Shown here piece after piece: positions 1 through 64,000 of a stretch of DNA of 64,000 bases. The translations under genes were made by a program, and so were the position numbers. A model generated the notes under the pieces. It had not been told where the DNA came from. It ran no database searches and saw nothing but the letters and a program-made list of their open reading frames with translations. The first letter of the stretch is position 1. Every line of letters starts with the position of its first letter. The DNA is taken from assembly GCF_000482505.1 (NCBI RefSeq), contig NZ_AXVL01000018.1, positions 1 through 64,000 on the forward strand, given 5' to 3'. Source of the stretch: Leptotrichia trevisanii DSM 22070 (GTDB lineage Bacteria; Fusobacteriota; Fusobacteriia; Fusobacteriales; Leptotrichiaceae).

Positions 1-524
1 TTTTTTACCGCCGCTACATAATATTTTGCCAGTTCCTTTTTTGTTGCTTCTAATACTTCCATATCATTTTTATTTGTTATAAATCCACTTTCAACGATAA
101 GACAAGGGGTTACTGTTTTATATAACAATGTCCAACCTCTATCTCCTCTTACACGTGGTAAGATTTTTCTGTCTTTCAAATGCGTTGCTTCAATATTAGC
201 CTCCTGCATATATTCTGCCAATTCCTTGCTTTTTTTGGAAGTATGCCAGAATAGCATTTCAACTCCGTTAGCCATTTTCTCAGCTGCATTAAGATGAAAT
301 GACAAAGTTATATCCCCTTTGTTTGCTAAATTATTAATTTTGTCTGGCAACTTAGAATAATAATCCTGATACACTACGACATAATCTACACCTTGCTCTT
401 TGCACTCAGGAACAATATAGTTATTTACAAAATCCTTATTCCAAGCATGTTCCTCAAATCCATTTCCGCAAGCTCCTGGATCCTTTTTCACTCCACCGTG
501 TCCTACATTCAATATTACTTTCAT
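1..524 (-). CDS. N-acetylmuramoyl-L-alanine amidase (Amidase_3), 3' end outside window
   Basis: The ATG is at 524 and the frame stays open to the window edge, giving about 174 residues. The protein begins MKVILNVGHGG. The zinc-binding His of GHGG, a Glu in GFEEH, the SFHLNA His motif and a late VESGF glutamate are the Amidase_3 metal and catalytic signature. Family role: cuts the amide bond between MurNAc and L-Ala in peptidoglycan. There is no signal peptide, and the start directly abuts the stop of the GH108 muramidase, so this is the second endolysin of the prophage lysis cassette. No holin is recognisable nearby; it may lie left of the window. Confidence 0.88.
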   Translation of the reverse strand, partial: MKVILNVGHGGVKKDPGACGNGFEEHAWNKDFVNNYIVPECKEQGVDYVVVYQDYYSKLPDKINNLANKGDITLSFHLNAAEKMANGVEMLFWHTSKKSKELAEYMQEANIEATHLKDRKILPRVRGDRGWTLLYKTVTPCLIVESGFITNKNDMEVLEATKKELAKYYVAAVK

Positions 525-1061
525 TTATACCATCTCCTTTAAATATTTTTCTTTTCTGTCAACCCGATTCAACCACCCAGTCAAAAAATCTTTCTGAGTT
601 GGATTATATTCAACTATAGAATGATAAAATTTTCTCTGTATGCTATGGTAATCTCTCAAAAATTCTTCTGATTTTCCTTGTTCTTCCACTTCATTCAAGG
701 CTTTTATAGTCTTGCTTCCAAAAATACCGTCCACAACTAGATTATAGCCAAAATATCTGTTTAATGTTACCTGTGCCTTTTTAGTTGCCCATTTTCCTGA
801 GTTAAAACTCCAGTCACATATTGATAATGCAACCTTGTCATTTTTTACTTCATTCAAACGATTTTTCAGGTAATAGTCTTTTTCAAGTATTCTTTTTGCA
901 AAATCTTGTGTTAAATTTTTCATAGAGCCATTGTATCCGTTTCTTCTTGCTTCCTCTTTTGTAACCCCCCAAGTTGTTTCTCCACCCTTATCATTCTTAT
1001 CGTTAGTATAACCACCCTCAACAGCCAACATAAAGCTGAAAATCTTGTCAAATCTATTCAT
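525..1061 (-). CDS. GH108-family phage endolysin (N-acetylmuramidase)
   Basis: 178 aa. Starts MNRFDKIFSFMLAVEGGYTN; the EGGY motif with its catalytic Glu at residue 15 and the following GGETTWGVT stretch are typical of glycoside hydrolase 108. The C-terminal half (NRYFGYNLVVDGIFGSKT) resembles the small peptidoglycan-binding domain usually paired with it. Predicted to cleave the MurNAc-GlcNAc glycan backbone during lysis. It sits between a coiled-coil tail protein and an amidase with no gap, so one transcript supplies two different wall-cutting activities. There is no signal peptide, so export needs a holin. Confidence 0.88.
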   Translation of the reverse strand: MNRFDKIFSFMLAVEGGYTNDKNDKGGETTWGVTKEEARRNGYNGSMKNLTQDFAKRILEKDYYLKNRLNEVKNDKVALSICDWSFNSGKWATKKAQVTLNRYFGYNLVVDGIFGSKTIKALNEVEEQGKSEEFLRDYHSIQRKFYHSIVEYNPTQKDFLTGWLNRVDRKEKYLKEMV

Positions 1062-1628
1062 CTATACCACTTCCTTTTCTACTTTTTTTATTTCTTTTGT
1101 TAATTTTGCTATTTCAGTTTTCAACAAATCCATTTCAGACTTTATTTCTGTTATCCTTTCCTCCGTTTCAGTTATGTCAAAACCTAAATTTTCAAATTCT
1201 TCCTTTTCTTCCTCCTTATTTTCCAGTTCTTTTTTTAATTTGATATACTCCTGCTGTTTTTTATATCTTGTATCTTTTAAATATTGTAATTTCTCAGCCT
1301 TATCCTCAATCCAGGTGTTATTCTTATTGTCCCAAGTGCTATATGGATTTGGCTTTTCAATGGTTTTTATCTCTCCATGTTCCAAATATTGACCATCTGT
1401 CAAAACTATAATTCCAGCTTGAACCTGCTCTGATATAGTCATCTCTCTTACTTGTCCATCTTCGACAATAGGATTCTTTATTTCGGTATAAGAAATATAA
1501 TTTTCTCCCTCTATATATTCGCTACAATATTTTAATTTATCAGCTTCAAACTCTTCTTGTGATGGTGCTAAATATATTCCCATCAACTTTCCATTTTTAT
1601 CATATAAATATATTTTAAATCCTTTCAT
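1062..1628 (-). CDS. Phage protein with C-terminal coiled coil (tail-fibre-assembly-like)
   Basis: 188 aa. The N-terminal 100 residues are globular (KIYLYDKNGKLMG, then a WDNKNNTWIE motif). The C-terminal 80 residues are a charged coiled coil rich in Lys and Glu. Small proteins of this layout, with a W-x-x-x-x-x-W-like motif before a helical tail, occur next to fibres in many prophages and are often called fibre assembly or DUF4376-like; I cannot assign a family firmly. It abuts the endolysin gene and follows the recombinase/fibre locus across a 233-bp gap holding a 17-bp inverted repeat. Confidence 0.5.
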   Translation of the reverse strand: MKGFKIYLYDKNGKLMGIYLAPSQEEFEADKLKYCSEYIEGENYISYTEIKNPIVEDGQVREMTISEQVQAGIIVLTDGQYLEHGEIKTIEKPNPYSTWDNKNNTWIEDKAEKLQYLKDTRYKKQQEYIKLKKELENKEEEKEEFENLGFDITETEERITEIKSEMDLLKTEIAKLTKEIKKVEKEVV

Positions 1629-1661
1629 TTCTGTTTCTCCTTTCGATTTTAATTCTGTACT

Positions 1662-1845
1662 AATTTGGGAATTTGTACGAATTGTTATTGCATTTCAAAA
1701 AATTCAATGCCCATTTTTAGGGACTTTGAGTCAATTTTATTTTGGGACAACTTTAATTTTTTACCAAATTGTTGAAATCAACAAAATGCTTTAAGTCAAT
1801 AAAATTAGCAAATAAATTTTCAAAATCTGTACAAATTCCCAAATT
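1662..1845. repeat. 17-bp perfect inverted repeat flanking a 150-bp gene-free segment
   Basis: AATTTGGGAATTTGTAC at 1662-1678 is the exact reverse complement of 1829-1845. The intervening segment has no gene but contains a smaller palindrome, TTGTTGA-aa-TCAACAA (1769-1784). The pair lies between the stop of the tyrosine recombinase gene and the start region of the 188-aa gene. It could be a recombination site pair, an invertible regulatory segment, or the base of a long RNA stem. Confidence 0.7.
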
Positions 1846-1861
1846 TATCTTAATTTTTATG

Positions 1862-2815
1862 CTAAAATCCTGCTTTTTTACGGATTTCTAGTAGTTTATT
1901 TTTTCTATCTTTTGCAGTAGTTTTCTTGATGTAATGTTTCTTTGTAACATCTATTCCAGAATGATTTGCAAATTCACTTGCCAAGTCAATTCCAGCACTA
2001 TTTGCAATAAGATTTATTGATGTTTTTCTCAAACTGTGTGGATATAGATTATCTATTCCTACAAGTTTTCCTATTTTTCTAACTCGATCTCGTATAGTTG
2101 ATTTACTCATTTGCTTAAACACTCCGCTGTATCTAGTAACAAATAAGTATTCTATGTTGTCTTTCCTACATTTTAACCACTCCCTTATTAAATTTACTGT
2201 GTCTTCAAATATTACAAATTCCACAATTTTCTGTTCCTTTTCCACAATTCCCGTGATTATCCCATTTTCCAAGTCGATATTTTCCAACTTTATTGACTGT
2301 AACGCACTAATTCTACAAGCTGTATCAATAATCAGATTAAAAATTATTCTGTCCTGCAAATCAAATTTCTTTTCCATATCCATTTTGATATTTATTTCAA
2401 TTACTTCTTTGTTACTCAAATAATAACTATTTCTCCGCTTTTCTGTATCGGTTACTTTCAGTCTGTCCAATTTGTCCCGGAACGGATGAACTGATATTAA
2501 ATTCCTTTTGACTGCCCAAATATAGAAGCTAGATATAGCCGTCAATTTATTATTGATTGTCTGTGCATTATTCCCACTCACTTCCCTGCAATATCTTATA
2601 TACCGCTCCAGCACACTCACAATGATTTTCAGCGTATCTTTACTAAGCAAGTAACGATTATTTTCATACTTCTTGATATACTCAACAAACTGTTTCATAT
2701 TGTTGAAGTATGTCTTGTAAGTAGTGTTTTTTGTTGCCTCGTTCTTTGCTATACAGCTGTTCAGATACTCCACATAAATTTGTGCATTTCTTCCAGTGAT
2801 TACTTCTAATTCCAT
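1862..2815 (-). CDS. Tyrosine recombinase beside the tail fibre (candidate fibre-tip invertase)
   Basis: 317 aa with an N-terminal SAM-like core-binding region (about 10-120) and a C-terminal catalytic domain. The catalytic set is complete: R168 (TACRIS), H260 and R263 (PHSLR), H285 (ANHSG), Y295 (KKHYIK). The start has a good SD (AGGAG) and sits next to a 10-bp-stem hairpin. This is not the integrase, which is at 39 kb beside the attachment site. It lies between the lysis cassette and a pair of convergent fibre tips, the position expected for an invertase that switches fibre ends. Activity on that locus is inferred from arrangement only. Confidence 0.85.
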   Translation of the reverse strand: MELEVITGRNAQIYVEYLNSCIAKNEATKNTTYKTYFNNMKQFVEYIKKYENNRYLLSKDTLKIIVSVLERYIRYCREVSGNNAQTINNKLTAISSFYIWAVKRNLISVHPFRDKLDRLKVTDTEKRRNSYYLSNKEVIEINIKMDMEKKFDLQDRIIFNLIIDTACRISALQSIKLENIDLENGIITGIVEKEQKIVEFVIFEDTVNLIREWLKCRKDNIEYLFVTRYSGVFKQMSKSTIRDRVRKIGKLVGIDNLYPHSLRKTSINLIANSAGIDLASEFANHSGIDVTKKHYIKKTTAKDRKNKLLEIRKKAGF

Positions 2816-2827
2816 TTTTTCACTCTC

Positions 2828-2853
2828 CTATAATATTTTTTCTAATATTATAG
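2828..2853. other. Perfect hairpin between recombinase start and silent fibre tip
   Basis: CTATAATATT (2828-2837) pairs with AATATTATAG (2844-2853) around a 6-nt loop. It overlaps the recombinase leader (start at 2815, minus strand) and ends two bases before the first codon of the orphan tip reading frame. Possible roles are recombinase binding, control of recombinase expression, or a cruciform at the inversion boundary. Confidence 0.6.
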
Positions 2854-2854
2854 A

Positions 2855-3160
2855 ATGGAAAATTTATCTGAAATTTGGAATCTTATTTTCTTCGGAAAAT
2901 TGGAAGAATGGACAGAACAAGGGGTATACATTCCTTTTTCAAAGAAATTCACTAAAATTAAGATTGCATATACAGCACAAAGAAATGTTAATAATGCTGC
3001 ATACGGCTATGAAGAATATACTTTATCCAAAAACAATTTTAAGTTAGTAAGTACCGAACATACCCTAGCTTACGTGAAAGAAGATTCTCAGTTTTTGTAT
3101 TTTCAAATAGTATCGAATACAAATGTAAATGATAACTATGCTTACATTTATGCAAAATAG
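2855..3160 (+). CDS. Orphan fibre-tip reading frame in opposite orientation (candidate silent alternative receptor-binding tip)
   Basis: 101 aa on the plus strand, against all neighbours. It reads like the end of a tail fibre: a short helix (MENLSEIWN), a strand-Gly element (LIFFG), then YIPFSKKF, which parallels the FKFPKPF strand of the expressed fibre tip. The ATG has no Shine-Dalgarno sequence and a stop lies 12 bases upstream in frame, so it is probably not translated as it stands. TGGAAAATTT at its first codons recurs inverted at 3499-3508 in the fibre gene in the same reading phase, so an inversion there would join it in frame. It could instead be an unrelated small gene. Confidence 0.55.
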   Translation: MENLSEIWNLIFFGKLEEWTEQGVYIPFSKKFTKIKIAYTAQRNVNNAAYGYEEYTLSKNNFKLVSTEHTLAYVKEDSQFLYFQIVSNTNVNDNYAYIYAK

Positions 3161-3224
3161 AAAATTTTATTAAGTTAAACTCTGATAACACGAACTTTTT
3201 TATTTTACAATCTATAATTTGTGC

Positions 3225-3947
3225 TTAAAATCCTATTGCAATCCAGCAGAAAATGCTCCCAGCAAAATCTTTTCCGAATCTTGCCCAAGCCTTGAACTCT
3301 GAGTTCGAGGTTGGACTAACTGCTACGCTTCTAACTCCACCTCCGACATCGTTAGCTGTTATAGCCCAGCAAGCGTTTGGAAAAGGTTTAGGAAATTTAA
3401 ATGAAGCTCCATTTTCGTTTGAATTTTCAGGAACTTCGTTTCTTCCACATTGGATTATGATATTTCCTATTTTCACGAAGTTGTTTTCAGAACTGAACAA
3501 ATTTTCCAATTTGTCCGAAAGTCCAATATTCGTAATATCCACAAATTTAGTAATATCAAAACTCGTACTTGAGTGATTTTGTATACACTTGTATATTTTC
3601 CCATCTGTCAAATCATTTATATACCATTTTCCAGCTTCTTTATTTTCAACTTTACTTATATACCCACCTAATGTTTGCCCTATCGCTTGTTTCCAAGTTT
3701 CAGCATCTATTGCATTTCCTGTTTCTGTACCCAATTTTACAATTCCCTCTTTTTCCTTTGTTGCGTTGGAAGTCTGATTATCAAAGTGTTCCAACAGTTC
3801 ATACACTTTCATAAAATTCCTTGAAACTTTTCTTAAATCAGCGACTGTATCTAATTGAAACAGTTCAAATAATTCATTTTGAGTAGTTGCAGGTATAAAG
3901 GTATTTTCATTTATATTTTTTATTAAATCTAGTGTTGTTTGTTTCAT
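3225..3947 (-). CDS. Tail fibre / receptor-binding protein with gp53-like C-terminal tip
   Basis: 240 aa from the preferred start. An ATG at 3962 also exists, but GGGAG six bases upstream of the ATG at 3947 makes MKQTTLDL the likelier start. The N-terminus carries NENTFIPATTQNELFELF. The centre has the fibre repeat ATKEKEGIVKLGTETGNAI, and the last 95 residues (IIQCGRNEVP, FKFPKPFPNACWAI, FCWIAIGF) match the tail-fibre gp53-like C-terminal fold that touches the receptor. It is the last structural tail gene and converges on the orphan tip. Its end (from about codon 151 of the longer frame) is the part that would be swapped by inversion. Confidence 0.8.
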   Translation of the reverse strand: MKQTTLDLIKNINENTFIPATTQNELFELFQLDTVADLRKVSRNFMKVYELLEHFDNQTSNATKEKEGIVKLGTETGNAIDAETWKQAIGQTLGGYISKVENKEAGKWYINDLTDGKIYKCIQNHSSTSFDITKFVDITNIGLSDKLENLFSSENNFVKIGNIIIQCGRNEVPENSNENGASFKFPKPFPNACWAITANDVGGGVRSVAVSPTSNSEFKAWARFGKDFAGSIFCWIAIGF

Positions 3948-3962
3948 TTTTTCTCCCTTCAT

Positions 3963-4772
3963 TTAATATACAATTTTTATGTCGTACCAAATTGGTATAA
4001 CTTCATAAATCAATTCCAGCCAGTAATCTAAATATTCTTTATCTACAGTGCTAGAATGAAAATCTACAATATACTGAAAGTTATTTTTATCATTCGTTAT
4101 TGTTACATTGTCGTTATAGATAAAATATAGTTTCATTGTATCTTTGAAATTCTGTAAAGTGTTTGCACGTCTTAAAATACGTTTGGAAATGATTCTGTTT
4201 ATTTTAAAAATTGTTGATAAATTTTTGCTTGATATTAATTTATAATGTTCTTCAAATTCTTCTAAAACTTCATTTCTTGCTGTTATAAATCTTCTGTTTT
4301 TTACCAATGTTCCTATTACAAATTCCAGTGACTTTAATTCAAGATCCGCAAAATGAAATACATCTTGTATAAGATTTGAATTTCTGAATATTCCCGGAAG
4401 GGACTTTATCATACTGTTGTAATAATCGTTTTTAGCAAGATTATATATAACATCAGCATAATCGTTATCATACGAAAAAAGCAATGGAAACCTTTTCTCA
4501 GTAATTTTTTGTGTAAAGTTTACGTAATCATCCAAACCAACAAAAAATGAAAAATCACTCACTTTATAATTTAACAATTCTGATACTGTCATTTCGGACA
4601 ATTTATTTGTATGTTTTACAAAGTTCATTGCTTTAGGATTACTTTTAATCGAAGAAAAATCATTATTTCTACCATCATTTACAAAATCTTTTACATAGAA
4701 ATTTGATAATTCATTTATATTAAAATTATTTTTTATATATTCAATTGACTTCTGGTGTACATTTTTTGCCAT
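3963..4772 (-). CDS. Putative baseplate/tail protein upstream of the fibre
   Basis: 269 aa, mostly helical with no obvious repeats or membrane segments. I do not recognise a specific motif. Position after the baseplate J protein and before the fibre suggests the slot of P2 gpI or Bacillus XkdU (fibre attachment to the baseplate), but similarity is not visible by eye. It overlaps the preceding gene by one base (TAATG) and abuts the fibre gene, so all three are probably translationally coupled. Confidence 0.5.
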   Translation of the reverse strand: MAKNVHQKSIEYIKNNFNINELSNFYVKDFVNDGRNNDFSSIKSNPKAMNFVKHTNKLSEMTVSELLNYKVSDFSFFVGLDDYVNFTQKITEKRFPLLFSYDNDYADVIYNLAKNDYYNSMIKSLPGIFRNSNLIQDVFHFADLELKSLEFVIGTLVKNRRFITARNEVLEEFEEHYKLISSKNLSTIFKINRIISKRILRRANTLQNFKDTMKLYFIYNDNVTITNDKNNFQYIVDFHSSTVDKEYLDYWLELIYEVIPIWYDIKIVY

Positions 4773-5158
4773 TAATTTCTAAATCCTATCACATAAAAGT
4801 TTTTTGCTATTTCATACTGCATTAAAGCGTAAATTATTACTTCATCTCTTGCGTCAAAAGTAGCAAAATTTATTAAATTTCCACCAGTCAATGAATCATA
4901 TATTCCGATTCCTATAATACGTCCCCAATCTTCCCTTGCTTCAGGAAATTTCACAGAAGCTATATTGCTTGTTTCGTTTGATGAAGTTGAAGCAAAGTTT
5001 ATAGCTCTTCTGGCATATGAAGCTGATACAAGTTCTGTTGCATTCTCTTTTCCATTTGCTCCCGTTGTTATAGCCGTCAAAAGCCCCGCATAATATGTTT
5101 TGCCTTCAAATAAATTGTTTAATATTTTTGCTTTTGCAGCCATTGTAAATCCACTCAT
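4772..5158 (-). CDS. Phage structural protein, small tail-associated family
   Basis: 128 aa. It shows a pattern common to many phage structural proteins: MSGFTMAAKAKILN at the N-terminus, SYARRAINF in the middle, then DWGRIIGIGIYDSLTGG, followed by strands. Members usually lie among tail and fibre genes and are annotated as tail fibre or minor structural proteins; the exact place in the virion is not known to me. It lies nine bases downstream of baseplate J and is coupled to the next gene by a one-base overlap. Confidence 0.6.
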   Translation of the reverse strand: MSGFTMAAKAKILNNLFEGKTYYAGLLTAITTGANGKENATELVSASYARRAINFASTSSNETSNIASVKFPEAREDWGRIIGIGIYDSLTGGNLINFATFDARDEVIIYALMQYEIAKNFYVIGFRN

Positions 5159-5167
5159 TTTTTCCTC

Positions 5168-6265
5168 CTAATCCAAAGTTTTTAACGTTACATTCAAAAC
5201 ACTTACCAAATCCTCGTCATCCAATACAACATCCTCTTTTGTGTTATTGATGTCTATATTTGATATTTTCTTAAACGCTTTTACTTCCAGCAATTTATCA
5301 ATTATTTCTGCATAATAAATTCTATTTTCCTCAAATAATTTATCCAAAAATACTTGATTTAATGTACTTTTTGTAAGTTTAATTGCACTTTCTTCGTTAT
5401 ATTCTTTATTTAATACAGCTTCAAATGTAAGATTTATACTTTTTTCCTTAATTGTCTTTATAGTAAATTCGGCATCTGTTATAATTTCATTATCTAAATA
5501 TGTTTTTATTGCATTCAGTTCTTCATCTTTTAGTTTTATATCCGATTTACCAATTCCAATAATCTTAGCCGTTCCTTTACCATTCCATCTCGGAATTATT
5601 CTTAATTTTTTTATATTCTCAAAATTATTTAATATCATTTCCCTAATCATATTTGCGTTATAATTTACACTCGGACTAGATAATATCTTTCTCCTACGTT
5701 CCCGCAGTTCTGTGTCGTTTTCCTCATCTGATCCGTTTGAAATATTACTAAGATTTTCTACTCTTTCAAGTCCTGCATAATTTTCTGAAAATTTATTTAT
5801 TTCTCCAATTCCACAGTTTCCAACTTCTCCCGCAATATTTGCAACCACCCTAACATCACTATAACCAACTGTTCCAGTCGATTTATACGCAACTATTTTT
5901 GTTTCAGTTATAGTATATGTACAATTATTGCTCGCAACAGTCATTCCAGTTTCAATTAACGTTCCACTTGTCCCGTAAATCCTAACAGTCCCAGTTGCAA
6001 CAGTTGCTTTTTTTCTAAAAATATAATCTTCACTACAAATACTGTCAAGATAAATGCTTTCAGCAGTTGTAACATTGTATTTTTTTGACATTTCATCATA
6101 TAGTTTCTGCTGTACAATTAATTCTGTTGAAAATGCTCTCACAATATCTGCTGTAAAACTTCCAACAACATCACTATATTTGCTCATAAAACTTCCGTTA
6201 AAAATGTTATTAACAAGTTCGTTTACTTCTTCCTCATAGACATCTATATCTTCCCTTGTAACCAT
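5168..6265 (-). CDS. Baseplate J-like protein (gpJ/XkdT family)
   Basis: 365 aa. The N-terminus (EEVNELVNNIFNG, SAESIYLDSICS-type segment) and the ATGTVRIYGTSGTLIETGM region followed by GEVGNCGIGEIN are the Baseplate_J signature. A ELRERRRKILSSPSVN stretch and C-terminal strands complete the usual fold. Family role: outer wedge component of contractile-tail baseplates that links the hub to fibres. The order XkdP-Q-R-S-T on the minus strand matches the PBSX-type baseplate operon, which strengthens the call. Confidence 0.9.
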   Translation of the reverse strand: MVTREDIDVYEEEVNELVNNIFNGSFMSKYSDVVGSFTADIVRAFSTELIVQQKLYDEMSKKYNVTTAESIYLDSICSEDYIFRKKATVATGTVRIYGTSGTLIETGMTVASNNCTYTITETKIVAYKSTGTVGYSDVRVVANIAGEVGNCGIGEINKFSENYAGLERVENLSNISNGSDEENDTELRERRRKILSSPSVNYNANMIREMILNNFENIKKLRIIPRWNGKGTAKIIGIGKSDIKLKDEELNAIKTYLDNEIITDAEFTIKTIKEKSINLTFEAVLNKEYNEESAIKLTKSTLNQVFLDKLFEENRIYYAEIIDKLLEVKAFKKISNIDINNTKEDVVLDDEDLVSVLNVTLKTLD

Positions 6266-6280
6266 AAATACCCCCTTTCA

Positions 6281-6760
6281 CTATAAAAGATTGTCAAATT
6301 CAAAAGTTTCACTAATATTTAGAGTTCCTTCATCATCTTTTAGAATTACATCAAACTCAAACGTCAGCCTATCTTCTTTGAAATCTGAATAATAGTTATT
6401 TATAGATTTAATATATTCGTGTTCTTTTAATGCAGTCAAAATTTCACGTTTTATTTCACTTTGTGCATAATCCTGATAAAGCGGATTTATTCCACGATAT
6501 TTATTTATTCCGACTCCAAAAGGAAATACATCCTTGTAGTAAACTCTCCAAGCATTTTTAGTAACAATTAGGCACTTTATAATCCATTGCTTTACAATTT
6601 CTTTTCTTGTAGTCAAAAGAACAGGTGTACCTTTTTCATAAACAAAATCGCCTTTTTTAAAATCCCATTTCAAGTCAAAATAAATGTCAGAATTATCATA
6701 CTCAATATTTTTATTGCTAGAATATGTATCAAGTGCTGTAATTGCTGAATTAGGTAACAT
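6281..6760 (-). CDS. XkdS-like baseplate protein (DUF2634 type)
   Basis: 159 aa. The DLKWDFKKGDFVYEKGTPVL segment, GINKYRGINPLYQDYAQSEI motif and the terminal strand hairpin fit the DUF2634/gp25-like wedge protein that precedes baseplate J in PBSX-like tails. Expected to sit in the inner wedge, contacting sheath and hub. It is separated from gpJ by 15 bases and from the XkdR-like gene by two bases, a tight operon. Confidence 0.7.
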   Translation of the reverse strand: MLPNSAITALDTYSSNKNIEYDNSDIYFDLKWDFKKGDFVYEKGTPVLLTTRKEIVKQWIIKCLIVTKNAWRVYYKDVFPFGVGINKYRGINPLYQDYAQSEIKREILTALKEHEYIKSINNYYSDFKEDRLTFEFDVILKDDEGTLNISETFEFDNLL

Positions 6761-6762
6761 TT

Positions 6763-7227
6763 CTACTCACCTGCCTTATAATAATAAGCCTTGTCTACCA
6801 AATAAAACTTTTTCTGATTCTTAAATTCGTTTAATATGACTTCATCGCCAACCTTTAATTCGTCAGTCCATTTATTCGTTCCGCTGGCTTTATATGTTCC
6901 TTTTGCCTTTATTTTGTTATGAATATTTCCGCCAGAATCTTGATTTTCGCTATCAGTTACATCTATTTCAATATTTCCCTTAACTTCAAATTCCCTAGTA
7001 TATCCAGCCACTTTCTCCCAAGCTACAACAATTCTATCTGCTTTTAACACAATCCTTTCGTCAATTTGAACTTCCAAATTTGGAGGTGCTTTTACAACTT
7101 TTCCTAAAAAAGGACCATTCCAATCGGGATTCCCAAATCTTTGTTCAAAAATTTTTGCTAAATTATCAAAGGCTTTATCAGGTTCAGAGTGTTTTGCTTC
7201 ATCAGCCTGTAATACTTTGTTATCCAT
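6763..7227 (-). CDS. XkdR-like protein (DUF2577 type)
   Basis: 154 aa. The FLGKVVKAPPNLEVQIDERI strand pair and the later LKVGDEVILNEFKNQKKF barrel element are typical of DUF2577, a small oligonucleotide-binding-like barrel of PBSX-type baseplates. Likely part of the hub or spike base. It is preceded two bases upstream by the C-terminal half of the split hub gene. Confidence 0.7.
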   Translation of the reverse strand: MDNKVLQADEAKHSEPDKAFDNLAKIFEQRFGNPDWNGPFLGKVVKAPPNLEVQIDERIVLKADRIVVAWEKVAGYTREFEVKGNIEIDVTDSENQDSGGNIHNKIKAKGTYKASGTNKWTDELKVGDEVILNEFKNQKKFYLVDKAYYYKAGE

Positions 7228-7229
7228 AT

Positions 7230-7622
7230 TTATTCCTCACTTTCCAATTCTTTTACTAATTCCAAAGTTAAACTCATAAAATAAATATTTATCCCATAAA
7301 AGCTATATTTTTGACTAAAATTATGATTAACGCTTTTAACCTCAAATATTCCAGCAATTCCTGTGCTGTTTTTAGGAATGCTTACTAAATCTCCAGCACG
7401 TAAAATAGGTATTCCTGGAACAGTTAAAGTAAAAGTTTTCTCAAGTTTATTTTTCTCTTTTAAGACATTTGACGCTTTTATCGGTTTTTTCTCTTTTTGC
7501 TTTTTTTTACTTTTTTTAGATGTTTTAGAATTTTCAGTCTTTTTACCTTTGTTATTTTTTGGATCTTTATCATCTTTTTCACTTTTTCTGTTACGTTTTG
7601 AATTTCTAGTTTTTCCAGCCAT
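7230..7622 (-). CDS. Baseplate hub protein XkdQ-like, C-terminal part (split gene)
   Basis: 130 aa. The first 50 residues are almost only Lys, Asn, Ser and Asp. From residue 60 a folded segment (FTLTVPGIPILRAGDLVSI, then GIFEVKSVNHNFSQKYSFYG) matches the end of XkdQ/late-control-D hub proteins, which normally form one chain with the upstream reading frame. Its ATG overlaps the stop of that frame as TAATG, so it is translated by re-initiation or joined by a -1 slip on the A run just before. Lys-rich repeats on both sides of the break suggest expansion of a disordered linker followed by splitting. Confidence 0.7.
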   Translation of the reverse strand: MAGKTRNSKRNRKSEKDDKDPKNNKGKKTENSKTSKKSKKKQKEKKPIKASNVLKEKNKLEKTFTLTVPGIPILRAGDLVSIPKNSTGIAGIFEVKSVNHNFSQKYSFYGINIYFMSLTLELVKELESEE

Positions 7623-8557
7623 TATTTTTTGCCTTTCTTAGCTGTATTTTTGTTGCGTTTTGAATTTTTTGTTTTTTTACCTTTATTATTTTTATCTTCT
7701 TTCTTACCTTTTCCATCTTTTTTATTATTCTTATCCTTGCTTCTACCTTTTTTAGCTGATTTATCTTGATTATTTTTCTCCTGCTTGACAACATACTGCA
7801 ATAATCCGTATTTCTTAATATTTTCGTTATCTTTCGCTGTATCAACTTTATTCATTTTTTCATCATCACCATCAACTACAATTATGCTATTTTTCATATT
7901 TTCAAAACTTGATGTATAACTTGCGTCTTTGATAAAATTGAAAATATTCACATACCCATTTCCAACATATATTTGATATTCTTTAGGCTGTGTTTGCCCA
8001 TCCAAGTATTTATCACTATTTCTTTTGACAAAATGAAAAGCATTATCCTTAAAATAAAAATGCCAGTTTTCGCCTTTATCCTCTTTTATCGTTTCTATAA
8101 TTTTTTTTATTATATCCGCAATAGTTTCCTTGTAATAATACTCATCTATTTTCACATCACAGTTTTCTATAGTTCCGACAGGCATATCAAATTCTTTGAG
8201 CATTTTTTTTACGCATTCTCCTGCTGGAAGTTTATCAAACTGAAATATTTCAGAAATACGTGATATATAAAAACTTGGATCATACGCTGTAAACTTAGGA
8301 CCTTTATTATTAACACTTATTTTAGGGATAATTCCTTGAAATATCAAAGTATCGGCATCATCATAAAGTTCTACAAAATAAGCTCCCTTATCCAAATCAA
8401 TCGTATGATACGGCATATTCTCCCTATAATTGTAAGCCAGTTCAAATTCCATTTGTGCCGTGATGTTGTCAATACTGCTTGAAAGCTGAATATTATCCTT
8501 TACAATACTTGTCAAATCATATCTTTTCTCATCAGGATCTGTTACAATTATTTTCAC
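7622..8557 (-). CDS. Baseplate hub protein XkdQ-like, N-terminal part (split gene)
   Basis: 311 aa. Residues 1-255 resemble the XkdQ / gpD-type hub fold: MKIIVTDPDEKRYDLTS, ELYDDADTLIFQGIIPKI, then KLPAGECVKKMLKEF and WHFYFKDNAFHFVKR. The last 55 residues are a Lys/Asn-rich tail ending KKGKK. The usual C-terminal strand domain is missing and is found in the next reading frame. In PBSX-type tails this protein is the hub ring to which the spike attaches. The poly-Lys region repeats units such as NNKGKK, also present in the downstream half. Confidence 0.75.
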   Translation of the reverse strand: MKIIVTDPDEKRYDLTSIVKDNIQLSSSIDNITAQMEFELAYNYRENMPYHTIDLDKGAYFVELYDDADTLIFQGIIPKISVNNKGPKFTAYDPSFYISRISEIFQFDKLPAGECVKKMLKEFDMPVGTIENCDVKIDEYYYKETIADIIKKIIETIKEDKGENWHFYFKDNAFHFVKRNSDKYLDGQTQPKEYQIYVGNGYVNIFNFIKDASYTSSFENMKNSIIVVDGDDEKMNKVDTAKDNENIKKYGLLQYVVKQEKNNQDKSAKKGRSKDKNNKKDGKGKKEDKNNKGKKTKNSKRNKNTAKKGKK

Positions 8558-8560
8558 GTT

Positions 8561-9247
8561 CTATCCACTCACCTTATAAAACAATTTTTCTTCTGGGTTA
8601 TCGGCTTCTGTAATATCACTAAACTCTAGATATTCCTCAAATTCAATTTCAAAGTTCAATGTTCCTGTAACGTCAAAATTGGCTTCAAATTTATTTACAG
8701 TTGCCAAAAAATTTAAGTCCACAGGATTTAAGATTGATGTTAATGTTCCTTTACCCAATTTTCCAACTAAAATTAGTCGTATAGGCTTATCTGACATCTC
8801 TAGTGATTTAAACAGTAAAAAAGTAGTAAAAGGATCTAACAAATGGTGTGTTGCAAAATTATATTTCTGTTCCGGAATAATAGAAGAAAAAGCCAAAGAC
8901 TGCAATTTATTCCTATTTTTCAACTTTAAAATGCCATTTACTGTATCAATGCTTTCCCAGCCACCAATACTTTTAAATTTTAATTCACTCGGCGGAACAG
9001 GGAATAAATAAAACTCTTTTAGTTCTGTCATTTTATCATTTATTTGAGAAAAAATAGGATTTTGCTCACTCACGCTGTTCATCTTATCTGATAGCATCTT
9101 TTTGGCTTTTTCGATAAAATTGTTATCTCCTAATTTTTGATTTAAAAAATCAACTGTATTAAAGGAATTGCTTCCTAAAAAATTCAAATCCTTATAATTT
9201 ACACTCTCATCAAATTTTATATACACTTTATAGTCCAATAACCCCAT
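8561..9247 (-). CDS. XkdP-like tail/baseplate protein without visible LysM
   Basis: 228 aa. The motif FPVPPSELKFKSIGGWESI followed by a strand-rich region (KLKNRNKLQSLAFSSIIPE, KPIRLILVGK, FDVTGTLNFEIEFEEYLEF) is typical of the XkdP family that bridges tape measure and hub. Many relatives end in a LysM domain; none is seen here and the protein stops after the strand domain. It sits three bases after the tape-measure gene and upstream of the hub gene. Confidence 0.7.
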   Translation of the reverse strand: MGLLDYKVYIKFDESVNYKDLNFLGSNSFNTVDFLNQKLGDNNFIEKAKKMLSDKMNSVSEQNPIFSQINDKMTELKEFYLFPVPPSELKFKSIGGWESIDTVNGILKLKNRNKLQSLAFSSIIPEQKYNFATHHLLDPFTTFLLFKSLEMSDKPIRLILVGKLGKGTLTSILNPVDLNFLATVNKFEANFDVTGTLNFEIEFEEYLEFSDITEADNPEEKLFYKVSG

Positions 9248-9250
9248 AAT

Positions 9251-11977
9251 CTATCCTTTCTGTAAACTCGCTGCAATTTTATTAGCAATATCAGATTCAC
9301 TCGGACCAGCGGGAACATTTACGTTAATTTTTATAGCGTGTATTGCAGCCACCACTTCTCCAAGTTTTCCAACAATCGCACTTTTAGTAGCAGACATTTC
9401 AGCTTTCAATGCACTCATTTCAGCCTTTAACTCACTAAGTAAACTATTTCTAGTAGCATCTTGTGGATTTCCTTTGATGTCACTACTCACTTGTTGGACT
9501 GCCTGCTGAACATTGCTAAACGCTGTCGGATCTATTTTCATTTGAGTATTTGAAAGACTAGCTGGATCAATAGGAACTTTTGCCGTTGGATCTAGTTTTA
9601 TAGTTTGGGGTTGTGCTGGAGTTGCTGTTTGTGGCACCTGTTGTACACTCATACCTACAATTTGTCCATTAGCTCCTGCTTGAGCGATTTGGGTATTAAC
9701 TTGTGCGTTTATATCAACTTGCTTTTCTGCTGGTTTTGCCGCTTCAGCATTTAGTTCTTCCATTCCTTTTTTTAGCTCTTCCATATCTTTTTTGGCATTT
9801 TCAGCATCACCTTTACCAAATAATTTTTTGAAAAAACCACCAACTTTAGATAACACATTGCCTAGCTTCATAAACCCTTCTACAAGTCCTTTTACAGCAA
9901 AACCAAGCACTGTTCCAATTATTTGCGCTAATCCTACTAAAAGTGGCATTATGAATTGCAATGCACCTCCTACAATACTGGCAATTGCACTAAAAGCACT
10001 TGACATTGTACTTGCAAAACTTTGCCCCTGAGAGCCAGCAAGCCCAGCAGAAGTCATAAAACTGCTCAATAAATTAATTATAAGTCCAAAAACAGCATTA
10101 GAAATAGCCCCTGTAATTGATAGTGCAGCACCTATTGCAGCCGAAACAGCCGTAACTATATTCCCGACTCCTTGAAAAACCGCTTTAAATTGACTAGAGT
10201 TAGATTGTATTGTTTGATTAAATCCATTAAATGTGCTAACCCAACCACTTATAAACGGCATTAATGCAGCACCTAAGGTTGAAAATGATTCTATTATCAT
10301 AGGCATTATCCCCGTAAATCCTTGAAGCATTTGAGAAGCCATCGGAGTAAGAGCTTGCCCTGCTTGAATCATAGTGTTGTGCATTTTTTCTTTTATTTTT
10401 CCCATATTTGCCGTTATCCCTTGATCCATTTGTGCAAACGCTGTATCAGTAGCTCCTTTTGAATTTTTCATATCCTGCATATTTTTTGTAAATGATTCTG
10501 TATTTTCACCTGTTAATGATAATGCAAAAGATCCAGCTTCCACACTTCCAAAAAATTCATTAATGTTTTTACCCGTCTTTTTAGCGTGAGTTTCCAATGC
10601 CTGCATCGCAGTCTGTAAATTTCCGCCTTTCGCTATAAACTCCTGAAACGATTGCCCTGTTGCTTTCTTAAATTCTTTAGAAGCTGTTGTCGATCCTTTT
10701 GAAAATTCACTAAATGCTGCTTTCATCTGTGTCATAACGACGTTTGTTGGTGTTCCTTTTGCCGTTAATGTTCCAATTGCAGCTGATACATCACTGAAAT
10801 TAACTCCTAATGCACTGGCAATAGGTGATACTTGAGCAATACTGCCTGCCACTTCTTCAAAACTCGTTTTACCATTTTTTACTGCCGTAAAGATTAAATC
10901 ACTCGCCTGTGCCGCACTTATAGCGTCCTCTCCCCAAGCATTTACAACCGAACTAAGTCCATCTACTGCTGTTGTAATGTCAGTTACCCCAGCAATTGCC
11001 CCTTTTTGAGCAACTTCTAAAAATCCCTTAACCTTTTCCTGTGATACTCCAGCAGACAATGCCTGATACATTGCTTCAGATATTTCGTTTGCACTTTTAC
11101 CATATTTGTTTGATAAGTCTATAACATCGTTACTCATCGAGTTCATTGCTTGCTTTGAAATTCCTGGAAGCATTGTAAAAACTTTATTCATTCCCTGTTG
11201 AAATTCAGCCGAGGCTTTCAATGCCTTTACACCAAATGCAGCTGTAGCCGCAGTAAGTGCACCAATAGCAAGAATAACCGCTCCAACAGGACCAGTTGCA
11301 AGTCCTGCAAGTCCACTGATTGCACTACTAATAGCACCAAGTCCGCCACCAGTAACACTGGCTGAGGATACAACATTAAAAAGATTTTTCAATTTAGAGC
11401 CCAAATCACTGATTTTTCCACCTATACTACTTCCCAAAAATGAAAAAGCCTTTTTACCAGCCTCTCCCACTTTTTTCAATGGACTAAGCAATCCACTAAA
11501 TTTACTCCCAATTTTACTTATAGTATCTGGTATTTTATTGCCTAAAGATTTTGATAGTGTTTCCCCCACATCTTTTCCAAGCGTGTTCAATTTCTCAAAG
11601 GCTTCTGCTGTTTTATCACTACTCTTACCTAAATCCTCAGCACCATCTGCCGCCTTTTTAGAACTTTCAGATAATTTATCAGCACTTTCAGAAGCCTTGG
11701 TATTACTGTCACCTAATTTTTTTACATCATCCCCAGCTTCATTTGCAGCGTTCGCAACTTCACTTAAGCTATTTTCTAGTTCATCATTTCCGCTAGTTGC
11801 TTCCTTAACAGCACTCGCCACATTTTCCAAGCTATTTTGCAGAGTTTCGTTTCCACTTGTACCTTCCTGTGCTCCCTGTGCAAGTTTCCCAAAACTTTCA
11901 GATAACGAATTAAAATGAGATATAGCACTTTCTATTCCGTCTACATTTACCTGTATTGCTATAACATTATCCGCCAT
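9251..11977 (-). CDS. Tail tape measure protein (TP901 family)
   Basis: 908 aa, the longest tail protein, as expected for the ruler that sets tail length. The first 150 residues form Ser/Asn-rich helical repeats (ENVASAVKEATSGNDELENS). A Gly/Ala-rich hydrophobic part follows around residues 205-245. The TP901 core is at about 250-500 (LKASAEFQQGMNKVFTML, LSNKYGKSANEISEAMYQAL, GVSQEKVKGFLEVAQKGAIAG). Further hydrophobic helices lie at 560-700, then a Pro/Gln linker and a C-terminal coiled coil. Its start codon lies inside the end of the frameshifted chaperone reading frame. Confidence 0.92.
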   Translation of the reverse strand: MADNVIAIQVNVDGIESAISHFNSLSESFGKLAQGAQEGTSGNETLQNSLENVASAVKEATSGNDELENSLSEVANAANEAGDDVKKLGDSNTKASESADKLSESSKKAADGAEDLGKSSDKTAEAFEKLNTLGKDVGETLSKSLGNKIPDTISKIGSKFSGLLSPLKKVGEAGKKAFSFLGSSIGGKISDLGSKLKNLFNVVSSASVTGGGLGAISSAISGLAGLATGPVGAVILAIGALTAATAAFGVKALKASAEFQQGMNKVFTMLPGISKQAMNSMSNDVIDLSNKYGKSANEISEAMYQALSAGVSQEKVKGFLEVAQKGAIAGVTDITTAVDGLSSVVNAWGEDAISAAQASDLIFTAVKNGKTSFEEVAGSIAQVSPIASALGVNFSDVSAAIGTLTAKGTPTNVVMTQMKAAFSEFSKGSTTASKEFKKATGQSFQEFIAKGGNLQTAMQALETHAKKTGKNINEFFGSVEAGSFALSLTGENTESFTKNMQDMKNSKGATDTAFAQMDQGITANMGKIKEKMHNTMIQAGQALTPMASQMLQGFTGIMPMIIESFSTLGAALMPFISGWVSTFNGFNQTIQSNSSQFKAVFQGVGNIVTAVSAAIGAALSITGAISNAVFGLIINLLSSFMTSAGLAGSQGQSFASTMSSAFSAIASIVGGALQFIMPLLVGLAQIIGTVLGFAVKGLVEGFMKLGNVLSKVGGFFKKLFGKGDAENAKKDMEELKKGMEELNAEAAKPAEKQVDINAQVNTQIAQAGANGQIVGMSVQQVPQTATPAQPQTIKLDPTAKVPIDPASLSNTQMKIDPTAFSNVQQAVQQVSSDIKGNPQDATRNSLLSELKAEMSALKAEMSATKSAIVGKLGEVVAAIHAIKINVNVPAGPSESDIANKIAASLQKG

Positions 11978-12616
11978 ATCCCATCACTCCCAACCTTGCA
12001 TATTCGTTAAATTCCTCACGTTTCTGTTCCTGTGCAATTTCATAAGCGACTACATAATAATGCCACATATTTTCATTCTCTATATCTGAAAAATCCTTTG
12101 GTGTCCAGCCTTTTTGCATATAATAAATTATTGCACTAAGTTCAACATCCGTCTTATTTTCATCTATTTTTTTTTTAGTGCAACAACATTAGGATTTTTG
12201 TTTTCATTAAATAATTCAGTTTGTTTATTCACAACCAGCATAAATATTTCTAAAATTTCTTCGTTATTAAAAAAATCTTTGAATACTGATACTCGGCTTT
12301 GAGCATTTAATTCCGCCATCAATTCTCCAGAAAGTTCTGTAAAGTTCGGCTCTATAAAAGTATCGAATAAATATTCACATATAACAGAATTTGATTTTGT
12401 AATTTTTTCGGTAAATATCCGCTGCATTTCCTTTTTAGCGATGCTAAAATCAGTAATACCCATTTTGGTGCATAAATTTACAAATTCCTGAAAATCAGGA
12501 ACTTTTAACTTAAATTTAGTATCTTTGTAACTTTTTAAAGTAAATTCTATTGTTGATTTTTCTTCTCTGTATTTACTTGCTTCTTCACGTTTTTTCAGCA
12601 ATTCTTTTAAATCCAT
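11967..12616 (-). CDS. Tail assembly chaperone, long form made by -1 frameshifting
   Basis: The chaperone frame ends in three AAA codons and TAG. The ten-A run (plus-strand T run 12,167-12,176) lets ribosomes slip by -1 and continue in an open frame with no start of its own: IDENKTDVELSAIIYYMQKG, then WTPKDFSDIEN, ending with YARLGVMGYGG and TAA at 11,967-11,969, inside the tape-measure start. Product about 216 aa. This mirrors the lambda G/GT arrangement, known in most long-tailed phages between tube and tape-measure genes; the long form recruits tail tube subunits to the tape measure. The slip itself is inferred. Confidence 0.82.
12164..12616 (-). CDS. Tail assembly chaperone, short form (XkdN-like)
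   Basis: 150 aa. It begins MDLKELLKKREEASKYREEK and is helical throughout (FQEFVNLCTKMGITDFS, GELMAELNAQSR), the composition of XkdN-type tail chaperones. It coats the tape measure while the tail tube forms and is absent from the virion. It lies between tube and tape-measure genes, the conserved place. The C-terminal LKKK is encoded by the slippery A run used for the long form. Confidence 0.78.
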   Translation of the reverse strand: MDLKELLKKREEASKYREEKSTIEFTLKSYKDTKFKLKVPDFQEFVNLCTKMGITDFSIAKKEMQRIFTEKITKSNSVICEYLFDTFIEPNFTELSGELMAELNAQSRVSVFKDFFNNEEILEIFMLVVNKQTELFNENKNPNVVALKKK

Positions 12617-12633
12617 AATTTACTCCTTTCTTT

Positions 12634-13062
12634 CTAAATTAACTCAACAGCTTTAAGATTGATTGGAAGATATCCAATTTTTAGCTCTTCATTCATTTCT
12701 TCTCCACGCTTAGCTTCCAAAGAAAATCCATCCTTATTCCAGCAATCAGTAATTCTTATGGCTTCTGCTCCTGCTACATCAGGATCATCTATTTGGAAAT
12801 ATAATTCAAAATATACCTCATTTCCTTTAGCTAATTTCGTAAACTTTTTAAACCAGTTTGAGTTTAATTTATATCTTTTAATCGTGCCTTCTCCACTTGC
12901 TCCAACAATTTTTTCACCTTTTTGTCCTCCAGGAAGCCAGACTTCTTTTCTTTCTATTTTCGTTTCAATTTTTATTTCAGATACTTCCGCAAATACTTCA
13001 CCATCAATCATAAGTGTTCCGTGTGAGCCAGATATTACCTGATTAGCCTTAAATATATCCAT
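12634..13062 (-). CDS. Tail tube protein (XkdM family)
   Basis: 142 aa, the usual size. Motifs ANQVISGSHGTLMIDGE, then EIKIETKIERKEVWLPGGQ and GASGEGTIKRYKLNS are characteristic of the PBSX XkdM tail tube family. It forms the inner tube through which DNA passes, surrounded by the sheath encoded just upstream. The gap to the sheath gene is 18 bases. Confidence 0.88.
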   Translation of the reverse strand: MDIFKANQVISGSHGTLMIDGEVFAEVSEIKIETKIERKEVWLPGGQKGEKIVGASGEGTIKRYKLNSNWFKKFTKLAKGNEVYFELYFQIDDPDVAGAEAIRITDCWNKDGFSLEAKRGEEMNEELKIGYLPINLKAVELI

Positions 13063-13080
13063 TTTTTAATCACTCCTTTT

Positions 13081-14214
13081 CTAACTTTGGATTATCGCCT
13101 TTCCATAAAAGTCTTCCATACAATCAAGTGGCATAAGTTCATCGCATTTCGCATAAACACCATCAACCGTATTAATTCTACGCAATCTTGCTTCACTCAT
13201 TTTGTCCACTTCATCTCTTGATATACCTTTTTCTGTCATTAAATAAAGTTTGTGTTGCTCTATATCAATATCAAAAGTATTTGAATAATCTGGATCAAGT
13301 ATTCCTTGATTCATAAGACTTTGAGTGTAGGCATTAACCGCATTCAAAAAAGCCATTTTATTTAAATAACCATTTAATCTCGCACCTTTATAATCATTCC
13401 AAGATTTTTTCAAGTCTTCAGTAATTATAAATAAACTTCTTACAACTTTAACTTTACTAAATCTACGCTGTTTTTTTGTGTCAGGTGTTATAAATGAAGT
13501 AACTCCACGATTAATTACATAGTAGCTAATACCGCTGTCGTCACGTTGAACGCTAACCGCAATTTTACCTTTTTTTGTAATTTTACCTGGTTCTGCTGGA
13601 ATATCACATTTATCCAAGAATCCCATTTTCATATTTGTAATACTTCTTGAAATAGGACATCCTGCCTCTAGACTTGCTATAGCCAACGCAAATTCCTTAT
13701 CATTGTATTCATGTCCATTTACAACTGCTCCTGTTATTCCATTATTTATAATTGCATGATGATCTGGCACTTTATCACTTGCCACAAAGGTAAAAAAATG
13801 TGCCTGATTAAAGTCTAATGCCAATTTACCAAGTTCTGTATTATGCCGACTTTTTGCATAGCTAATTAAATCATCTGTATCACTTTCAGTAGCTTTTGGT
13901 ATAACAATGCTGTCAACATCATTTTCTAAATCACTTAATATGTCAGTTATTTTTACGCTATCTCTAGCGTCTTCTTTCACTCTACGAACTATAACCTTAT
14001 ATGGACTTCCTACAAACGCCAAATCTTTTAAAAGATTGTAATTGTCATTATCCCAGTCTGTCTGCAATACGTCTCCTCTACTGACATAAATGTATTTTTC
14101 TGTGTCTTTTGTACTATCAAACAGTACCACGCCAACAACACCCTGTTCACTTCTTGCTATTGCTGTTCCTGCTCTTTCTTCAATTTCCAAAACAAATTTT
14201 GGACTTCCATTCAT
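13081..14214 (-). CDS. Tail sheath protein (XkdK-like)
   Basis: 377 aa. The N-terminus (SPKFVLEIEERAGTAIARSE, GVVGVVLFD) and the C-terminal half (INRGVTSFITPDTKKQRRFS, KVVRSLFIITEDLKKSWNDY) match phage tail sheath subunits, including the long C-terminal domain that interlocks rings. This gene is the main evidence that the tail is contractile. It overlaps the preceding gene by one base. Confidence 0.9.
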   Translation of the reverse strand: MNGSPKFVLEIEERAGTAIARSEQGVVGVVLFDSTKDTEKYIYVSRGDVLQTDWDNDNYNLLKDLAFVGSPYKVIVRRVKEDARDSVKITDILSDLENDVDSIVIPKATESDTDDLISYAKSRHNTELGKLALDFNQAHFFTFVASDKVPDHHAIINNGITGAVVNGHEYNDKEFALAIASLEAGCPISRSITNMKMGFLDKCDIPAEPGKITKKGKIAVSVQRDDSGISYYVINRGVTSFITPDTKKQRRFSKVKVVRSLFIITEDLKKSWNDYKGARLNGYLNKMAFLNAVNAYTQSLMNQGILDPDYSNTFDIDIEQHKLYLMTEKGISRDEVDKMSEARLRRINTVDGVYAKCDELMPLDCMEDFYGKAIIQS

Positions 14215-14678
14215 TATTCTTTCACCTCTTTTTTATTTATAAATAACCTAGTCAAAGGTTTGTACTCTTCTTTAGATTTCATTATATTTTCAACTGGATT
14301 AGTTATTTCAAATTCTCCAGCTATTCTGCATACTCTAAAAGTTTCTCTTACCTCTTTGGATCTTAATTCCCCATATTCCATTGTTAATTTTTTAGAATGA
14401 AATGTTTTATTTCTATCTAAATTCTGTATTTTTCGCATTATATCCAATGTTTGAACAATAAAATTACCTAAATCATCTTGAATTTTTGGTTTTGTTATGT
14501 AAAAACTTAACTGTGCTGAATAATTTTTACTATTTACAACATTTATTGCACCAATTTCACAAACAACAGTATTTATTGCAAAGTCCTCTTCTTCCATTTC
14601 ATCCGTAATGTAAAAAGAATAATCTGGATAATCTTTTAACAGATCCTTTTCAAATTTTTCAAAAATCAAATCGAACAT
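14214..14678 (-). CDS. Putative tail completion/terminator protein
   Basis: 154 aa. No motif I can name. It is a compact alpha/beta protein (FDLIFEKFEKDLLKDYPDYS, then SAQLSFYITKPKIQDD and ETFRVCRIAGEFEITNP) directly before the sheath gene. In PBSX-like and related myophages this slot (XkdJ-like or DUF6838-like) holds the tail terminator that caps the tube and joins the head. Function is inferred from place and size. Confidence 0.55.
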   Translation of the reverse strand: MFDLIFEKFEKDLLKDYPDYSFYITDEMEEEDFAINTVVCEIGAINVVNSKNYSAQLSFYITKPKIQDDLGNFIVQTLDIMRKIQNLDRNKTFHSKKLTMEYGELRSKEVRETFRVCRIAGEFEITNPVENIMKSKEEYKPLTRLFINKKEVKE

Positions 14679-14680
14679 TT

Positions 14681-15106
14681 TTAATCTCCTGTAAATACCA
14701 TAATTTTTCCGTATCTCCCATCTGTTGCTAGTGAATTTCCAGCGTTACCGTCCAATGAACTTCCTTTTAGTTGCTCAAGTAACTTATACAAGGTGTCCCT
14801 TTTATCTTCAGACACCTTTTCATTTTCAAGTGATTCGTACAACTTCCAAGCTACATACAGCTCTTCTAAAATTCTTTCGTTATCTTTGTCCAGACTGCTA
14901 TATTTTTCAGTTCCAATAAATATTTTTATAAATATTTTGCTGTCTGGAATAAGGCGTTCATTGATTTCTTTGATTAGTTCTTCAGCACTTTGCTTTGAAA
15001 TTCTGCACAGTTCTATTGCCACTACTTTGGGGATAAACTTAATTGTTTCAAGTTTATCCTCATTCAATTCATTCTTTTCATCACTTTTATTATGTTTTTC
15101 CAGCAT
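14681..15106 (-). CDS. Putative head-tail connector/adaptor protein
   Basis: 141 aa, mainly helical (TIKFIPKVVAIELCRISKQS, ERILEELYVAWKLYESLENE), ending in a short Gly-rich tail. It lies between the major capsid gene (one-base overlap) and the tail completion gene, where head completion adaptors are found. No family recognised, so the role is positional inference only. Confidence 0.5.
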   Translation of the reverse strand: MLEKHNKSDEKNELNEDKLETIKFIPKVVAIELCRISKQSAEELIKEINERLIPDSKIFIKIFIGTEKYSSLDKDNERILEELYVAWKLYESLENEKVSEDKRDTLYKLLEQLKGSSLDGNAGNSLATDGRYGKIMVFTGD

Positions 15107-16272
15107 TATAATGCACCTAATCTGTCTTCTATTGCCTGTTTACCTGTTGTTCTATTCTCTTTTGATAACATAAGACTTAACAAGTTTTTATCATCTATTT
15201 TGCTAATTGCCTTAGTCATCGCTTCTACTGACAAACTTAAGAAATAATCTGCGACTGCACCAAGTTCTGAATGTTCACCAACAATTTTTATTGCCTCTAC
15301 ATTTATTACTTCATATCTCACAATCAAGTCTTTTAGAGCAACAATTGGTGTAAATCCTGATTTTCCAAACATTTTTGCTCGTGCTGTTTCCTTATTTGCT
15401 TTCGTCTGATCAATAATTTCCGTTCCTCTTAACACATAAGGATTTCCAGCTTCGTCTACTGCTTCTAATGCTGCATAACCAGCTACTAAGGCCGCATCAT
15501 GTGATAAATAAATATAATTATTTACATTGATTTCTTTATCGTTAAAATCCATTGCCCCTTTTAATTTTGAAATTTTTTGGCCCAACAGATCTAAATAGAT
15601 TTGTCTTTCAGCAGAACTCAATCCAATACTGTTTGAATAAGACTTAGCAATATTTATAAATTCATTATTCTTTATAATTTTTTCAAATAATGTTTTTCCA
15701 AGTTCTATTCTATCTGGATAAATTCCATTTTTAATTTCATATTTTTCTATCAAGTCAAAGAATAATGTTACCCAGTTATTTACTTCTCTAGCATCTAATT
15801 TTTCAGCTGCTTTAAAATTATAATTAATTTCTGTTCCTGATTTCTTTTGTAAATATTTACCTGTCAAGAACATATTGGCCGCTTGCTTTTCTTTGGTTCT
15901 CAACATTGCATTTTTCAATTTAAGCAACAATCTGTCCTCTTCAAAATCCTGTTCTGAAATTTCTTGGCCATTAATTAAAGTTACCGTTGAAGTAGGCATT
16001 ATTGGTTTTAATGGATATGATGCCGCTACAATGTCAGGCGTTACTGTTGTTGTATCTATACCATTAATTTTTATATAGTCTATTTCACTTCCACGTTCAA
16101 TTATTGACGCTTCCACCAAAAAATCATTCAAATCTTTAATATTGATTGTTTCATTTTCACTTAAAAACTCTGGATTTACTGCTGTAAATCTATCTAAATA
16201 ATGTGTTTGTACTGTTTTCTCCACTACTGCAAATAATGCCGTTAGTTTAGTTTGTATTTGTGTTAATGCCAT
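15106..16272 (-). CDS. Major capsid protein, lambda gpE family
   Basis: 388 aa. The segments VEKTVQTHYLDRFTAVNPEF, REEDRLLLKL-like EEDRLLLKLKNAML and AANMFLTGKYLQKKSG, with a helical spine (EVNNWVTLFFDLIEKYEIKN) and C-terminal PIVALKDLIVRYEVINVEAI, follow the Phage_cap_E pattern. It is the main shell protein. The lambda-like order protease/scaffold, decoration protein, capsid supports this. Confidence 0.85.
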   Translation of the reverse strand: MALTQIQTKLTALFAVVEKTVQTHYLDRFTAVNPEFLSENETINIKDLNDFLVEASIIERGSEIDYIKINGIDTTTVTPDIVAASYPLKPIMPTSTVTLINGQEISEQDFEEDRLLLKLKNAMLRTKEKQAANMFLTGKYLQKKSGTEINYNFKAAEKLDAREVNNWVTLFFDLIEKYEIKNGIYPDRIELGKTLFEKIIKNNEFINIAKSYSNSIGLSSAERQIYLDLLGQKISKLKGAMDFNDKEINVNNYIYLSHDAALVAGYAALEAVDEAGNPYVLRGTEIIDQTKANKETARAKMFGKSGFTPIVALKDLIVRYEVINVEAIKIVGEHSELGAVADYFLSLSVEAMTKAISKIDDKNLLSLMLSKENRTTGKQAIEDRLGAL

Positions 16273-16289
16273 TTATTATTTTCCCCCTC

Positions 16290-16637
16290 TTAATATTTTA
16301 TATAAATTCCATATTTTTCTAAATTATCAATTGCCTCAAAAGAATCTTTAGTTATCCCTTTGGCAATATCACCATCTATATCAGCACTTCTAATAACCTG
16401 TATTTCTGTATCACCAGAAGCTACTACCTGATCATCCATTCCACAATAGAAAGTTTTTGGAAGCACTCCACTACCAGCATATTTTATATATTTTCCAGTT
16501 GATGCATCCAATGATAATGCTTGTCCATATTCTATTGTTTCTCCAGCTTTTAAAGTAACATTCATTCTTGGTATAAATTCATTTAAAACCAAATCTTTTC
16601 GTATAGTTTCCCTTGTTACTACTCTATTAGCTCCCAT
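16290..16637 (-). CDS. Head decoration protein, lambda gpD family
   Basis: 115 aa, matching the size of gpD. The pattern RMNVTLKAGETIEYGQALSL, AGSGVLPKTFYCGMDDQVV, then VIRSADIDGDIAK is typical: a strand-rich trimeric plug that stabilises the expanded shell. It sits 17 bases upstream of the capsid gene and follows the protease/scaffold gene, as in lambda. Confidence 0.82.
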   Translation of the reverse strand: MGANRVVTRETIRKDLVLNEFIPRMNVTLKAGETIEYGQALSLDASTGKYIKYAGSGVLPKTFYCGMDDQVVASGDTEIQVIRSADIDGDIAKGITKDSFEAIDNLEKYGIYIKY

Positions 16638-16640
16638 TTG

Positions 16641-17147
16641 TTATTTTCCCCCTTTGTTATGTCTTTTTTGATATTTTTCCACTTCTATTTGTGCATAAGT
16701 TTTATTTCTTTCATCATTTCCAAATTCCAATGTTCCCCCTCTTTCATAAGCCCTCATATTTTCAAACATTTTTTCCAAAATTTCTTTAGAATTAGACTGT
16801 TTTTTTGCTCCGTTTTCTGAAAATTCAATAATTCCGTTATTTTCTTTAATAACCTTATCAATCAAACTTTCAATTCCTAATGATTTCATAGCTGGCGTTA
16901 TTTTTGCAGCATTTGCTTTCATAAATTCCTGCACTTCCAATTCTTTTTGAAATTCTTTTTTTGCTTCTTCCTTAATTTCATCTTCTGTTTTTGGTTCTTT
17001 TTTCTCTTCAAAAATTGATAAATCAATTCCTTTTTTGGCCACTTCAATTTCATGCTCTTGAAGCGATTTTAAAGTACCATTTACCAATTTAATCTTATCA
17101 TCCAATGATAAGTCATTTAGTTTTCCTAATATTTCATCTAAATTCAT
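16641..17147 (-). CDS. Nested scaffold protein from internal start
   Basis: In-frame ATG at 17,147 (residue 146 of the long product), preceded six bases upstream by GAGGTGAGG, one of the strongest SD matches in the late region. It would yield a 168-aa helical protein MNLDEILGKLNDLSLDDK and onwards, with the same C-terminus as the protease. This copies the lambda C/Nu3 plan, where the scaffold is a nested gene. Seen: start, SD and domain junction. Inferred: independent translation. Confidence 0.6.
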   Translation of the reverse strand: MNLDEILGKLNDLSLDDKIKLVNGTLKSLQEHEIEVAKKGIDLSIFEEKKEPKTEDEIKEEAKKEFQKELEVQEFMKANAAKITPAMKSLGIESLIDKVIKENNGIIEFSENGAKKQSNSKEILEKMFENMRAYERGGTLEFGNDERNKTYAQIEVEKYQKRHNKGGK

Positions 17148-17582
17148 TTCCTCACCTCTATCAAAATTTATTATTTTATTTTCTATCCAATCCATTTCCA
17201 CAATATCTTTTTGAAATTCCAGCCCTTTTAAAGAACCTGAATTTGACACTGCTGGTTCTACTCCTTCTGGCAATGCTCCAACTCTTGTAATTAATCCATT
17301 CTCTATTTCTACTGATAATCTGTCAACTTTACGATTCTTAAAATGCTCCTTATTAAAAATTTCAACATTATTAGCAACAATAGCATCATCTTTAATCTCG
17401 ATGTTTTTAAATTTACCAATTACTGGAATTTCATTACGCAAAAGCCCTTTATTCATAAATTCAGAAGTATGAAAAGGAATAATATCCAGACTTTGCACAT
17501 TGCTAACTAACTTTTTAAAATTTTCTCCAGTCCAGTTTCCTTTTTTCCCATAATCTCCTGCTTTAAATAATACATAACTCAT
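16641..17582 (-). CDS. Head maturation protease / scaffold precursor (phage I-like, lambda C-like)
   Basis: 313 aa with two parts. Residues 1-145 are a small strand-rich domain (GDYGKKGNWTGENFKKLVSN, IPVIGKFKNIEIKD, VDRLSVEIENGLITRVGAL), as in Mu I-like prohead proteases. Residues 146-313 are a charged helical scaffold-like region with a Lys/Glu coiled coil (KKEPKTEDEIKEEAKKEFQK) and TPAMKSLGIESLIDKVIKE. No catalytic triad can be assigned by eye. An internal start with a strong SD at the junction suggests the scaffold half is also made alone. It precedes the decoration and capsid genes. Confidence 0.65.
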   Translation of the reverse strand: MSYVLFKAGDYGKKGNWTGENFKKLVSNVQSLDIIPFHTSEFMNKGLLRNEIPVIGKFKNIEIKDDAIVANNVEIFNKEHFKNRKVDRLSVEIENGLITRVGALPEGVEPAVSNSGSLKGLEFQKDIVEMDWIENKIINFDRGEEMNLDEILGKLNDLSLDDKIKLVNGTLKSLQEHEIEVAKKGIDLSIFEEKKEPKTEDEIKEEAKKEFQKELEVQEFMKANAAKITPAMKSLGIESLIDKVIKENNGIIEFSENGAKKQSNSKEILEKMFENMRAYERGGTLEFGNDERNKTYAQIEVEKYQKRHNKGGK

Positions 17583-17599
17583 TTTCCCCTCCTTCCTGA

Positions 17600-17701
17600 A
17601 AAAGAAAAAAGCCCAGCCTACGCTAAAATTAGCGTAAAACTGGACTCTCGGTCTCTGTGTTTTATCTTCTCAAATTATATCACATTTTTGATATTTTTCA
17701 A
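17600..17701 (-). promoter_or_regulatory. Promoter, conserved leader box and terminator hairpin before the head genes (copy A)
   Basis: Read on the minus strand: -35 TTGAAA (17,701-17,696), 16-nt spacer, -10 TATAAT (17,679-17,674), then the box AGAGACCGAGAGTCC (17,656-17,642), which runs into a hairpin (17,646-17,610, AGTCCAG...CTGGGCT) and a U run. The SD and start of the protease/scaffold gene follow at once. A second copy with a different stem sequence but the same plan lies before the terminase gene. It is either an attenuator, antitermination site, or small RNA gene. Confidence 0.75.
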
Positions 17702-17702
17702 G

Positions 17703-18161
17703 CTATTTTAATTTATTTATTACATATTCTTCTACAATTTTTTCAATATCTTTTCTATTCTTATCTGAAGCTCCAGAAAATTTCCTTGCCGGTACTACAA
17801 TTTTTTTTGAAAATGATATTTTACCAAAAATCTTATTATCTTTAGGAGTTATTTCCCCACCTTGATCCTGCAATCGTGCATAAATTAAATTTGAAAATAC
17901 TGATACACTATTTCCTGATATTTCAGCTACTCCTAACGAGCCTTTTAAAACTCCAGTATCACTTAGGGGCTTTCCATTTCTATGTTTTAACCTAGCCCAT
18001 TTATTTCCCTGATAATCAGTTTCAGTATTAAATCTTTTCCGCATTTCATCCTCCATATAAAATGCCACTTCATCCAACGTTTCCTCTTTGTTGATACTTC
18101 TTAATTTTTCCTTGAAACTTAAACTAAAACTATCAATATTTGTCTTTATATTAATTTTCAT
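17703..18161 (-). CDS. Phage virion morphogenesis protein (Mu gpG-like)
   Basis: 152 aa. ATG at 18,161 chosen because GAAAGGA lies just upstream; a longer TTG start has no support. Motifs MEDEMRKRFNTETDYQGNKW, RNGKPLSDTGVLKGSL and VFSNLIYARLQDQGGEITPK are the Phage_tail_S / virion morphogenesis signature. In Mu-like phages this protein is needed to complete heads or tails. It lies between the portal-MuF gene and the protease, the Mu-like position. Confidence 0.78.
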   Translation of the reverse strand: MKINIKTNIDSFSLSFKEKLRSINKEETLDEVAFYMEDEMRKRFNTETDYQGNKWARLKHRNGKPLSDTGVLKGSLGVAEISGNSVSVFSNLIYARLQDQGGEITPKDNKIFGKISFSKKIVVPARKFSGASDKNRKDIEKIVEEYVINKLK

Positions 18162-18203
18162 AATATTTTCCTTTCTCAAAAATCAATAACTTAAAAAAAA
18201 TTT

Positions 18204-18515
18204 TTAAGTCAATAAATCCTTTGTACCTTTCACTAATCTATAAGCCTTTTTCATCATAGTATTTTCTTCTAAATATTCCAAGCCTTTTAAAGTTATTTTA
18301 GGATTAACTAATTTAATGCCTGAGCCTCCTATTGCTTTTATAATTCTAATTCCACTTATATATCCATTTTCATCCAACTGTATCATCAGATTTGCCCAAC
18401 GTTCATAGGATATTCCAAATCTTTCGTGCGATATTATTTCATTGTCAAAAATTTCATAATCCATAGCCTGCTCTAAAGCTATCAGTATTTTATATATTAT
18501 TTTGAAGTTATCCAT
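18204..18515 (-). CDS. YjcQ-family small phage protein (winged-helix-like)
   Basis: 103 aa. The pattern is IYKILIALEQAMDYEIFDNE, then ISYERWANLMIQLDENGYIS, ITLKGLEYLEENTMMKKAYR. This is the YjcQ family, small phage proteins with a winged-helix-like fold. A second family member with the same LTLKGLDYLENNSSMKKAYK ending is at 31,641, so the prophage carries one late and one early paralogue. Function is not established; DNA binding is plausible. Confidence 0.7.
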   Translation of the reverse strand: MDNFKIIYKILIALEQAMDYEIFDNEIISHERFGISYERWANLMIQLDENGYISGIRIIKAIGGSGIKLVNPKITLKGLEYLEENTMMKKAYRLVKGTKDLLT

Positions 18516-18565
18516 TTTTATTTATTCCTTTCTCTCATATTTTCCCTTTTATTAAAATTAAATAT

Positions 18566-18769
18566 TTAAGCATCGGAAGCATCTTTAAATATTTCATCAA
18601 CAATTGCTTTTGCTCTCTCTTTTGGTGTCATCTTTGCAAGCCTTGCATCTCTTTCTTCGTTTTCTTTTTTTATTTCTTCTTGTATTCTTTCAAACTCATC
18701 GTCTTCATCATCAGAACCGCCTTCTTCAAATATTTTTAGCCATTCATCTAACGATTTTTTTTCTTCCAT
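18566..18769 (-). CDS. Small acidic protein overlapping the portal-MuF gene
   Basis: 67 aa from the ATG at 18,769 (SD GGAAG); a GTG at 18,778 is the alternative. Strongly acidic and helical (GGSDDEDDEFERIQEEIKKE), then ARLAKMTPKERAKAIVDEIF. It overlaps the end of the portal-MuF-metalloprotease gene, so the two are coupled. No family recognised. Placement directly after a gene ending in a possible toxin or protease domain makes an inhibitor or immunity role conceivable, but unproven. Confidence 0.55.
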   Translation of the reverse strand: MEEKKSLDEWLKIFEEGGSDDEDDEFERIQEEIKKENEERDARLAKMTPKERAKAIVDEIFKDASDA

Positions 18770-21708
18770 TCTTTCCACTTCCTTTCAATAAACTTTCCTA
18801 TCATTTTTGAAATTTTTCGTGGTTTTGGATTGTTATTATACTCACTCCAAGCTTCAGCTATAAATTCTTCCCGTTGATTCGTTGCATACCTAGATAATTC
18901 ATTTTGTATTTCAGTTTTGTTTTGCTCATAGAATTCTCTTACATTATCACTTTTAGAAATATTTAACAGCTTGTCTATCTGATGTCCAAATTCATGATCA
19001 AAAATAGATTTCATTGTATCACAGCCAACAGGTTTCCATCCATTAGCCACTTGCCTTTTTCTTTCAGCAATAACATTATTATAATTATTGTAGTAATTTG
19101 AGTTCAATGATATTCCAGCGTATTTGTTTACTATTTTTATAATTTCATTTTCATCTGGATTATTTCCTAACCTAGCAACATGAAATGATTCCGCTGTTCG
19201 ATTGTTTTTTATATTCAATTTACCTAAAATATAATCTACTAATTCTTTAGTTCCTTTTGTCAATTTATTATTCTTAGCATAATTTTTCAATTCCGCTTCA
19301 AGCAATTCATTTCTCTTTTGCATACTTCCAACAAATTTAATTTGCTCTACAACTTCTGGATATTTACTCTTCATAGCCGCAAGTCCACGATTCCACTCGT
19401 TAGCACAACGTACATCAATACCAGCATAGTCAGCTTTAACTCCCACTACTTTTTCAGCATAGTTATTTGCTTCTTTTACTGTCTTTATTGAATCAATTAT
19501 ACTCCTGTTACCGTCTTTTTTCAATGGTTTAGTAAGCACAAAATCAGGAATATCATATTTGTCAGCAAATGCTTTTACTTTTTTCTCATACTTTTCCTGA
19601 AGCATTTCTATATACTTTTCATTTCCGACATTCCCCGCAAAACTTCCTACATCTTGGCTAATATCATCGCCACCCACAACTTCATCGGGATTTACCTCAT
19701 CTGCTGTCAAAGATACTGTATAACACCTACAGTTATATCCATTTGGTGGAAAATATTTATCAGCTTCAAGCGTTCCTATCTTAAATATTTTTCCATTAAG
19801 TTCTCGTGTATGCTCTTGTTCCCTTCCGTCTAATGTTCCGCAATACTGATAATATGGATAACGTTCTTTGTATTTATCCATTTTCATATATATTCCAGTA
19901 TTGTAGGCGTGATTCATATTAGTTCTAAATACTGTTTTTAAATATCCCTCATTCAATGCCAATCCACTTTGCGATAAAATATTATCCACGTCTTTTTTCC
20001 ATTCTTTGAATGTTCCGCCATTCTCAAGCGTATTTGACATTTGTTTAAATATCTTTTCTGTAACATTCACATCAGTAACTTTCTTAATCCAAAAGTTTTT
20101 ATGTCGTGCATACTCAATTTCATTTTCAATGTTGCTGTAAAGAGCAGGATGTTTTTTCAAAAAATTATCAAGTGCTGCATTTCTTGTCTGAGTTCTAGTG
20201 CTTGAAAATTCTATAATTCCATCGTCAACCATAATAGCATTGTCAAATCCTTTCATTGTTGACATCAATAACAAGTCTTCCAAAGTATTGTCATAATCAA
20301 ACTCCAAATCAAATAAATCTGATACATCGTTTGCTTTTTCCAATTTTTCCCGTACGGCCCTTAACACATTTTTGTGCCATTTTTTGAAATTATTTTCAAT
20401 GAATTTATCAAATTGTTCCTGATTTTTTTCTATTTTTACACGCTTTTCATAAATTTTTTTTTTGGAAAATTCAATGCTGGACTTATTAAAGGTATTTATT
20501 CCAAGATTATCAGAATTTACTGAAGTTTCAACTTCTACAAGATCTGTTGCTTCCATTCCCAGAAATTCTGCCAGTTTTTCTATTGTCAATTTGTATCCGG
20601 AAGCAGATAATTTTGATATTGTATCCATTTTTTTTGACAAAACTTCCGCCTTTTTATTTTCTAATTCCAACGTTTCATTTTCATCAATTTCTTCCACAAA
20701 TTTGAAATAAAAATTTCTACTTTCATAACCGTACAGTTCCGCATCAATTTCAATAATTTTTTGAAACCAGTCCCTGATTTTCTTTATCTTTGCATTTATT
20801 TTAAAGTCCTTTTGCCTATCGTGAACTTCTCCCAATGCTCTGTTTCCACTACTTCCATCTATTCCACTTACAAGCGTACTTCCCAGTATATATTGCTTAA
20901 TGGCTTTGGTTTTTTCCTGTCTTAACTGCTCATATATTTCTGGTTTTAAATCATCCAGTTTTATAAATTCAACAAAATCTCGTAGTGGCTTATCACCCGA
21001 AGTAGGAATTGCCAAAATATCCTTACCTTTAGCCTTTTTTAAATCTTTGGCCTGCTGTTCCACGCTTTTAAACCTTGCCTCTTTTTCTTCCCTTGACGCT
21101 GTTTCAAGTGGCGGCTCGTAAGCAAATACTGTGATTATATCTCCATATTTTTCAATAATTGCATTTAATTTATTATCTAAATTCTCTTTAGCCTGATACA
21201 CTTTTACAAGCGGCTCTAAATCACTTTCTCCTTGTAAATTTTCAAGTGATTCATTATTTACACAAAGCAGGAATCTATTTTTTTCATTATCAATTATTAT
21301 TTCGTTATTCCTTGTTTTAACTTTCCATCCAGTATCTTTATTGTATGAAATATATCTATTTGGCAACAGTATTAAATCTGTAATTATCATATTTTCATAT
21401 GAAATTTCAAAAATACTTTTTTTATTTATCGTTGCTTTTAACATATTTGATAATATAGTTGACATATTTAGATTATTAAATCTTTTTTGTATTTCTAGTG
21501 CCTGCTGTTCCAAATCTGTTATATCTGTTGCAATCATCCATTCCCTTGATACAATTGATTCATTCATCAATTCCAAAGCTGCACTTATATCAATATCTTT
21601 TTGCATTCTTTTTAATAGTTCATCTGTTAATTCACTTGAACCACTGCCTGTTCCTAAGCTAATTATTTCCTGAACTAATTTACTTGTAACATTTTGTCTT
21701 ATACTCAT
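18748..21708 (-). CDS. Fused portal (Mu gp29/DUF935) - MuF - zinc metalloprotease-like protein
   Basis: 986 aa with three parts. (1) About 1-480: portal of the DUF935 type (SREWMIATDITDLEQQALEI, NRALGEVHDRQKDF). (2) About 560-665: MuF minor head domain (FRTNMNHAYNTGIYMKMDKY, QYCGTLDGREQEHTRELNGK, FPPNGYNCRCY). (3) Residues 700-986: a C-terminal domain with a zincin motif HEFGH at 905-909 and a downstream EFIAEAW with Glu952, spacing suited to a third zinc ligand. Portal and MuF are separate genes in Mu. MuF proteins of temperate phages are known carriers of C-terminal effector domains. Overlaps the terminase gene by 4 bases. Confidence 0.85.
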   Translation of the reverse strand: MSIRQNVTSKLVQEIISLGTGSGSSELTDELLKRMQKDIDISAALELMNESIVSREWMIATDITDLEQQALEIQKRFNNLNMSTILSNMLKATINKKSIFEISYENMIITDLILLPNRYISYNKDTGWKVKTRNNEIIIDNEKNRFLLCVNNESLENLQGESDLEPLVKVYQAKENLDNKLNAIIEKYGDIITVFAYEPPLETASREEKEARFKSVEQQAKDLKKAKGKDILAIPTSGDKPLRDFVEFIKLDDLKPEIYEQLRQEKTKAIKQYILGSTLVSGIDGSSGNRALGEVHDRQKDFKINAKIKKIRDWFQKIIEIDAELYGYESRNFYFKFVEEIDENETLELENKKAEVLSKKMDTISKLSASGYKLTIEKLAEFLGMEATDLVEVETSVNSDNLGINTFNKSSIEFSKKKIYEKRVKIEKNQEQFDKFIENNFKKWHKNVLRAVREKLEKANDVSDLFDLEFDYDNTLEDLLLMSTMKGFDNAIMVDDGIIEFSSTRTQTRNAALDNFLKKHPALYSNIENEIEYARHKNFWIKKVTDVNVTEKIFKQMSNTLENGGTFKEWKKDVDNILSQSGLALNEGYLKTVFRTNMNHAYNTGIYMKMDKYKERYPYYQYCGTLDGREQEHTRELNGKIFKIGTLEADKYFPPNGYNCRCYTVSLTADEVNPDEVVGGDDISQDVGSFAGNVGNEKYIEMLQEKYEKKVKAFADKYDIPDFVLTKPLKKDGNRSIIDSIKTVKEANNYAEKVVGVKADYAGIDVRCANEWNRGLAAMKSKYPEVVEQIKFVGSMQKRNELLEAELKNYAKNNKLTKGTKELVDYILGKLNIKNNRTAESFHVARLGNNPDENEIIKIVNKYAGISLNSNYYNNYNNVIAERKRQVANGWKPVGCDTMKSIFDHEFGHQIDKLLNISKSDNVREFYEQNKTEIQNELSRYATNQREEFIAEAWSEYNNNPKPRKISKMIGKFIERKWKEWKKKNR

Positions 21709-23192
21709 ACTCCAATAAACTTCCTTTCATATCTTACAAACATCTTATTCAACTCATTTATAACTATTCCAGCATAAGAACACACATCAACAGCGTCATC
21801 ATGTGCAGCATTCGGAAACTTCAATAATTGTTCCTCTAATTCATACAACTTTGGCAAATTTTTATAAAAGTATACTTTCCCAGTTTCAAACATTACTGAT
21901 ATTGCCAATGCTCTAGTTGTTTTGTCAACATCGGCTATTAATTCCTTTAATGCTATGCCTTCCCGCTCTGCCTGCTGTTTTATTCCTATTCCAGATGATT
22001 TTGTTTCTATTGCCTGAAATTTCAAGAATCCATCATATTTCACTCTATATTGTTTTATAGTGGCCCACTGATCAGGAACTTCTATTTTATCTAAGAATAA
22101 ATCTGTTAAATATAAATTATATTCTTTGTCACAAATCCAAGTAGCTATTGCCGTTGAATCACTGCTCTTTTTGACAGTCAAAGCTGTGTCTATGGTTTGA
22201 AATGCAAAACATTCTTTTGTATCAATTCTTTTCAATCCAGCTTCAGATTCAATCTCAATATATCTATTTTCAATTACTTTAAAATATTTGAAGTATTGCC
22301 GCTTAAATAATCCGCCGTCTTCTGCCTGTGGACGTTGTTGATATAACGATATAAATTCCCGCTCACCTACTGCTTTTCTTATTGCCTTTAATTCCTCAAT
22401 GCCATATCTTTCTGGCCATAATGCTTCTCCTGGTTCTCTTCCTAAAATATCCTCTTCTTCTGCAATTGCAGGCAGTACAATTGGTTCAAATATTTCTCCA
22501 GTTCCATCCCGCATTTCCTTTTCAATTCTTCCAACCAAATCATCATCATGCCATCTTGTCTGAATAATTATTATTCCGCCTCCAGGTGCTAGCCTTGTAC
22601 GGATTGTTGATTGGTACCAGGACCAAACTTTATCCCTTTGGACTTTTGAGTTGGCATCTTCTCTATTTTTAAATGGATCATCTATAATTGCTATATGTGC
22701 ACCTTTTCCAGTTGCTGAACCGCCTACTCCAGTTGATACTACTGAACCACGCTTTAGGTTTATTCCCCAGTTTGCCCCCGCTGATTTATCTTTGTCAATT
22801 TCATTGTTAAATACTCCTGTTCCTGTTTTGCTATGCCTTTTATACGTATCTCTTGCTATTTTCCCAAAGTCACTGGCAAGATCTGCATTGTATGCTGCAA
22901 TGATTATTTCAAAATCTGGATTACTTCCAACTACCCAAGCTGGCATTTTTTTAGTTGTGGTTTCAGATTTTGAATGTCGTGGCGGCATACAAATATACAT
23001 TCTTGGTGATTGGCCATTTTTAACTTTTTCTACAAATTCCTGAACCTTAGCTGTTAAAAATTCTATGTGTCTTGCTCTTTTATAATTGCCTTCCCCATCA
23101 TAAATAAGAAATTCAAGAAGATTACGCCGTGCTTTTTCCTTTTGTATTTTCCGCTTTAACAGTTCCTGTTGAATTTTATCCTTGATTTCCAT
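21705..23192 (-). CDS. Terminase large subunit
   Basis: 495 aa. The ATPase part has the Walker A variant PPRHSKS at residues 70-76, Walker B AIIDDPF, and QTRWHDDDLVGRI. The nuclease part has the acidic residues of QTIDTAL and of the late HDDAVDV motif. It packages DNA into the prohead through the portal, whose gene starts within its stop codon. The start overlaps the small subunit gene by 17 bases. Confidence 0.94.
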   Translation of the reverse strand: MEIKDKIQQELLKRKIQKEKARRNLLEFLIYDGEGNYKRARHIEFLTAKVQEFVEKVKNGQSPRMYICMPPRHSKSETTTKKMPAWVVGSNPDFEIIIAAYNADLASDFGKIARDTYKRHSKTGTGVFNNEIDKDKSAGANWGINLKRGSVVSTGVGGSATGKGAHIAIIDDPFKNREDANSKVQRDKVWSWYQSTIRTRLAPGGGIIIIQTRWHDDDLVGRIEKEMRDGTGEIFEPIVLPAIAEEEDILGREPGEALWPERYGIEELKAIRKAVGEREFISLYQQRPQAEDGGLFKRQYFKYFKVIENRYIEIESEAGLKRIDTKECFAFQTIDTALTVKKSSDSTAIATWICDKEYNLYLTDLFLDKIEVPDQWATIKQYRVKYDGFLKFQAIETKSSGIGIKQQAEREGIALKELIADVDKTTRALAISVMFETGKVYFYKNLPKLYELEEQLLKFPNAAHDDAVDVCSYAGIVINELNKMFVRYERKFIGV

Positions 23193-23910
23193 TTTCCATA
23201 TCCTTCAGCAATTTGTTTAATTGCTCATCACTTAATTCTGATAAATTTAAGTCTTCTGATATAGTTACTTTCTGTTCCACTTTTTTATTTTCCGTATATT
23301 CATCAGGAACTATATTTGACATCAAATATTTTTGAGCCCTTACATCACCTTGTATATCTTTGGCAATCTTAGTCTTTTTTGTTTCTCCTGTCTTTTCTCC
23401 AGTTTTGGTAACTACAATATCCTCTTCCCGTTCCTCTACCGTTCTATATCCCACTGCACTTTTATACATTGCATCTTCTACTTCCCCCAGCATTCGTCCT
23501 TTTTTCAATGCCTTGTAGAAATGTATATTTTCCTGATTATATTTATAGAACGTTGAAATAGAGATTCCCAGTTTATCTGCTATTTCCTGATTAGAATAGA
23601 TCGGCTTTCCTACATCATTTACCATACGAGCCAATTCAAATAATTTTTCCAGCATTTCTCCAGTCAGTTTTGTAAGTGAGCCATTTAATGGCTGATTCTT
23701 TTTTATGCCCGCAGGAACTTCAAATGGAACATAAATAAAATCACTTAAATCATTCCAATTTTTTCTTCTAATATAGTTATTTAAGTTTTGTGGGGATATT
23801 CCATATAATTTGGCTATTTGCCGTTTATTTATTGCCTTATCATTTCCGTCAGCTTCATAAAGTTTTGTCTGATAATATTGTTTTAACTTTGACAACTTCC
23901 ACTTCTGCAT
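23176..23910 (-). CDS. Terminase small subunit
   Basis: 244 aa. An N-terminal helix-turn-helix (NKRQIAKLYGISPQNLNNYI) and a second one (SNQEIADKLGISISTFYKY) followed by a C-terminal helical part are typical of small terminase subunits that recognise the packaging site. It is first in the late operon, behind the second copy of the promoter/leader/terminator element. SD GAGGTG precedes the ATG at 23,910. Confidence 0.82.
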   Translation of the reverse strand: MQKWKLSKLKQYYQTKLYEADGNDKAINKRQIAKLYGISPQNLNNYIRRKNWNDLSDFIYVPFEVPAGIKKNQPLNGSLTKLTGEMLEKLFELARMVNDVGKPIYSNQEIADKLGISISTFYKYNQENIHFYKALKKGRMLGEVEDAMYKSAVGYRTVEEREEDIVVTKTGEKTGETKKTKIAKDIQGDVRAQKYLMSNIVPDEYTENKKVEQKVTISEDLNLSELSDEQLNKLLKDMENGNQG

Positions 23911-23938
23911 TCCTTTTTCACCTCTTTAAAATAAAAAT

Positions 23939-24044
23939 AGCCCTTCAAATCGTGAAAATTACCCAATTAGGGTTTCACAATTCAAAGGACTCTCGGTCTC
24001 TACATTTATTAATTAAATTATATCATATTTTTATCATTTTTCAA
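23939..24044 (-). promoter_or_regulatory. Promoter, conserved leader box and terminator hairpin before the terminase genes (copy B)
   Basis: Minus strand: TTGAAA (24,044-24,039), 16-nt spacer, TATAAT (24,022-24,017), box AGAGACCGAGAGTCC (24,001-23,987), then a long hairpin (about 23,992-23,939) whose 19-bp lower stem pairs fully if G-U pairs are allowed, and a U-rich tract. The box is identical to copy A at 17.6 kb although the stem sequences differ. Late transcription probably starts here and must pass this terminator. Confidence 0.78.
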
Positions 24045-24057
24045 CCATTTTTACTTA

Positions 24058-24185
24058 TTTTCAAAAACCAACATTTGTGAATAAATGTTAATTATTGCCA
24101 CTTTTTTATTTTCATATTTTCCCCAAATTTCCCTTGCTTACAATTTCCTATTTTTCAAAAACCAACATTATAAATAATATAATGT
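24058..24185. repeat. Two 18-bp direct repeats each ending in a hairpin
   Basis: TTTTCAAAAACCAACATT occurs at 24,058-24,075 and 24,152-24,169. Each copy runs into a small palindrome with different sequence: AACATTT/AAATGTT (24,070-24,089) and ACATTATA/TATAATGT (24,165-24,185). The repeats lie just upstream of the late promoter. They could bind the small terminase, a late activator or one of the recombinases. Confidence 0.7.
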
Positions 24186-24701
24186 GGGATTTTATCATTT
24201 TTCAATTTTTGACTTTTGCTTCTTCTTCCCTTAGTTTAAACTTTGTAAAAATTTTCACAAGCGTATCCTAGATACTGATTTTATTGGCTTAGTTGTACCT
24301 CGGACACTTTTGAAATATCCTCAAACCATTGATTTTACTGGGTTTGCTTATCCTCTAAAATTAAATTTTACCAAAAATAGGGGGTAAACATATTGCTCGA
24401 AGTTTTTTGTTTCAAGTTTATTATTATTTTGAGTTTTTGTTTATATACCTCGTAGTATTTTTACTTTTTCACTACATCATTAACCAGAATTTCTAATTCT
24501 AATGATTCTTGCAAATAATCCGTACATTTGTTTATAAAACTTATTTTTTTCTTTGTCCATTTGTTATAAAAGCACTCTAGAACTTCCTTTGAGATACAAT
24601 TTTTTTATAACAAGTTTCAAAACTCTCTTTTTTGTTTATATTTTTTATAAAAATCCCTAAACTTAACAATTACACATAATATAATACTATATATGCAACT
24701 A

Positions 24702-24748
24702 CTAAAAAAGACTATCAAAGCCATAATTTATAATAGTTTCAATAGTCT
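24702..24748 (-). terminator. Intrinsic terminator after the recombinase cassette
   Basis: On the minus strand AGACTATTGAAAC pairs with GCTTTGATAGTCT (stem with two G-U pairs), followed by a run of T. It lies 50 bases past the stop of the 217-aa recombinase and would end the early transcript before the late region. Confidence 0.7.
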
Positions 24749-24798
24749 ACATTTCACACTTTATTTTTCAAATATTACCTTTTTCTAAAAAAAGTTTA

Positions 24799-25452
24799 TC
24801 AATGAATACCTATACTTGAATTTGCCTCTAATATACTTTTATCAATATCCCTATTTACATACTGCAAATAAATTAAAGTATTTTTCAGACTCTTATGTCC
24901 TAAAAACTTTTGTACTTTTATAATATCCACATTCTCACTAAGTAAATGAACGGCCCTAGTATGTCTAAAGGTATGTGGTTTAACCCAATCATATCCAAGT
25001 ATGTTCAACCCGTATTTTTTTATCATATCGTATGCTCCATATCTTTGATATATTTTTTTACCTTTTGCTGTTACTCTTGTAAAGAGCTTATCTTTTTTGT
25101 CCAGTTTATATTTATTGATGTGTACGAGCATCATATTCATTAATTCGTTACTTATGATACATTCTCTTTTCGCTGCTTTTCTTTGTTTTGAATTTACAAG
25201 TTTAACCTTATTGTATTTCAAATCAATATCTCTTATATCAAATGATAACGCCTCACTTATTCTTGCTGCTGTTTCAAACAAAAATCTGACTAACATTTTG
25301 TGAAAATCATTATGTATCATTTTTTCTAATTCAAAATATTCCTGTATTGTTAAATATTTTATTTCATGTTCTACATAATAGTTTTTTTTATTTATTATTG
25401 TTACTCCAGATTGATAATTGTTTGTTATGTTATAATTATTTACAATTTCCAT
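24799..25452 (-). CDS. Short tyrosine recombinase (catalytic domain only)
   Basis: 217 aa. The catalytic set is complete: R64 (AARISEAL), H160 and R163 (PHTFRHTR), H186 (LGHKSLKN), Y195 (TLIYLQY). The N-terminal core-binding domain is nearly absent; only about 30 unrelated residues precede the catalytic fold. Small recombinases of this kind are often found just before the terminase genes of phages, with unknown role. It overlaps the zinc-ribbon gene by 17 bases. Confidence 0.85.
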   Translation of the reverse strand: MEIVNNYNITNNYQSGVTIINKKNYYVEHEIKYLTIQEYFELEKMIHNDFHKMLVRFLFETAARISEALSFDIRDIDLKYNKVKLVNSKQRKAAKRECIISNELMNMMLVHINKYKLDKKDKLFTRVTAKGKKIYQRYGAYDMIKKYGLNILGYDWVKPHTFRHTRAVHLLSENVDIIKVQKFLGHKSLKNTLIYLQYVNRDIDKSILEANSSIGIH

Positions 25453-25675
25453 CTATAATATCCTCTTTTCTCAGTTTTATAACTACCTTTTGCCCACATA
25501 TTTCTCTGTGCCTGTTATCTCTCCGTTTACTATTGCATACTATACAAATACCTTCACCATCTGCATAAATTTCTGATTTACTGCCTTTTATGTGTATAAT
25601 TTTTCTATCCTTTTGTTTTTCTATAGCTAAAACAGCTCCGCATTTTGGACAAGTAATTTTTCTTTCCCTAGACAA
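25436..25675 (-). CDS. Small zinc-ribbon protein between two recombinases
   Basis: 79 aa. CPKCGAVLAI and CIVCNSKRR supply two CxxC pairs, forming a zinc ribbon; the rest is basic. It overlaps recombinase genes on both sides (8 and 17 bases), so all three are translated as one unit. Probably a DNA- or protein-binding partner of the recombinases; no family name assigned. Confidence 0.65.
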   Translation of the reverse strand: MSRERKITCPKCGAVLAIEKQKDRKIIHIKGSKSEIYADGEGICIVCNSKRRDNRHREICGQKVVIKLRKEDIIDGNCK

Positions 25676-26576
25676 GTAACCTTCTCCCCTTTCTGTTTAT
25701 TTGTTCCTGCATTGCTTTCAAATCTCTTGATTGATATATTTTTAATGTTTCCATATTTTCAATTCCCAGATTTTGTGCTATTGTATTTAAATCAATACCA
25801 TTTTTTATGCAGTCGATTGTATAAAAATGTCTTAAATTATGTAAAAATAGCTTGCTCTTTTTTATCCTTGCAGCTATTCCAACCTTTTCAAACACAGAGG
25901 ATAATGCCCTTTTCTGTACAGTTTTATCTTGCAATGTAATAAATAATTTCTCATTTGTTAAATATAACTGTTTTCTGTATTTCCGAAATTCCCGACAAAT
26001 TTTAACTATGGTTGCTGGAATCAGAACTGTCCTAATTTTGCTTCTCTTCCCAACTACTTCCACCTTTCCAGAAATAACATCATCAATATTTAATTGCAAT
26101 GCTTCTGATATTCTCAATCCTGTACTTGCTAGTAATTGAATCAAAATAGTGTTTCGGAATTTATAAAATTTATTTTCCTGTTTATCAATAACTCGTAAAA
26201 TTCTTTTTATTTCATGAATTGACAACTCTTTTTTATAAAATCGATCATAAATCCTTATCTTGATTTCAGGTAAATGTATTTTAATTCTAGCATTTTTTAC
26301 CTCAACAACTGGTGCAGTAATATTTTTCTCATAGTACAAAAACTTCAAAAAACTTCTTATTGATTCAAATTTAGTGTTAATTGTCTGTCCCTTATTTTTG
26401 GAATTTTCCAAATTTTGTTTGTATTTGGACATTGTTTGACTATTTAAATCATCTACATTTTTTATTTTCATATCGCTTAGAAATTTTTTTACATTTGTAA
26501 CATACGTTTTTATTGTATTTTCACTATGATATTTCTTACGCAAATATTCTGTAAATTCATATTGTAATTCAATCAA
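25668..26576 (-). CDS. Tyrosine recombinase, one catalytic His replaced
   Basis: 302 aa: N-terminal SAM-like domain (YEFTEYLRKKYHSENTIKTY) and catalytic domain with R155 (TGLRISEAL), H246/R249 (HNLRHFYT) and Y281 (LKIYQSRD). The usual LGH has become LGI (I272), so the second His/Trp position is missing. Activity may be reduced or the protein may act as a DNA-binding partner. First gene of the recombinase / zinc-ribbon / recombinase cassette. Confidence 0.83.
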   Translation of the reverse strand: MIELQYEFTEYLRKKYHSENTIKTYVTNVKKFLSDMKIKNVDDLNSQTMSKYKQNLENSKNKGQTINTKFESIRSFLKFLYYEKNITAPVVEVKNARIKIHLPEIKIRIYDRFYKKELSIHEIKRILRVIDKQENKFYKFRNTILIQLLASTGLRISEALQLNIDDVISGKVEVVGKRSKIRTVLIPATIVKICREFRKYRKQLYLTNEKLFITLQDKTVQKRALSSVFEKVGIAARIKKSKLFLHNLRHFYTIDCIKNGIDLNTIAQNLGIENMETLKIYQSRDLKAMQEQINRKGRRLLV

Positions 26577-26605
26577 CAGTAATTCCCGCCCCTCTTTTTT
26601 TCAGT

Positions 26606-27115
26606 TTATTCTTCAATTTCAATTTTTGATAGTATTACCAGTAATTTTTCCATTTCTGGATTTCTAAAAGCATAATTTAAATAATCTGTTGGATTTCTAT
26701 AATGATGTTTATTAGCTTCTATATGCTGTCTACACGCTTTTTCTGTTAAAAAAGCATTATCGAGAATATATTTAAAATCGCCAATGTAACAATGAAAATA
26801 CATCCATTCCCTATCCAGATCTTCCAGACAAATATTGTCAATTTCTTCCAAAACATTCTCATCATCAGTAATTTCCCTCAAAATAGCCTTCACTTCTTCC
26901 ACACCTTCCGATGTATTTTCAAAAATTCCTAACGAATCGCCTTCAAATACTGCTTCAAAATATTCCCCTTCTCCATTAGGATTTGTTTGAAATTTTTCAC
27001 TTCTAATTTGATATATACGAGGATTGGCTGTCATTCTGCTACTTTGTGTATTCAATTCATGTTTTAACTTTTTTAAGAAATTTATCTCATCTACGGTTAA
27101 ATTACTTATTTTCAT
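26606..27115 (-). CDS. Uncharacterised phage early protein
   Basis: 169 aa, acidic, with LTVDEINFLKKLKHELNTQS at the N-terminus and a C-terminal HHYRNPTDYLNYAFRNPEME region. Small proteins ending this way are common in replication regions of Firmicutes-type phages, but I do not know a function. It follows the helicase-loader-like gene by one base. Confidence 0.6.
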   Translation of the reverse strand: MKISNLTVDEINFLKKLKHELNTQSSRMTANPRIYQIRSEKFQTNPNGEGEYFEAVFEGDSLGIFENTSEGVEEVKAILREITDDENVLEEIDNICLEDLDREWMYFHCYIGDFKYILDNAFLTEKACRQHIEANKHHYRNPTDYLNYAFRNPEMEKLLVILSKIEIEE

Positions 27116-27116
27116 T

Positions 27117-27749
27117 TTATTTTTCTCCTAATAACATTTTATTTTTTATCTCTTTCATATCAGTATTCAAGCCTATTTGTTGATTTTTCATGCAATTGTA
27201 TTCAAGTGGAATAAATTTTAAATTTTGATTATTTACCCCAATACTTTTATAAGTTATCAACTTTGGCTTTGTCTGTCCAAAAATTCTATTAGTTCCTGAA
27301 TAATATTCTACTGTTTCATAGGGATTTAGCATAAAATTCTTGTATATCCCCTCAAATTGCCAGTTAAAAAAATTATCTGATTCTTCCACAGACATCATAC
27401 ATAATCTTCTCCATCCCACTGAGTCAATCACGGCATGAATCCCTTTATCTTCAAAAGCAATCATTCCACTGCTTCCATTTCGTCTGATAGCAGTTTGCAA
27501 CATTTTTTTGGCTAAAATTAATTGATTTTCTAAATTTCCTTTTTGTGCGTATTTCAAAATAGTCGGAACTTTAGGAATAAAATCTGATTCATATTCCTTT
27601 ACAATTTTTCCAATCGCATAATTAAATTCTTCGGCTGTTAATTCTGCAAGTCCAGCAAAATATAAATTAGTCAGTTCTTTATTTGCTTTTGTATTAGGAT
27701 AATAGCCGAGTAAAAGTTTAAATCCTTTATTAAATTCATCTATTGTCAT
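27117..27749 (-). CDS. Putative helicase loader-like protein
   Basis: 210 aa. The N-terminal 65 residues (FNKGFKLLLGYYPNTKANKE, LYFAGLAELTAEEFNYAIGK, FIPKVPTILKYA) are a small helical domain like the N-terminus of phage helicase loaders/inhibitors (G39P-like) and DUF6475 proteins. The remainder is unlike any ATPase, so it is not DnaC-like. Directly downstream of the DnaD-like initiator (one-base overlap), so probably a helper of helicase loading. An 80-aa relative lies at 29,463. Confidence 0.6.
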   Translation of the reverse strand: MTIDEFNKGFKLLLGYYPNTKANKELTNLYFAGLAELTAEEFNYAIGKIVKEYESDFIPKVPTILKYAQKGNLENQLILAKKMLQTAIRRNGSSGMIAFEDKGIHAVIDSVGWRRLCMMSVEESDNFFNWQFEGIYKNFMLNPYETVEYYSGTNRIFGQTKPKLITYKSIGVNNQNLKFIPLEYNCMKNQQIGLNTDMKEIKNKMLLGEK

Positions 27750-28828
27750 TATAACCCTCCAAATACTTCTTTTAATGATTCAGCACTGACTTTAAAATCA
27801 TCTTCATTTTGTTGCGGTTGTTTGTATGATTTATTTTTATTGCCATTTTCTTTTAACTCAAAAATACCTACCCAGCCATTTTCAATACTTTGCTGGATAA
27901 TTTTTATAGCCTTGTCTTCATCGTTATTAGATAATTTTACTAATTTGTCCATAAATAGCTTTATAGCATAATCTGTCATTTTTTTCTTACGAGTTTTTTT
28001 ATATTCGTTAAAAACTTCTAAAAAATTTTCACTACAAAACGGAAAAGAGAAATTACTTTTTTCTTTTAATATTTTCTTTTTATTATAATTATTATTATAA
28101 TTATAATTATATTTATTATTATCTTTATTATTTATTGCCCCCTTTTCGTTATACGTATCGTCTAGCATATCGTCTGACGTATCGCAAAAAGTATTATTTT
28201 TAGAGGATTTATCAGTATTTTCGTTTCTTTCATCTTCTTTTTTTCTTTCCTCATTTTCTTTCGTGCCGTTATCCGTATCGCTTGACAGTTCGATATATTC
28301 ATCGTCTAACTTGTCGTTGCTCGGCTTGGTACACGTATCGTTAGACGTATCGTTTTCATTAGTTGCATTATCATTTTTTGATGTGATTTCTTTTTTATCC
28401 GAATTTTTATTAATATAAGTTACTATTATTTTTTTTATATTCTCATTTTGACATTGCTGAGAAATAATTTCCAAAAATTTCTTTTGCTTAACATTTTTTA
28501 GTTCACTTATAATTAAATCAATGAAAGGTTTTCCACCTCTATTTAAGTTATCTTTTGCCCAATCTAATAGTATTATTTCTCTTGTTTCACTATCATATTT
28601 AATCAATTTATGATATGTTTCAAACCTAGTCACCAAAGCATTAATACTTTCCATTGAATATCCTAAATCGAAAGACATTTTCTTTTTAGTAATCTCATAT
28701 ATTCCAATCTGAGAAGTCTGATCATTAGTCATCAAATAAAGATAAAAAAATTTATCTTCTGCCGTCATTTCATCTTGTATATACGCATCTTTCCAAAAAC
28801 TTGTCCTGATTTGTCTAAATTTAGCCAT
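27749..28828 (-). CDS. DnaD-like phage replication initiator (replisome organiser)
   Basis: 359 aa. The N-terminal winged helix (AKFRQIRTSFWKDAYIQDEM, AEDKFFYLYLMTNDQTSQIG) is the phage replisome-organiser form. A long Asn/Asp/Glu-rich low-complexity linker (about 140-250) is encoded by iteron-like and AT-rich DNA. The C-terminal helical part (NFLEVFNEYKKTRKKKMTDY, IIQQSIENGWVGIFEL) is DnaD-like and should contact host helicase or loader. The presumed origin lies inside the gene. Confidence 0.82.
   Translation of the reverse strand: MAKFRQIRTSFWKDAYIQDEMTAEDKFFYLYLMTNDQTSQIGIYEITKKKMSFDLGYSMESINALVTRFETYHKLIKYDSETREIILLDWAKDNLNRGGKPFIDLIISELKNVKQKKFLEIISQQCQNENIKKIIVTYINKNSDKKEITSKNDNATNENDTSNDTCTKPSNDKLDDEYIELSSDTDNGTKENEERKKEDERNENTDKSSKNNTFCDTSDDMLDDTYNEKGAINNKDNNKYNYNYNNNYNKKKILKEKSNFSFPFCSENFLEVFNEYKKTRKKKMTDYAIKLFMDKLVKLSNNDEDKAIKIIQQSIENGWVGIFELKENGNKNKSYKQPQQNEDDFKVSAESLKEVFGGL
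28078..28352. other. Probable prophage replication origin inside the initiator gene
   Basis: Two clusters of CG-containing repeats, rare in this AT-rich DNA: 28,149-28,185 (CGTATCGTCTAGCATATCG, then TCTGACGTATCG) and 28,267-28,352 (CCGTATCGCTTGACAG, ATCGTCTAAC, CACGTATCGTTAGACGTATCG). Units of the type ACGTATCGT recur. Next to them, 28,078-28,138 is a 60-bp run of almost pure A/T that could melt. Iterons plus an AT tract inside the initiator gene is the lambda O / SPP1 gene 38 plan. Confidence 0.6.
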
Positions 28829-28849
28829 AGTTATTCTCCCTTTTTAATT

Positions 28850-29029
28850 CTATTTCTTTTTTCTATTTCTCCAAGCAATATACTCTTTGTATTTCACAAA
28901 CTGTACATCCAGTAAACTTATTTTTTCGTTGTCTATGACAATATACGGGTATTTTATTTCAAAATTTTTAATACCCGTATATGTTACAGAAACTTTTCCA
29001 TATTCTAAAATTAATTTTTTCCTTTTCAT
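28850..29029 (-). CDS. Small 59-aa early protein
   Basis: ATG at 29,029 with SD AGGGA five bases upstream; stop 21 bases before the initiator gene start. Sequence begins MKRKKLILEYGKVSVTYTGI and ends with IAWRNRKKK, basic at both ends. No family recognised. The gene contains a perfect 13-bp inverted repeat (28,941-28,953 and 28,970-28,982). Confidence 0.6.
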   Translation of the reverse strand: MKRKKLILEYGKVSVTYTGIKNFEIKYPYIVIDNEKISLLDVQFVKYKEYIAWRNRKKK

Positions 29030-29040
29030 TTTTCCCTACT

Positions 29041-29110
29041 TGTGATATAATAGTTGTAGGTTAAAGAATATAGAAAATTTGTATGTCAGTGTCCTTTTCA
29101 CTGGCATTTT
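29041..29110 (+). promoter_or_regulatory. Plus-strand extended -10 promoter followed by a terminator
   Basis: TGATATAAT (29,042-29,050) is an extended -10. About 40 bases on, GTCAGTG/CACTGGC forms a 7-bp stem with one wobble, followed by ATTTTTTATT. No reading frame lies between. It faces against the early operon, so it may produce a tiny antisense or decoy RNA, or be an abandoned leader. Confidence 0.45.
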
Positions 29111-29446
29111 TTATTCCATATCTTCATCATCATCAAATCCATTCAGTATTTCTATTGTTTCTTTAAATTTATTTTTATCATCTGAAATACCTTCATTAAT
29201 TTTTTTGATTATTATATCCATTTCATCATTTAAAGCTCGTACATCGTTTCTAAGTTCTTTAAAGCTCTTAGCCTTACACAATATTAGTTTTTCATCAATC
29301 CAAGCTCTCAGCCCGCTCCTAAGAGCTGTAAAGTACCATTTGGCTACAAATTGTAATTCTCCTTCCTTATTTTTTTGTTCATATCCAATCGCAAAACATC
29401 TCGGTAAACTTTTTATGTAATAATTTTTATACAAATTTATATACAT
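29111..29446 (-). CDS. Uncharacterised early phage protein
   Basis: 111 aa, starting MYINLYKNYYIKSLPRCFAI and ending acidic (GFDDDEDME); the middle (WYFTALRSGLRAWIDEKLIL) is helical and coiled coil follows. No recognised family. Part of the leftward early operon, 17 bases after the small loader-like gene. Confidence 0.55.
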   Translation of the reverse strand: MYINLYKNYYIKSLPRCFAIGYEQKNKEGELQFVAKWYFTALRSGLRAWIDEKLILCKAKSFKELRNDVRALNDEMDIIIKKINEGISDDKNKFKETIEILNGFDDDEDME

Positions 29447-29462
29447 TTTTATCCTCCCGCAA

Positions 29463-29705
29463 TTAATCTTCTTCCAATATCATCTTTCTTATTTCAGCTA
29501 TTAATGGAAAACTTTTTTCTGTTCTAGTTTTAATCATTTTGAAAAAAACTGTATTCAATTGAACCATACTTAAATCCTTCAATCCAAGATAATAAAGACT
29601 CATTTTTTCAGGTGTCATTTCTTTAATTCCATAATAAACAATAAACCCTCTAAAAACTTCATTAAATTCTCTTAATTCCACTTTCTGTTTCCTCCTAATA
29701 CCCAT
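29463..29705 (-). CDS. Small loader/inhibitor-like protein (N-terminal domain only)
   Basis: 80 aa. FNEVFRGFIVYYGIKEMTPE, LYYLGLKDLSMVQLNTVFFK and SFPLIAEIRKMI parallel the N-terminal 65 residues of the 210-aa loader-like protein (27,117-27,749). It therefore looks like a free copy of that domain and may interact with host or phage helicase. It overlaps the next gene upstream by 34 bases. Confidence 0.55.
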   Translation of the reverse strand: MGIRRKQKVELREFNEVFRGFIVYYGIKEMTPEKMSLYYLGLKDLSMVQLNTVFFKMIKTRTEKSFPLIAEIRKMILEED

Positions 29706-29830
29706 TTTAATATTTTTACTTTTTCATTCATTTTTTCTGCTTCAGAATCCCATCCTGAAATTCTTAAATGCTTATAAAGTCTTACATTCAACTTTGTAAT
29801 TTCAATTCCAATTTCTTCTTTTGTTCTCAC
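29672..29830 (-). CDS. Small 52-aa early protein
   Basis: GTG start at 29,830 preferred (SD GGAAAGG seven bases upstream); sequence VRTKEEIGIEITKLNVRLYK then WDSEAEKMNEKVKILKWVLG. Helical, no family recognised. The start overlaps the end of the upstream membrane peptide gene region almost exactly, indicating coupling. Confidence 0.5.
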   Translation of the reverse strand: MRTKEEIGIEITKLNVRLYKHLRISGWDSEAEKMNEKVKILKWVLGGNRKWN

Positions 29831-29831
29831 T

Positions 29832-30056
29832 TTATTCACCTTTCCATCTGCACATAAGAACAATTAATATAACTATGTAAATCATATTTACTCCACCCTT
29901 TACAAAAATATTAGATTCATAAATTTCCATATTATTAACTACAATAGCGACTATAAAAGCAATCACACCTATATGTTTCAAATTAAACCATCCTTTCTGT
30001 TTTTTATTTTTATTATTTACTTTACTTTTCCATTCCAAAGTTTCAAATTTGTACAT
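29832..30056 (-). CDS. Small membrane protein, two hydrophobic segments
   Basis: 74 aa from the ATG at 30,056 (SD GGAGGT seven bases upstream). A basic N-terminus is followed by IGVIAFIVAIVVNN and, near the end, MIYIVILIVLMCRW. GGTGGAG precedes an internal ATG before the second segment, so a 19-residue membrane peptide could also be made. Function unknown. Confidence 0.5.
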   Translation of the reverse strand: MYKFETLEWKSKVNNKNKKQKGWFNLKHIGVIAFIVAIVVNNMEIYESNIFVKGGVNMIYIVILIVLMCRWKGE

Positions 30057-30082
30057 TTTAATTACCTCCAATTTTTATTTTA

Positions 30083-30271
30083 TTATTGCATATCTATCAG
30101 CTTATATCTTTCTCTAAAATACTTTGCATTGACTCTTCCTTGTTGAACAAAAAAATTTTTATCTTTTAATTCCTTGTTCAACTCTCTTATAATTTTATAT
30201 GCTGTATTTGCACTGACAGACAAAATCTCTTTTACATCATTAACTTTATAAAAATCTTTTTGTTTTTTCAT
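30083..30271 (-). CDS. Small helix-turn-helix protein (excisionase-like)
   Basis: 62 aa. FYKVNDVKEILSVSANTAYK and then IIRELNKELKDKNFFVQQGR is a MerR/excisionase-type winged helix, with the recognition helix around residues 16-30. Could be the excisionase or an early regulator. It is far from the integrase and belongs to the leftward operon. Confidence 0.6.
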   Translation of the reverse strand: MKKQKDFYKVNDVKEILSVSANTAYKIIRELNKELKDKNFFVQQGRVNAKYFRERYKLIDMQ

Positions 30272-30301
30272 TTTTTATAATCATTCCTTTCCAATTTATT
30301 T

Positions 30302-31243
30302 TTAAACTATCTCAACTTTATTAAACAAATCATCACCTATTCGATTTTTTGCCATCTCAGCATATTCCTTGTTCAATTCAATTCCAATTCCGCTCCGATT
30401 CAACTGTTTTGCTACTTTTAAAGTTGTTCCTGAACCAAGAAAAGGATCTAATACAACTCCATTTTCTGGACAGCCACTTAATATACATCTTTTTACCAAT
30501 TCTTCTGGGAACGTTGCAAAATGATTTTCTTTTATACCTTTTGCAGCAATTTTCCATACAGTTCTCATATTTCTTCCCTTTTCATTGTAAACTGCTTTCC
30601 AAGGTTTATTTATTTCCCTCATTCCAGTTCTGCTTTCTCCTGCTCCCAAAAATTTCTTTTTCCCAGTAGGCATTATTCCATTTTTAAAACCACTTATAGT
30701 CTTGTCTGAATAAGGCTCGTATTGCTTTTCAAAATAATATCTCTCATTTTTTGTAAAGAAAAATATTTTTTCAAAATCATTTGTAAATCTATCACTAACT
30801 GATTCTGGAACTATATTAGGCTTATGCCATATTATTTCATTCCTCAAAATCCAGCCATTTTCAATCATATTTATTGCAAATCTTTCAGGAATCATTATTT
30901 TTGATTTTTTTCTTACATCTGCATTTCTTTTTTTTACTATTTGTTTATCCACGTTACAATTCTTATTATTACTTCCATTTACAAATTTTGAATTAATATT
31001 TGAATAAGTGTCTCCTAAATTTATAAACAATGTTCCTGTATTTTTCAATACTCTCCAGCATTCATTAAAAACATTCGTTAATTTTTCAAGAAATTCTTCT
31101 ACAGTATTCTCTAATCCTATCTGTCCATCAACTCCATAATCCCGAAGTTGCCAATATGGCGGAGATGTCATTATACAATCCACACTTTCATTTTCTAATA
31201 ATTTTATATTTTCTAACGCATCTCCTTTGATTATCTTAATCAT
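30302..31243 (-). CDS. Orphan DNA methyltransferase (beta class, SPPY type)
   Basis: 313 aa. Catalytic motif TSPPYW at residues 26-31 comes before the SAM-binding motif FLGSGTT near residue 268, i.e. beta-class order. LRDYGVDGQIGLENTVEEFL after SPPY is typical of cytosine-N4 or adenine-N6 methylases. No restriction enzyme gene is adjacent, so it probably protects phage DNA from host restriction or regulates. Two uses cannot be separated from sequence. Confidence 0.85.
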   Translation of the reverse strand: MIKIIKGDALENIKLLENESVDCIMTSPPYWQLRDYGVDGQIGLENTVEEFLEKLTNVFNECWRVLKNTGTLFINLGDTYSNINSKFVNGSNNKNCNVDKQIVKKRNADVRKKSKIMIPERFAINMIENGWILRNEIIWHKPNIVPESVSDRFTNDFEKIFFFTKNERYYFEKQYEPYSDKTISGFKNGIMPTGKKKFLGAGESRTGMREINKPWKAVYNEKGRNMRTVWKIAAKGIKENHFATFPEELVKRCILSGCPENGVVLDPFLGSGTTLKVAKQLNRSGIGIELNKEYAEMAKNRIGDDLFNKVEIV

Positions 31244-31272
31244 CTTGTTTTCTAGTTTTCCCTCCGCTTATT

Positions 31273-31473
31273 TTACTTTTTGTCATTAACTTTCACATCT
31301 TTTTGAATAGATTCATAAACTTCTAATTTTGCCTTTAAAGCTGAGTTTTCTTTTTCAAGTTCTATAACATCTTTTGAAATATCATCTAATATTTCATATG
31401 GATTTCCGAATTTCCACCAACTACCTGTTTGAAAAGCATTTCTAATTGTGTTTATTTTTTCTATTATTTTCAT
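31273..31473 (-). CDS. Small coiled-coil early protein
   Basis: 66 aa from the ATG at 31,473 (AAGGAGA eight bases upstream). An ATG at 31,548 would add 25 basic residues and is also possible (AGGGAG at 11 bases). Contains NAFQTGSWWKFGNPYEILDD and a coiled coil VIELEKENSALKAKLEVYES. No family recognised. First gene of the leftward early operon at the divergent region. Confidence 0.5.
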   Translation of the reverse strand: MKIIEKINTIRNAFQTGSWWKFGNPYEILDDISKDVIELEKENSALKAKLEVYESIQKDVKVNDKK

Positions 31474-31572
31474 AACTCTATTCTCCTTCTTTATATTTTT
31501 ATACTTAAATTGAAATTTTTTTAGTTTTTTATTATGAAATTCTGACATCTGGTTATTATCTCCCTTTGGTAT

Positions 31573-31640
31573 TCATATTAACCTCTTTTGTGTTATGATA
31601 TTATCACCAAATAAATCTTTACAGAAAGGAGGTATTCCTC
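31573..31640 (+). promoter_or_regulatory. Extended -10 promoter and leader, copy 1
   Basis: TGTTATGAT (31,591-31,599) is an extended -10 within ACCTCTTTTGTGTTAT, followed by a leader ending AGAAAGGAGG before the GTG of the YjcQ-like gene. Almost the same block recurs at 33,244-33,295, and a weaker version at 32,161. Confidence 0.6.
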
Positions 31641-31958
31641 GTGTCTTTAGATACAACTATTTTTCAAATACTAAAAGCTATTGATGTAGCTTTTGAAAAT
31701 GATAATTTTGATTTTTCTAACACTCTTGATTTGAGTAAACTAAACATTTCAAGGCGTCGTTTAGTTTTATTATTAGAACAACTTAAACTAAACGGATATA
31801 TTACAGGTATTTTAATTCCCTTAAATTTTAATGATGAAGTAACATTTCATAACATTAGATTAACTTTAAAAGGCTTAGACTATTTAGAAAATAATTCTTC
31901 TATGAAAAAAGCCTATAAACTACTTAAAGAAATTAAAGGATGGATACCTAGTTTATAA
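31641..31958 (+). CDS. YjcQ-family small phage protein, early copy
   Basis: 105 aa from GTG at 31,641 (SD GGAGG). IFQILKAIDVAFENDNFDFS, LNISRRRLVLLLEQLKLNGY, IRLTLKGLDYLENNSSMKKA: the same plan as the late copy at 18,204. It is the first gene right of the divergent promoter, on the opposite strand to the early operon. Winged-helix fold likely; role unknown, perhaps regulatory. Confidence 0.68.
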   Translation: MSLDTTIFQILKAIDVAFENDNFDFSNTLDLSKLNISRRRLVLLLEQLKLNGYITGILIPLNFNDEVTFHNIRLTLKGLDYLENNSSMKKAYKLLKEIKGWIPSL

Positions 31959-32120
31959 TCTTTTAAATTTGAAAAGCATTTTTAATTCCGTTTCCAAAAA
32001 TCGAATTAAAAATTCAATATCTTCTTCAAAAAATTCTGGAAATTCTTCCTCAATTATGTCAACTAATCTAGTTGAAATATCTTTAGTTTGTTTTAAATGT
32101 TCTTTTACATTTAACTTCAT
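31953..32120 (-). CDS. Small acidic helical protein
   Basis: 55 aa, ATG at 32,120 with SD AAGGAAG. Sequence MKLNVKEHLKQTKDISTRLV, then IIEEEFPEFFEEDIEFLIRF. Converges on the YjcQ-like gene and overlaps its stop by six bases. No family recognised; kept because of its clean SD and codon use. Confidence 0.45.
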   Translation of the reverse strand: MKLNVKEHLKQTKDISTRLVDIIEEEFPEFFEEDIEFLIRFLETELKMLFKFKRL

Positions 32121-32218
32121 TTTTGGCTTCCTTCTCCTTTCCTTGTACTCATATTCACACTAACTTTCTTTTATGTTATAATAAAACAATTATAGCAAAA
32201 GAAAGAAGGTGATGTTTT

Positions 32219-32599
32219 ATAGATGCCACAATACATGAAATCTTTAAGTATCTGATAAATAATCCTATTATTTTTTTCCTTGCATTTATTTTATCTTTAG
32301 GTTTTTTATTTCTTTATTACAAAATATTTTATACCCCTTCAGTTAAAGATTTAAAAGAACATTATGAAAAGGAGCTTTTAACTGAAAAAGAACATTTCAA
32401 TAATGAAAAAGATAAATTAAATAATGAAATAAAATCATTATCAGATGATATAAAAAATCTGAAAGAAAAAATTTCGGATCTCAAAGAGGATAAAAATAAT
32501 TTGACTCAAAAATTATCAATGCTTGAAATATTATCTATAAAAGGTACTGAACATATTAAAACATATCCAGGAGGTAAAAATGAAAAATATTCAAGGTAA
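32219..32599 (+). CDS. Membrane-anchored coiled-coil protein with non-standard start
   Basis: An open frame from 32,213 to TAA at 32,599 codes for NPIIFFLAFILSLGFLFLYY (one membrane segment), then about 75 residues of coiled coil (KEHYEKELLTEKEHFNNEKD and similar). It has no ATG, GTG or TTG near its 5' end. AAGGTGA at 32,207-32,213 is well placed for an ATA at 32,219; alternatively a short ATG-led frame at 32,212 feeds it by frameshift. It overlaps the next gene by 20 bases. Membrane plus coiled coil suggests an envelope-linked factor such as a spanin or exclusion protein. Confidence 0.5.
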   Translation: MDATIHEIFKYLINNPIIFFLAFILSLGFLFLYYKIFYTPSVKDLKEHYEKELLTEKEHFNNEKDKLNNEIKSLSDDIKNLKEKISDLKEDKNNLTQKLSMLEILSIKGTEHIKTYPGGKNEKYSR

Positions 32600-33011
32600 A
32601 ATAGTCAAAATTATTGACGAATATAATATTATTATAAATCTAGGTTCTGATGATGGTATCAAATATGATACTCTACTAGAAATATATGAAAAAGGTCCAG
32701 AAATTAGGGATGATAAAACTTTTTATGGTACATTGGACATTATTAAAGCTACAATAAAACCTAAAATGATTTCTCAAAAAGTTTCTTTGTGGACTAATAA
32801 TGATTTCTTTCTAAAAAAAATTTATAAAAATCCACAAAGCAAATTGCTAGAACAATTTTCAAAAACTCTTCCACTTCTTAATAATATTCCAGAGGAAGTC
32901 GAAGTTATTTCTCCCTTAAAAATTTCTCATAAAAGTACTGATATTTCTTTTAATTTAGAAAAATCTTTATTCATTAAAATTGGTGATTTAGTTAGAATAA
33001 GCCCTGCCTAA
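32580..33011 (+). CDS. Uncharacterised strand-rich phage protein
   Basis: 143 aa, SD AGGAGG. The first 45 residues, KNIQGKIVKIIDEYNIIINL then GSDDGIKYDTLLEIYEKGPE, are a small beta-barrel pattern seen in many uncharacterised proteins (a VxDxxxIIINxGxxDGI motif, as in FlgT-like domains). Coupled to the membrane coiled-coil gene upstream; likely a cytoplasmic partner. Function unknown. Confidence 0.55.
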   Translation: MKNIQGKIVKIIDEYNIIINLGSDDGIKYDTLLEIYEKGPEIRDDKTFYGTLDIIKATIKPKMISQKVSLWTNNDFFLKKIYKNPQSKLLEQFSKTLPLLNNIPEEVEVISPLKISHKSTDISFNLEKSLFIKIGDLVRISPA

Positions 33012-33170
33012 ACACACAAAAAACCAAAAAGCTAGTAACAGATAAATGGCATAAAGTAAGTCGCCATTTATTTTTTTGCCATTTAAAGATGTAATAATTG
33101 GAAATAAGATTAAATTTAATATACTTCCAAATGCTATTCCAGCATAAATATACATATTATTACATTTCAT
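32988..33170 (-). CDS. Small membrane protein, two segments
   Basis: 60 aa. Two hydrophobic helices: YIYAGIAFGSILNLILFPII and LYAIYLLLAFWFFVCLG. SD AAAGGGG eight bases before the ATG. Overlaps the end of the convergent upstream gene by 24 bases. Unknown role. Confidence 0.5.
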   Translation of the reverse strand: MKCNNMYIYAGIAFGSILNLILFPIITSLNGKKINGDLLYAIYLLLAFWFFVCLGRAYSN

Positions 33171-33243
33171 ATTAATTCCCCTTTCCTTATAATTTTATCT
33201 TTCATTTCTCCCATCCTCTCACTTCCTTCTTTTTTAAAAATCA

Positions 33244-33296
33244 ACCTCTTTTGTGTTATAATATTATCGCCAAACAAGCCACAACAGAAAGGAGGT
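33244..33296 (+). promoter_or_regulatory. Extended -10 promoter and leader, copy 2
   Basis: ACCTCTTTTGTGTTATAATA with TGTTATAAT at 33,254-33,262, then a leader with GCCAAACAAGCC and AGAAAGGAGG. Near-identical to copy 1 at 31,573. Just left of it, 33,206-33,232 repeats the start region of the 60-aa gene at 34,092, so this block was assembled by duplication. Confidence 0.65.
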
Positions 33297-33301
33297 TATT
33301 C

Positions 33302-33715
33302 ATGAATGAAATAGATATAGAAATTTTAAAGTTTATTTATAAATACGGTGAAATTCATCTTGATAAAATTCTTGAAAAGTTTCCTGAAGAAAAGTACTCC
33401 ACATCTTACAGGCTTGGAAAATTATCAGAAGCTGAACGTCATCCAAAATTTAAAATGCCTATACCAAATACTAGTTATATCCTAAATAAATCAGAAATTT
33501 ATAAAAATGAAAATAATCGAACACAAATAAGAAAACTTGACATTTATTCTTTGACACAGTTAGGTAATTCATTTATTCAAGACATCATTAGAGAAACAAG
33601 AAATAAACGAATAGATACTACCCAAAAAATAATAATATGGTTCTTAAATTCATTTTTATTTCCTATATTAGTAGCTTTATTGACAAGTTTTCTTTATAAC
33701 AGATATTTAAAATAA
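33302..33715 (+). CDS. Winged-helix protein with C-terminal membrane anchor
   Basis: 137 aa from ATG at 33,302 (GGAGG eight bases upstream). EIDIEILKFIYKYGEIHLDK, KYSTSYRLGKLSEAER form a winged-helix-like domain; QLGNSFIQDI follows, and FLNSFLFPILVALLTSFLYN is a membrane helix at the C-terminus. The N-terminal layout recalls YjcQ proteins, and the promoter is a copy of the YjcQ promoter. Function unknown. Confidence 0.58.
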   Translation: MNEIDIEILKFIYKYGEIHLDKILEKFPEEKYSTSYRLGKLSEAERHPKFKMPIPNTSYILNKSEIYKNENNRTQIRKLDIYSLTQLGNSFIQDIIRETRNKRIDTTQKIIIWFLNSFLFPILVALLTSFLYNRYLK

Positions 33716-33834
33716 TTAATAATATTAGTTATAAATTTATCAATAACTGCATAATATTTAATTCCACAATAAGCTCCGATTATTGACACTAATAAACGAA
33801 AAATAAAATCTAAAATCTTATAATATTTTTTCAT
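33694..33834 (-). CDS. Small membrane peptide
   Basis: 46 aa, ATG at 33,834 with GGAAGGA six bases upstream. MKKYYKILDFIFRLLVSIIG, then YCGIKYYAVIDKF and a hydrophobic end. Converges on and overlaps the preceding gene by 22 bases. No family; one of several tiny membrane proteins here. Confidence 0.4.
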   Translation of the reverse strand: MKKYYKILDFIFRLLVSIIGAYCGIKYYAVIDKFITNIINYFKYLL

Positions 33835-33909
33835 ACTATTCCTTCCACTAATTTATTTACAAAAAATAAATATTAAATATTATGCACTTTTTATTGGTGC
33901 TTAGTATTT

Positions 33910-34092
33910 TTAAAGAGGGAGGGAATCCCCTTCTTCTTTTATAATTAACTCTGTTAATTCCAAACAATGTCTTAAAACCACATAAGATTGTCTAGGTACG
34001 CAATTATTTTTTTTCAATTCATCAAATATTTTAATTGCTATTGCAAACATTTCTTGAGCAGTTTTTGATTTTACTTCATTTTCTTCTCCCAT
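33910..34092 (-). CDS. Small 60-aa early protein after the Cro-like gene
   Basis: MGEENEVKSKTAQEMFAIAI, then NCVPRQSYVVLRHCLELTEL. Helical, acidic end. The start overlaps the Cro-like gene by 22 bases. Its leader (34,084-34,109) recurs at 33,206. No known family. Confidence 0.5.
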   Translation of the reverse strand: MGEENEVKSKTAQEMFAIAIKIFDELKKNNCVPRQSYVVLRHCLELTELIIKEEGDSLPL

Positions 34093-34325
34093 CCTCTCAC
34101 TCCCTTCTTATTTAAGTGAATTATATTCACTATTTTTTCAAAAAAAATTGAACTTATCTCTTCATTTGTCAATCCTAACTCTTCTTTTAGTAAAGCTATT
34201 TCAGTAGTCTTAAATTCAACTTCTCCACGAATTTTCTTTTTTAATGATGTATAACTTAGGTGTAATTTTTCTGCTAAATATCCTGTTTTTAATCCTTTCT
34301 CTTTTATTATTTTTTTTAAATTCAC
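34071..34325 (-). CDS. Cro-like helix-turn-helix regulator
   Basis: 84 aa from GTG at 34,325 (SD GAGGTGG). MNLKKIIKEKGLKTGYLAEK, LHLSYTSLKKKIRGEVEFKT is an XRE-type helix-turn-helix. It is divergent from the two-domain repressor, the cI/cro arrangement, and its promoter is covered by operators. One related operator lies inside its own 3' coding region (34,115-34,131). Confidence 0.78.
   Translation of the reverse strand: MNLKKIIKEKGLKTGYLAEKLHLSYTSLKKKIRGEVEFKTTEIALLKEELGLTNEEISSIFFEKIVNIIHLNKKGVRGWEKKMK
34115..34131. promoter_or_regulatory. Operator O3 inside the Cro-like gene
   Basis: AGTGAAT-TAT-ATTCACT: perfect 7-bp arms, the most symmetrical of the three sites. Confidence 0.65.
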
Positions 34326-34342
34326 AAATCCACCTCACTTTC

Positions 34343-34394
34343 GTTGAATTATATTCACAATCAAGTTATACCACATTAGTGAATAATTGTCAAC
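34343..34394 (-). promoter_or_regulatory. Early (cro) promoter with operators O1 and O2
   Basis: Minus strand -35 TTGACA (34,393-34,388), 17-nt spacer, -10 TATAAC (34,370-34,365). O2 AGTGAAT-AAT-TGTCAAC (34,378-34,394) covers the -35; O1 GTTGAAT-TAT-ATTCACA (34,343-34,359) covers the start of transcription. Binding would block the early operon. Confidence 0.68.
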
Positions 34395-34421
34395 ATTAAT
34401 TTAAAAATTTTAAAAGAAAAG

Positions 34422-34450
34422 TTGCTTTTTTTTCACTTTAAGGGTATAAT
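34422..34450 (+). promoter_or_regulatory. Repressor promoter
   Basis: TTGCTT (34,422-34,427), 17-nt spacer, TATAAT (34,445-34,450), then SD AAGGGAG before the ATG at 34,477. No operator overlaps it visibly; O2 ends 28 bases upstream of the -35. Confidence 0.65.
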
Positions 34451-34476
34451 AACAATATATTCAAGGGAGAAAGAAA

Positions 34477-35118
34477 ATGAAAAAAAATAATTTATTATCA
34501 AATCTGGGAGAAAAAATAAAAAATAGAAGAATTGAATTAAAAATAACTCAAGAAGAATTATCAAAATTAACTGGATATTCAGATCGTTCCTCTATTACCA
34601 AAATTGAAAAAGGAAAAGTTGATTTAACACTTTCTAAATTAAAAGAATTTGCAAAAGTTTTAAAAGTATCTCCCGAATATTTAATGGGATACAAAGAAAG
34701 TGAAAATATAATAGATTTTGGAGTGCGACTTAAAGCCGCTCTAAAACGGAAAAATATGTCTCAAACTAAGCTTTCTGAAATATCAGGTATTAACACTTCT
34801 ACCATTAGCGAATATATATCTGGAAGATATGAACCAAATAGAAATAGAATTACAGAATTTGCAAATATATTAGATGTAAATGAAGTTTGGTTAATGGGAT
34901 ATGATGTTCCAATGGAACGTGATGCTATAAAAAAAGAAGTTGATCCATATTTTGTAGACACATCAGTCTTAACTCCAGAAGAACTTGCAGAATTTGAAAA
35001 AGTTACTGGAGTAAATAAGCAACTATTTTTCAATGATGTTGATGATGAACATGATATGGCCGTATTCAAACGTGCTGTAATAGACATATTAATAAAGCAG
35101 AGAGAGAATAAGAAATAA
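34477..35118 (+). CDS. Phage repressor with two HTH domains and no protease domain
   Basis: 213 aa. First HTH at about 8-68 (LGEKIKNRRIELKITQEELS, then SPEYLMGYKE). Second at about 78-145 (FGVRLKAALKRKNMSQTKLS, then VNEVWLMGYDVP). The C-terminus is short and acidic with no S24/LexA-like Ser-Lys peptidase, so RecA-driven self-cleavage is not expected. Induction more likely involves the DinD-like or ImmA-like gene downstream. It should bind O1-O3. Confidence 0.82.
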   Translation: MKKNNLLSNLGEKIKNRRIELKITQEELSKLTGYSDRSSITKIEKGKVDLTLSKLKEFAKVLKVSPEYLMGYKESENIIDFGVRLKAALKRKNMSQTKLSEISGINTSTISEYISGRYEPNRNRITEFANILDVNEVWLMGYDVPMERDAIKKEVDPYFVDTSVLTPEELAEFEKVTGVNKQLFFNDVDDEHDMAVFKRAVIDILIKQRENKK

Positions 35119-35149
35119 TTATTTAATTGATAGGGGGATTATTTTAAGT

Positions 35150-35983
35150 ATGAATGTAAAAATATATACTGAAAAAATGTTTGAAGAAATAAAACATATT
35201 GATGAAAATGGTGTTGAATTTTGGTATGCAAGAGAGTTGATGCAAGTTATCGAATATTCAAAGTGGGGGAATTTTATTAAAGTTATCAATAAGGCAAAAG
35301 AATCGATGAAAAGTACTGGAATTATTGATTCCGAACATATTGCCGACGTCGGCAAAACGATCCAAATGCCTAAAAATGCGACAAAAACTATAAATGATAT
35401 GAAATTAACTAGATACGCTTGTTATATTATTGTACAAAATGCAGATCCAAGAAAAAAAGCCATTGCATTAGGACAACAATATTTTGCATTTCAAACAAGA
35501 AAACAAGAAATTGCTGAAACTGATTTTAAAGAACTTTCAGAAGATGACAGAAGATTAAAACTAAGAGAAGATGTAAGGGACTTTAATAAAAAATTGGCAT
35601 TTGAAGCTCAAAATGTCGGCGTTCAGAATTTTGCAAAATTCCAGAATTCTGGTTATCAAGGATTGTACAATGGAGAAACAGCCGGAGATATAAAAAAAAG
35701 AAAAAATTTAAAAGAAAAAGAACATATCCTTGATCATATGGGTTCAACAGAATTGGCAGCTAATTATTTTAGAATAACTCAGACAGAAGAAAGATTGAAA
35801 AAAGGAGATATTCAAGGAGAAGAAATAGCAAATAATACTCATTTCAATATAGGAAAAAAAGTAAGAGAAGTTATGATTGAAATTAGCGGGACAAAACCTG
35901 AAGAACTTCCAACACCTAAAAAAAGTATAAAAGAAATTCAAAAAGAAAAGAAACTTTTGAAAAAACCAAACAAGAAGAGATAA
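35150..35983 (+). CDS. DinD-like DNA damage-inducible protein
   Basis: 277 aa. The N-terminus (GVEFWYARELMQVIEYSKWG, NFIKVINKAKESMK), then ADPRKKAIALGQQYFAFQTR and AGDIKKRKNLKEKEHILDHM, GSTELAANYFRITQTEE match DinD, with a Bro-N-like head. In E. coli DinD is SOS-induced and inhibits RecA filaments. Here it lies downstream of the repressor, 31 bases away, so it may tie DNA damage to prophage control. C-terminal Lys-rich tail. Confidence 0.82.
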   Translation: MNVKIYTEKMFEEIKHIDENGVEFWYARELMQVIEYSKWGNFIKVINKAKESMKSTGIIDSEHIADVGKTIQMPKNATKTINDMKLTRYACYIIVQNADPRKKAIALGQQYFAFQTRKQEIAETDFKELSEDDRRLKLREDVRDFNKKLAFEAQNVGVQNFAKFQNSGYQGLYNGETAGDIKKRKNLKEKEHILDHMGSTELAANYFRITQTEERLKKGDIQGEEIANNTHFNIGKKVREVMIEISGTKPEELPTPKKSIKEIQKEKKLLKKPNKKR

Positions 35984-35992
35984 AGTGAATTT

Positions 35993-36408
35993 ATGCATAA
36001 AACAAATTTTAAAAAGTTGGCAAAAATTTTAATTAAAAAATATGGAACTGATAATCCTTTTAAAATTGCAGAACATCAAGGAATAAAAATTATCTATTCC
36101 GATTTTTCATCTTGGCTAGGCTTATACACCTGTATTGGAAATGAAAAAACAATTTTCATCAACATCAAACTTCCCTACTTATCCAAACGAATAGTATGTA
36201 GCCACGAACTAGGACACGGACAGCAATCATTCAATGAAGCTGTATCTATATTTACGAAACTGAAAAACTTCTGTCCGAAACAAGCCAAATTGAACAAGAA
36301 GCAAATGAATTTGCCGCAACTTTAATATTTAACAACAAGGATATTTATAAACTTAATTTAACAGAGTTAGATAGGAAGTTATTAAAAGAATTAGAAAAAT
36401 ATTTATAA
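35993..36408 (+). pseudogene. ImmA/IrrE-type metallopeptidase, frameshifted
   Basis: The first 82 residues read correctly to the zinc motif SHELGHGQQ. The frame then continues to an unusual end at 36,325. In the -1 frame from about 36,245 the expected continuation appears: YETEKLLSETSQIEQEANEF, AATLIFNN, ending at TAA 36,408. EQEANEFAATL is the typical third-ligand helix of ImmA. So one base has been lost or gained near 36,240, or a read error exists. ImmA proteases cut repressors in ICEBs1-like elements; loss may lock lysogeny. Confidence 0.72.
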
Positions 36409-36483
36409 TGTAGTTTAAGTTTAGTATAATTTAAATTTATAAATAAATATTTAAACGTAATTGCAATTAAAAATTTAAGTCTA

Positions 36484-36522
36484 AAAAGAGTTATCCTAAA
36501 TGTTTTAAGATAACCCTTTTAA
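36484..36522. terminator. Bidirectional terminator
   Basis: AAAAGAGTTATC (36,484-36,495) pairs with GATAACCCTTTT (36,509-36,520) with one mismatch and flanking A/T tracts. It closes the repressor operon and the opposing YHYH gene. Confidence 0.6.
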
Positions 36523-36550
36523 TATTTAAGTTTAGATTTTTTGAAGAATA

Positions 36551-36691
36551 TTATTTTTTCTTATGACAATGATATTCTCCAGTTTTTCTGTTCATATGGC
36601 ATCCCTTACTGTTTGTTCTTCCCTTATGTGGAAAACTCACAATAGATAATAGGAAAGTTGCCATTAAAATTAAAATAGCTTTTCGTTTCAT
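36551..36691 (-). CDS. Tiny secreted YHYH-type protein
   Basis: 46 aa, ATG at 36,691 with SD AGGAGG. A signal-like segment (KRKAILILMATFLLSIVSF) is followed by GCHMNRKTGEYHCHKKK: the Cys-His...Tyr-His-Cys-His pattern of small YHYH proteins, probably a metal-binding exported peptide. Not obviously phage-related; may be a lysogenic conversion gene. Confidence 0.6.
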   Translation of the reverse strand: MKRKAILILMATFLLSIVSFPHKGRTNSKGCHMNRKTGEYHCHKKK

Positions 36692-36776
36692 CTTGTTCCT
36701 CCTAGAATAATTGATGAAACTAAATTAACCATATACTTTTACAAAATTAAAAATTTAGAATGGAGTGTGATTTTTT

Positions 36777-37004
36777 ATGGAAATAAAATTTGAAATATTA
36801 CAAAAAGGAGATACTGTCTTAAATGTTTATGAACAAAGTATTGTTATAAAAAAGAAGAATGGAGAAGTTCAAATATATAATTTTCATATAGATGAAGATG
36901 GACTTCCTAGACTTAATGATAATTCAATTTTAATTACTTTTGGAAATAAAACTATAAAAGTAAAAACTTCTGATGAATCTTCAGTTGAAGTTGGAACATT
37001 TTAG
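36777..37004 (+). CDS. Small strand-rich protein heading a zinc-knuckle/HNH operon
   Basis: 75 aa: IKFEILQKGDTVLNVYEQSI, then VIKKKNGEVQIYNFHIDEDG. Predicted strand-rich and acidic. No family recognised. The next gene starts 13 bases after its stop. Confidence 0.5.
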   Translation: MEIKFEILQKGDTVLNVYEQSIVIKKKNGEVQIYNFHIDEDGLPRLNDNSILITFGNKTIKVKTSDESSVEVGTF

Positions 37005-37017
37005 AGGAGATGATTAT

Positions 37018-37278
37018 ATGAGCTGCTCAATTTGTGGTAAAAAAGGACATAATTCAAGAAGTTGCCCTAATAAATCTAATGAAAGAAATCAAGCGGTATG
37101 GTTTAAAATTGATAGTTTAACTACATCTGAAAGTGATAAACTCTTAAGTGAAATAATAACAGCCAAAAGTAAAGTTGCTCCTAAATCTAGAGGAACTTTT
37201 GCAAGAGGGGATGCAAACGAATTACCAAATAAAATAAAAGAAGCATTAAGATTGGAAAATAAAAATGAAAAAAAATAG
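37018..37278 (+). CDS. CCHC zinc-knuckle protein
   Basis: 86 aa from ATG at 37,018 (SD AGAGGAG). Starts MSCSICGKKGHNSRSCPNKS: C-x2-C-x4-H-x4-C, a CCHC zinc knuckle, usual in retroviral and eukaryotic nucleic-acid binding proteins and rare in bacteria. The remainder is basic (KSKVAPKSRGTFARGD). Likely binds single-stranded nucleic acid. It overlaps the HNH gene by 14 bases, so the two are coupled. Confidence 0.68.
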   Translation: MSCSICGKKGHNSRSCPNKSNERNQAVWFKIDSLTTSESDKLLSEIITAKSKVAPKSRGTFARGDANELPNKIKEALRLENKNEKK

Positions 37279-37495
37279 GAATTATTCTCATATAAAAGTA
37301 CAAAAAAATGGGAAAAAATTAGATGCATATATGTGTTTTTTTTGCTTAAAATGTTGTAACTCTAATCATGGACATCATATTATATATTATAGTGAAGCTG
37401 GAGAAGCAAATATTAATAATATCATAACTTTGTGTCCAGAATGCCATAGATTGTATCATTCTAAAAAATTAAAAATTGATATTGGACGTTTTTAA
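37265..37495 (+). CDS. Small HNH endonuclease
   Basis: 76 aa. CFFCLKCCNSNHGHHIIYYS, then NINNIITLCPECHRLYHSKK is an HNH/McrA-like finger: His-His near the first strand, central Asn, second CxxCH. Basic. A free-standing nuclease of this size can be a homing, packaging or defence nuclease. Coupling to a zinc-knuckle protein is unusual. Confidence 0.75.
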   Translation: MKKNRNYSHIKVQKNGKKLDAYMCFFCLKCCNSNHGHHIIYYSEAGEANINNIITLCPECHRLYHSKKLKIDIGRF

Positions 37496-37622
37496 AGATT
37501 TATTGAAATTTAACAGCAAAATATAAAAAAATATAAAGTTTAATTTTAGTATAATTTTAGTTTAAGTTTAAAATATGTAAAAAGTCTTTAAAAATAATAT
37601 TTATAAACTTTTCTTATAAAAG

Positions 37623-37651
37623 TTGACAAACTTAGTTTAATTTTTTATAAT
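37623..37651 (+). promoter_or_regulatory. Consensus promoter of the HTH module
   Basis: TTGACA (37,623-37,628), 17-nt spacer, TATAAT (37,646-37,651). Nearly ideal, followed by SD GAGAGGTG. Confidence 0.75.
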
Positions 37652-37674
37652 ATCAATATAGAGAGGTGTTTTAT

Positions 37675-38199
37675 ATGAATTATGGAGAATTAATTAAGAA
37701 AAAAAGAACTGAATTAGGAATTAAGCAAAAGGAAATGGCAAAAGATATAGGAGTTTCAATTCCTTATCTTTCAAATATTGAAACGAATAAAAAAATTCCT
37801 TCAAAAATTTTAGAATTAAAAATAAATAATTTTTTAGAAAAAAAAGAAAGAAAGAAAAATAAGAAAAAATTAAAAACAGATGCTAAATCAACACAAGAAA
37901 AAAAATATACAAAACAAGAATTAAAAGAGATGGAACAAGAAATAATAGAAACTTATGAATTAATGAGAATGGAAAAAAACCCATTTTCTAAAATAGCTGT
38001 TATACAACGTTCTTTGATAGAAATTAACAAAGTAATAGAAGAAAATATGATTATTTTAGAAACAGCATTAGAACCATTAAATGAAATTATTTCAAAAAAA
38101 TTAAAACGTCCATTAAAAACAACAATAAAAAATTTTGAAAAAAATAAAGAGAAATTAGAAAATCTTTTAACAAACGAATATTTAATAGAGGAGGATTAA
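37675..38199 (+). CDS. XRE helix-turn-helix protein with coiled-coil C-terminus
   Basis: 174 aa from ATG at 37,675. HTH at about 3-50 (GELIKKKRTELGIKQKEMAK, DIGVSIPYLSNIETNKK). Then a Lys-rich linker and a long helical region (ELKEMEQEIIETYELMRMEK). Probably controls its own strong promoter and the following gene, one base later. Together an accessory module in the lysogeny region. Confidence 0.65.
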   Translation: MNYGELIKKKRTELGIKQKEMAKDIGVSIPYLSNIETNKKIPSKILELKINNFLEKKERKKNKKKLKTDAKSTQEKKYTKQELKEMEQEIIETYELMRMEKNPFSKIAVIQRSLIEINKVIEENMIILETALEPLNEIISKKLKRPLKTTIKNFEKNKEKLENLLTNEYLIEED

Positions 38200-38200
38200 G

Positions 38201-38986
38201 ATGGATTTGAGCAATTTAGTTGGACATATTCCATTATCACAATTTACAAAAGAACAAAAAAGAATTTGCATTTTAATGAGAGTAGCTTCAGAATTTAAGT
38301 TTATGAAATTAAAAGATAACAATGTGCCAAAAGCACCAACTGCATATTCAACTAGATTGTGGGGTGTTGGTAGAAATGCCAAAGGAAACACCAAAATGAT
38401 TAATAGAATAGATGAAGATATTAAACTTCAGGTATTGGGAGCGGAAGACGAACATGAAATAAAAGAAATTATGAATGAAATTTCAAATGAGATTATTGAA
38501 CATTCATTAGTTATTATGGAAGACTTGCTAAGAGCAGCAAGGAATGCAAAAACACCAAGTGTTAGAAGAAAATATATCAAGGCTATTAATAACATTGAAT
38601 ACTTACGTATGACATTTATGCTAAGTGTTGTTTATTATGCAAAACATCTTATTTCAATGGGAGAAAATATAAATCATATAGGACTAACTCTAAAAATAAA
38701 AACAGTAGAAAATAAAAAGAGAGAACTTAATAATATTTGGAAAGAGTTTGCAGAAAGCGATAAAGATTTAGAAGCATATTCTATTGCTATTCAAAAAACT
38801 GAAAAGATATTTGAAACATACGAAAAAGAGGTTGTTGTTAATAACGCCGATATAGATAAATTAGCAGATGAAAGAATGCTATATAATTTAATGGGAACAA
38901 AAAATGTAGATATTTTAATCAATAAAGCGATTGATGAAATTAGAGAAAATTTAACTGGAGAAATTAGACTTTTAGAAATATATTAA
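38201..38986 (+). CDS. Uncharacterised helical protein paired with the HTH gene
   Basis: 261 aa. An N-terminal part with VPKAPTAYSTRLWGVGRNAK, then entirely helical (ISNEIIEHSLVIMEDLLRAA, and so on), ending ENLTGEIRLLEIY. I know no family. Co-expressed with the HTH protein from a consensus promoter in the lysogenic orientation next to the integrase, a place where phages often carry defence or exclusion genes. Confidence 0.55.
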   Translation: MDLSNLVGHIPLSQFTKEQKRICILMRVASEFKFMKLKDNNVPKAPTAYSTRLWGVGRNAKGNTKMINRIDEDIKLQVLGAEDEHEIKEIMNEISNEIIEHSLVIMEDLLRAARNAKTPSVRRKYIKAINNIEYLRMTFMLSVVYYAKHLISMGENINHIGLTLKIKTVENKKRELNNIWKEFAESDKDLEAYSIAIQKTEKIFETYEKEVVVNNADIDKLADERMLYNLMGTKNVDILINKAIDEIRENLTGEIRLLEIY

Positions 38987-39022
38987 CTCAAAGTTTTAAA
39001 ATGAAAGGGGGGAAATTTTCTT

Positions 39023-40099
39023 ATGAGTGTAAAAAAAGATGAAAAACGTGGAACATTTTATTGTGAATTTCGTTACCGAGATCAGATGAATATTTCCCGA
39101 AGGAAGAAAAAAAGAGGATTTAAAACTGCAAAACAAGCAAAAGAATGGGAAATAAATTTTTTGGCCAATATTAATTTAAAGGCTGAAAACATAGTTTTTA
39201 AAGAACTTGTGAGATTATATATGGGCGATGTTAAAAGCAGAATAAAAGTAAGCACTTATAAAAGAAAAGAAAAAATAATAAATGATAAAATAATTCCATA
39301 TTTTAGTGAAATTTTAATTGGTGATATTACTCCATTAATGATAAGAAATTGGCAAAACAAAGAATTAGAAAATAACTATAAGAAATCTTATTTTTTAACA
39401 ATACAAAAAGAATTGAGTGCTATTTTTAATTATGCAACAAAATTTTATAATCTTCGTGAAAATCCTTTAATTAAAGCTGGATTAGTTCATGATTCTCCTT
39501 TACTTCAGGAAAAAGAAGAAATCAAAATCTGGACTCCAAATGAATTTAATGTTTTTATTGAAAATGTTCATAATATTGAATTAAACACAATCTTTAATTT
39601 ATTGTACTATACAGGAGCCAGAATTGGGGAAATTTTGGCTTTAAATTCAAAAGATATAGATTTATATACCAACACCATAAAAATTAACAAGAGCTATCAG
39701 AAAATTGAAAATAAGGAGTATATTACAACTCCCAAAACAAAATCATCTATTCGTATAATAAAAATTCCAAATTTTCTGTCTGAGATTATAAAAAAATATT
39801 TAGATTCTATTTATGATAAAAATATAGAACGAATATTTACAACAAGTAGAACCAATATACATCGTTGTAAAAATTTTATAGTTAAAAAATATAATTTAAA
39901 AAATATTAGACTACACGATTTTAGGCATAGTCATGCAAGTTTACTTTTAAATGAAGGTGTAAATATCGTTGTTATTTCAAAACGACTTGGCCATGAAAGC
40001 ATAAAAATGACTTTAGACACTTATGCCCACTTAATGGACGGGAATGAAGATAAACTGATAAATATACTTGATAATATAAAACAAGATTCTCAAAGTTAA
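39023..40099 (+). CDS. Prophage integrase (tyrosine recombinase)
   Basis: 358 aa. The N-terminal arm-binding domain (RGTFYCEFRYRDQMNISRRK, KKRGFKTAKQAKEWE) is AP2-like. A SAM-like core domain (about 60-165) and a catalytic domain follow, with R in YTGARIGEIL, HDFRHSH, LGHESIKMT and Y in LDTYAH. It ends 180 bases from the attachment core, with tandem arm-like repeats between. Confidence 0.92.
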   Translation: MSVKKDEKRGTFYCEFRYRDQMNISRRKKKRGFKTAKQAKEWEINFLANINLKAENIVFKELVRLYMGDVKSRIKVSTYKRKEKIINDKIIPYFSEILIGDITPLMIRNWQNKELENNYKKSYFLTIQKELSAIFNYATKFYNLRENPLIKAGLVHDSPLLQEKEEIKIWTPNEFNVFIENVHNIELNTIFNLLYYTGARIGEILALNSKDIDLYTNTIKINKSYQKIENKEYITTPKTKSSIRIIKIPNFLSEIIKKYLDSIYDKNIERIFTTSRTNIHRCKNFIVKKYNLKNIRLHDFRHSHASLLLNEGVNIVVISKRLGHESIKMTLDTYAHLMDGNEDKLINILDNIKQDSQS

Positions 40100-40158
40100 G
40101 AATAATTTATGGAATCATAAAATTTAACTTTGAGAAATTCTATAATGTAGCTTAAATT

Positions 40159-40180
40159 TTGGCGACAAATTGGCGACAAA
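40159..40180. repeat. Tandem 11-bp repeats between integrase and att site
   Basis: TTGGCGACAAA occurs twice head to tail (40,159-40,169 and 40,170-40,180). GC-rich for the region, 100 bases from the att core: likely integrase arm-type sites. Confidence 0.6.
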
Positions 40181-40277
40181 AAAAATTAAAAACTTATTTT
40201 TTGGGAAAAAATTTAAAAATAGTAATTATTAAATACAATAAAAATGATACTTGTTAAAATCTGAAAGATTTAGTTAG

Positions 40278-40295
40278 TTCCTGTCAGGTGCGCCA
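40278..40295 (+). other. Prophage right attachment site in a tRNA 3' end (probably tRNA-Arg)
   Basis: TTCCTGTCAGGTGCGCCA reads as the last 18 bases of a tRNA: T-stem 3' half CCTGT, acceptor strand CAGGTGC, discriminator G and CCA. No tRNA body precedes it, so this is the duplicated 3' end left by integration. The intact gene should be left of the window. A terminator follows at 40,331. Assignment to tRNA-Arg rests on the acceptor sequence from memory. Confidence 0.72.
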
Positions 40296-40330
40296 TTCTA
40301 AATAAGTTAATCAAAAATAATAATATTACT

Positions 40331-40360
40331 CTCAAAATTAATTTTTTGAGTTTTTTTTTA
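40331..40360 (+). terminator. Terminator after the tRNA fragment
   Basis: CTCAAAA...TTTTTTGAG followed by eight T. Fits the original terminator of the target tRNA gene, now separated from it by the prophage. Confidence 0.6.
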
Positions 40361-40520
40361 AAATAAATTATTTTGTTTAGATATATTTTTTTATACTAAT
40401 GAGATTAGACATTCTTTCTTTATAGTCACCATATTTCAATTCAATCATAATAATTAATTTGACTATCAAAAAAAATCGTTAAAAATAAAATAGATTAATA
40501 TATTTTGAATAAAAAAAATT

Positions 40521-40550
40521 GTAAGGGCGTAATGTTTGTAATGCCCTTAC
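40521..40550 (-). terminator. Terminator of the tat-efe operon
   Basis: GTAAGGGC / GCCCTTAC, perfect 8-bp stem, followed on the minus strand by a U-rich run (40,520-40,511). Lies 35 bases past the tatA stop. The 225 bases between the att core and here hold no gene. Confidence 0.75.
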
Positions 40551-40585
40551 ATTAGAAATACAAATAACTATGGAAACATAATTTT

Positions 40586-40783
40586 TTATTTATTTTCTTT
40601 TTTGTCTTCTGTAGTTTTGTCATCTTTTTCCAAATCAATCCCAGAAACAGATTTTTTAAATTCTCGAATCATTTTTCCAATAGCTTCTCCTAATTCTGGC
40701 AGACGCTTTGGTCCAAAAATAAGTAATGCACCGAGTATAAGGACTATAAGCCCTGGTGCTCCAATATCTCTAAAAATTCCCAT
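40586..40783 (-). CDS. tatA: Sec-independent translocase TatA
   Basis: 65 aa. One membrane helix (PGLIVLILGALLIF), then FGPKRLPELGEAIGKMIREF, the FGxxKLPE hinge and amphipathic helix of TatA/E, and an acidic tail. Forms the translocation channel for folded proteins with TatC, two bases upstream. No TatB gene is near, as in minimal TatA-TatC systems. Its likely cargo is EfeB in the same cluster. Confidence 0.93.
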   Translation of the reverse strand: MGIFRDIGAPGLIVLILGALLIFGPKRLPELGEAIGKMIREFKKSVSGIDLEKDDKTTEDKKENK

Positions 40784-40785
40784 TT

Positions 40786-41499
40786 TCAGTCGTTCCTCCT
40801 TTTATTATAAATATATTTACAGACAAGGATACTTGCTTCATACAGCAGAATTAAGGGAGCTGCCATTGTCAAGTCGCTTATAAAATCGGCAGGCGTTAAG
40901 ACTACTGCGAGTACCAGTAAAATGAAGTATCCATATCTTCTGTTTTTTATTAGATATTGCGGAGTTAAAATATGTAGCGATGTTAAAAAGGCTACAATAA
41001 CTGGCAGTTCAAATATTATTCCAAGTGGAAGGGAAGTATGAATTATGAATGTCAGATAGCTGTTTGCTGTAAGCTGTATATTAAACAAATCATCTCCAAA
41101 TGAAAGAAGCACGTTTAATAATGCAGGCGTTATGAAAAAGAAACCAAAACATAGACCAGTAATAAACAGTATAAAGGTTGCAGGAACATAGGATAAAACT
41201 ACTTTGGCTTCTCTTTCTTCCAATGCAGGACGGACAAATGCCCATATCTGATAGCTTGCAAATGGAAGCGTCAGACTGAAGGCACATATTCCAGCCAGCA
41301 TCAAATAAATGCTCAAAATATCATTGGGCCCTAGAACAACTAATTTCTGATTAAAAGAAGCTGTTAATAGTTTGTAAATACTAGAGCAGAATACTAGGCT
41401 TATCAGAAAGGCTATTATAAAAAATATGATTGTTACAATAAGTCTTTTCCTAAATTCACTTAGATGTTCTATAATAGTCTGTTCATCAATTTTAGACAT
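40786..41499 (-). CDS. tatC: Sec-independent translocase TatC
   Basis: 237 aa with six hydrophobic segments. N-terminus EQTIIEHLSEFRKRLIVTII has the conserved HLxELRxR-like signal-peptide binding motif; the central FASYQIWAFVRPALEERE region is also typical. Receptor for twin-arginine signal peptides. Cotranscribed with tatA. Confidence 0.95.
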   Translation of the reverse strand: MSKIDEQTIIEHLSEFRKRLIVTIIFFIIAFLISLVFCSSIYKLLTASFNQKLVVLGPNDILSIYLMLAGICAFSLTLPFASYQIWAFVRPALEEREAKVVLSYVPATFILFITGLCFGFFFITPALLNVLLSFGDDLFNIQLTANSYLTFIIHTSLPLGIIFELPVIVAFLTSLHILTPQYLIKNRRYGYFILLVLAVVLTPADFISDLTMAAPLILLYEASILVCKYIYNKRRND

Positions 41500-41535
41500 T
41501 TTTTATTCCTTTCCGATGTTAAAAATATTTAAAAC

Positions 41536-43227
41536 CTATTTATCTTTTCTTTTAAAAGTTGCAAATGTAATTATAGTTATTAAAATTAATTGGCAAATAA
41601 ATACTTCCATATTTGCATAAATTCCTAAAATCTCTACCGTTGGAATAAAGTTTACTACATGTAGTGGTAAAATTCCTACAACTTGCAGCATATGAATACT
41701 TGTTCCAAGCATCTTAAACGCAAGGAAATATATCGTCCATGTCAATACAAGAAATATTTGATGTATTTTTATTTTTGAAGAAGCGTATATTAGTACAAAT
41801 GCGATTATAACTAATATTAGTATAGCACTCACGATACCAATAATCAAGCTCTGCAAAGAAATTAACGGTAAAATTCCCGCATAAAATAGAATTGTTTCAG
41901 CACCTTCCCTAAATACCGCAAGAAAACTAAGTACAAACATTGAAATAAAACTTCCTGTACTTAAAACTATGTCCATTTTTCTGTCAATGTAGTTTTTCCA
42001 AGATTTAAGGGATGACTTGCTATGTAGCCAGAATCCAATACCAATCATCATTATAACTGCAAATATTCCTACAAATCCTTCCAGAATTTCACGGTTCGTT
42101 CCTGAAGATACGGCAGGGAATAGTGCTTGAAGTACAAATGCTATAATGATACTTGCTAAAATTCCTGTAGCAGCTCCTGTATATACCCAACGTAATCCTT
42201 TTTTCTGATTAGCAGCTTTCAGACTGCTTACTAATGCTAAAACGATAAGAAGTGCTTCCACACCTTCACGAAGGAGTATAAACATTGCGTCAACAAAGGT
42301 ATATTGTGCTTTTGTATCAATTTGTGACAATTCTGTTATTAAACCTTGTAATTGTTCCTGATATTTTTTTTCAGCACCTTTTACCATAATTATAGGTGTT
42401 TGTGTTTCCACTTTTGTGTATAATGCTGAATTTCTTGTACTTACATCGCCTTCAACTGTTGGCCATACTTGAATAAATTGCTTAACTTTTAATTGCCCTT
42501 TGGCTTTATCTCCTGTTTTAAAAGCATCTAAGGCATCCTTTAGCATATCCACGGTTTCCTTCAATGTGATTGTACTTGAAATATTATTTTCTATTTTTTT
42601 TCCATCCAGATAATCCTGTATAGCTGACTTCAGTTCATTAAAAGAATTCACAGTACTATCATAGTCAAAAGGCTCTACTTCCATTGAACTTCTAAGAAAC
42701 GACATCGCAGTTTCCACTTTTCCATAGTAAGATATGCTTCTGCTTCTTATAAAACTTTCATTTCTAGTCCATACCCCATTAAATTTTAGATATTCCTTTT
42801 TCATCAGTTCTACATCTTTAGACTGGATTGCCTTTTCCAGTACCTCCAAAGCAGGATACATTCTTGACTGAAATTTTTTCTTTTCCTCGTTATCGTTAAC
42901 GGGATTCTGTTCCTTTTCAAAAGCTAATAATGCCGTTGTAACTTCTTTCAAGTCATCTTCTGACAATGCTGATTTTTCTCTATTTAAAAGTTCTTGTACT
43001 TTTTTTCCTTGCGTTGAATCAGAATTTTTTGCTTTTTTAAATTCTTCCTTGATTTCAGAAAAAAGTTTTTTTGCTTCGTTCTGATTATTATTTCTTATTG
43101 CAGTTGTTGTATCTGTAATTTTTATGTAAAGTTCACTATAATTTTCCTTTGCAATAGCATTTGTGAAGAATATCATAAAGCACAAAAATAGCATTATGCT
43201 TATTTTATTCAAATAATTTCTGCCCAA
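41536..43227 (-). CDS. efeU: Iron permease EfeU (FTR1 family) with N-terminal extracytoplasmic domain
   Basis: 563 aa. A signal-anchor, then about 280 residues of helical periplasmic domain with EfeO/imelysin-like repeats, then seven membrane helices. The FTR1 motifs REGVEALLIV (about 318) and REGAETILFY (about 440) bind ferric iron. The long soluble head is not in E. coli EfeU but is usual for fused versions. Imports iron delivered by EfeO after oxidation by EfeB. Overlaps efeB by 23 bases. Confidence 0.9.
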   Translation of the reverse strand: MGRNYLNKISIMLFLCFMIFFTNAIAKENYSELYIKITDTTTAIRNNNQNEAKKLFSEIKEEFKKAKNSDSTQGKKVQELLNREKSALSEDDLKEVTTALLAFEKEQNPVNDNEEKKKFQSRMYPALEVLEKAIQSKDVELMKKEYLKFNGVWTRNESFIRSRSISYYGKVETAMSFLRSSMEVEPFDYDSTVNSFNELKSAIQDYLDGKKIENNISSTITLKETVDMLKDALDAFKTGDKAKGQLKVKQFIQVWPTVEGDVSTRNSALYTKVETQTPIIMVKGAEKKYQEQLQGLITELSQIDTKAQYTFVDAMFILLREGVEALLIVLALVSSLKAANQKKGLRWVYTGAATGILASIIIAFVLQALFPAVSSGTNREILEGFVGIFAVIMMIGIGFWLHSKSSLKSWKNYIDRKMDIVLSTGSFISMFVLSFLAVFREGAETILFYAGILPLISLQSLIIGIVSAILILVIIAFVLIYASSKIKIHQIFLVLTWTIYFLAFKMLGTSIHMLQVVGILPLHVVNFIPTVEILGIYANMEVFICQLILITIITFATFKRKDK

Positions 43228-44443
43228 TGTATTCTCCTTTCTTTATTCCGCCGAAACATGCAAAAATACCTGTTCCAACGTGAGTAATATACTCATTCAA
43301 TTTGTCCTCATTTCCAAGACTGTTTTGAATTTTTATAAATTGCTCAGGATGTTTTTGAAAACATATAAATAAAAGTCCCGCATCAAACTGTCCGCTTACT
43401 TCGTCTATACCGTTAGAATATGAAAAAGCACGTCGTGCTATTTTAACATCAGCTTTTTTGGCAAGGTAAACGTGTGAATCAATCGGAAGAATTGGCTTTC
43501 CATCAGAGCCTTTTTTATTTATATCAATTGTAGCAAATTCATCTGTTTCTCCAAATGGAGCTCCGCTTTCCTTATATCTTCCAAATGTGTTTTCTTGTTC
43601 TTGTAAATTAGTTCTGTCCCACGTTTCAAGGTGCATCTGAATACGTCTTACTATCATGAAAGTTCCGTTTTTGAGCCAGTTATTTTTATCATACCATACA
43701 ACATTCTTGAAATCGTCATTATTTTTTGGATTTTCCGTTCCATCTTTAAATCCAAAAAGATTTCTTGGAGTTTCCCTTCCATTTCCAATGGGTAGAAATC
43801 CAGCCTGAGTCCATTTCAAGTTAATCAACGCACGTCCTTTTCTTACGAGATTTCTCACAGCATGAAATGCCACTTGTGCATCATCGGCACATGCCTGAAT
43901 ACAGATGTCCCCACCTTTATATTTATCTTTTATCTGATCTCTTGGAAAATGTGGTAAATCCTTAAATTCATCTAATTTTTTATTATCCAGCTTTAATTTA
44001 TCAAGAAAAGAAGGACTTATTCCAAAAGTTACTGTTAGCCGATATGGATTTAATCCTACTGTTTCTCCTGTATCAATAGGAGGGACAAGGTGATTTTTCA
44101 GTTCGGGTGCGATAAGTTCACCTTTCATAAGTTTTTCAGAATAATCAGTCCAGTCCTTGAACATCTGCTTTATCTCTTCCTTATCCGTGGAATGTAAATC
44201 TAATACCGCAAAATAGACATTTTTCTGAACAGGGGTAGCAATTCCTGGCTGATGTTTTCCATAAAATGAAATCTCTTCATTTCCAACAATTTGATTTGTC
44301 TTGCCACTAAACATATTTGCAAAAATTGCACCAGCTCCACTTGCTCCAATTGCGGCTCCAGCTCCTACCATTCCAGCTTTTTTAAGAAAATCACGACGTG
44401 ATATTTTTTTATCAAACCATTTTTTATCATTTTCGTCACTCAT
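43205..44443 (-). CDS. efeB: EfeB, Dyp-type haem peroxidase exported by Tat
   Basis: 412 aa. Twin-arginine signal KKISRRDFLKKAGMVGAGAA at the N-terminus. The Dyp-peroxidase GxxDG motif is GFKDGTENPKN (about 234), and the proximal haem His should lie in the C-terminal part (VYLAKKADVKIARRAF region follows ID SHVY). Oxidises ferrous iron or acts on haem in the EfeUOB system. Tat dependence explains the neighbouring tatAC. Confidence 0.92.
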   Translation of the reverse strand: MSDENDKKWFDKKISRRDFLKKAGMVGAGAAIGASGAGAIFANMFSGKTNQIVGNEEISFYGKHQPGIATPVQKNVYFAVLDLHSTDKEEIKQMFKDWTDYSEKLMKGELIAPELKNHLVPPIDTGETVGLNPYRLTVTFGISPSFLDKLKLDNKKLDEFKDLPHFPRDQIKDKYKGGDICIQACADDAQVAFHAVRNLVRKGRALINLKWTQAGFLPIGNGRETPRNLFGFKDGTENPKNNDDFKNVVWYDKNNWLKNGTFMIVRRIQMHLETWDRTNLQEQENTFGRYKESGAPFGETDEFATIDINKKGSDGKPILPIDSHVYLAKKADVKIARRAFSYSNGIDEVSGQFDAGLLFICFQKHPEQFIKIQNSLGNEDKLNEYITHVGTGIFACFGGIKKGEYIGQKLFE

Positions 44444-44569
44444 TATTTTACCTCTTTTATACTGTAAGTTATTTTAAGATGTGTTCGATAATCTAAACGT
44501 TAATTTTAACAAAGAGAATTAACTCCTTATCTAATAATACTTAAACATATTAGTTACCGAATAAGTACA

Positions 44570-45451
44570 TTATTTCTTAGGAGTTGCGTCTATTACGATT
44601 CCCATTTGCGATAAAGGTTCTCCAAGTTTAGTAACAGCTTCTGCTAGAGCTTTTGTATCTTCTTTTGTCAATTCTGTGTACAGTTTGTAATGCTTGTCAT
44701 CTGTCATGTATTTATCAAGAAGTTCGTTTACTGTTTTAAATTCAGAATCTAAAGTTGCTACAAGTTTAGCATCTTTTTTCTCCAGTTTAGGTTTGAATAG
44801 TTCAAATATCTTTTGAGCTCCTTCAATATTTGCTCTAAAGTCGTATAAATCAGTATGTGAGAATACTTCTTCCTCTCCAGTGATTTTTTGAGTTGAAACT
44901 TCATTTAATAAGTCGATTGCTCCTGTAACCATTAAATCAGGCGTTACTTCAATTGTAGCAATTTTTGCCTTTAGTTCCTTAATGTCGTTTACAAGATCAT
45001 CTGCATATTTTTCAGTACCTTTTGTAGTATTTTGTTCCCATAATATTTTTTCAATTCTGTGGAACCCTTTCCATCCGTCTTCCTTTTTAAATTCCTCTTT
45101 GAAGTCTACAAGACGGTAATCTATCTTAATGTCAGATTCTCCAAAACTTTCAGCAATAGGTTCAGATCTTTCATAAGCCATACGAATTAATGGATAAACT
45201 TTCTTAGCTTCATCCAATTTTCCATCCTTCAATAATTGTGCAAAGTTTTCTGTGTCCTTTAAAAGCATGTCAATCTGATTTTCAACATATTTCTTATACT
45301 CAGCAGTTTCTTTGCTCAAATCGGTTTTTTCCTGATTAGTAGTCTGCCCAGCTGTTGTTCCAGCTTTGTTATCTTCTTTTGCTCCATTGCTTTTTCCGCA
45401 ACTTATCAGCACTAATGCTCCAATAAGTAATAATACTCCCATTTTTTTCAT
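44570..45451 (-). CDS. efeO: EfeO, iron-binding lipoprotein (imelysin-like)
   Basis: 293 aa. Lipoprotein signal MGVLLLIGALVLISC with the acylated Cys at residue 18, then a low-complexity linker and a helical M75/imelysin-like domain (GWKGFHRIEKILWEQNTTKG, HTDLYDFRANIEGAQKIFEL). The HxxE-like GFHRIEKILW motif is typical of EfeO. Lacks the cupredoxin domain of E. coli EfeO. First gene of the iron cluster; 126 gene-free bases separate it from efeB. Confidence 0.9.
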   Translation of the reverse strand: MKKMGVLLLIGALVLISCGKSNGAKEDNKAGTTAGQTTNQEKTDLSKETAEYKKYVENQIDMLLKDTENFAQLLKDGKLDEAKKVYPLIRMAYERSEPIAESFGESDIKIDYRLVDFKEEFKKEDGWKGFHRIEKILWEQNTTKGTEKYADDLVNDIKELKAKIATIEVTPDLMVTGAIDLLNEVSTQKITGEEEVFSHTDLYDFRANIEGAQKIFELFKPKLEKKDAKLVATLDSEFKTVNELLDKYMTDDKHYKLYTELTKEDTKALAEAVTKLGEPLSQMGIVIDATPKK

Positions 45452-45486
45452 AAAAAAATTCCTCCTAGTTTATAATTTGTTATACA

Positions 45487-45538
45487 ATTATACTTTTTAT
45501 TCTTTTATTTGTAAAGTGAAAATATTTGATTTACAAAT
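45487..45538 (-). promoter_or_regulatory. efeO promoter with a palindromic operator
   Basis: Minus strand TTTACA (45,515-45,510), 17-nt spacer, TATAAT (45,492-45,487). ATTTGTAAA (45,507-45,515) and TTTACAAAT (45,530-45,538) are perfect inverted arms, one covering the -35. Fits a repressor site, possibly for an iron regulator; it does not closely match the classic Fur box. Confidence 0.65.
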
Positions 45539-45766
45539 TTTTTTATTATCAATATAATAGTTTTTATTTTAAGGAGATTTCAGTGTATATTATAAAAACG
45601 TTAGAAAGTTTCAAAAACACACATGAGAATAAAAGGAAAATATATTGAAAAAATGAATACGGAATGATAAAATATATCCAAATAAACTAAATTCATATAC
45701 AAATTTGGTTTTAAAGTAGTTTGATATGTGTTAAAATATTTTTTATATAAAGTAAGGAGAGAGGTT

Positions 45767-46246
45767 ATGAAGAAAAATAGTATAAAACTGTTATTTACTC
45801 TTTGTGTGTTTTTTGTTTCGTTTAATATTTTTGCTAAAAGCACTTCATTTAAAGCTGATAGTATTTTATTTACAAAAAAAATTCCATTTGAGAAATTACC
45901 GGAAAATATAGAACAGGATATGAAAAATGGAAGTATGAATTATATCAAAAATCAGCAATGTCTTATATCAACTTATAGAACCTTTTATAAAGATTCTAAT
46001 CTCAGCCATATAAACATTTATGCAGCTTGCATAGAAGTGAATCCGCAGAAGAAAATCAATTGGGATCATCCTCAAATACCTGATAATGCCGAAATCAAAA
46101 CAATTCATATTTTAGGAAAGGAATATTCAAAATCTCTTTTAAATGATTTGAAAAAAGGAAAAAGTACGTTTTTTGGAGAGAAACTGGGGTATTATAAATC
46201 TTCTCATAAAAATTACAATCCAAATGAATATTTCTATTTAAAATAA
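45767..46246 (+). CDS. Uncharacterised secreted protein
   Basis: 159 aa from ATG at 45,767 (SD AAGGAG). Signal peptide MKKNSIKLLFTLCVFFVSFN ending at IFAKS. The mature part has FEKLPENIEQDMKNGSMNYI and CLISTYRTFYKDSNLSHINI; one or two Cys. No family known to me. Divergent from efeO. Confidence 0.6.
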   Translation: MKKNSIKLLFTLCVFFVSFNIFAKSTSFKADSILFTKKIPFEKLPENIEQDMKNGSMNYIKNQQCLISTYRTFYKDSNLSHINIYAACIEVNPQKKINWDHPQIPDNAEIKTIHILGKEYSKSLLNDLKKGKSTFFGEKLGYYKSSHKNYNPNEYFYLK

Positions 46247-46375
46247 TTGAAATAATATTTATAATTAAGTATACATTTATAGAAAAATTAGGAGTTGAGA
46301 GTAATTATAGCAATTTACACACTTAATTTTAAAATAACATAAATATTAAGTTTATTTAGAATATATAAGATTATA

Positions 46376-46420
46376 AATTATGAGTTTTTATTTTTTATGA
46401 TATTGACTCATAATTTTTTT
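46376..46420 (+). terminator. Terminator in the gap before nadK
   Basis: AAATTATGAGT pairs with ACTCATAATTT (46,376-46,385 / 46,406-46,416), followed by T. The rest of the 46,247-46,564 gap shows nothing else firm. Confidence 0.65.
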
Positions 46421-46564
46421 GATGTAAAATAAAAATATTTTTTAAAACTGATGGAAAAAAATCTTTAAAAATGATACAATAACTCACAAAGGTAAAAATT
46501 TTTAAATGTTAAAATTTAGTATTTAATTTTAGAATGTTTTAATTAAAGAAAAAGAAGGTTTATT

Positions 46565-47407
46565 ATGGAAAATTTTGAAAAAACGGAGAATAATGATAAT
46601 TTGGATAAAAAAAATAAAGTAAAAAAGGTAAGAATTATAAAAAGTGGATATGGTAATGAAGAATTATTGAAAAATTTTTATGATTATTTACAGGAAAGGG
46701 AGATTCAGGAAGTTTTTGGTGTGGAGAAGGCAGATTTGATAATTTCACTTGGTGGAGATGGAACAATGCTAGTTGCGGCAAAAGAGGCAATTACGACAAA
46801 TATCCCGGTTCTTGCGATAAATATGGGCTCTCTTGGTTATCTTGCGGAAGTGAAACCACAGGATGCGGTTAAAATGTTGCAGGATTATGAAAATGGAAAT
46901 TATAAGCTGGAAGAAAGGGCTTTTCTTGAAGTAAAATACGAGGATAATACTTTTTATGCGTTAAATGAACTTGTAATAACAAAGGGCGGACATGAGGCAC
47001 ATCTGATACAGGTGGAGGTGTATTCAAATGATGTTTTTGTGAACAAATACAGGGCTGATGGAATAATTGTGGCAACTCCCACAGGCTCAACAGCCTATTC
47101 ACTTTCAGCGGGAGGCTCAATTGTTCATCCTGGACTAAATGCTCTTTCAATAACGCCGCTGGCTCCACAAAGTTTGACAGCCCGTCCAATTATCGTAGAC
47201 GGATGCGAAGTTCTTAGTTTTAAGGCAACTTCAAGAGATGATTCAGTTCATTTGAATATTGACGGGAATCAGTGGTTTCAGATACAGCCCAATGATTTAG
47301 TGTCTGCAAGATTATCAAAGAAAAAAATTAAAATAGTAAAACCGACAAATAGCGATTATTACAGTATTTTAAGACAAAAACTAAAATGGGGAGATTCTGT
47401 ATTGTAA
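46565..47407 (+). CDS. nadK: NAD kinase
   Basis: 280 aa. GGDGTML at about 62-68 (phosphate binding), NELVITKGG, and PTGSTAYSLSAGGSIVHP with LTARPIIV are diagnostic. Makes NADP from NAD and ATP. An N-terminal 20-residue Asn/Lys-rich extension precedes the fold. First of nadK-recN-Xer, a frequent neighbourhood in which nadK and recN are linked. Confidence 0.95.
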   Translation: MENFEKTENNDNLDKKNKVKKVRIIKSGYGNEELLKNFYDYLQEREIQEVFGVEKADLIISLGGDGTMLVAAKEAITTNIPVLAINMGSLGYLAEVKPQDAVKMLQDYENGNYKLEERAFLEVKYEDNTFYALNELVITKGGHEAHLIQVEVYSNDVFVNKYRADGIIVATPTGSTAYSLSAGGSIVHPGLNALSITPLAPQSLTARPIIVDGCEVLSFKATSRDDSVHLNIDGNQWFQIQPNDLVSARLSKKKIKIVKPTNSDYYSILRQKLKWGDSVL

Positions 47408-47498
47408 TTATTTGTTAATTTTTTAAAATTTATAATATTATTTGTCTGAAATAATTAGGAAATAAAGTTAAAAAAAATAAAATAGTGAAAGGAAAGAA

Positions 47499-49178
47499 AT
47501 GCTAAGGGAATTAAGATTAAATAATCTAGCAATAATAAAAAATCTGGATTTGGAATTTAATGAGAAATTTATTGCGTTGACTGGAGAAACAGGAGCCGGG
47601 AAATCAATTATTTTGGATGGAATTTCACTATTAATCGGTGAAAGAAGTCATGCTGATATGATTAGAAATGGGGAAGACAGCCTTTTTGCAGAAGGTGTCT
47701 TTGAGTTGAATGAGAATCAGAAGAGAAGGCTGAATGAGCTTGGATTTGAAATTGAAGATGACGAGCTTATTATAACTAGATATTTTGACAGGAATGCAAA
47801 GTCGAAAATAACAGTGAACGGGGCAAGGTTGACTTTATCAAGATTAAAGGAACTTATGGTAAATATTATTGATTTAGTCGGACAGCATGAACATCAGTTC
47901 TTATTAAATGATGAGTATCATCTGCATCTTCTGGACAGATTTCTGGATGACGAAGGAAGGGAACTTTCTAAAAAAATACGTGAAAATGTAAGTGAAATAA
48001 AAAAATTGAATGCAAAAATAAAAAATATCGAAGATGAAAAGGCAAAAATTGCTGAAAAGAAGGATATTTTGGAATTTCAGTTCAATGAAATTGAGAGTTT
48101 GGAATTAGAGGAAAATGAAGATGAGGAACTGGAAGAAGAGTATAAAATATTATTTAATGCCGGAAAAATAAATGAAAAGCTGGATGAAACTTCACAATTG
48201 TTAAAAGAAGGTGAATTTTCGATTTTAACGGCACTTGGTAGAGCGAGAAGAAATCTGGAGCAGCTTTCAGACTTGTCTGAGTCGTATAGCGAACTGTATG
48301 ATAAAATTGAGTCAGTTTTGTATGAAGTGGAAGATATTTCATATTCTGTGGACAATCTGGCTGGAGATGTTGAGTTGGATGATGACAGGTTGGAAAAAGT
48401 TGTAGAAAGAATTAATGCGATAAATAAACTGAAATTGAAATATGGTTCGACAATTACGGAGATTCTTGAATATCGGGATAAAATTGAAAAGGATTTATCA
48501 CTTGTAGAATTTGAAAATGAGGAGCTGGAAGACTTAAAAGCACAGAAAAAAGATCTGGTAAGCCAATATTTTGTCGATAGCGAAAGACTTAGTGAGATTC
48601 GTATGGAAATTTCAGAAAGCCTTCAGAATACAATTGACATTCAGTTAAGCGACTTAAATATGGAAAATGCAAAATTTAAAGTGGAAATTACAAAGACGGA
48701 GGAAATTACAGCTCATGGGATAAATAATGCGGAATTTCTAATCACGACAAATGTTGGGGAAACGTTTAAGCCGCTTGCCAAAATAGCATCTGGCGGAGAA
48801 ATTTCGCGTATAATGCTGGCTCTTAAAACGGTATTTTCTACGGTTGACAATATTTCTGTCCTGATTTTTGATGAAATTGATACTGGAATTTCTGGGGAAA
48901 CTGTCAGAAGAGTTGCTGAAAAATTACGGGAGCTTTCAAGAAATACGCAAATTATCTGTGTAACGCATTCGCCACAGATTGCTGGAAAGGCACAGCAGCA
49001 GTTTTTCATTAAAAAGGAAATTGAAAATAACTTTACAGAAACAAAAGTACGGGAATTAAATACAGAAGAAAGAGTAAGGGAAATTGCAAGAATCATTTCA
49101 GGAGATAACATTACGGAAGCGTCTGTTAATCACGCTAAGGAGATAATGGGGCTATGGGACAAAAAAGTATTGATATAG
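47499..49178 (+). CDS. recN: DNA repair protein RecN
   Basis: 559 aa. SMC-like: Walker A GETGAGKS at 29-36, long coiled coil in the middle, signature ASGGEISRIMLALK near 430, Walker B VLIFDEIDTGISG and ICVTHSPQIA. Acts early in double-strand break repair. Its end overlaps the Xer-type recombinase by 25 bases. Confidence 0.95.
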   Translation: MLRELRLNNLAIIKNLDLEFNEKFIALTGETGAGKSIILDGISLLIGERSHADMIRNGEDSLFAEGVFELNENQKRRLNELGFEIEDDELIITRYFDRNAKSKITVNGARLTLSRLKELMVNIIDLVGQHEHQFLLNDEYHLHLLDRFLDDEGRELSKKIRENVSEIKKLNAKIKNIEDEKAKIAEKKDILEFQFNEIESLELEENEDEELEEEYKILFNAGKINEKLDETSQLLKEGEFSILTALGRARRNLEQLSDLSESYSELYDKIESVLYEVEDISYSVDNLAGDVELDDDRLEKVVERINAINKLKLKYGSTITEILEYRDKIEKDLSLVEFENEELEDLKAQKKDLVSQYFVDSERLSEIRMEISESLQNTIDIQLSDLNMENAKFKVEITKTEEITAHGINNAEFLITTNVGETFKPLAKIASGGEISRIMLALKTVFSTVDNISVLIFDEIDTGISGETVRRVAEKLRELSRNTQIICVTHSPQIAGKAQQQFFIKKEIENNFTETKVRELNTEERVREIARIISGDNITEASVNHAKEIMGLWDKKVLI

Positions 49179-50158
49179 AAAATGTGGAAAATGGAAATTT
49201 AGATTTAATCAAAAGCATTTCCAATACTGAGGAAAAAAATAATGAAACTAATTCAGAAGAAAAAATAAAAGGGAAAAAGAAAAAAATATCACGTGAAAAT
49301 AAAATGCAGATCAGGGAATTTCTTGATTTTCTGGAATTTGAAAAGGGAAGTTCCCAAAACACTGTTACTGGATATAATCGGGATTTGATACAGTTTTTTC
49401 TGTTTGTTCAAAAAAATTTTTTTGAAATTGAAGAAAGGGATATTTTTGAATATATAGAAAAATTGAATGAAAAATTGAGAAGAAATTCGGTTTTGAGAAA
49501 AGTTTCGGCACTAAAGACATTTTATAAATTCTGCTATTTGAATAAGGATGTGGAAAAAGATCCGACGGGAATGGTAAAAACTTTGAAACGTGAGCAGAGA
49601 CTTCCTGAAATTTTAACATTAAAGGAAATGAAGCAAATCGTGGATAACTGTCCACATACACCTGAAGGAATGCAAAATAAGCTGATTATTAAAATTCTGA
49701 TTGCAACTGGAGCAAGAATTTCAGAAACATTGAATCTGGAAGTAAAGGATGTGGAAAATCAGGACTATGAATTTATAAAGGTGCTTGGAAAAGGTTCAAA
49801 ATACCGGATAATACCGATTTATGACAGTCTTGAAAATGAAATAAAAAATTATTTGACTATTTACAGGCCAAAATTGAAAAATGCGAGTGAAAGTTTTAAG
49901 ATTTTTCCAAATACACGACGGGAAAAGTTCTGGAAGGATTTGAAGACGATTGCGAAAAATGCAAAAATTGAAAAAAATGTTTATCCGCATATTTTTAGAC
50001 ATTCACTTGCGACAATTTTACTTGGAAATGGTGCAGACGTGCGTATCGTTCAGGAAATATTAGGACATGCCAACATTACAACAACTGAAATCTATACACA
50101 TGTGGAAAAGTCCAAACTGAAAATGATTTATGATAACATAAAGTTAGGAGATGACTAG
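49154..50158 (+). CDS. Chromosomal Xer-type tyrosine recombinase
   Basis: 334 aa. About 50 charged residues precede a normal Xer fold: LDFLEFEKGSSQNTVTGYNR at the N-terminal core domain, then RISETLNLEVKD, HIFRHSLATILLGNG, LGHANITTTEIYTH. Complete catalytic set. Likely resolves chromosome dimers at dif. Unlike the prophage recombinases it is in a housekeeping operon. XerC versus XerD cannot be told here. Confidence 0.88.
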   Translation: MGQKSIDIENVENGNLDLIKSISNTEEKNNETNSEEKIKGKKKKISRENKMQIREFLDFLEFEKGSSQNTVTGYNRDLIQFFLFVQKNFFEIEERDIFEYIEKLNEKLRRNSVLRKVSALKTFYKFCYLNKDVEKDPTGMVKTLKREQRLPEILTLKEMKQIVDNCPHTPEGMQNKLIIKILIATGARISETLNLEVKDVENQDYEFIKVLGKGSKYRIIPIYDSLENEIKNYLTIYRPKLKNASESFKIFPNTRREKFWKDLKTIAKNAKIEKNVYPHIFRHSLATILLGNGADVRIVQEILGHANITTTEIYTHVEKSKLKMIYDNIKLGDD

Positions 50159-50163
50159 ACAAA

Positions 50164-50583
50164 ATGAAGGAAAATCGTGAATTAAAACGACACAAGGATG
50201 AAAAATTACGAGTATTATTAATTACAATAGTAACATATTTTGTATTTCTAGTAATAAAAAAAATGGATATAATAACAGAATATTTAGGAATTATTATGTT
50301 AATTTTATTATATATGTATGCAAACTATAATTTGATAAATATGTTTTTTACAAGTAAAAGAACAACCTTTAAAATATATGCCTTTCTTTTAATGGAAGTA
50401 ATTTATTTGTATACATTTAACATTTCTATTATAGGTGCTGTTTTATATGCAATCCTCTTTTCGCTTTTATTTTTTTCTGTAAGAAAAGATGAAGGAAGAG
50501 AAGAAATACCTAAAATAACTAAATTTATTCAGATATTTCTTATATTTAAGGTAGTTTTTGTATTGACTATGTTAATTTTTTAA
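50164..50583 (+). CDS. Small integral membrane protein
   Basis: 139 aa, about four membrane helices (LRVLLITIVTYFVFLVI, YLGIIMLILLYMYANY, IYAFLLMEVIYLYTF, FIQIFLIFKVVFVLTMLIF). No family. Starts five bases after the recombinase stop. Confidence 0.6.
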   Translation: MKENRELKRHKDEKLRVLLITIVTYFVFLVIKKMDIITEYLGIIMLILLYMYANYNLINMFFTSKRTTFKIYAFLLMEVIYLYTFNISIIGAVLYAILFSLLFFSVRKDEGREEIPKITKFIQIFLIFKVVFVLTMLIF

Positions 50584-50686
50584 TTTTTCTTATACAAAAA
50601 TTTCTTTGAAAAAACACTAAAAAAACCATTAGAAATAGCATTTTTAAACTATTTTATTAAAAATATGTAAAAGTTAGAAAAAATAG

Positions 50687-50715
50687 TTGAGAAATGTAAA
50701 AAAAAGTAGTATAAT
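50687..50715 (+). promoter_or_regulatory. Promoter of the YueI-like gene and murA
   Basis: TTGAGA (50,687-50,692), 17-nt spacer, TATAAT (50,710-50,715). Confidence 0.6.
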
Positions 50716-50773
50716 GACAAAATATAATGAATTTAAAAAAAAGATTTTGAATATTTAGAATTGGAGAAATAGA

Positions 50774-51373
50774 ATGGAAATTAGCGTTAATAGAAATTAT
50801 GGAACAGATGACGTTATGAAATGTATGGAAGATGCAACTGATAGAGCTGTAAATGCACAAGCTGAAAAAAGTTTATTCCTTGGAGAATATAAAGAACGAA
50901 TTATAAAGGCTCTTACTTTTGATGAGATAAAGGAAAAAGGGATTTATTATGAAATAGAAGAGGCTTTGGAAAATAAAGATGTGGCAAAAATGGTAATTTC
51001 ACGTCACGCAGACTTTGATGATATAAAAAAATATATTGAAATAGCTAAAAAGAAGAAGATACCATATAAAATGATAGATAATCTAGTCTGTTCAGGGCAA
51101 ATAGCACTTGTAGTGGTGGCAAAGGACGCAATTACACATGAAGCTGGAGATGAAATTGTGGTAACATCAAAATTGGAGATGTGCCATCTGAAACATTTGC
51201 CGGATGTATATTATGAGGCGATGGAAAGTGCAATTTGTGATTTTCATATGGATATTATAAATAAAGAAATGCCAGAATATGCAAAAAATTATAAAGAATT
51301 AACTTTTATGGATAAACTATTTGGATCAAGATGTCCGATATGTCAGAAATTAGGAGGAAAAAAACGTGGTTGA
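50774..51373 (+). CDS. YueI-family protein (DUF1694)
   Basis: 199 aa. [20 protein letters not shown], then [20 protein letters not shown] and [20 protein letters not shown] fit the YueI/DUF1694 family. Function unknown. It adds a C-terminal [11 protein letters not shown] pair of Cys. Overlaps murA by eight bases. Confidence 0.72.
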
Positions 51374-52634
51374 TGGATTTAGAATAAAAGGAAAGACACC
51401 TTTGAACGGTGTAATTAAAGTAAGTGGAGCAAAAAATGCAGCCCTTCCAATAATTATCGCAACACTTGTTGCCAAAGGAGAATATATTTTAAGAAATGTT
51501 CCAAATTTACGTGATATAAGAGTAACAATGAGATTACTTGAAGATTTGGGAATGCAAACTGAAAAACTAGATGATAACACTTACAGAATAATAAACAATG
51601 GATTTAAAAGAAACGAAGCAAGTTATGAAATTGTAAAGCAAATGAGAGCATCATTTTTAGTAATGGGGCCTATGATTGCGAATTTGGATGAAACTGTCGT
51701 TTCGTTGCCTGGAGGATGTGCGATTGGTTCACGTCCAGTTGATTTACATTTAAAAGGTTTTGAAATGTTAGGTGCTGAGATTACAAGGGTTCACGGATAT
51801 ATTCACGCAAAATCAGATAATTTAAAAGGTGCTGAAATTCCTTTAGGTTTCCCAAGTGTTGGAGCTACACAGAATATTATGATGGCAGCGGTAAAAACAC
51901 CTGGAAAAACTGTTATTTCAAATGCGGCAAGAGAGCCTGAAATTGTTGATTTAGGAAACTTCTTGAATAAAATGGGAGCTAAAATTACAGGACTTGGTAC
52001 ACCAAATATTGAAATTGAAGGAGTTGAAGAACTTCACGCTGTGGAATATTCAATTATGCCAGATAGAATTGAGGCAGGAACTTATGTAATTGCTTCATTA
52101 GTAACAGAAGGGGATTTAAAAATACAGGACGCAAGACTTGAAGATTTGGGAGTTTTCAAATCAGAATTGGAAGCTATGGGAGTAAAATTTGAGCAAAATG
52201 GAGATATTTTGACTGTAATAGGAAAAGCAAAAGACTTGAAACCATCAAAAATAAAAACATTGCCACATCCTGGATTCCCAACAGATATGCAGCCTCAAAT
52301 GATGCTGCTTCAAACCCTTGTAAATGGTGGAAGCTCAATGGAAGAAACTGTATTTGAAAATAGATTCATGCACGTGCCTGAATTTAACAGAATGGGAGCA
52401 GATATTACCATAAGACATGGAGTAGCCTTTATAAATGGAGGGCTTCCGTTAACAGGTGCAGAAGTGATGTCTTCAGACTTGAGAGCGGGAGCGGCACTGG
52501 TTTTAGCAGCACTTGCAGCAGATGGTGAAACAATTGTAAACAGAGTTTACCATATAGACAGAGGATATGATAAATTGGAACTAAAATTAAATACAGTTGG
52601 TGCTCAAATTGAAAGAGTTAAACTAGATATTTAA
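51366..52634 (+). CDS. murA: UDP-N-acetylglucosamine 1-carboxyvinyltransferase
   Basis: 422 aa from GTG at 51,366 (SD AGGAGG). [20 protein letters not shown] at the start, the catalytic Cys118 in [20 protein letters not shown], and [20 protein letters not shown] near the end. First step of peptidoglycan synthesis, target of fosfomycin. Cys at the PEP site is present, so fosfomycin sensitivity is expected for the enzyme. Confidence 0.95.
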
Positions 52635-52660
52635 TAGAATATAATATTTTAAAATCATTA

Positions 52661-52690
52661 AAAGTCCTTAAAGTTATGAGGACTTTTTTT
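52661..52690 (+). terminator. murA terminator
   Basis: AAAGTCCT...AGGACTTT with a T run, 30 bases past the stop. Confidence 0.8.
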
Positions 52691-52764
52691 GTTTCTATTT
52701 TTTAAATAGAGTTTAGTATCAACCCAGAATTTCTATTATTTAAAATAAAATACATCATTTAGAC

Positions 52765-52792
52765 TTGAAAAGTGAAAAAAGTGTCGTATAAT
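52765..52792 (+). promoter_or_regulatory. fucO promoter
   Basis: TTGAAA (52,765-52,770), 16-nt spacer, TATAAT (52,787-52,792). Confidence 0.6.
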
Positions 52793-52844
52793 TAAAGTAG
52801 AAATGTTTATTAAAAAAATATAAATTTGAAAAGAGGTAGAAAAA

Positions 52845-53993
52845 ATGGCACAAAGAATTATTTTAAATGAAATTTCATATCATGGTTTCGGAGCAATAAA
52901 CCATATTGGAGATGAAGTGAAGAAAAATAAATTCAAAAAAGCGTTTATATGTACAGATAAGGGGCTTTTAAAATTTGGTGGAGTGTCAAAAATTACAGAT
53001 TTGCTGGATAAGGAAAATTTAGAATATGAAGTTTTTTCTGATATTCAGCCGAATCCGACTATTGAAAATGTAAAAGATGGTGTTGAAAAATACAAATCTT
53101 CAGGTGCTGACTATATTATTGCGATTGGTGGAGGTTCACCAATGGATACTGCAAAGGCGATTGCCATTATTATAAATAATCCTGAATTTGCAGATGTACG
53201 AAGCCTTGAGGGTGTTGCTGATACTAAAAATAGATGCGTACCAATTATCGCTGTTGCGACAACAGCGGGAACTGCTGCAGAAGTTACAATTAACTATGTA
53301 ATCACAGATGTTGAAAAAGACAGAAAATTTGTCTGTGTAGATCCCCACGATTTACCAATTATAGCAATTGTTGATCCAGCGATGATGATGAGCATGCCAA
53401 AAGAACTGACTGCTGCGACTGGACTGGATGCTTTAACTCATGCAATTGAAGGCTTTACGACAAAAGCGGCTTGGGAAATGACGGATATGTTCCATTTGAA
53501 AGCTATCGAACTAATTGCAAAATATTTGAGAAGTGCTGTGAATAATGAACCTGAAGGACGTGAAAAAATGGCACTGGCTTCATATATAGCTGGAATGGGA
53601 TTTTCAAATGTGGGACTTGGAATTGTACATTCTATGGCTCATCCATTGGGAGCATTTTATGGAACTCCGCATGGAATTGCAAATGCGATAATTCTTCCAA
53701 CTGTAATGGAATACAATGCTGAATTTACTGGAGAAAAATTTAGAGATATTGCAAAAGCATTTGGTGTAAAACATACAAGAAAAATGTCGCCAGAAGAATA
53801 TAGAAAAGCTGCGATTGATAAAGTAAGGGAACTGGCAAACGATGTTGGAATCCCAGACAACTTAAAAGGAATTATGGATATAAAGGATTTGGACTTTATT
53901 GCTGAATCTGCATTAAATGACGTTTGTACAGGTGGAAATCCACGAGATACAAATTTAGAAGATATAAAAGAATTGTATAAGAAATTATTATAA
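52845..53993 (+). CDS. fucO: Iron-containing alcohol dehydrogenase, lactaldehyde reductase type
   Basis: 382 aa. GGGSPMDTAKAIAIIINNPE binds NAD; metal ligands in the D/H set DPAMMMSMP, TGLDALTHAIEGF, GIVHSMAHPLGAFYGTPHGI. Closest in layout to FucO (L-1,2-propanediol from lactaldehyde). No fucose genes are adjacent, so a broader alcohol/aldehyde role is possible. Confidence 0.85.
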   Translation: MAQRIILNEISYHGFGAINHIGDEVKKNKFKKAFICTDKGLLKFGGVSKITDLLDKENLEYEVFSDIQPNPTIENVKDGVEKYKSSGADYIIAIGGGSPMDTAKAIAIIINNPEFADVRSLEGVADTKNRCVPIIAVATTAGTAAEVTINYVITDVEKDRKFVCVDPHDLPIIAIVDPAMMMSMPKELTAATGLDALTHAIEGFTTKAAWEMTDMFHLKAIELIAKYLRSAVNNEPEGREKMALASYIAGMGFSNVGLGIVHSMAHPLGAFYGTPHGIANAIILPTVMEYNAEFTGEKFRDIAKAFGVKHTRKMSPEEYRKAAIDKVRELANDVGIPDNLKGIMDIKDLDFIAESALNDVCTGGNPRDTNLEDIKELYKKLL

Positions 53994-54006
53994 TTAAATT
54001 ATCAAC

Positions 54007-54125
54007 GTCGTGATTTTTTGGAAATAAAAATTACTGTTTGAGCGAAGCGAGTTTAATTTTTGTTTTCAAAAAATGCTTAGACAAGCCGGGTTTGCAAAGG
54101 GGATGGCGACTGTTCCCCTTTGCTT
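54007..54125 (+). repeat. Dispersed intergenic repeat, family 2, copy 1
   Basis: About 120 bases, closely similar to 57,449-57,576. Shared blocks include CGTGATTTTTTGGAAATAAA, TGTTTGAGCGAAG and AAAAAATGCTTAGACAAGCC, ending in the hairpin GCAAAGGGG/CCCCTTTGC (54,094-54,123) that may end the fucO transcript. Confidence 0.8.
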
Positions 54126-54250
54126 AAAAAAAAGAAAAAATATATAAATTATTGGAAAAATATTCATTAATAATAATTCATTTTATAAAACTAAAAAATA
54201 ATTGTTTATCTAAATATTAAAGAAAATAAAAAAATATATTTTGATGTTTT

Positions 54251-54979
54251 TTATTTATACAAATTCTCAACATATTCACTTCTTCTTCCATTTTCATCAT
54301 AAACAAAAATTGGCATTTCAATAGAAAATCCTTTCTTTGCGTCTTTTATTGCTTCTAAAAGGCAAATTTTTGAATTTTCATTCCATTTTGTATAGCAGTT
54401 TTTCATTCGTTTTGGTTCTAAATTGTATTTTTGTAAAAGTGATAGAACTTCTGCTAGGCGTTTACTTCGGAATACGATTGAGAAACTACCCATATTTTTT
54501 AATAAGTAAGAAGAAATTTTTATTATTTCTTCAAGTGTCAAATTGATATTATGCCTTGCATTTGCTAGCTGCTCTAAATCGTTTGTCTGGGAAATGTCGC
54601 CAGTAAATTCAAAATACGGAGGGTTTGTAATGATTGTATCAAATTCATCACGAGAAAAAATATTTTTGTAATTTTTAACATCCTCATTTATTATCTGAAT
54701 CTGATTTTCAAAGTTGTTATTTTCAATATTTCTTTTTGCAATTTCTGCCATTGTTTCTTGTAATTCTATACCTGTGATTTGTGCTTTTGAGCGTTGTGCC
54801 AGAAGTAATGCGATAATTCCGCTGCCAGTGCCAATATCAAGAATTTTTTTAGTTTTCCGGTTAATTTTTACAAAATCAGAAAGTAAAACAGAATCAAGCG
54901 TGAAGTTTTGAAAGTCGTTTCGCTGAATGATTTTCATATTTTTTATTGGAGTGATTGTTTCTTCTCCAGTTTTTTTCAT
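54251..54979 (-). CDS. tRNA1(Val) (adenine37-N6)-methyltransferase-like
   Basis: 242 aa. SAM motif DIGTGSGIIALLLAQRS, acidic motif GIELQETMAEIAKRN, catalytic NPPYFEF. N-terminal part QRNDFQNFTLDSVLLSDFVK is typical of the YfiC/TrmN6 family (COG4123). Modifies tRNA or a related base. Confidence 0.82.
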   Translation of the reverse strand: MKKTGEETITPIKNMKIIQRNDFQNFTLDSVLLSDFVKINRKTKKILDIGTGSGIIALLLAQRSKAQITGIELQETMAEIAKRNIENNNFENQIQIINEDVKNYKNIFSRDEFDTIITNPPYFEFTGDISQTNDLEQLANARHNINLTLEEIIKISSYLLKNMGSFSIVFRSKRLAEVLSLLQKYNLEPKRMKNCYTKWNENSKICLLEAIKDAKKGFSIEMPIFVYDENGRRSEYVENLYK

Positions 54980-55096
54980 AAAATGTAGCTCCTTTTTTTA
55001 TACTAAATTTTTTTAAATGTTGCATTTTTAATATTCCAATTTATGATAAAAATAAATGCGGAAATTAATTCCGCAATTAAAATTTATAAATATTTT

Positions 55097-55816
55097 TTAT
55101 AGTTCTCCAGCGTAGTTGTGATGAACTTTTTGGACATCATCGTCATTTTCCAGAGTGTCAATTAATTTTCTTAATTTTTGCAAGTCTTCTTCACCAAGAG
55201 TGTCAACTTCGATAGATGGCAAATATTGAATATCTGCTTCAAGCAAAGTGTATCCTGCGTTTCTTAAAGCATCTGCTACTGCGTCAAAGTTCGCTGTTTC
55301 AGTTGTGATATAATAACTATCTTCTAGAGTTTCCATATCTTCCATTCCAGCTTCAAGTGCCACTTCCATTAGTGCTTCTTCATCAATATCATCAGTTTTT
55401 TCAATAATGATTTCGCCTTTTCTTCCGAACATATATGAAACTGATCCAGAAACTCCAAGGTTTCCGCCATTTCTATCAAAAGCCATTTTTACAGATGAAG
55501 CAGTTCTGTTTTTGTTATCTGTAAGAGCTTCTACAATGATTGCAACTCCCGCAGGGCCATAACCTTCATAATTTAATGTTTCAAAGGCTGTTGAACCGTC
55601 AGTTCCAGCTCCTTTCTTGATTGCTCTGTTAATGTTGTCATTAGGCATATTAATTGCCTTTGCTTTTTCGATTGCATGTTTTAGGGCAACGTTAAATTCA
55701 GGATTTTCTCCGCCTCTTGCTGCCACTGTTATAAGTCTGACAAGTTTTGTGAATGATGCGGCTCTTTTTTTATCCTGTGCTTCCTTACGCCCAGCTATTG
55801 TACCATGTCTTCCCAT
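55097..55816 (-). CDS. YebC/PmpR-family protein
   Basis: 239 aa. MGRHGTIAGRKEAQDKKRAA, SFTKLVRLITVAARGGENPE, MPNDNINRAIKKGAGTDGS and YEGYGPAGVAIIVEALTDNK are diagnostic. Members act as transcription factors or as helpers of translation at proline stretches. Monocistronic, SD AGGAGG. Confidence 0.93.
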   Translation of the reverse strand: MGRHGTIAGRKEAQDKKRAASFTKLVRLITVAARGGENPEFNVALKHAIEKAKAINMPNDNINRAIKKGAGTDGSTAFETLNYEGYGPAGVAIIVEALTDNKNRTASSVKMAFDRNGGNLGVSGSVSYMFGRKGEIIIEKTDDIDEEALMEVALEAGMEDMETLEDSYYITTETANFDAVADALRNAGYTLLEADIQYLPSIEVDTLGEEDLQKLRKLIDTLENDDDVQKVHHNYAGEL

Positions 55817-55977
55817 TTTTTCCTCCTAAATTAATTATATGAAAAATTATATCATAAAAAAAAAGTCTAATCAATGGGGAAATTAAAGGAAATTTTGAGA
55901 AATATATTTAAAAAGCAATTTCTTGGCTTGAATTAAAGTTCGTTTGTATATTGCTAATTTTTATTTATAAATTTTAA

Positions 55978-56005
55978 TTGACTTTTTTAGAAAAAGTGCT
56001 ATGAT
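55978..56005 (+). promoter_or_regulatory. Aldolase promoter
   Basis: TTGACT (55,978-55,983), 16-nt spacer, TATGAT (56,000-56,005). Confidence 0.65.
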
Positions 56006-56062
56006 AAAGATAGAGATAAAAAGTTTGTAAATCAAATTATTTTAATTTAGGAGGGATTTACG

Positions 56063-56947
56063 ATGAAAGAAAGATTGGAAAAAATGAGAAATGGAAAAGG
56101 ATTTATTGCAGCATTGGATCAAAGTGGAGGAAGCACTCCGAAAGCATTGAAATTGTATGGAATTGACGAAAGTGAGTATTCAAATGATGCAGAGATGTTT
56201 GACTTGATTCATAAAATGAGAACTAGAATTATAAAAAGTCCAGCATTTAACGATACAAAAATTTTGGGTGCTATTTTATTTGAGCAAACTATGGATAGAA
56301 AAATTGATGGAAAATATACAGCAGATTTCTTGTGGGAAGAAAAGAAAGTTTTGCCATTCTTGAAAGTTGACAAAGGACTTGAAGAATTAGAAGATGGGGT
56401 TCAAACAATGAAACCGATGCCAGAATTGGATGACCTTTTGAAAAGAGCAAATGAAAGACATATTTTTGGAACAAAAATGCGTTCTGTTATAAAAAAGGCA
56501 TCTCCAGCTGGAATTGCAAAAGTTGTAGATCAGCAGTTTGAAATTGCAAACAAAATTATTGCAGCAGGGCTTATTCCAATAATTGAACCAGAAGTGGATA
56601 TTCACAATGTTGATAAAGCAGAATGTGAAACAATATTAAAAAATGAAATTAAAAAGCATCTTGATAAATTGCCTGAAACTTCAAATGTTATGTTAAAAGT
56701 AACATTGCCAACAGTTGAAAACTTTTATGAAGATTTGACAAAACATCCAAGAGTTGTAAGAGTAGTAGCATTATCAGGAGGTTACCCAAGAGAAAAAGCA
56801 AATGAAATTCTTTCAAAAAATAAAGGAATAATCGCAAGTTTCTCAAGAGCATTAACTGAAGGATTGTCAGCACAGCAAAGTGATGAAGAATTTAACAAAA
56901 CTTTAGAAGCAACAATCGAAGGAATTTACGAGGCTTCAGTAAAATAA
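56063..56947 (+). CDS. fda: Fructose-bisphosphate aldolase, class I
   Basis: 294 aa. [53 protein letters not shown] and [16 protein letters not shown] match the short bacterial class I (Schiff base) aldolase of staphylococci. Cleaves fructose 1,6-bisphosphate in glycolysis without a metal. SD AGGAGG; single gene. Confidence 0.93.
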
Positions 56948-56976
56948 TTTTGTATAAAAAATAAATTGAATATAAG

Positions 56977-57015
56977 AACTGGCTTGTTTTAAGGAAGATG
57001 AGTCAGTTTTTATTT
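56977..57015 (+). terminator. Aldolase terminator
   Basis: AACTGGCT (56,977-56,984) pairs with AGTCAGTT (57,001-57,008) with one G-U pair, then TTTATTTTT. Confidence 0.7.
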
Positions 57016-57188
57016 TTGGAAATTGTATTGCTAAAATATTGTAAAAATTATATAATAAAGTTGATTTATTTAAATTAAATTTATTCTTTGTAATCAGCAA
57101 TTAAGTTGATTTCTAAATTTTTTTATATTTTTTTGTTAATAACAGTTTTTACTATTTTTACTTATGTTTTTTCTCTTTATATTTTCGC

Positions 57189-57374
57189 AGGATTGCTCAT
57201 TGCCGCAAATCCTTATCTTGCAGTAAAGGTTTATCCTGATAATTAAAATTGCGGCAAGATTGCTACGCAATACCTATGGCTAGACTACGACTTTTATTTG
57301 CCCAACTCCGAAACTCCTCCTTTTAGTCGTCAAACAGTCGTAGTTGAACAAATAAAAGCTCTGTCGGTTTATTA
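57189..57374 (+). repeat. Dispersed intergenic repeat, family 1, copy 1
   Basis: About 185 bases with a relative at 62,240. Shared: CGCAAATCCTTATCTTGCAG, TAAAGGTTT, GGCAAGATTGCTACGCAAT and CCTATGGCTAG. Internal complementary pieces (TTGCCGCAA/TTGCGGCAA) allow stems. The gap 56,948-57,725 otherwise holds only family 2 copy 2 and no gene. Confidence 0.75.
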
Positions 57375-57448
57375 AAATTAAAAAAGTTTATTTTGTTATA
57401 ATCTAAACCTTTTTAATAAAATTACCTGTTATGATTAAACTAAAAAGT

Positions 57449-57576
57449 GTCGTGATTTTTTGGAAATAAAATCGACTGTTTGAGCGAAGTTTTACGTAGC
57501 GAGTTTCGATTTTGTTTTCAAAAAATGCTTAGACAAGCCGGGATTGTAAAGGGGATGGCGATTGATCCCCTTTACG
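57449..57576 (+). repeat. Dispersed intergenic repeat, family 2, copy 2
   Basis: Like 54,007-54,125 but with an extra TTTTACGTAG inside (57,490). The final hairpin GTAAAGGGG/CCCCTTTAC differs from copy 1 by a paired change (C-G to T-A), so the stem is conserved. Confidence 0.8.
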
Positions 57577-57725
57577 TAAAATATAAATTAATAGAAAATT
57601 TTTATTAACTAAAATAATTAAAAAAAAATCAAGAAAATAACTTAGTGAAAAGATTTGAGAATAGAAGTTGATTTAAAGCTATTTGATAAAAAATAGAAAA
57701 AGAAATAGGGGGTATAGATAGAAAA

Positions 57726-60700
57726 ATGAGTACGAAGTATTTGAAGGTTAAGCCATCAGAAGATTTTTTTAGAAAATATGGAATTAAGAATTTTGAGATT
57801 GAGTATGTTAATCTGTTTTCTAGGAAAAGGGAGATGGAGATATTTATAAAAGTGAATAGTCTGGTTGCACATAGTGAGATACAGGACTTGAGGCAACTGC
57901 TTTATAAGAGTTTTGAGAATGGGTTGAAATTGAAGATTAAGATGGATGTTAATCCTGAGTTGATACAGAAGGATGTTGTTGGGTTTGTAAAATTTGCGAT
58001 TGAGAATTATAAGCATGAGAGCAAGAGATATCAGTATATTTTTGCAAGTTATGAAGTGGAAAGTTTGGAAAGTACGGTGTTTATAAAATTACCATCGCAC
58101 CATTTGATAGAAGAGGCAAGAAGAACTGAGGCAAAGGAAGAACTTACAAGAAAAATTTATGAATGTATGGACAATTCGATAAAAATTGAGTTTGTAAATG
58201 GAGATTTTGAGGAAGTGAAGGCTAAGATTAAGGCTCAAAATGAATTAAATTCGGTAAAGGCAAGTGAACTTCCAAAGTATGAAAATGCTAGTGTAAGTAA
58301 TGGTAATGGCAGCAAATATGGAGGAAATGGAAATTTTAATAATGGAAATAATGGAAACGGTTATTCAAATGGCGGGAATGCTAATGGAGGCAACAATAAA
58401 GGTAATTACAAATGGAAAAAAATTCCTGATTTAGATGCTATGTCGTTTTCTACACTTGATATTTTGAACAATGGCGATGATGTGGCACTAGAAGGAAAAA
58501 TTTTTAATGTGGATATGAAGGAAACTAAAAATGGGAAGTTAATGTGTGATTTTATGATTACAGATTATACAGATTCTGTTAGCTGTAGAATATTTTTTAA
58601 CACGGATGAGGATATTAAGGTAAAACTTGGGGAATGGGTAAAGGTTACTGGAAGTTTTGAGGCGGATATGTATAGTGGGGAAAAATATGTCAGAACTCAA
58701 AGAGTGGAAGTTATTGAATCTAAAGATGTGAAAAAAGAGGACAACGCTCCGAAAAAAAGAATAGAACTTCATGCACATACGAATATGAGTGAAATGAGCG
58801 GAGTTATGTCAATCAAGGATTATGCGAAAAGGGCTAAAGAATTTGGACATAGTGGGATTGCTGTGACAGATTATGGAGTAGTGCATTCATTTCCGTTTGC
58901 GTTTAAGGAGGCAAATGAGGATTTTAAAGTTATTTTTGGGATGGAGGCGTATGTAGTTGATGACGAACAGGACTTGATTACCAATCCTAAGGATAAGATG
59001 ATTGAAGATGAAATTTATGTTGTATTCGATATTGAAACGACAGGATTTGATCCGTTTAATGACAAGATAATTGAAATTGGGGCTGTGAAAATGCGTGGAA
59101 GGGAAATTATTGGAGAATTTTCTGAATTTGTAAATCCTGAAATTCCAATTCCTCCAAAAATAACAGAACTTACAACGATTACTGATGAAATGGTTGCAAA
59201 TGCTGAAAAAATAGAAACTGTACTTCCAAGATTTCTAGAATTTTGTACCGATACAACGGTAGTTGCCCACAATGCGAAATTTGACGTGGGATTTATCAAG
59301 CAAAAAACTATTGAGCAAGGGCTTGAGTATTCTCCGAGCGTAATTGATACGTTGCCTTTGGCTAGAACATTGCTTCCTGATTCGAGAGGATATGGACTTG
59401 CTAATTTGGTAAAATATTTTGGGATTACGCTTGAAACTCACCATAGGGCTGTTGATGATGCGAAGGCTACTGCGGAAGTTTTTCAGAAATTTTTAAATAT
59501 GATTTTAAGTAAAGGGATTTTGAAATTGATTGAGATTAATACGGATTTACAGCCAAATATTCAAAATTCTGAAACATTGAACACTATGATTCTGGTAAAA
59601 AATCAGGCGGGACTTCGGGACTTGTACGAGCTTGTATCACGTTCCAACATAGAATTTTTTGGAATGAGAAGACCTAGAATACCGAAAACTCTGTTAAACA
59701 GCATGAGGGAAAATCTGTTAATTGCAAGTTCTGCTTCGGCTTCTGAAAGAAATAAGGGAGAACTTGTAAATCTTTATTTACGTGGGGCGGAAAAAGATGA
59801 TATTGAGGAAAAAGCGAGATTTTATGATTATATTGAGATTCATCCACATACAAACTATGCTGACATGGTGGAAAGAACGAGCAAGGAAATTGAAAGTTAC
59901 GATATAATAAAGGAAATGAACAAGTATTTTTACGAACTTGGAAAAAGTCAGAATAAAATTGTAGTTGCCACAGGGGATGCACATTATCTTGAAGAGCGTG
60001 AAGCAATTAACAGGAATGTTCTTCTTTTGGGAAGCGGAACGATGTGGAAAACTGAAACTTCGGAGGGAGTTAGAGGATATGAGTTTTTTGACAGAAAATT
60101 GTATTTTAAAACTACCGAAGAAATGTTGGAGGCATTTAATTATCTGGGAGAAGAAGCGGCTCAGGAAGTTGTTGTGGAAAATACGCATAAAATTAGTGAT
60201 ATGATAGAACAGGTGCATCCAATCCCAACTGGATTCTATCCGCCGAAAATTGACGGAGCAGAAGATGAAGTAAGGGAAATGACTTATAAGAAACTTGAGG
60301 AACTTTATGGGGAAAACATTGATGAGAGCCTGAAGGAAAGAGTGGAAAAGGAGCTTAATTCGATTATTCAAAATGGATTTGCAGTGCTTTATCTGATTGC
60401 ACAGAAACTTGTGCATAAATCGGTGGATGCAGGTTATCTTGTAGGTTCACGTGGTTCGGTTGGATCTTCAATAGTTGCCTATCTTATGGGAATTACCGAA
60501 GTGAACGGACTTTATCCACACTACAGATGTCCTAAATGTAAGCATACGGAATTTATGAACGAGGAAGGAAGTGGAGTTGACTATCCTGACAAAACTTGTC
60601 CAGAATGTGGTACAAAATATATAAAAGATGGACACGCCATCCCATTTGAAGTATTTATGGGATTTAATGGAGATAAGGTGCCAGATATTGACTTGAACTT

Positions 60701-62123
60701 TTCTGGGGAATATCAAGGAGAAATTCATAAATATACAGAAGAGCTGTTTGGAAGCGACAACGTCTTTCGTGCTGGAACGATTTCTACGCTTGCTGAAAAG
60801 AATGCTTTTGGATATGTGAAAAAGTATCTTGAAGAAGTGGAAGGAACGCCTGAAATAAAAGAAAGAAAAGCGGAAGTTATGAGAATTGCAAAAGGCTGTG
60901 AAGGTGCGAGAAAAACTACTGGACAGCATCCTGGCGGAATGATAGTCGTTCCAAAGGATAAGTCAATTTATGATTTTTGCCCAATCCAGCGTCCAGCAAA
61001 CGATATGAAATCAGCTTCCAAGACAACCCATTTTGATTATCACGTAATGGACGAACAGCTTGTAAAACTAGATATACTGGGACACGATGATCCGACAACG
61101 CTTAGAATTTTACAGGATTTGACAGGTGTTGATATTTATACGATTCCGCTTGATGATAAGGAAGTAATGAGTTTATTCAGCGGTACAGAGGCACTTGGTG
61201 TAACTCCAGATGAAATCGGCTCTCCGACAGGTACATCAGGAATACCCGAATTTGGTACATCTTTCGTAAAACAGATGCTAGTTGACACACGTCCAAAAAC
61301 TTTTGCGGAATTAGTCAGAATTTCTGGACTTTCACACGGAACAGATGTTTGGCTGAATAATGCACAGGACTACGTAAGAAGTGGAATTGCAACCTTGAGT
61401 CAGATTATCACAGTGCGGGATGACATTATGAATAAGCTGATTGACGATGGACTGGATAAATCATTAGCCTTTTCCATAATGGAATTTGTAAGAAAAGGAC
61501 AGCCTACTAAAAATCGTGAAAAGTGGCATGAATATTCTAAAACGATGAAGGAACACGGTGTAGAGCAGTGGTACATTGATTCATGCGAAAAAATAAAATA
61601 TATGTTCCCAAAAGGGCATGCGGTGGCTTATGTAATGATGGCAGTAAGAATCGCTTATTTTAAAGTGCATTATCCAATAGAATTTTACACAGCTTTCCTA
61701 AATAGAAAAGTTGGAGATTTTAAAATGACAACAATGTTCAGACCAGTAGAAGAATTGAAACGTGCAAAAATAGAAATGGACAGAAAAGGAAACTTAAATG
61801 CTAAAGAAAAGCAGGAATTATTTCTATACGAAATTTTGATTGAAATGCACTACCGTAAAATCGAACTGGAACAAATTGACATCTATAAATCAGAAGCAAA
61901 ACTTTTCACAATACAGGACGGCAAAATCAGAATGCCATTAATCGCAATGGATGGACTAGGGGAAGCTGTTGCTGAAAATATTGTTTCTGAACGAAAAGTT
62001 GACTTTTTATCAATCGAAGATTTAGTAAAACGTACAAAATTGAATAAAACGATTGTGGAACTGATGAAAGAATATGGATGTTTGAAGGATCTGTCAGCAA
62101 CAAATCAGCAGACATTATTTTAG
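57726..62123 (+). CDS. polC: DNA polymerase III alpha subunit, PolC type
   Basis: 1465 aa. An N-terminal domain (1-190), an Asn/Gly-rich insert (about 188-229), an OB domain (240-340), PHP (from about 350, HAHTNMSEMSG) interrupted by a DnaQ-like exonuclease (about 430-600; VFDIETTGFDP, HNAKFDVGF, HHRAVDDAKAT). Then the polymerase core with a four-Cys zinc site (CPKCKHTEF...CPECGTKY) and catalytic PDIDLNFSGEYQGE (about 983), and TTGQHPGGMIVVP. The replicative polymerase with its own proofreading. The Asn/Gly insert is not a usual part of PolC. Confidence 0.96.
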   Translation: MSTKYLKVKPSEDFFRKYGIKNFEIEYVNLFSRKREMEIFIKVNSLVAHSEIQDLRQLLYKSFENGLKLKIKMDVNPELIQKDVVGFVKFAIENYKHESKRYQYIFASYEVESLESTVFIKLPSHHLIEEARRTEAKEELTRKIYECMDNSIKIEFVNGDFEEVKAKIKAQNELNSVKASELPKYENASVSNGNGSKYGGNGNFNNGNNGNGYSNGGNANGGNNKGNYKWKKIPDLDAMSFSTLDILNNGDDVALEGKIFNVDMKETKNGKLMCDFMITDYTDSVSCRIFFNTDEDIKVKLGEWVKVTGSFEADMYSGEKYVRTQRVEVIESKDVKKEDNAPKKRIELHAHTNMSEMSGVMSIKDYAKRAKEFGHSGIAVTDYGVVHSFPFAFKEANEDFKVIFGMEAYVVDDEQDLITNPKDKMIEDEIYVVFDIETTGFDPFNDKIIEIGAVKMRGREIIGEFSEFVNPEIPIPPKITELTTITDEMVANAEKIETVLPRFLEFCTDTTVVAHNAKFDVGFIKQKTIEQGLEYSPSVIDTLPLARTLLPDSRGYGLANLVKYFGITLETHHRAVDDAKATAEVFQKFLNMILSKGILKLIEINTDLQPNIQNSETLNTMILVKNQAGLRDLYELVSRSNIEFFGMRRPRIPKTLLNSMRENLLIASSASASERNKGELVNLYLRGAEKDDIEEKARFYDYIEIHPHTNYADMVERTSKEIESYDIIKEMNKYFYELGKSQNKIVVATGDAHYLEEREAINRNVLLLGSGTMWKTETSEGVRGYEFFDRKLYFKTTEEMLEAFNYLGEEAAQEVVVENTHKISDMIEQVHPIPTGFYPPKIDGAEDEVREMTYKKLEELYGENIDESLKERVEKELNSIIQNGFAVLYLIAQKLVHKSVDAGYLVGSRGSVGSSIVAYLMGITEVNGLYPHYRCPKCKHTEFMNEEGSGVDYPDKTCPECGTKYIKDGHAIPFEVFMGFNGDKVPDIDLNFSGEYQGEIHKYTEELFGSDNVFRAGTISTLAEKNAFGYVKKYLEEVEGTPEIKERKAEVMRIAKGCEGARKTTGQHPGGMIVVPKDKSIYDFCPIQRPANDMKSASKTTHFDYHVMDEQLVKLDILGHDDPTTLRILQDLTGVDIYTIPLDDKEVMSLFSGTEALGVTPDEIGSPTGTSGIPEFGTSFVKQMLVDTRPKTFAELVRISGLSHGTDVWLNNAQDYVRSGIATLSQIITVRDDIMNKLIDDGLDKSLAFSIMEFVRKGQPTKNREKWHEYSKTMKEHGVEQWYIDSCEKIKYMFPKGHAVAYVMMAVRIAYFKVHYPIEFYTAFLNRKVGDFKMTTMFRPVEELKRAKIEMDRKGNLNAKEKQELFLYEILIEMHYRKIELEQIDIYKSEAKLFTIQDGKIRMPLIAMDGLGEAVAENIVSERKVDFLSIEDLVKRTKLNKTIVELMKEYGCLKDLSATNQQTLF

Positions 62124-62921
62124 AAAATAATACAAAATCAATTGCGTTTTCAATATTGACAACATTTTAATCTATATTTTTTAAGTATAAAATATATTAT
62201 ACTAAACACCATTTAAAAATAGTAATAAATTTTTATAATAGGATTGTTCATTGTCGCAAATCCTTATCTTGCAGTAAAGGTTTGTCCTAATAATTAAAAT
62301 TATGGCAAGATTGCTACGCAATAACCTATGGCTAGTCTACGACATTTTTCTGCACTGCCAAAAACTTGCTATGCTCAGACAGTTTTGACAGCAAAGAAAA
62401 ATGCTCCGACGATTTATTTATACTAGAATCTGTTTGAAAAATGAAAATTATATTTTAATTATTTGAAAATATTAGATTATAGAGATTATTATATTTAAAT
62501 TCTAGGTTTTTGTATTTGGAAAATATTAAATAAGCAAAATTTAGTTAAAGGAAAAATAACTAAATACGAATGTATTTCTTTTGCCATAAATTTTGTAAAA
62601 TTAAAACTGAATTTATGTAAAAATAACTCTTATTGCGAAAAAGGGCATGGCATCTGATGCCCTTACGTTAAAAAACCATTTATTAATCGTATATTTATAA
62701 ATAAAATTATAAAAATTTTTAAGATGGATACTTAAAAATTAGATTTACAAGACTACCAAATTAATTGTTATAGAAGTTTATCTATATTTTACCTGCCATC
62801 TTTAATATAATTTAATTCTCCGTTACCTTGCATTCTTCCAAAAATGAAGATTAAGTTTCATATTATCCTTGTAAAAACAGTTTTTTTTAAAAATACAAAA
62901 GACAAATTACTGTTAAAAATA
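62124..62921. other. Gene-free stretch between polC and the fhs promoter
   Basis: No gene seen. It holds family 1 repeat copy 2 (62,240-62,410) and a hairpin AAGGGC/GCCCTT (62,641-62,664) whose loop ATGGCATCTGAT resembles those of family 2 hairpins (ATGGCGATTGAT). Confidence 0.6.
62240..62410 (+). repeat. Dispersed intergenic repeat, family 1, copy 2
   Basis: Diverged copy of 57,189-57,374. The first 100 bases are close, the end differs (CTGCACTGCC instead of TGCCCAACTC) but keeps GCTCCGACGATTTATT against GCTCTGTCGGTTTATT. Confidence 0.75.
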
Positions 62922-62950
62922 TTGACAATTATAAAAAGATATAATATGAT
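62922..62950 (+). promoter_or_regulatory. fhs promoter
   Basis: TTGACA (62,922-62,927), 17-nt spacer, TATGAT (62,945-62,950). Confidence 0.7.
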
Positions 62951-62984
62951 GTATTTATGAGAAGCTGATGTTAATTAGAATTGT

Positions 62985-63122
62985 AGGTTAATTTAGGAAA
63001 ATAACCTCACTTGTAGAAATTAGTAACTAATATGAATTTCTAAAGAAAAAGTTATAAAAAATGAACAAATTATAAATGAATATCGGAAAAGTCTTTTAAT
63101 TAACATGACTTTTTCGATTTTT
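62985..63122 (+). promoter_or_regulatory. Structured fhs leader ending in a terminator
   Basis: Three stems: AGGTTA/TAACCT (62,985-63,007), AGAAATT/AATTTCT (63,015-63,041), and TCGGAAAAGTC/GACTTTTTCGA (63,083-63,117) with a T run. A 200-nt leader ending in a terminator before the SD suggests attenuation or a riboswitch. No match to the tetrahydrofolate or ZTP consensus could be seen. Confidence 0.5.
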
Positions 63123-63156
63123 ATATAAATAATAAAAAATACAGGAGGATGTTAGG

Positions 63157-64000
63157 ATGACAGATATTGAAATCGCTCAAAATGCGAAATTGAAAAAAAT
63201 CAGTGAGATTGCAGAAAGTATTGGGCTTATGGAGGATGATTTTGAGCCTTATGGGAAATATAAGGCTAAAGTTAGTTTGGAAGTGCTAAAAAGAAATGCA
63301 GGGAAAAAAGATGGGAAATTGATTTTGATGACGGCTGTTACTCCTACGCCTCCGGGGGAAGGGAAGTCTACTGTTACTGTTGGATTGACTCAGGCGTTGA
63401 ACAAGTTTGGATATAAGTCGATTGCGGCACTTAGAGAGCCGTCTTTAGGGCCTGTGTTTGGGATGAAAGGTGGAGCTGCTGGCGGTGGAATGTCGCAAGT
63501 GGTTCCTATGGAGGAGATAAATTTACATTTTACGGGGGATATTCACGCAATTTCGGCTGCGCATAACTTGATTTCTGCGTGCATTGACAATCATATACAT
63601 TTTGGAAATGAACTTGATATTGATGTGAATAATATTACTTTTAAACGTGTGCTTGATATGAACGACAGAAATTTGAGAAGCATTGTCGTTGGGCTTGGAC
63701 CAAAAGTGAATGGCGTGCCTCGTGAAAATTCGTTTCAGATAACGGTTGCTTCGGAAATTATGGCGATTTTCTGTCTTGCTGACTCTATTACTGACTTGAA
63801 GGAAAGAATTGGCGAAATAGTTTTCGCATACAACAGAAAAGGGGAAATGCTTAAAGTTAAGCAGCTTAATATTCAAGGGGCAGTAGCAGCATTGTTAAAA
63901 GATGCGATAAAGCCTAATTTGGTACAGACTTTAGAAAACACTCCTGTATTTATTCACGGTGGGCCTTTTGCGAATATTGCACATGGATGTAATTCGCTGC
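63157..64000 (+). CDS. fhs: Formate-tetrahydrofolate ligase, 5' part
   Basis: 281 residues to the window edge, of about 555 usual. ATG at 63,157 with [28 protein letters not shown] is the nucleotide-binding loop; [20 protein letters not shown] and [20 protein letters not shown] are diagnostic. Makes 10-formyl-THF from formate and ATP. Confidence 0.95.

Follow-up and report, generated by a model that had tools for sequence, protein, structure and literature searches.

A probable tail-fibre tip switch next to a tyrosine recombinase in a Leptotrichia prophage, and its counterparts in Fusobacteriales phages

Introduction

Can a Leptotrichia prophage exchange the tip of its tail fibre, and is the tyrosine recombinase encoded beside the fibre gene the enzyme that would do so? 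The question arose from an earlier note on the sequence analysed here (the window, positions 1-64,000 of NZ_AXVL01000018.1, from a low-GC genome), which is part of a prophage. The note had proposed that a short inverted repeat, shared by a fibre gene and an orphan frame on the opposite strand, allows the intervening DNA to invert. We estimate a probability of about 0.92 that the prophage carries a two-state tail-fibre switch, inverted by the recombinase at 1862-2815 and swapping tips on a constant stem.

Results and Discussion

Organisation of the fibre locus

The late region of the prophage lies on the minus strand and runs from baseplate genes through the fibre gene, the tip segment and the recombinase to a coiled-coil gene and endolysin-type genes. 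The fibre gene (3225-3962, minus strand) is made up of a stem of 152 codons (3507-3962, minus) and a current tip of 93 residues (3225-3506, minus), which carries a Gp53-like C-terminal domain (PF21882, E=2e-11). Translation probably starts at the second ATG, near position 3947 (MKQTTLD...), which is preceded by AAGGGAG; this is a small correction to the fibre coordinates. Facing the fibre gene is an orphan frame on the plus strand (2855-3160) that encodes a silent alternative tip of 100 amino acids counted from Glu-Asn-Leu; the stops of the two convergent frames are 64 bases apart. The orphan has no Shine-Dalgarno-like sequence ahead of its ATG, and this ATG, which overlaps the crossover core, is its sole expression-type signal.

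The core TGGAAAATTT is present at 2856-2865 (plus), on the recombinase side at the start of the orphan, and as an inverted copy at 3499-3508 (minus) within the fibre gene, so that the two copies bound a tip segment of 653 bp (2856-3508). Both cover Glu-Asn-Leu codons in frame. Inversion of 2856-3508 in silico joined the stem to the other tip and gave an open fibre of 252 residues, compared with 245 as found, and the tip sizes of 102 and 95 codons put forward previously are consistent with the 100 and 93 residues counted from Glu. The convergent layout, the repeat, its phase, the in-frame fusion and the missing Shine-Dalgarno sequence, all claimed in the earlier note, were thus borne out by the coordinates.

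The note had also named its own weak point, namely that a 10-bp repeat could occur by chance, and this was justified. We counted three occurrences of TGGAAAATTT in the window against 2.2 expected, and four inverted 10-mers in 1862-3962 against 5.4 ± 3.4 in shuffled sequences; for a 10-mer shared just by the start of the orphan and the junction zone of the fibre, the chance is about 4%. Since the 10-mer by itself is at chance level, the case for inversion rests on relatives of the locus. The site in the fibre gene does extend beyond 10 bp, as it lies inside the quasi-palindrome GGACAAATTGGAAAATTTGTTC (ACAAATT-GGAA-AATTTGT). At the recombinase-side site these palindromic arms are only partly kept, which counts against the tip switch. 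The earlier reading, in which a tyrosine recombinase inverts the tips at a short repeat, is supported by the comparisons below. A further palindrome-like sequence, CTATAATATTTTTTCTAATATTATAG (2829-2854), separates the start of the recombinase gene from the tip site, and similar sequences occur in L023, L024 and L029.

Structure prediction for both tips had been suggested. An AlphaFold2 (AF2) model of the orphan tip was beta-rich, with a pLDDT of 86, while the fibre prediction (pLDDT 48) was too poor to use. Fold searches with the orphan in PDB and BFVD placed phage tail proteins among the top matches, none of them significant (best E values of 0.084 and 0.011, respectively), and these weak matches count against the tip switch.

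Swapped tips and inversions in related prophages

Nine distinct loci (L020, L021 and L023-L029) share the layout of the window. Each has a fibre gene and, converging on it, an orphan tip. The core T[G/A]GAAAATTT is kept in place at both positions, with Glu-Asn-Leu always in frame 0 at the core and a core-to-core span of 561-684 bp. Variants of the core are matched within a locus: L023 and L029 have TAG at each of their two sites, and the remaining loci have TGG. Fibres with the stem of the window are 53-71% identical to the window fibre overall; the stem hardly varies as far as SDK(L/V)ENL, beyond which the tips are mostly unrelated. Homologues of the current tip of the window fibre occur as the orphan tip in L024 and as the expressed tip in L023 (38% amino acid identity). 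For the orphan tip of the window we found a single homologue, likewise silent, in a genome of the same genus (L029, 42% amino acid identity), and no fused copy in IMG/VR or phage records, which counts against the tip switch.

The earlier note had proposed that related prophages be searched for swapped tips. These were found, along with near-identical copies that differ by inversion alone. The silent tip of L023 is the expressed tip of L024 (99% amino acid identity) and the silent tip of L024 is the expressed tip of L023 (100%). Similarly, the silent tip of L025 corresponds to the expressed tip of L028 (96%), whose own silent tip resembles the expressed tip of L027 (62%). Two prophages of a single genome (G005) share one pair of tips, each expressing the tip that is silent in the other, with a 557-bp tip segment inverted at 99.5% identity between direct flanks and recombinase regions that are 93% identical. 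In Cetobacterium sp. 2A, three records of one prophage, compatible alike with separate insertions or with states of one prophage, are 99.9-100% identical over ~15 kb apart from inversions of 1001, 1286 and 2277 bp. This prophage has seven tip frames with a common site, TTAGAGAATTT (Leu-Glu-Asn-Leu), and each record places a different one of the seven on one stem. Comparisons with the named phages Funu1 and phiRTG5 also contain tip inversions. Because near-identical (99.9-100%) copies in one strain differ solely by inversions at the core, the arrangement does invert at such sites in relatives. It is thus in the relatives, not in this strain, that inversion was seen; by extension, the copy in this strain would be active. 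An automatic survey for the ENL motif suffered from overlapping matches, by which some loci were missed or mis-parsed, and it gives no overall frequency.

We then considered whether silent tips are maintained. The dN/dS ratio was 0.04 for the silent tip of L025 against the expressed tip of L028, 0.10 for the silent tips of L020 and L025, and 0.30 for the orphans of the window and L029, a pair with synonymous sites near saturation. The silent tips are thus under purifying selection; frames that are never expressed should degenerate. On this reading the window has the smallest form of a system found widely among Fusobacteriales phages, with two tips where other members have up to seven.

The recombinase and its distribution

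Just outside the tip segment lies a complete gene for a tyrosine recombinase of 317 amino acids (1862-2815, minus; PF00589, E=4e-23), as had been stated previously. The catalytic residues R168, K193, H260, R263, H285 and Y295 (full-length numbering) are invariant across an alignment of 16 sequences. The protein contains PF00589 and a SAM-like core-binding domain only, with the N-terminal arm-binding domain absent, and its closest solved structures are XerA, XerC-like and XerD proteins. Relatives at E<=1e-20 were present in 15 of the 60 genomes searched, its own included. They are 41-87% identical, occur in the tail regions of many phages and are found in most of 29 IMG/VR loci, some of which duplicate genomes obtained by other routes. 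In Fusobacteriales phages the gene typically separates the fibre from the endolysin genes, and orphan tips point towards the fibre. Among named relatives, the nearest come from Fusobacterium and Cetobacterium. Its usual downstream neighbour, a coiled-coil tail-region protein (1062-1628, minus, in the window), has relatives likewise placed in the loci of window type and in some others.

The genome contains another prophage (contig C24, L083, 1873-2965) from which the recombinase and the orphan are missing, together with half of a second invertible segment discussed below. The fibre of this prophage has a fixed tip after ..SDKLENL that resembles the current tip of the window, which makes it a natural locked form of the tip switch.

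Other arrangements were also observed. Tip-like frames flank the recombinase on both sides in L031, L034 and L063; in L031 and L034 inverted repeats of 29-31 bp are present in this region, and the second segment was looked for there and not found. In L035 (G047) the recombinase (7657-8625) lies outside any recognised tail region and is followed by an inverted repeat similar to that of the second segment, spanning about 158 bp.

Mechanism of tip exchange and alternative explanations

We propose that the recombinase would pair two inverted short sites, one within the fibre gene and the other at the start of the opposite-strand orphan, and invert the 653 bp between them. The constant stem would then be joined in frame to the alternative tip through the Glu-Asn-Leu codons, and the former tip would become the silent convergent frame. 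Exchange of the tip presumably alters the surface receptor bound by the phage, and the tips may thereby set host range. Judged by its association with the tips, the prophage's own recombinase very probably runs the switch.

The tip segment might instead be inverted by another enzyme acting in trans, with the adjacent recombinase a bystander. Several tyrosine recombinases are present in the window, and the candidates would be the host Xer proteins, the separate full-length integrase of the prophage (39023-40099) and two adjoining tyrosine-recombinase genes (24799-25452 and 25668-26576, both minus). Moreover, inversion in a bifidobacterial phage without an adjacent recombinase has been reported (PMC6109161). 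However, the adjacent recombinase is a conserved companion across the loci of window type and in Fusobacterium and Cetobacterium, and the C24 prophage has lost recombinase and orphan tip together; we regard an enzyme in trans as improbable. The 217-amino-acid member of the pair at 24799-26576 apparently lacks its N-terminal domain.

Another possibility is that the repeat is fortuitous and the orphan a decayed duplicate tip that never inverts. Single-sequence statistics favour that explanation, the 10-mer alone being at chance level, but a core, phase and layout common to nine loci, inversions and swapped tips in relatives, and purifying selection on the silent tips led us to reject it as very unlikely. 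Still less credible is a role for the recombinase as the integrase of the prophage, with the repeats forming part of its attachment site. This would fit the label 'integrase' that the protein bears in Funu1, phiRTG5 and PHROG, but the gene is located within the late tail region, the window has the separate integrase at 39023-40099, and the recombinase is carried by phages with other integration enzymes: phiRTG5 has a Mu-type transposase and Funu1 a serine-recombinase-like gene at its end. We therefore retain the tip switch operated by the adjacent recombinase.

Relation to known inversion systems

Exchange of a tail-fibre C-terminus on a constant stem is common to this locus and to Mu Gin, P1 Cin and p15B Min, which are serine invertases with other site and enhancer requirements. 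No serine recombinase adjoins the tips here; the neighbouring enzyme is a PF00589 protein with tyrosine-recombinase catalytic residues. In the R64 shufflon, the tyrosine recombinase Rci inverts several cassettes to give alternative C-termini of a plasmid pilus adhesin. The array of several cassettes is like that of Cetobacterium, whereas the R64 product is a pilus adhesin and not a phage fibre, and the sites are different. Bacillota relatives, in Brevibacillus phage Sundance and in phage-like plasmids of B. velezensis and L. reuteri, have recombinases 35-39% identical to that of the window, which lie beside tape-measure or transglycosylase-type genes with no annotated fibre-tip array.

The closest parallel is the Rin shufflon of Bifidobacterium prophages, a published phage fibre shufflon with a tyrosine recombinase (Mavrich et al., 2018; PMC6109161). 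Both systems place a tyrosine recombinase beside a constant receptor-binding N-terminus, both phages have a separate integrase, and inversions occur between related prophages in each. The interchangeable C-termini of Rin, at 95-100 amino acids, are comparable to the tips described here, and its sites are very short (11 bp) and asymmetric, as are those of the window (PMC6109161). At our locus a XerD-like, armless recombinase distinct from the integrase adjoins the variable tips, a constant stem and signal-less C-terminal frames join in frame at nine loci, and relatives have inverted at the sites. On these features, and not on homology of the recombinases, the tip switch appears to be of one kind with Rin in layout and mechanism. 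The two differ in phylum and in crossover, which is TTCCCTAACCC in Rin and TGGAAAATTT over Glu-Asn-Leu here; moreover, the window has one silent tip, unlike Rin as described there (PMC6109161). What is new relative to Rin is therefore the phylum, the site, the number of tips and a second segment, in a kind of system that is already known. We found no description of inversions in phages of Fusobacteria, Leptotrichia or Cetobacterium in the literature covered, in which subscription journals are sparsely represented.

Many phages of Fusobacterium, Cetobacterium and their relatives can probably change receptor-binding tips without mutation, and their hosts are important in the mouth and gut. Tip switching bears on how phage host range is read and on assembly and annotation, where the tips count as hypothetical proteins and the recombinase goes by the name integrase. 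The system is also compact, its site being about 20 bp long, and suited to studying inversion bias in an armless tyrosine recombinase.

A second invertible segment beside the recombinase

Directly past the recombinase stop, between this gene and the next, lies a noncoding, hairpin-forming segment (1662-1845) bounded by terminal inverted repeats AATTTGGGAATTTGTAC, with the distal copy at 1662-1683 (plus) and the copy adjoining the recombinase stop at 1824-1845 (minus). Equivalents of about 140-220 bp are found downstream of the recombinase in many Fusobacteriales loci, and their repeats are matched inside each locus and often differ from locus to locus. The segment is inverted between L023 and L024 (91% identity), L024 and L029 (94%) and L048 and L049 (91%), as well as among the Cetobacterium copies (100%, 168 bp) and in several pairs with Funu1 or phiRTG5. 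It folds over its whole length in most loci, with z to about -6 or lower, and shows some compensatory changes, for which the repeats themselves account in part.

In the window, the arms of the second-segment repeats match those of the tip site (ACAAATT...AAATTT) and the centres differ (CCC versus GGA). One enzyme could thus serve both segments without mixing them, and the recombinase of the tip switch probably inverts the second segment too. Three loci (L026-L028) keep the tip layout with the second segment absent; tip switching can therefore probably proceed without it. Sigma-70-type promoter scores were not clearly above those of shuffled sequences in either orientation, and an ordinary promoter switch was rejected on this basis; an Rfam search of 1600-4000 in the window returned no family. 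A more tentative idea, which we think somewhat doubtful, is that one recombinase drives two independent inversions kept apart by their crossover centres, with the conserved hairpin (about 150-200 bp) a regulatory element tied to tip switching, which would be an RNA hairpin, an autoregulatory site or a folded DNA substrate. The part of the Rin report consulted has no mention of a second noncoding invertible segment (PMC6109161), and a noncoding invertible hairpin beside the recombinase is not described in the portions of the shufflon papers examined. In L058 (7951-8137) the second segment seemingly contains a nested inversion, in which the outer parts have one orientation and the inner part the other, and these parts meet near CAATAAGTC.
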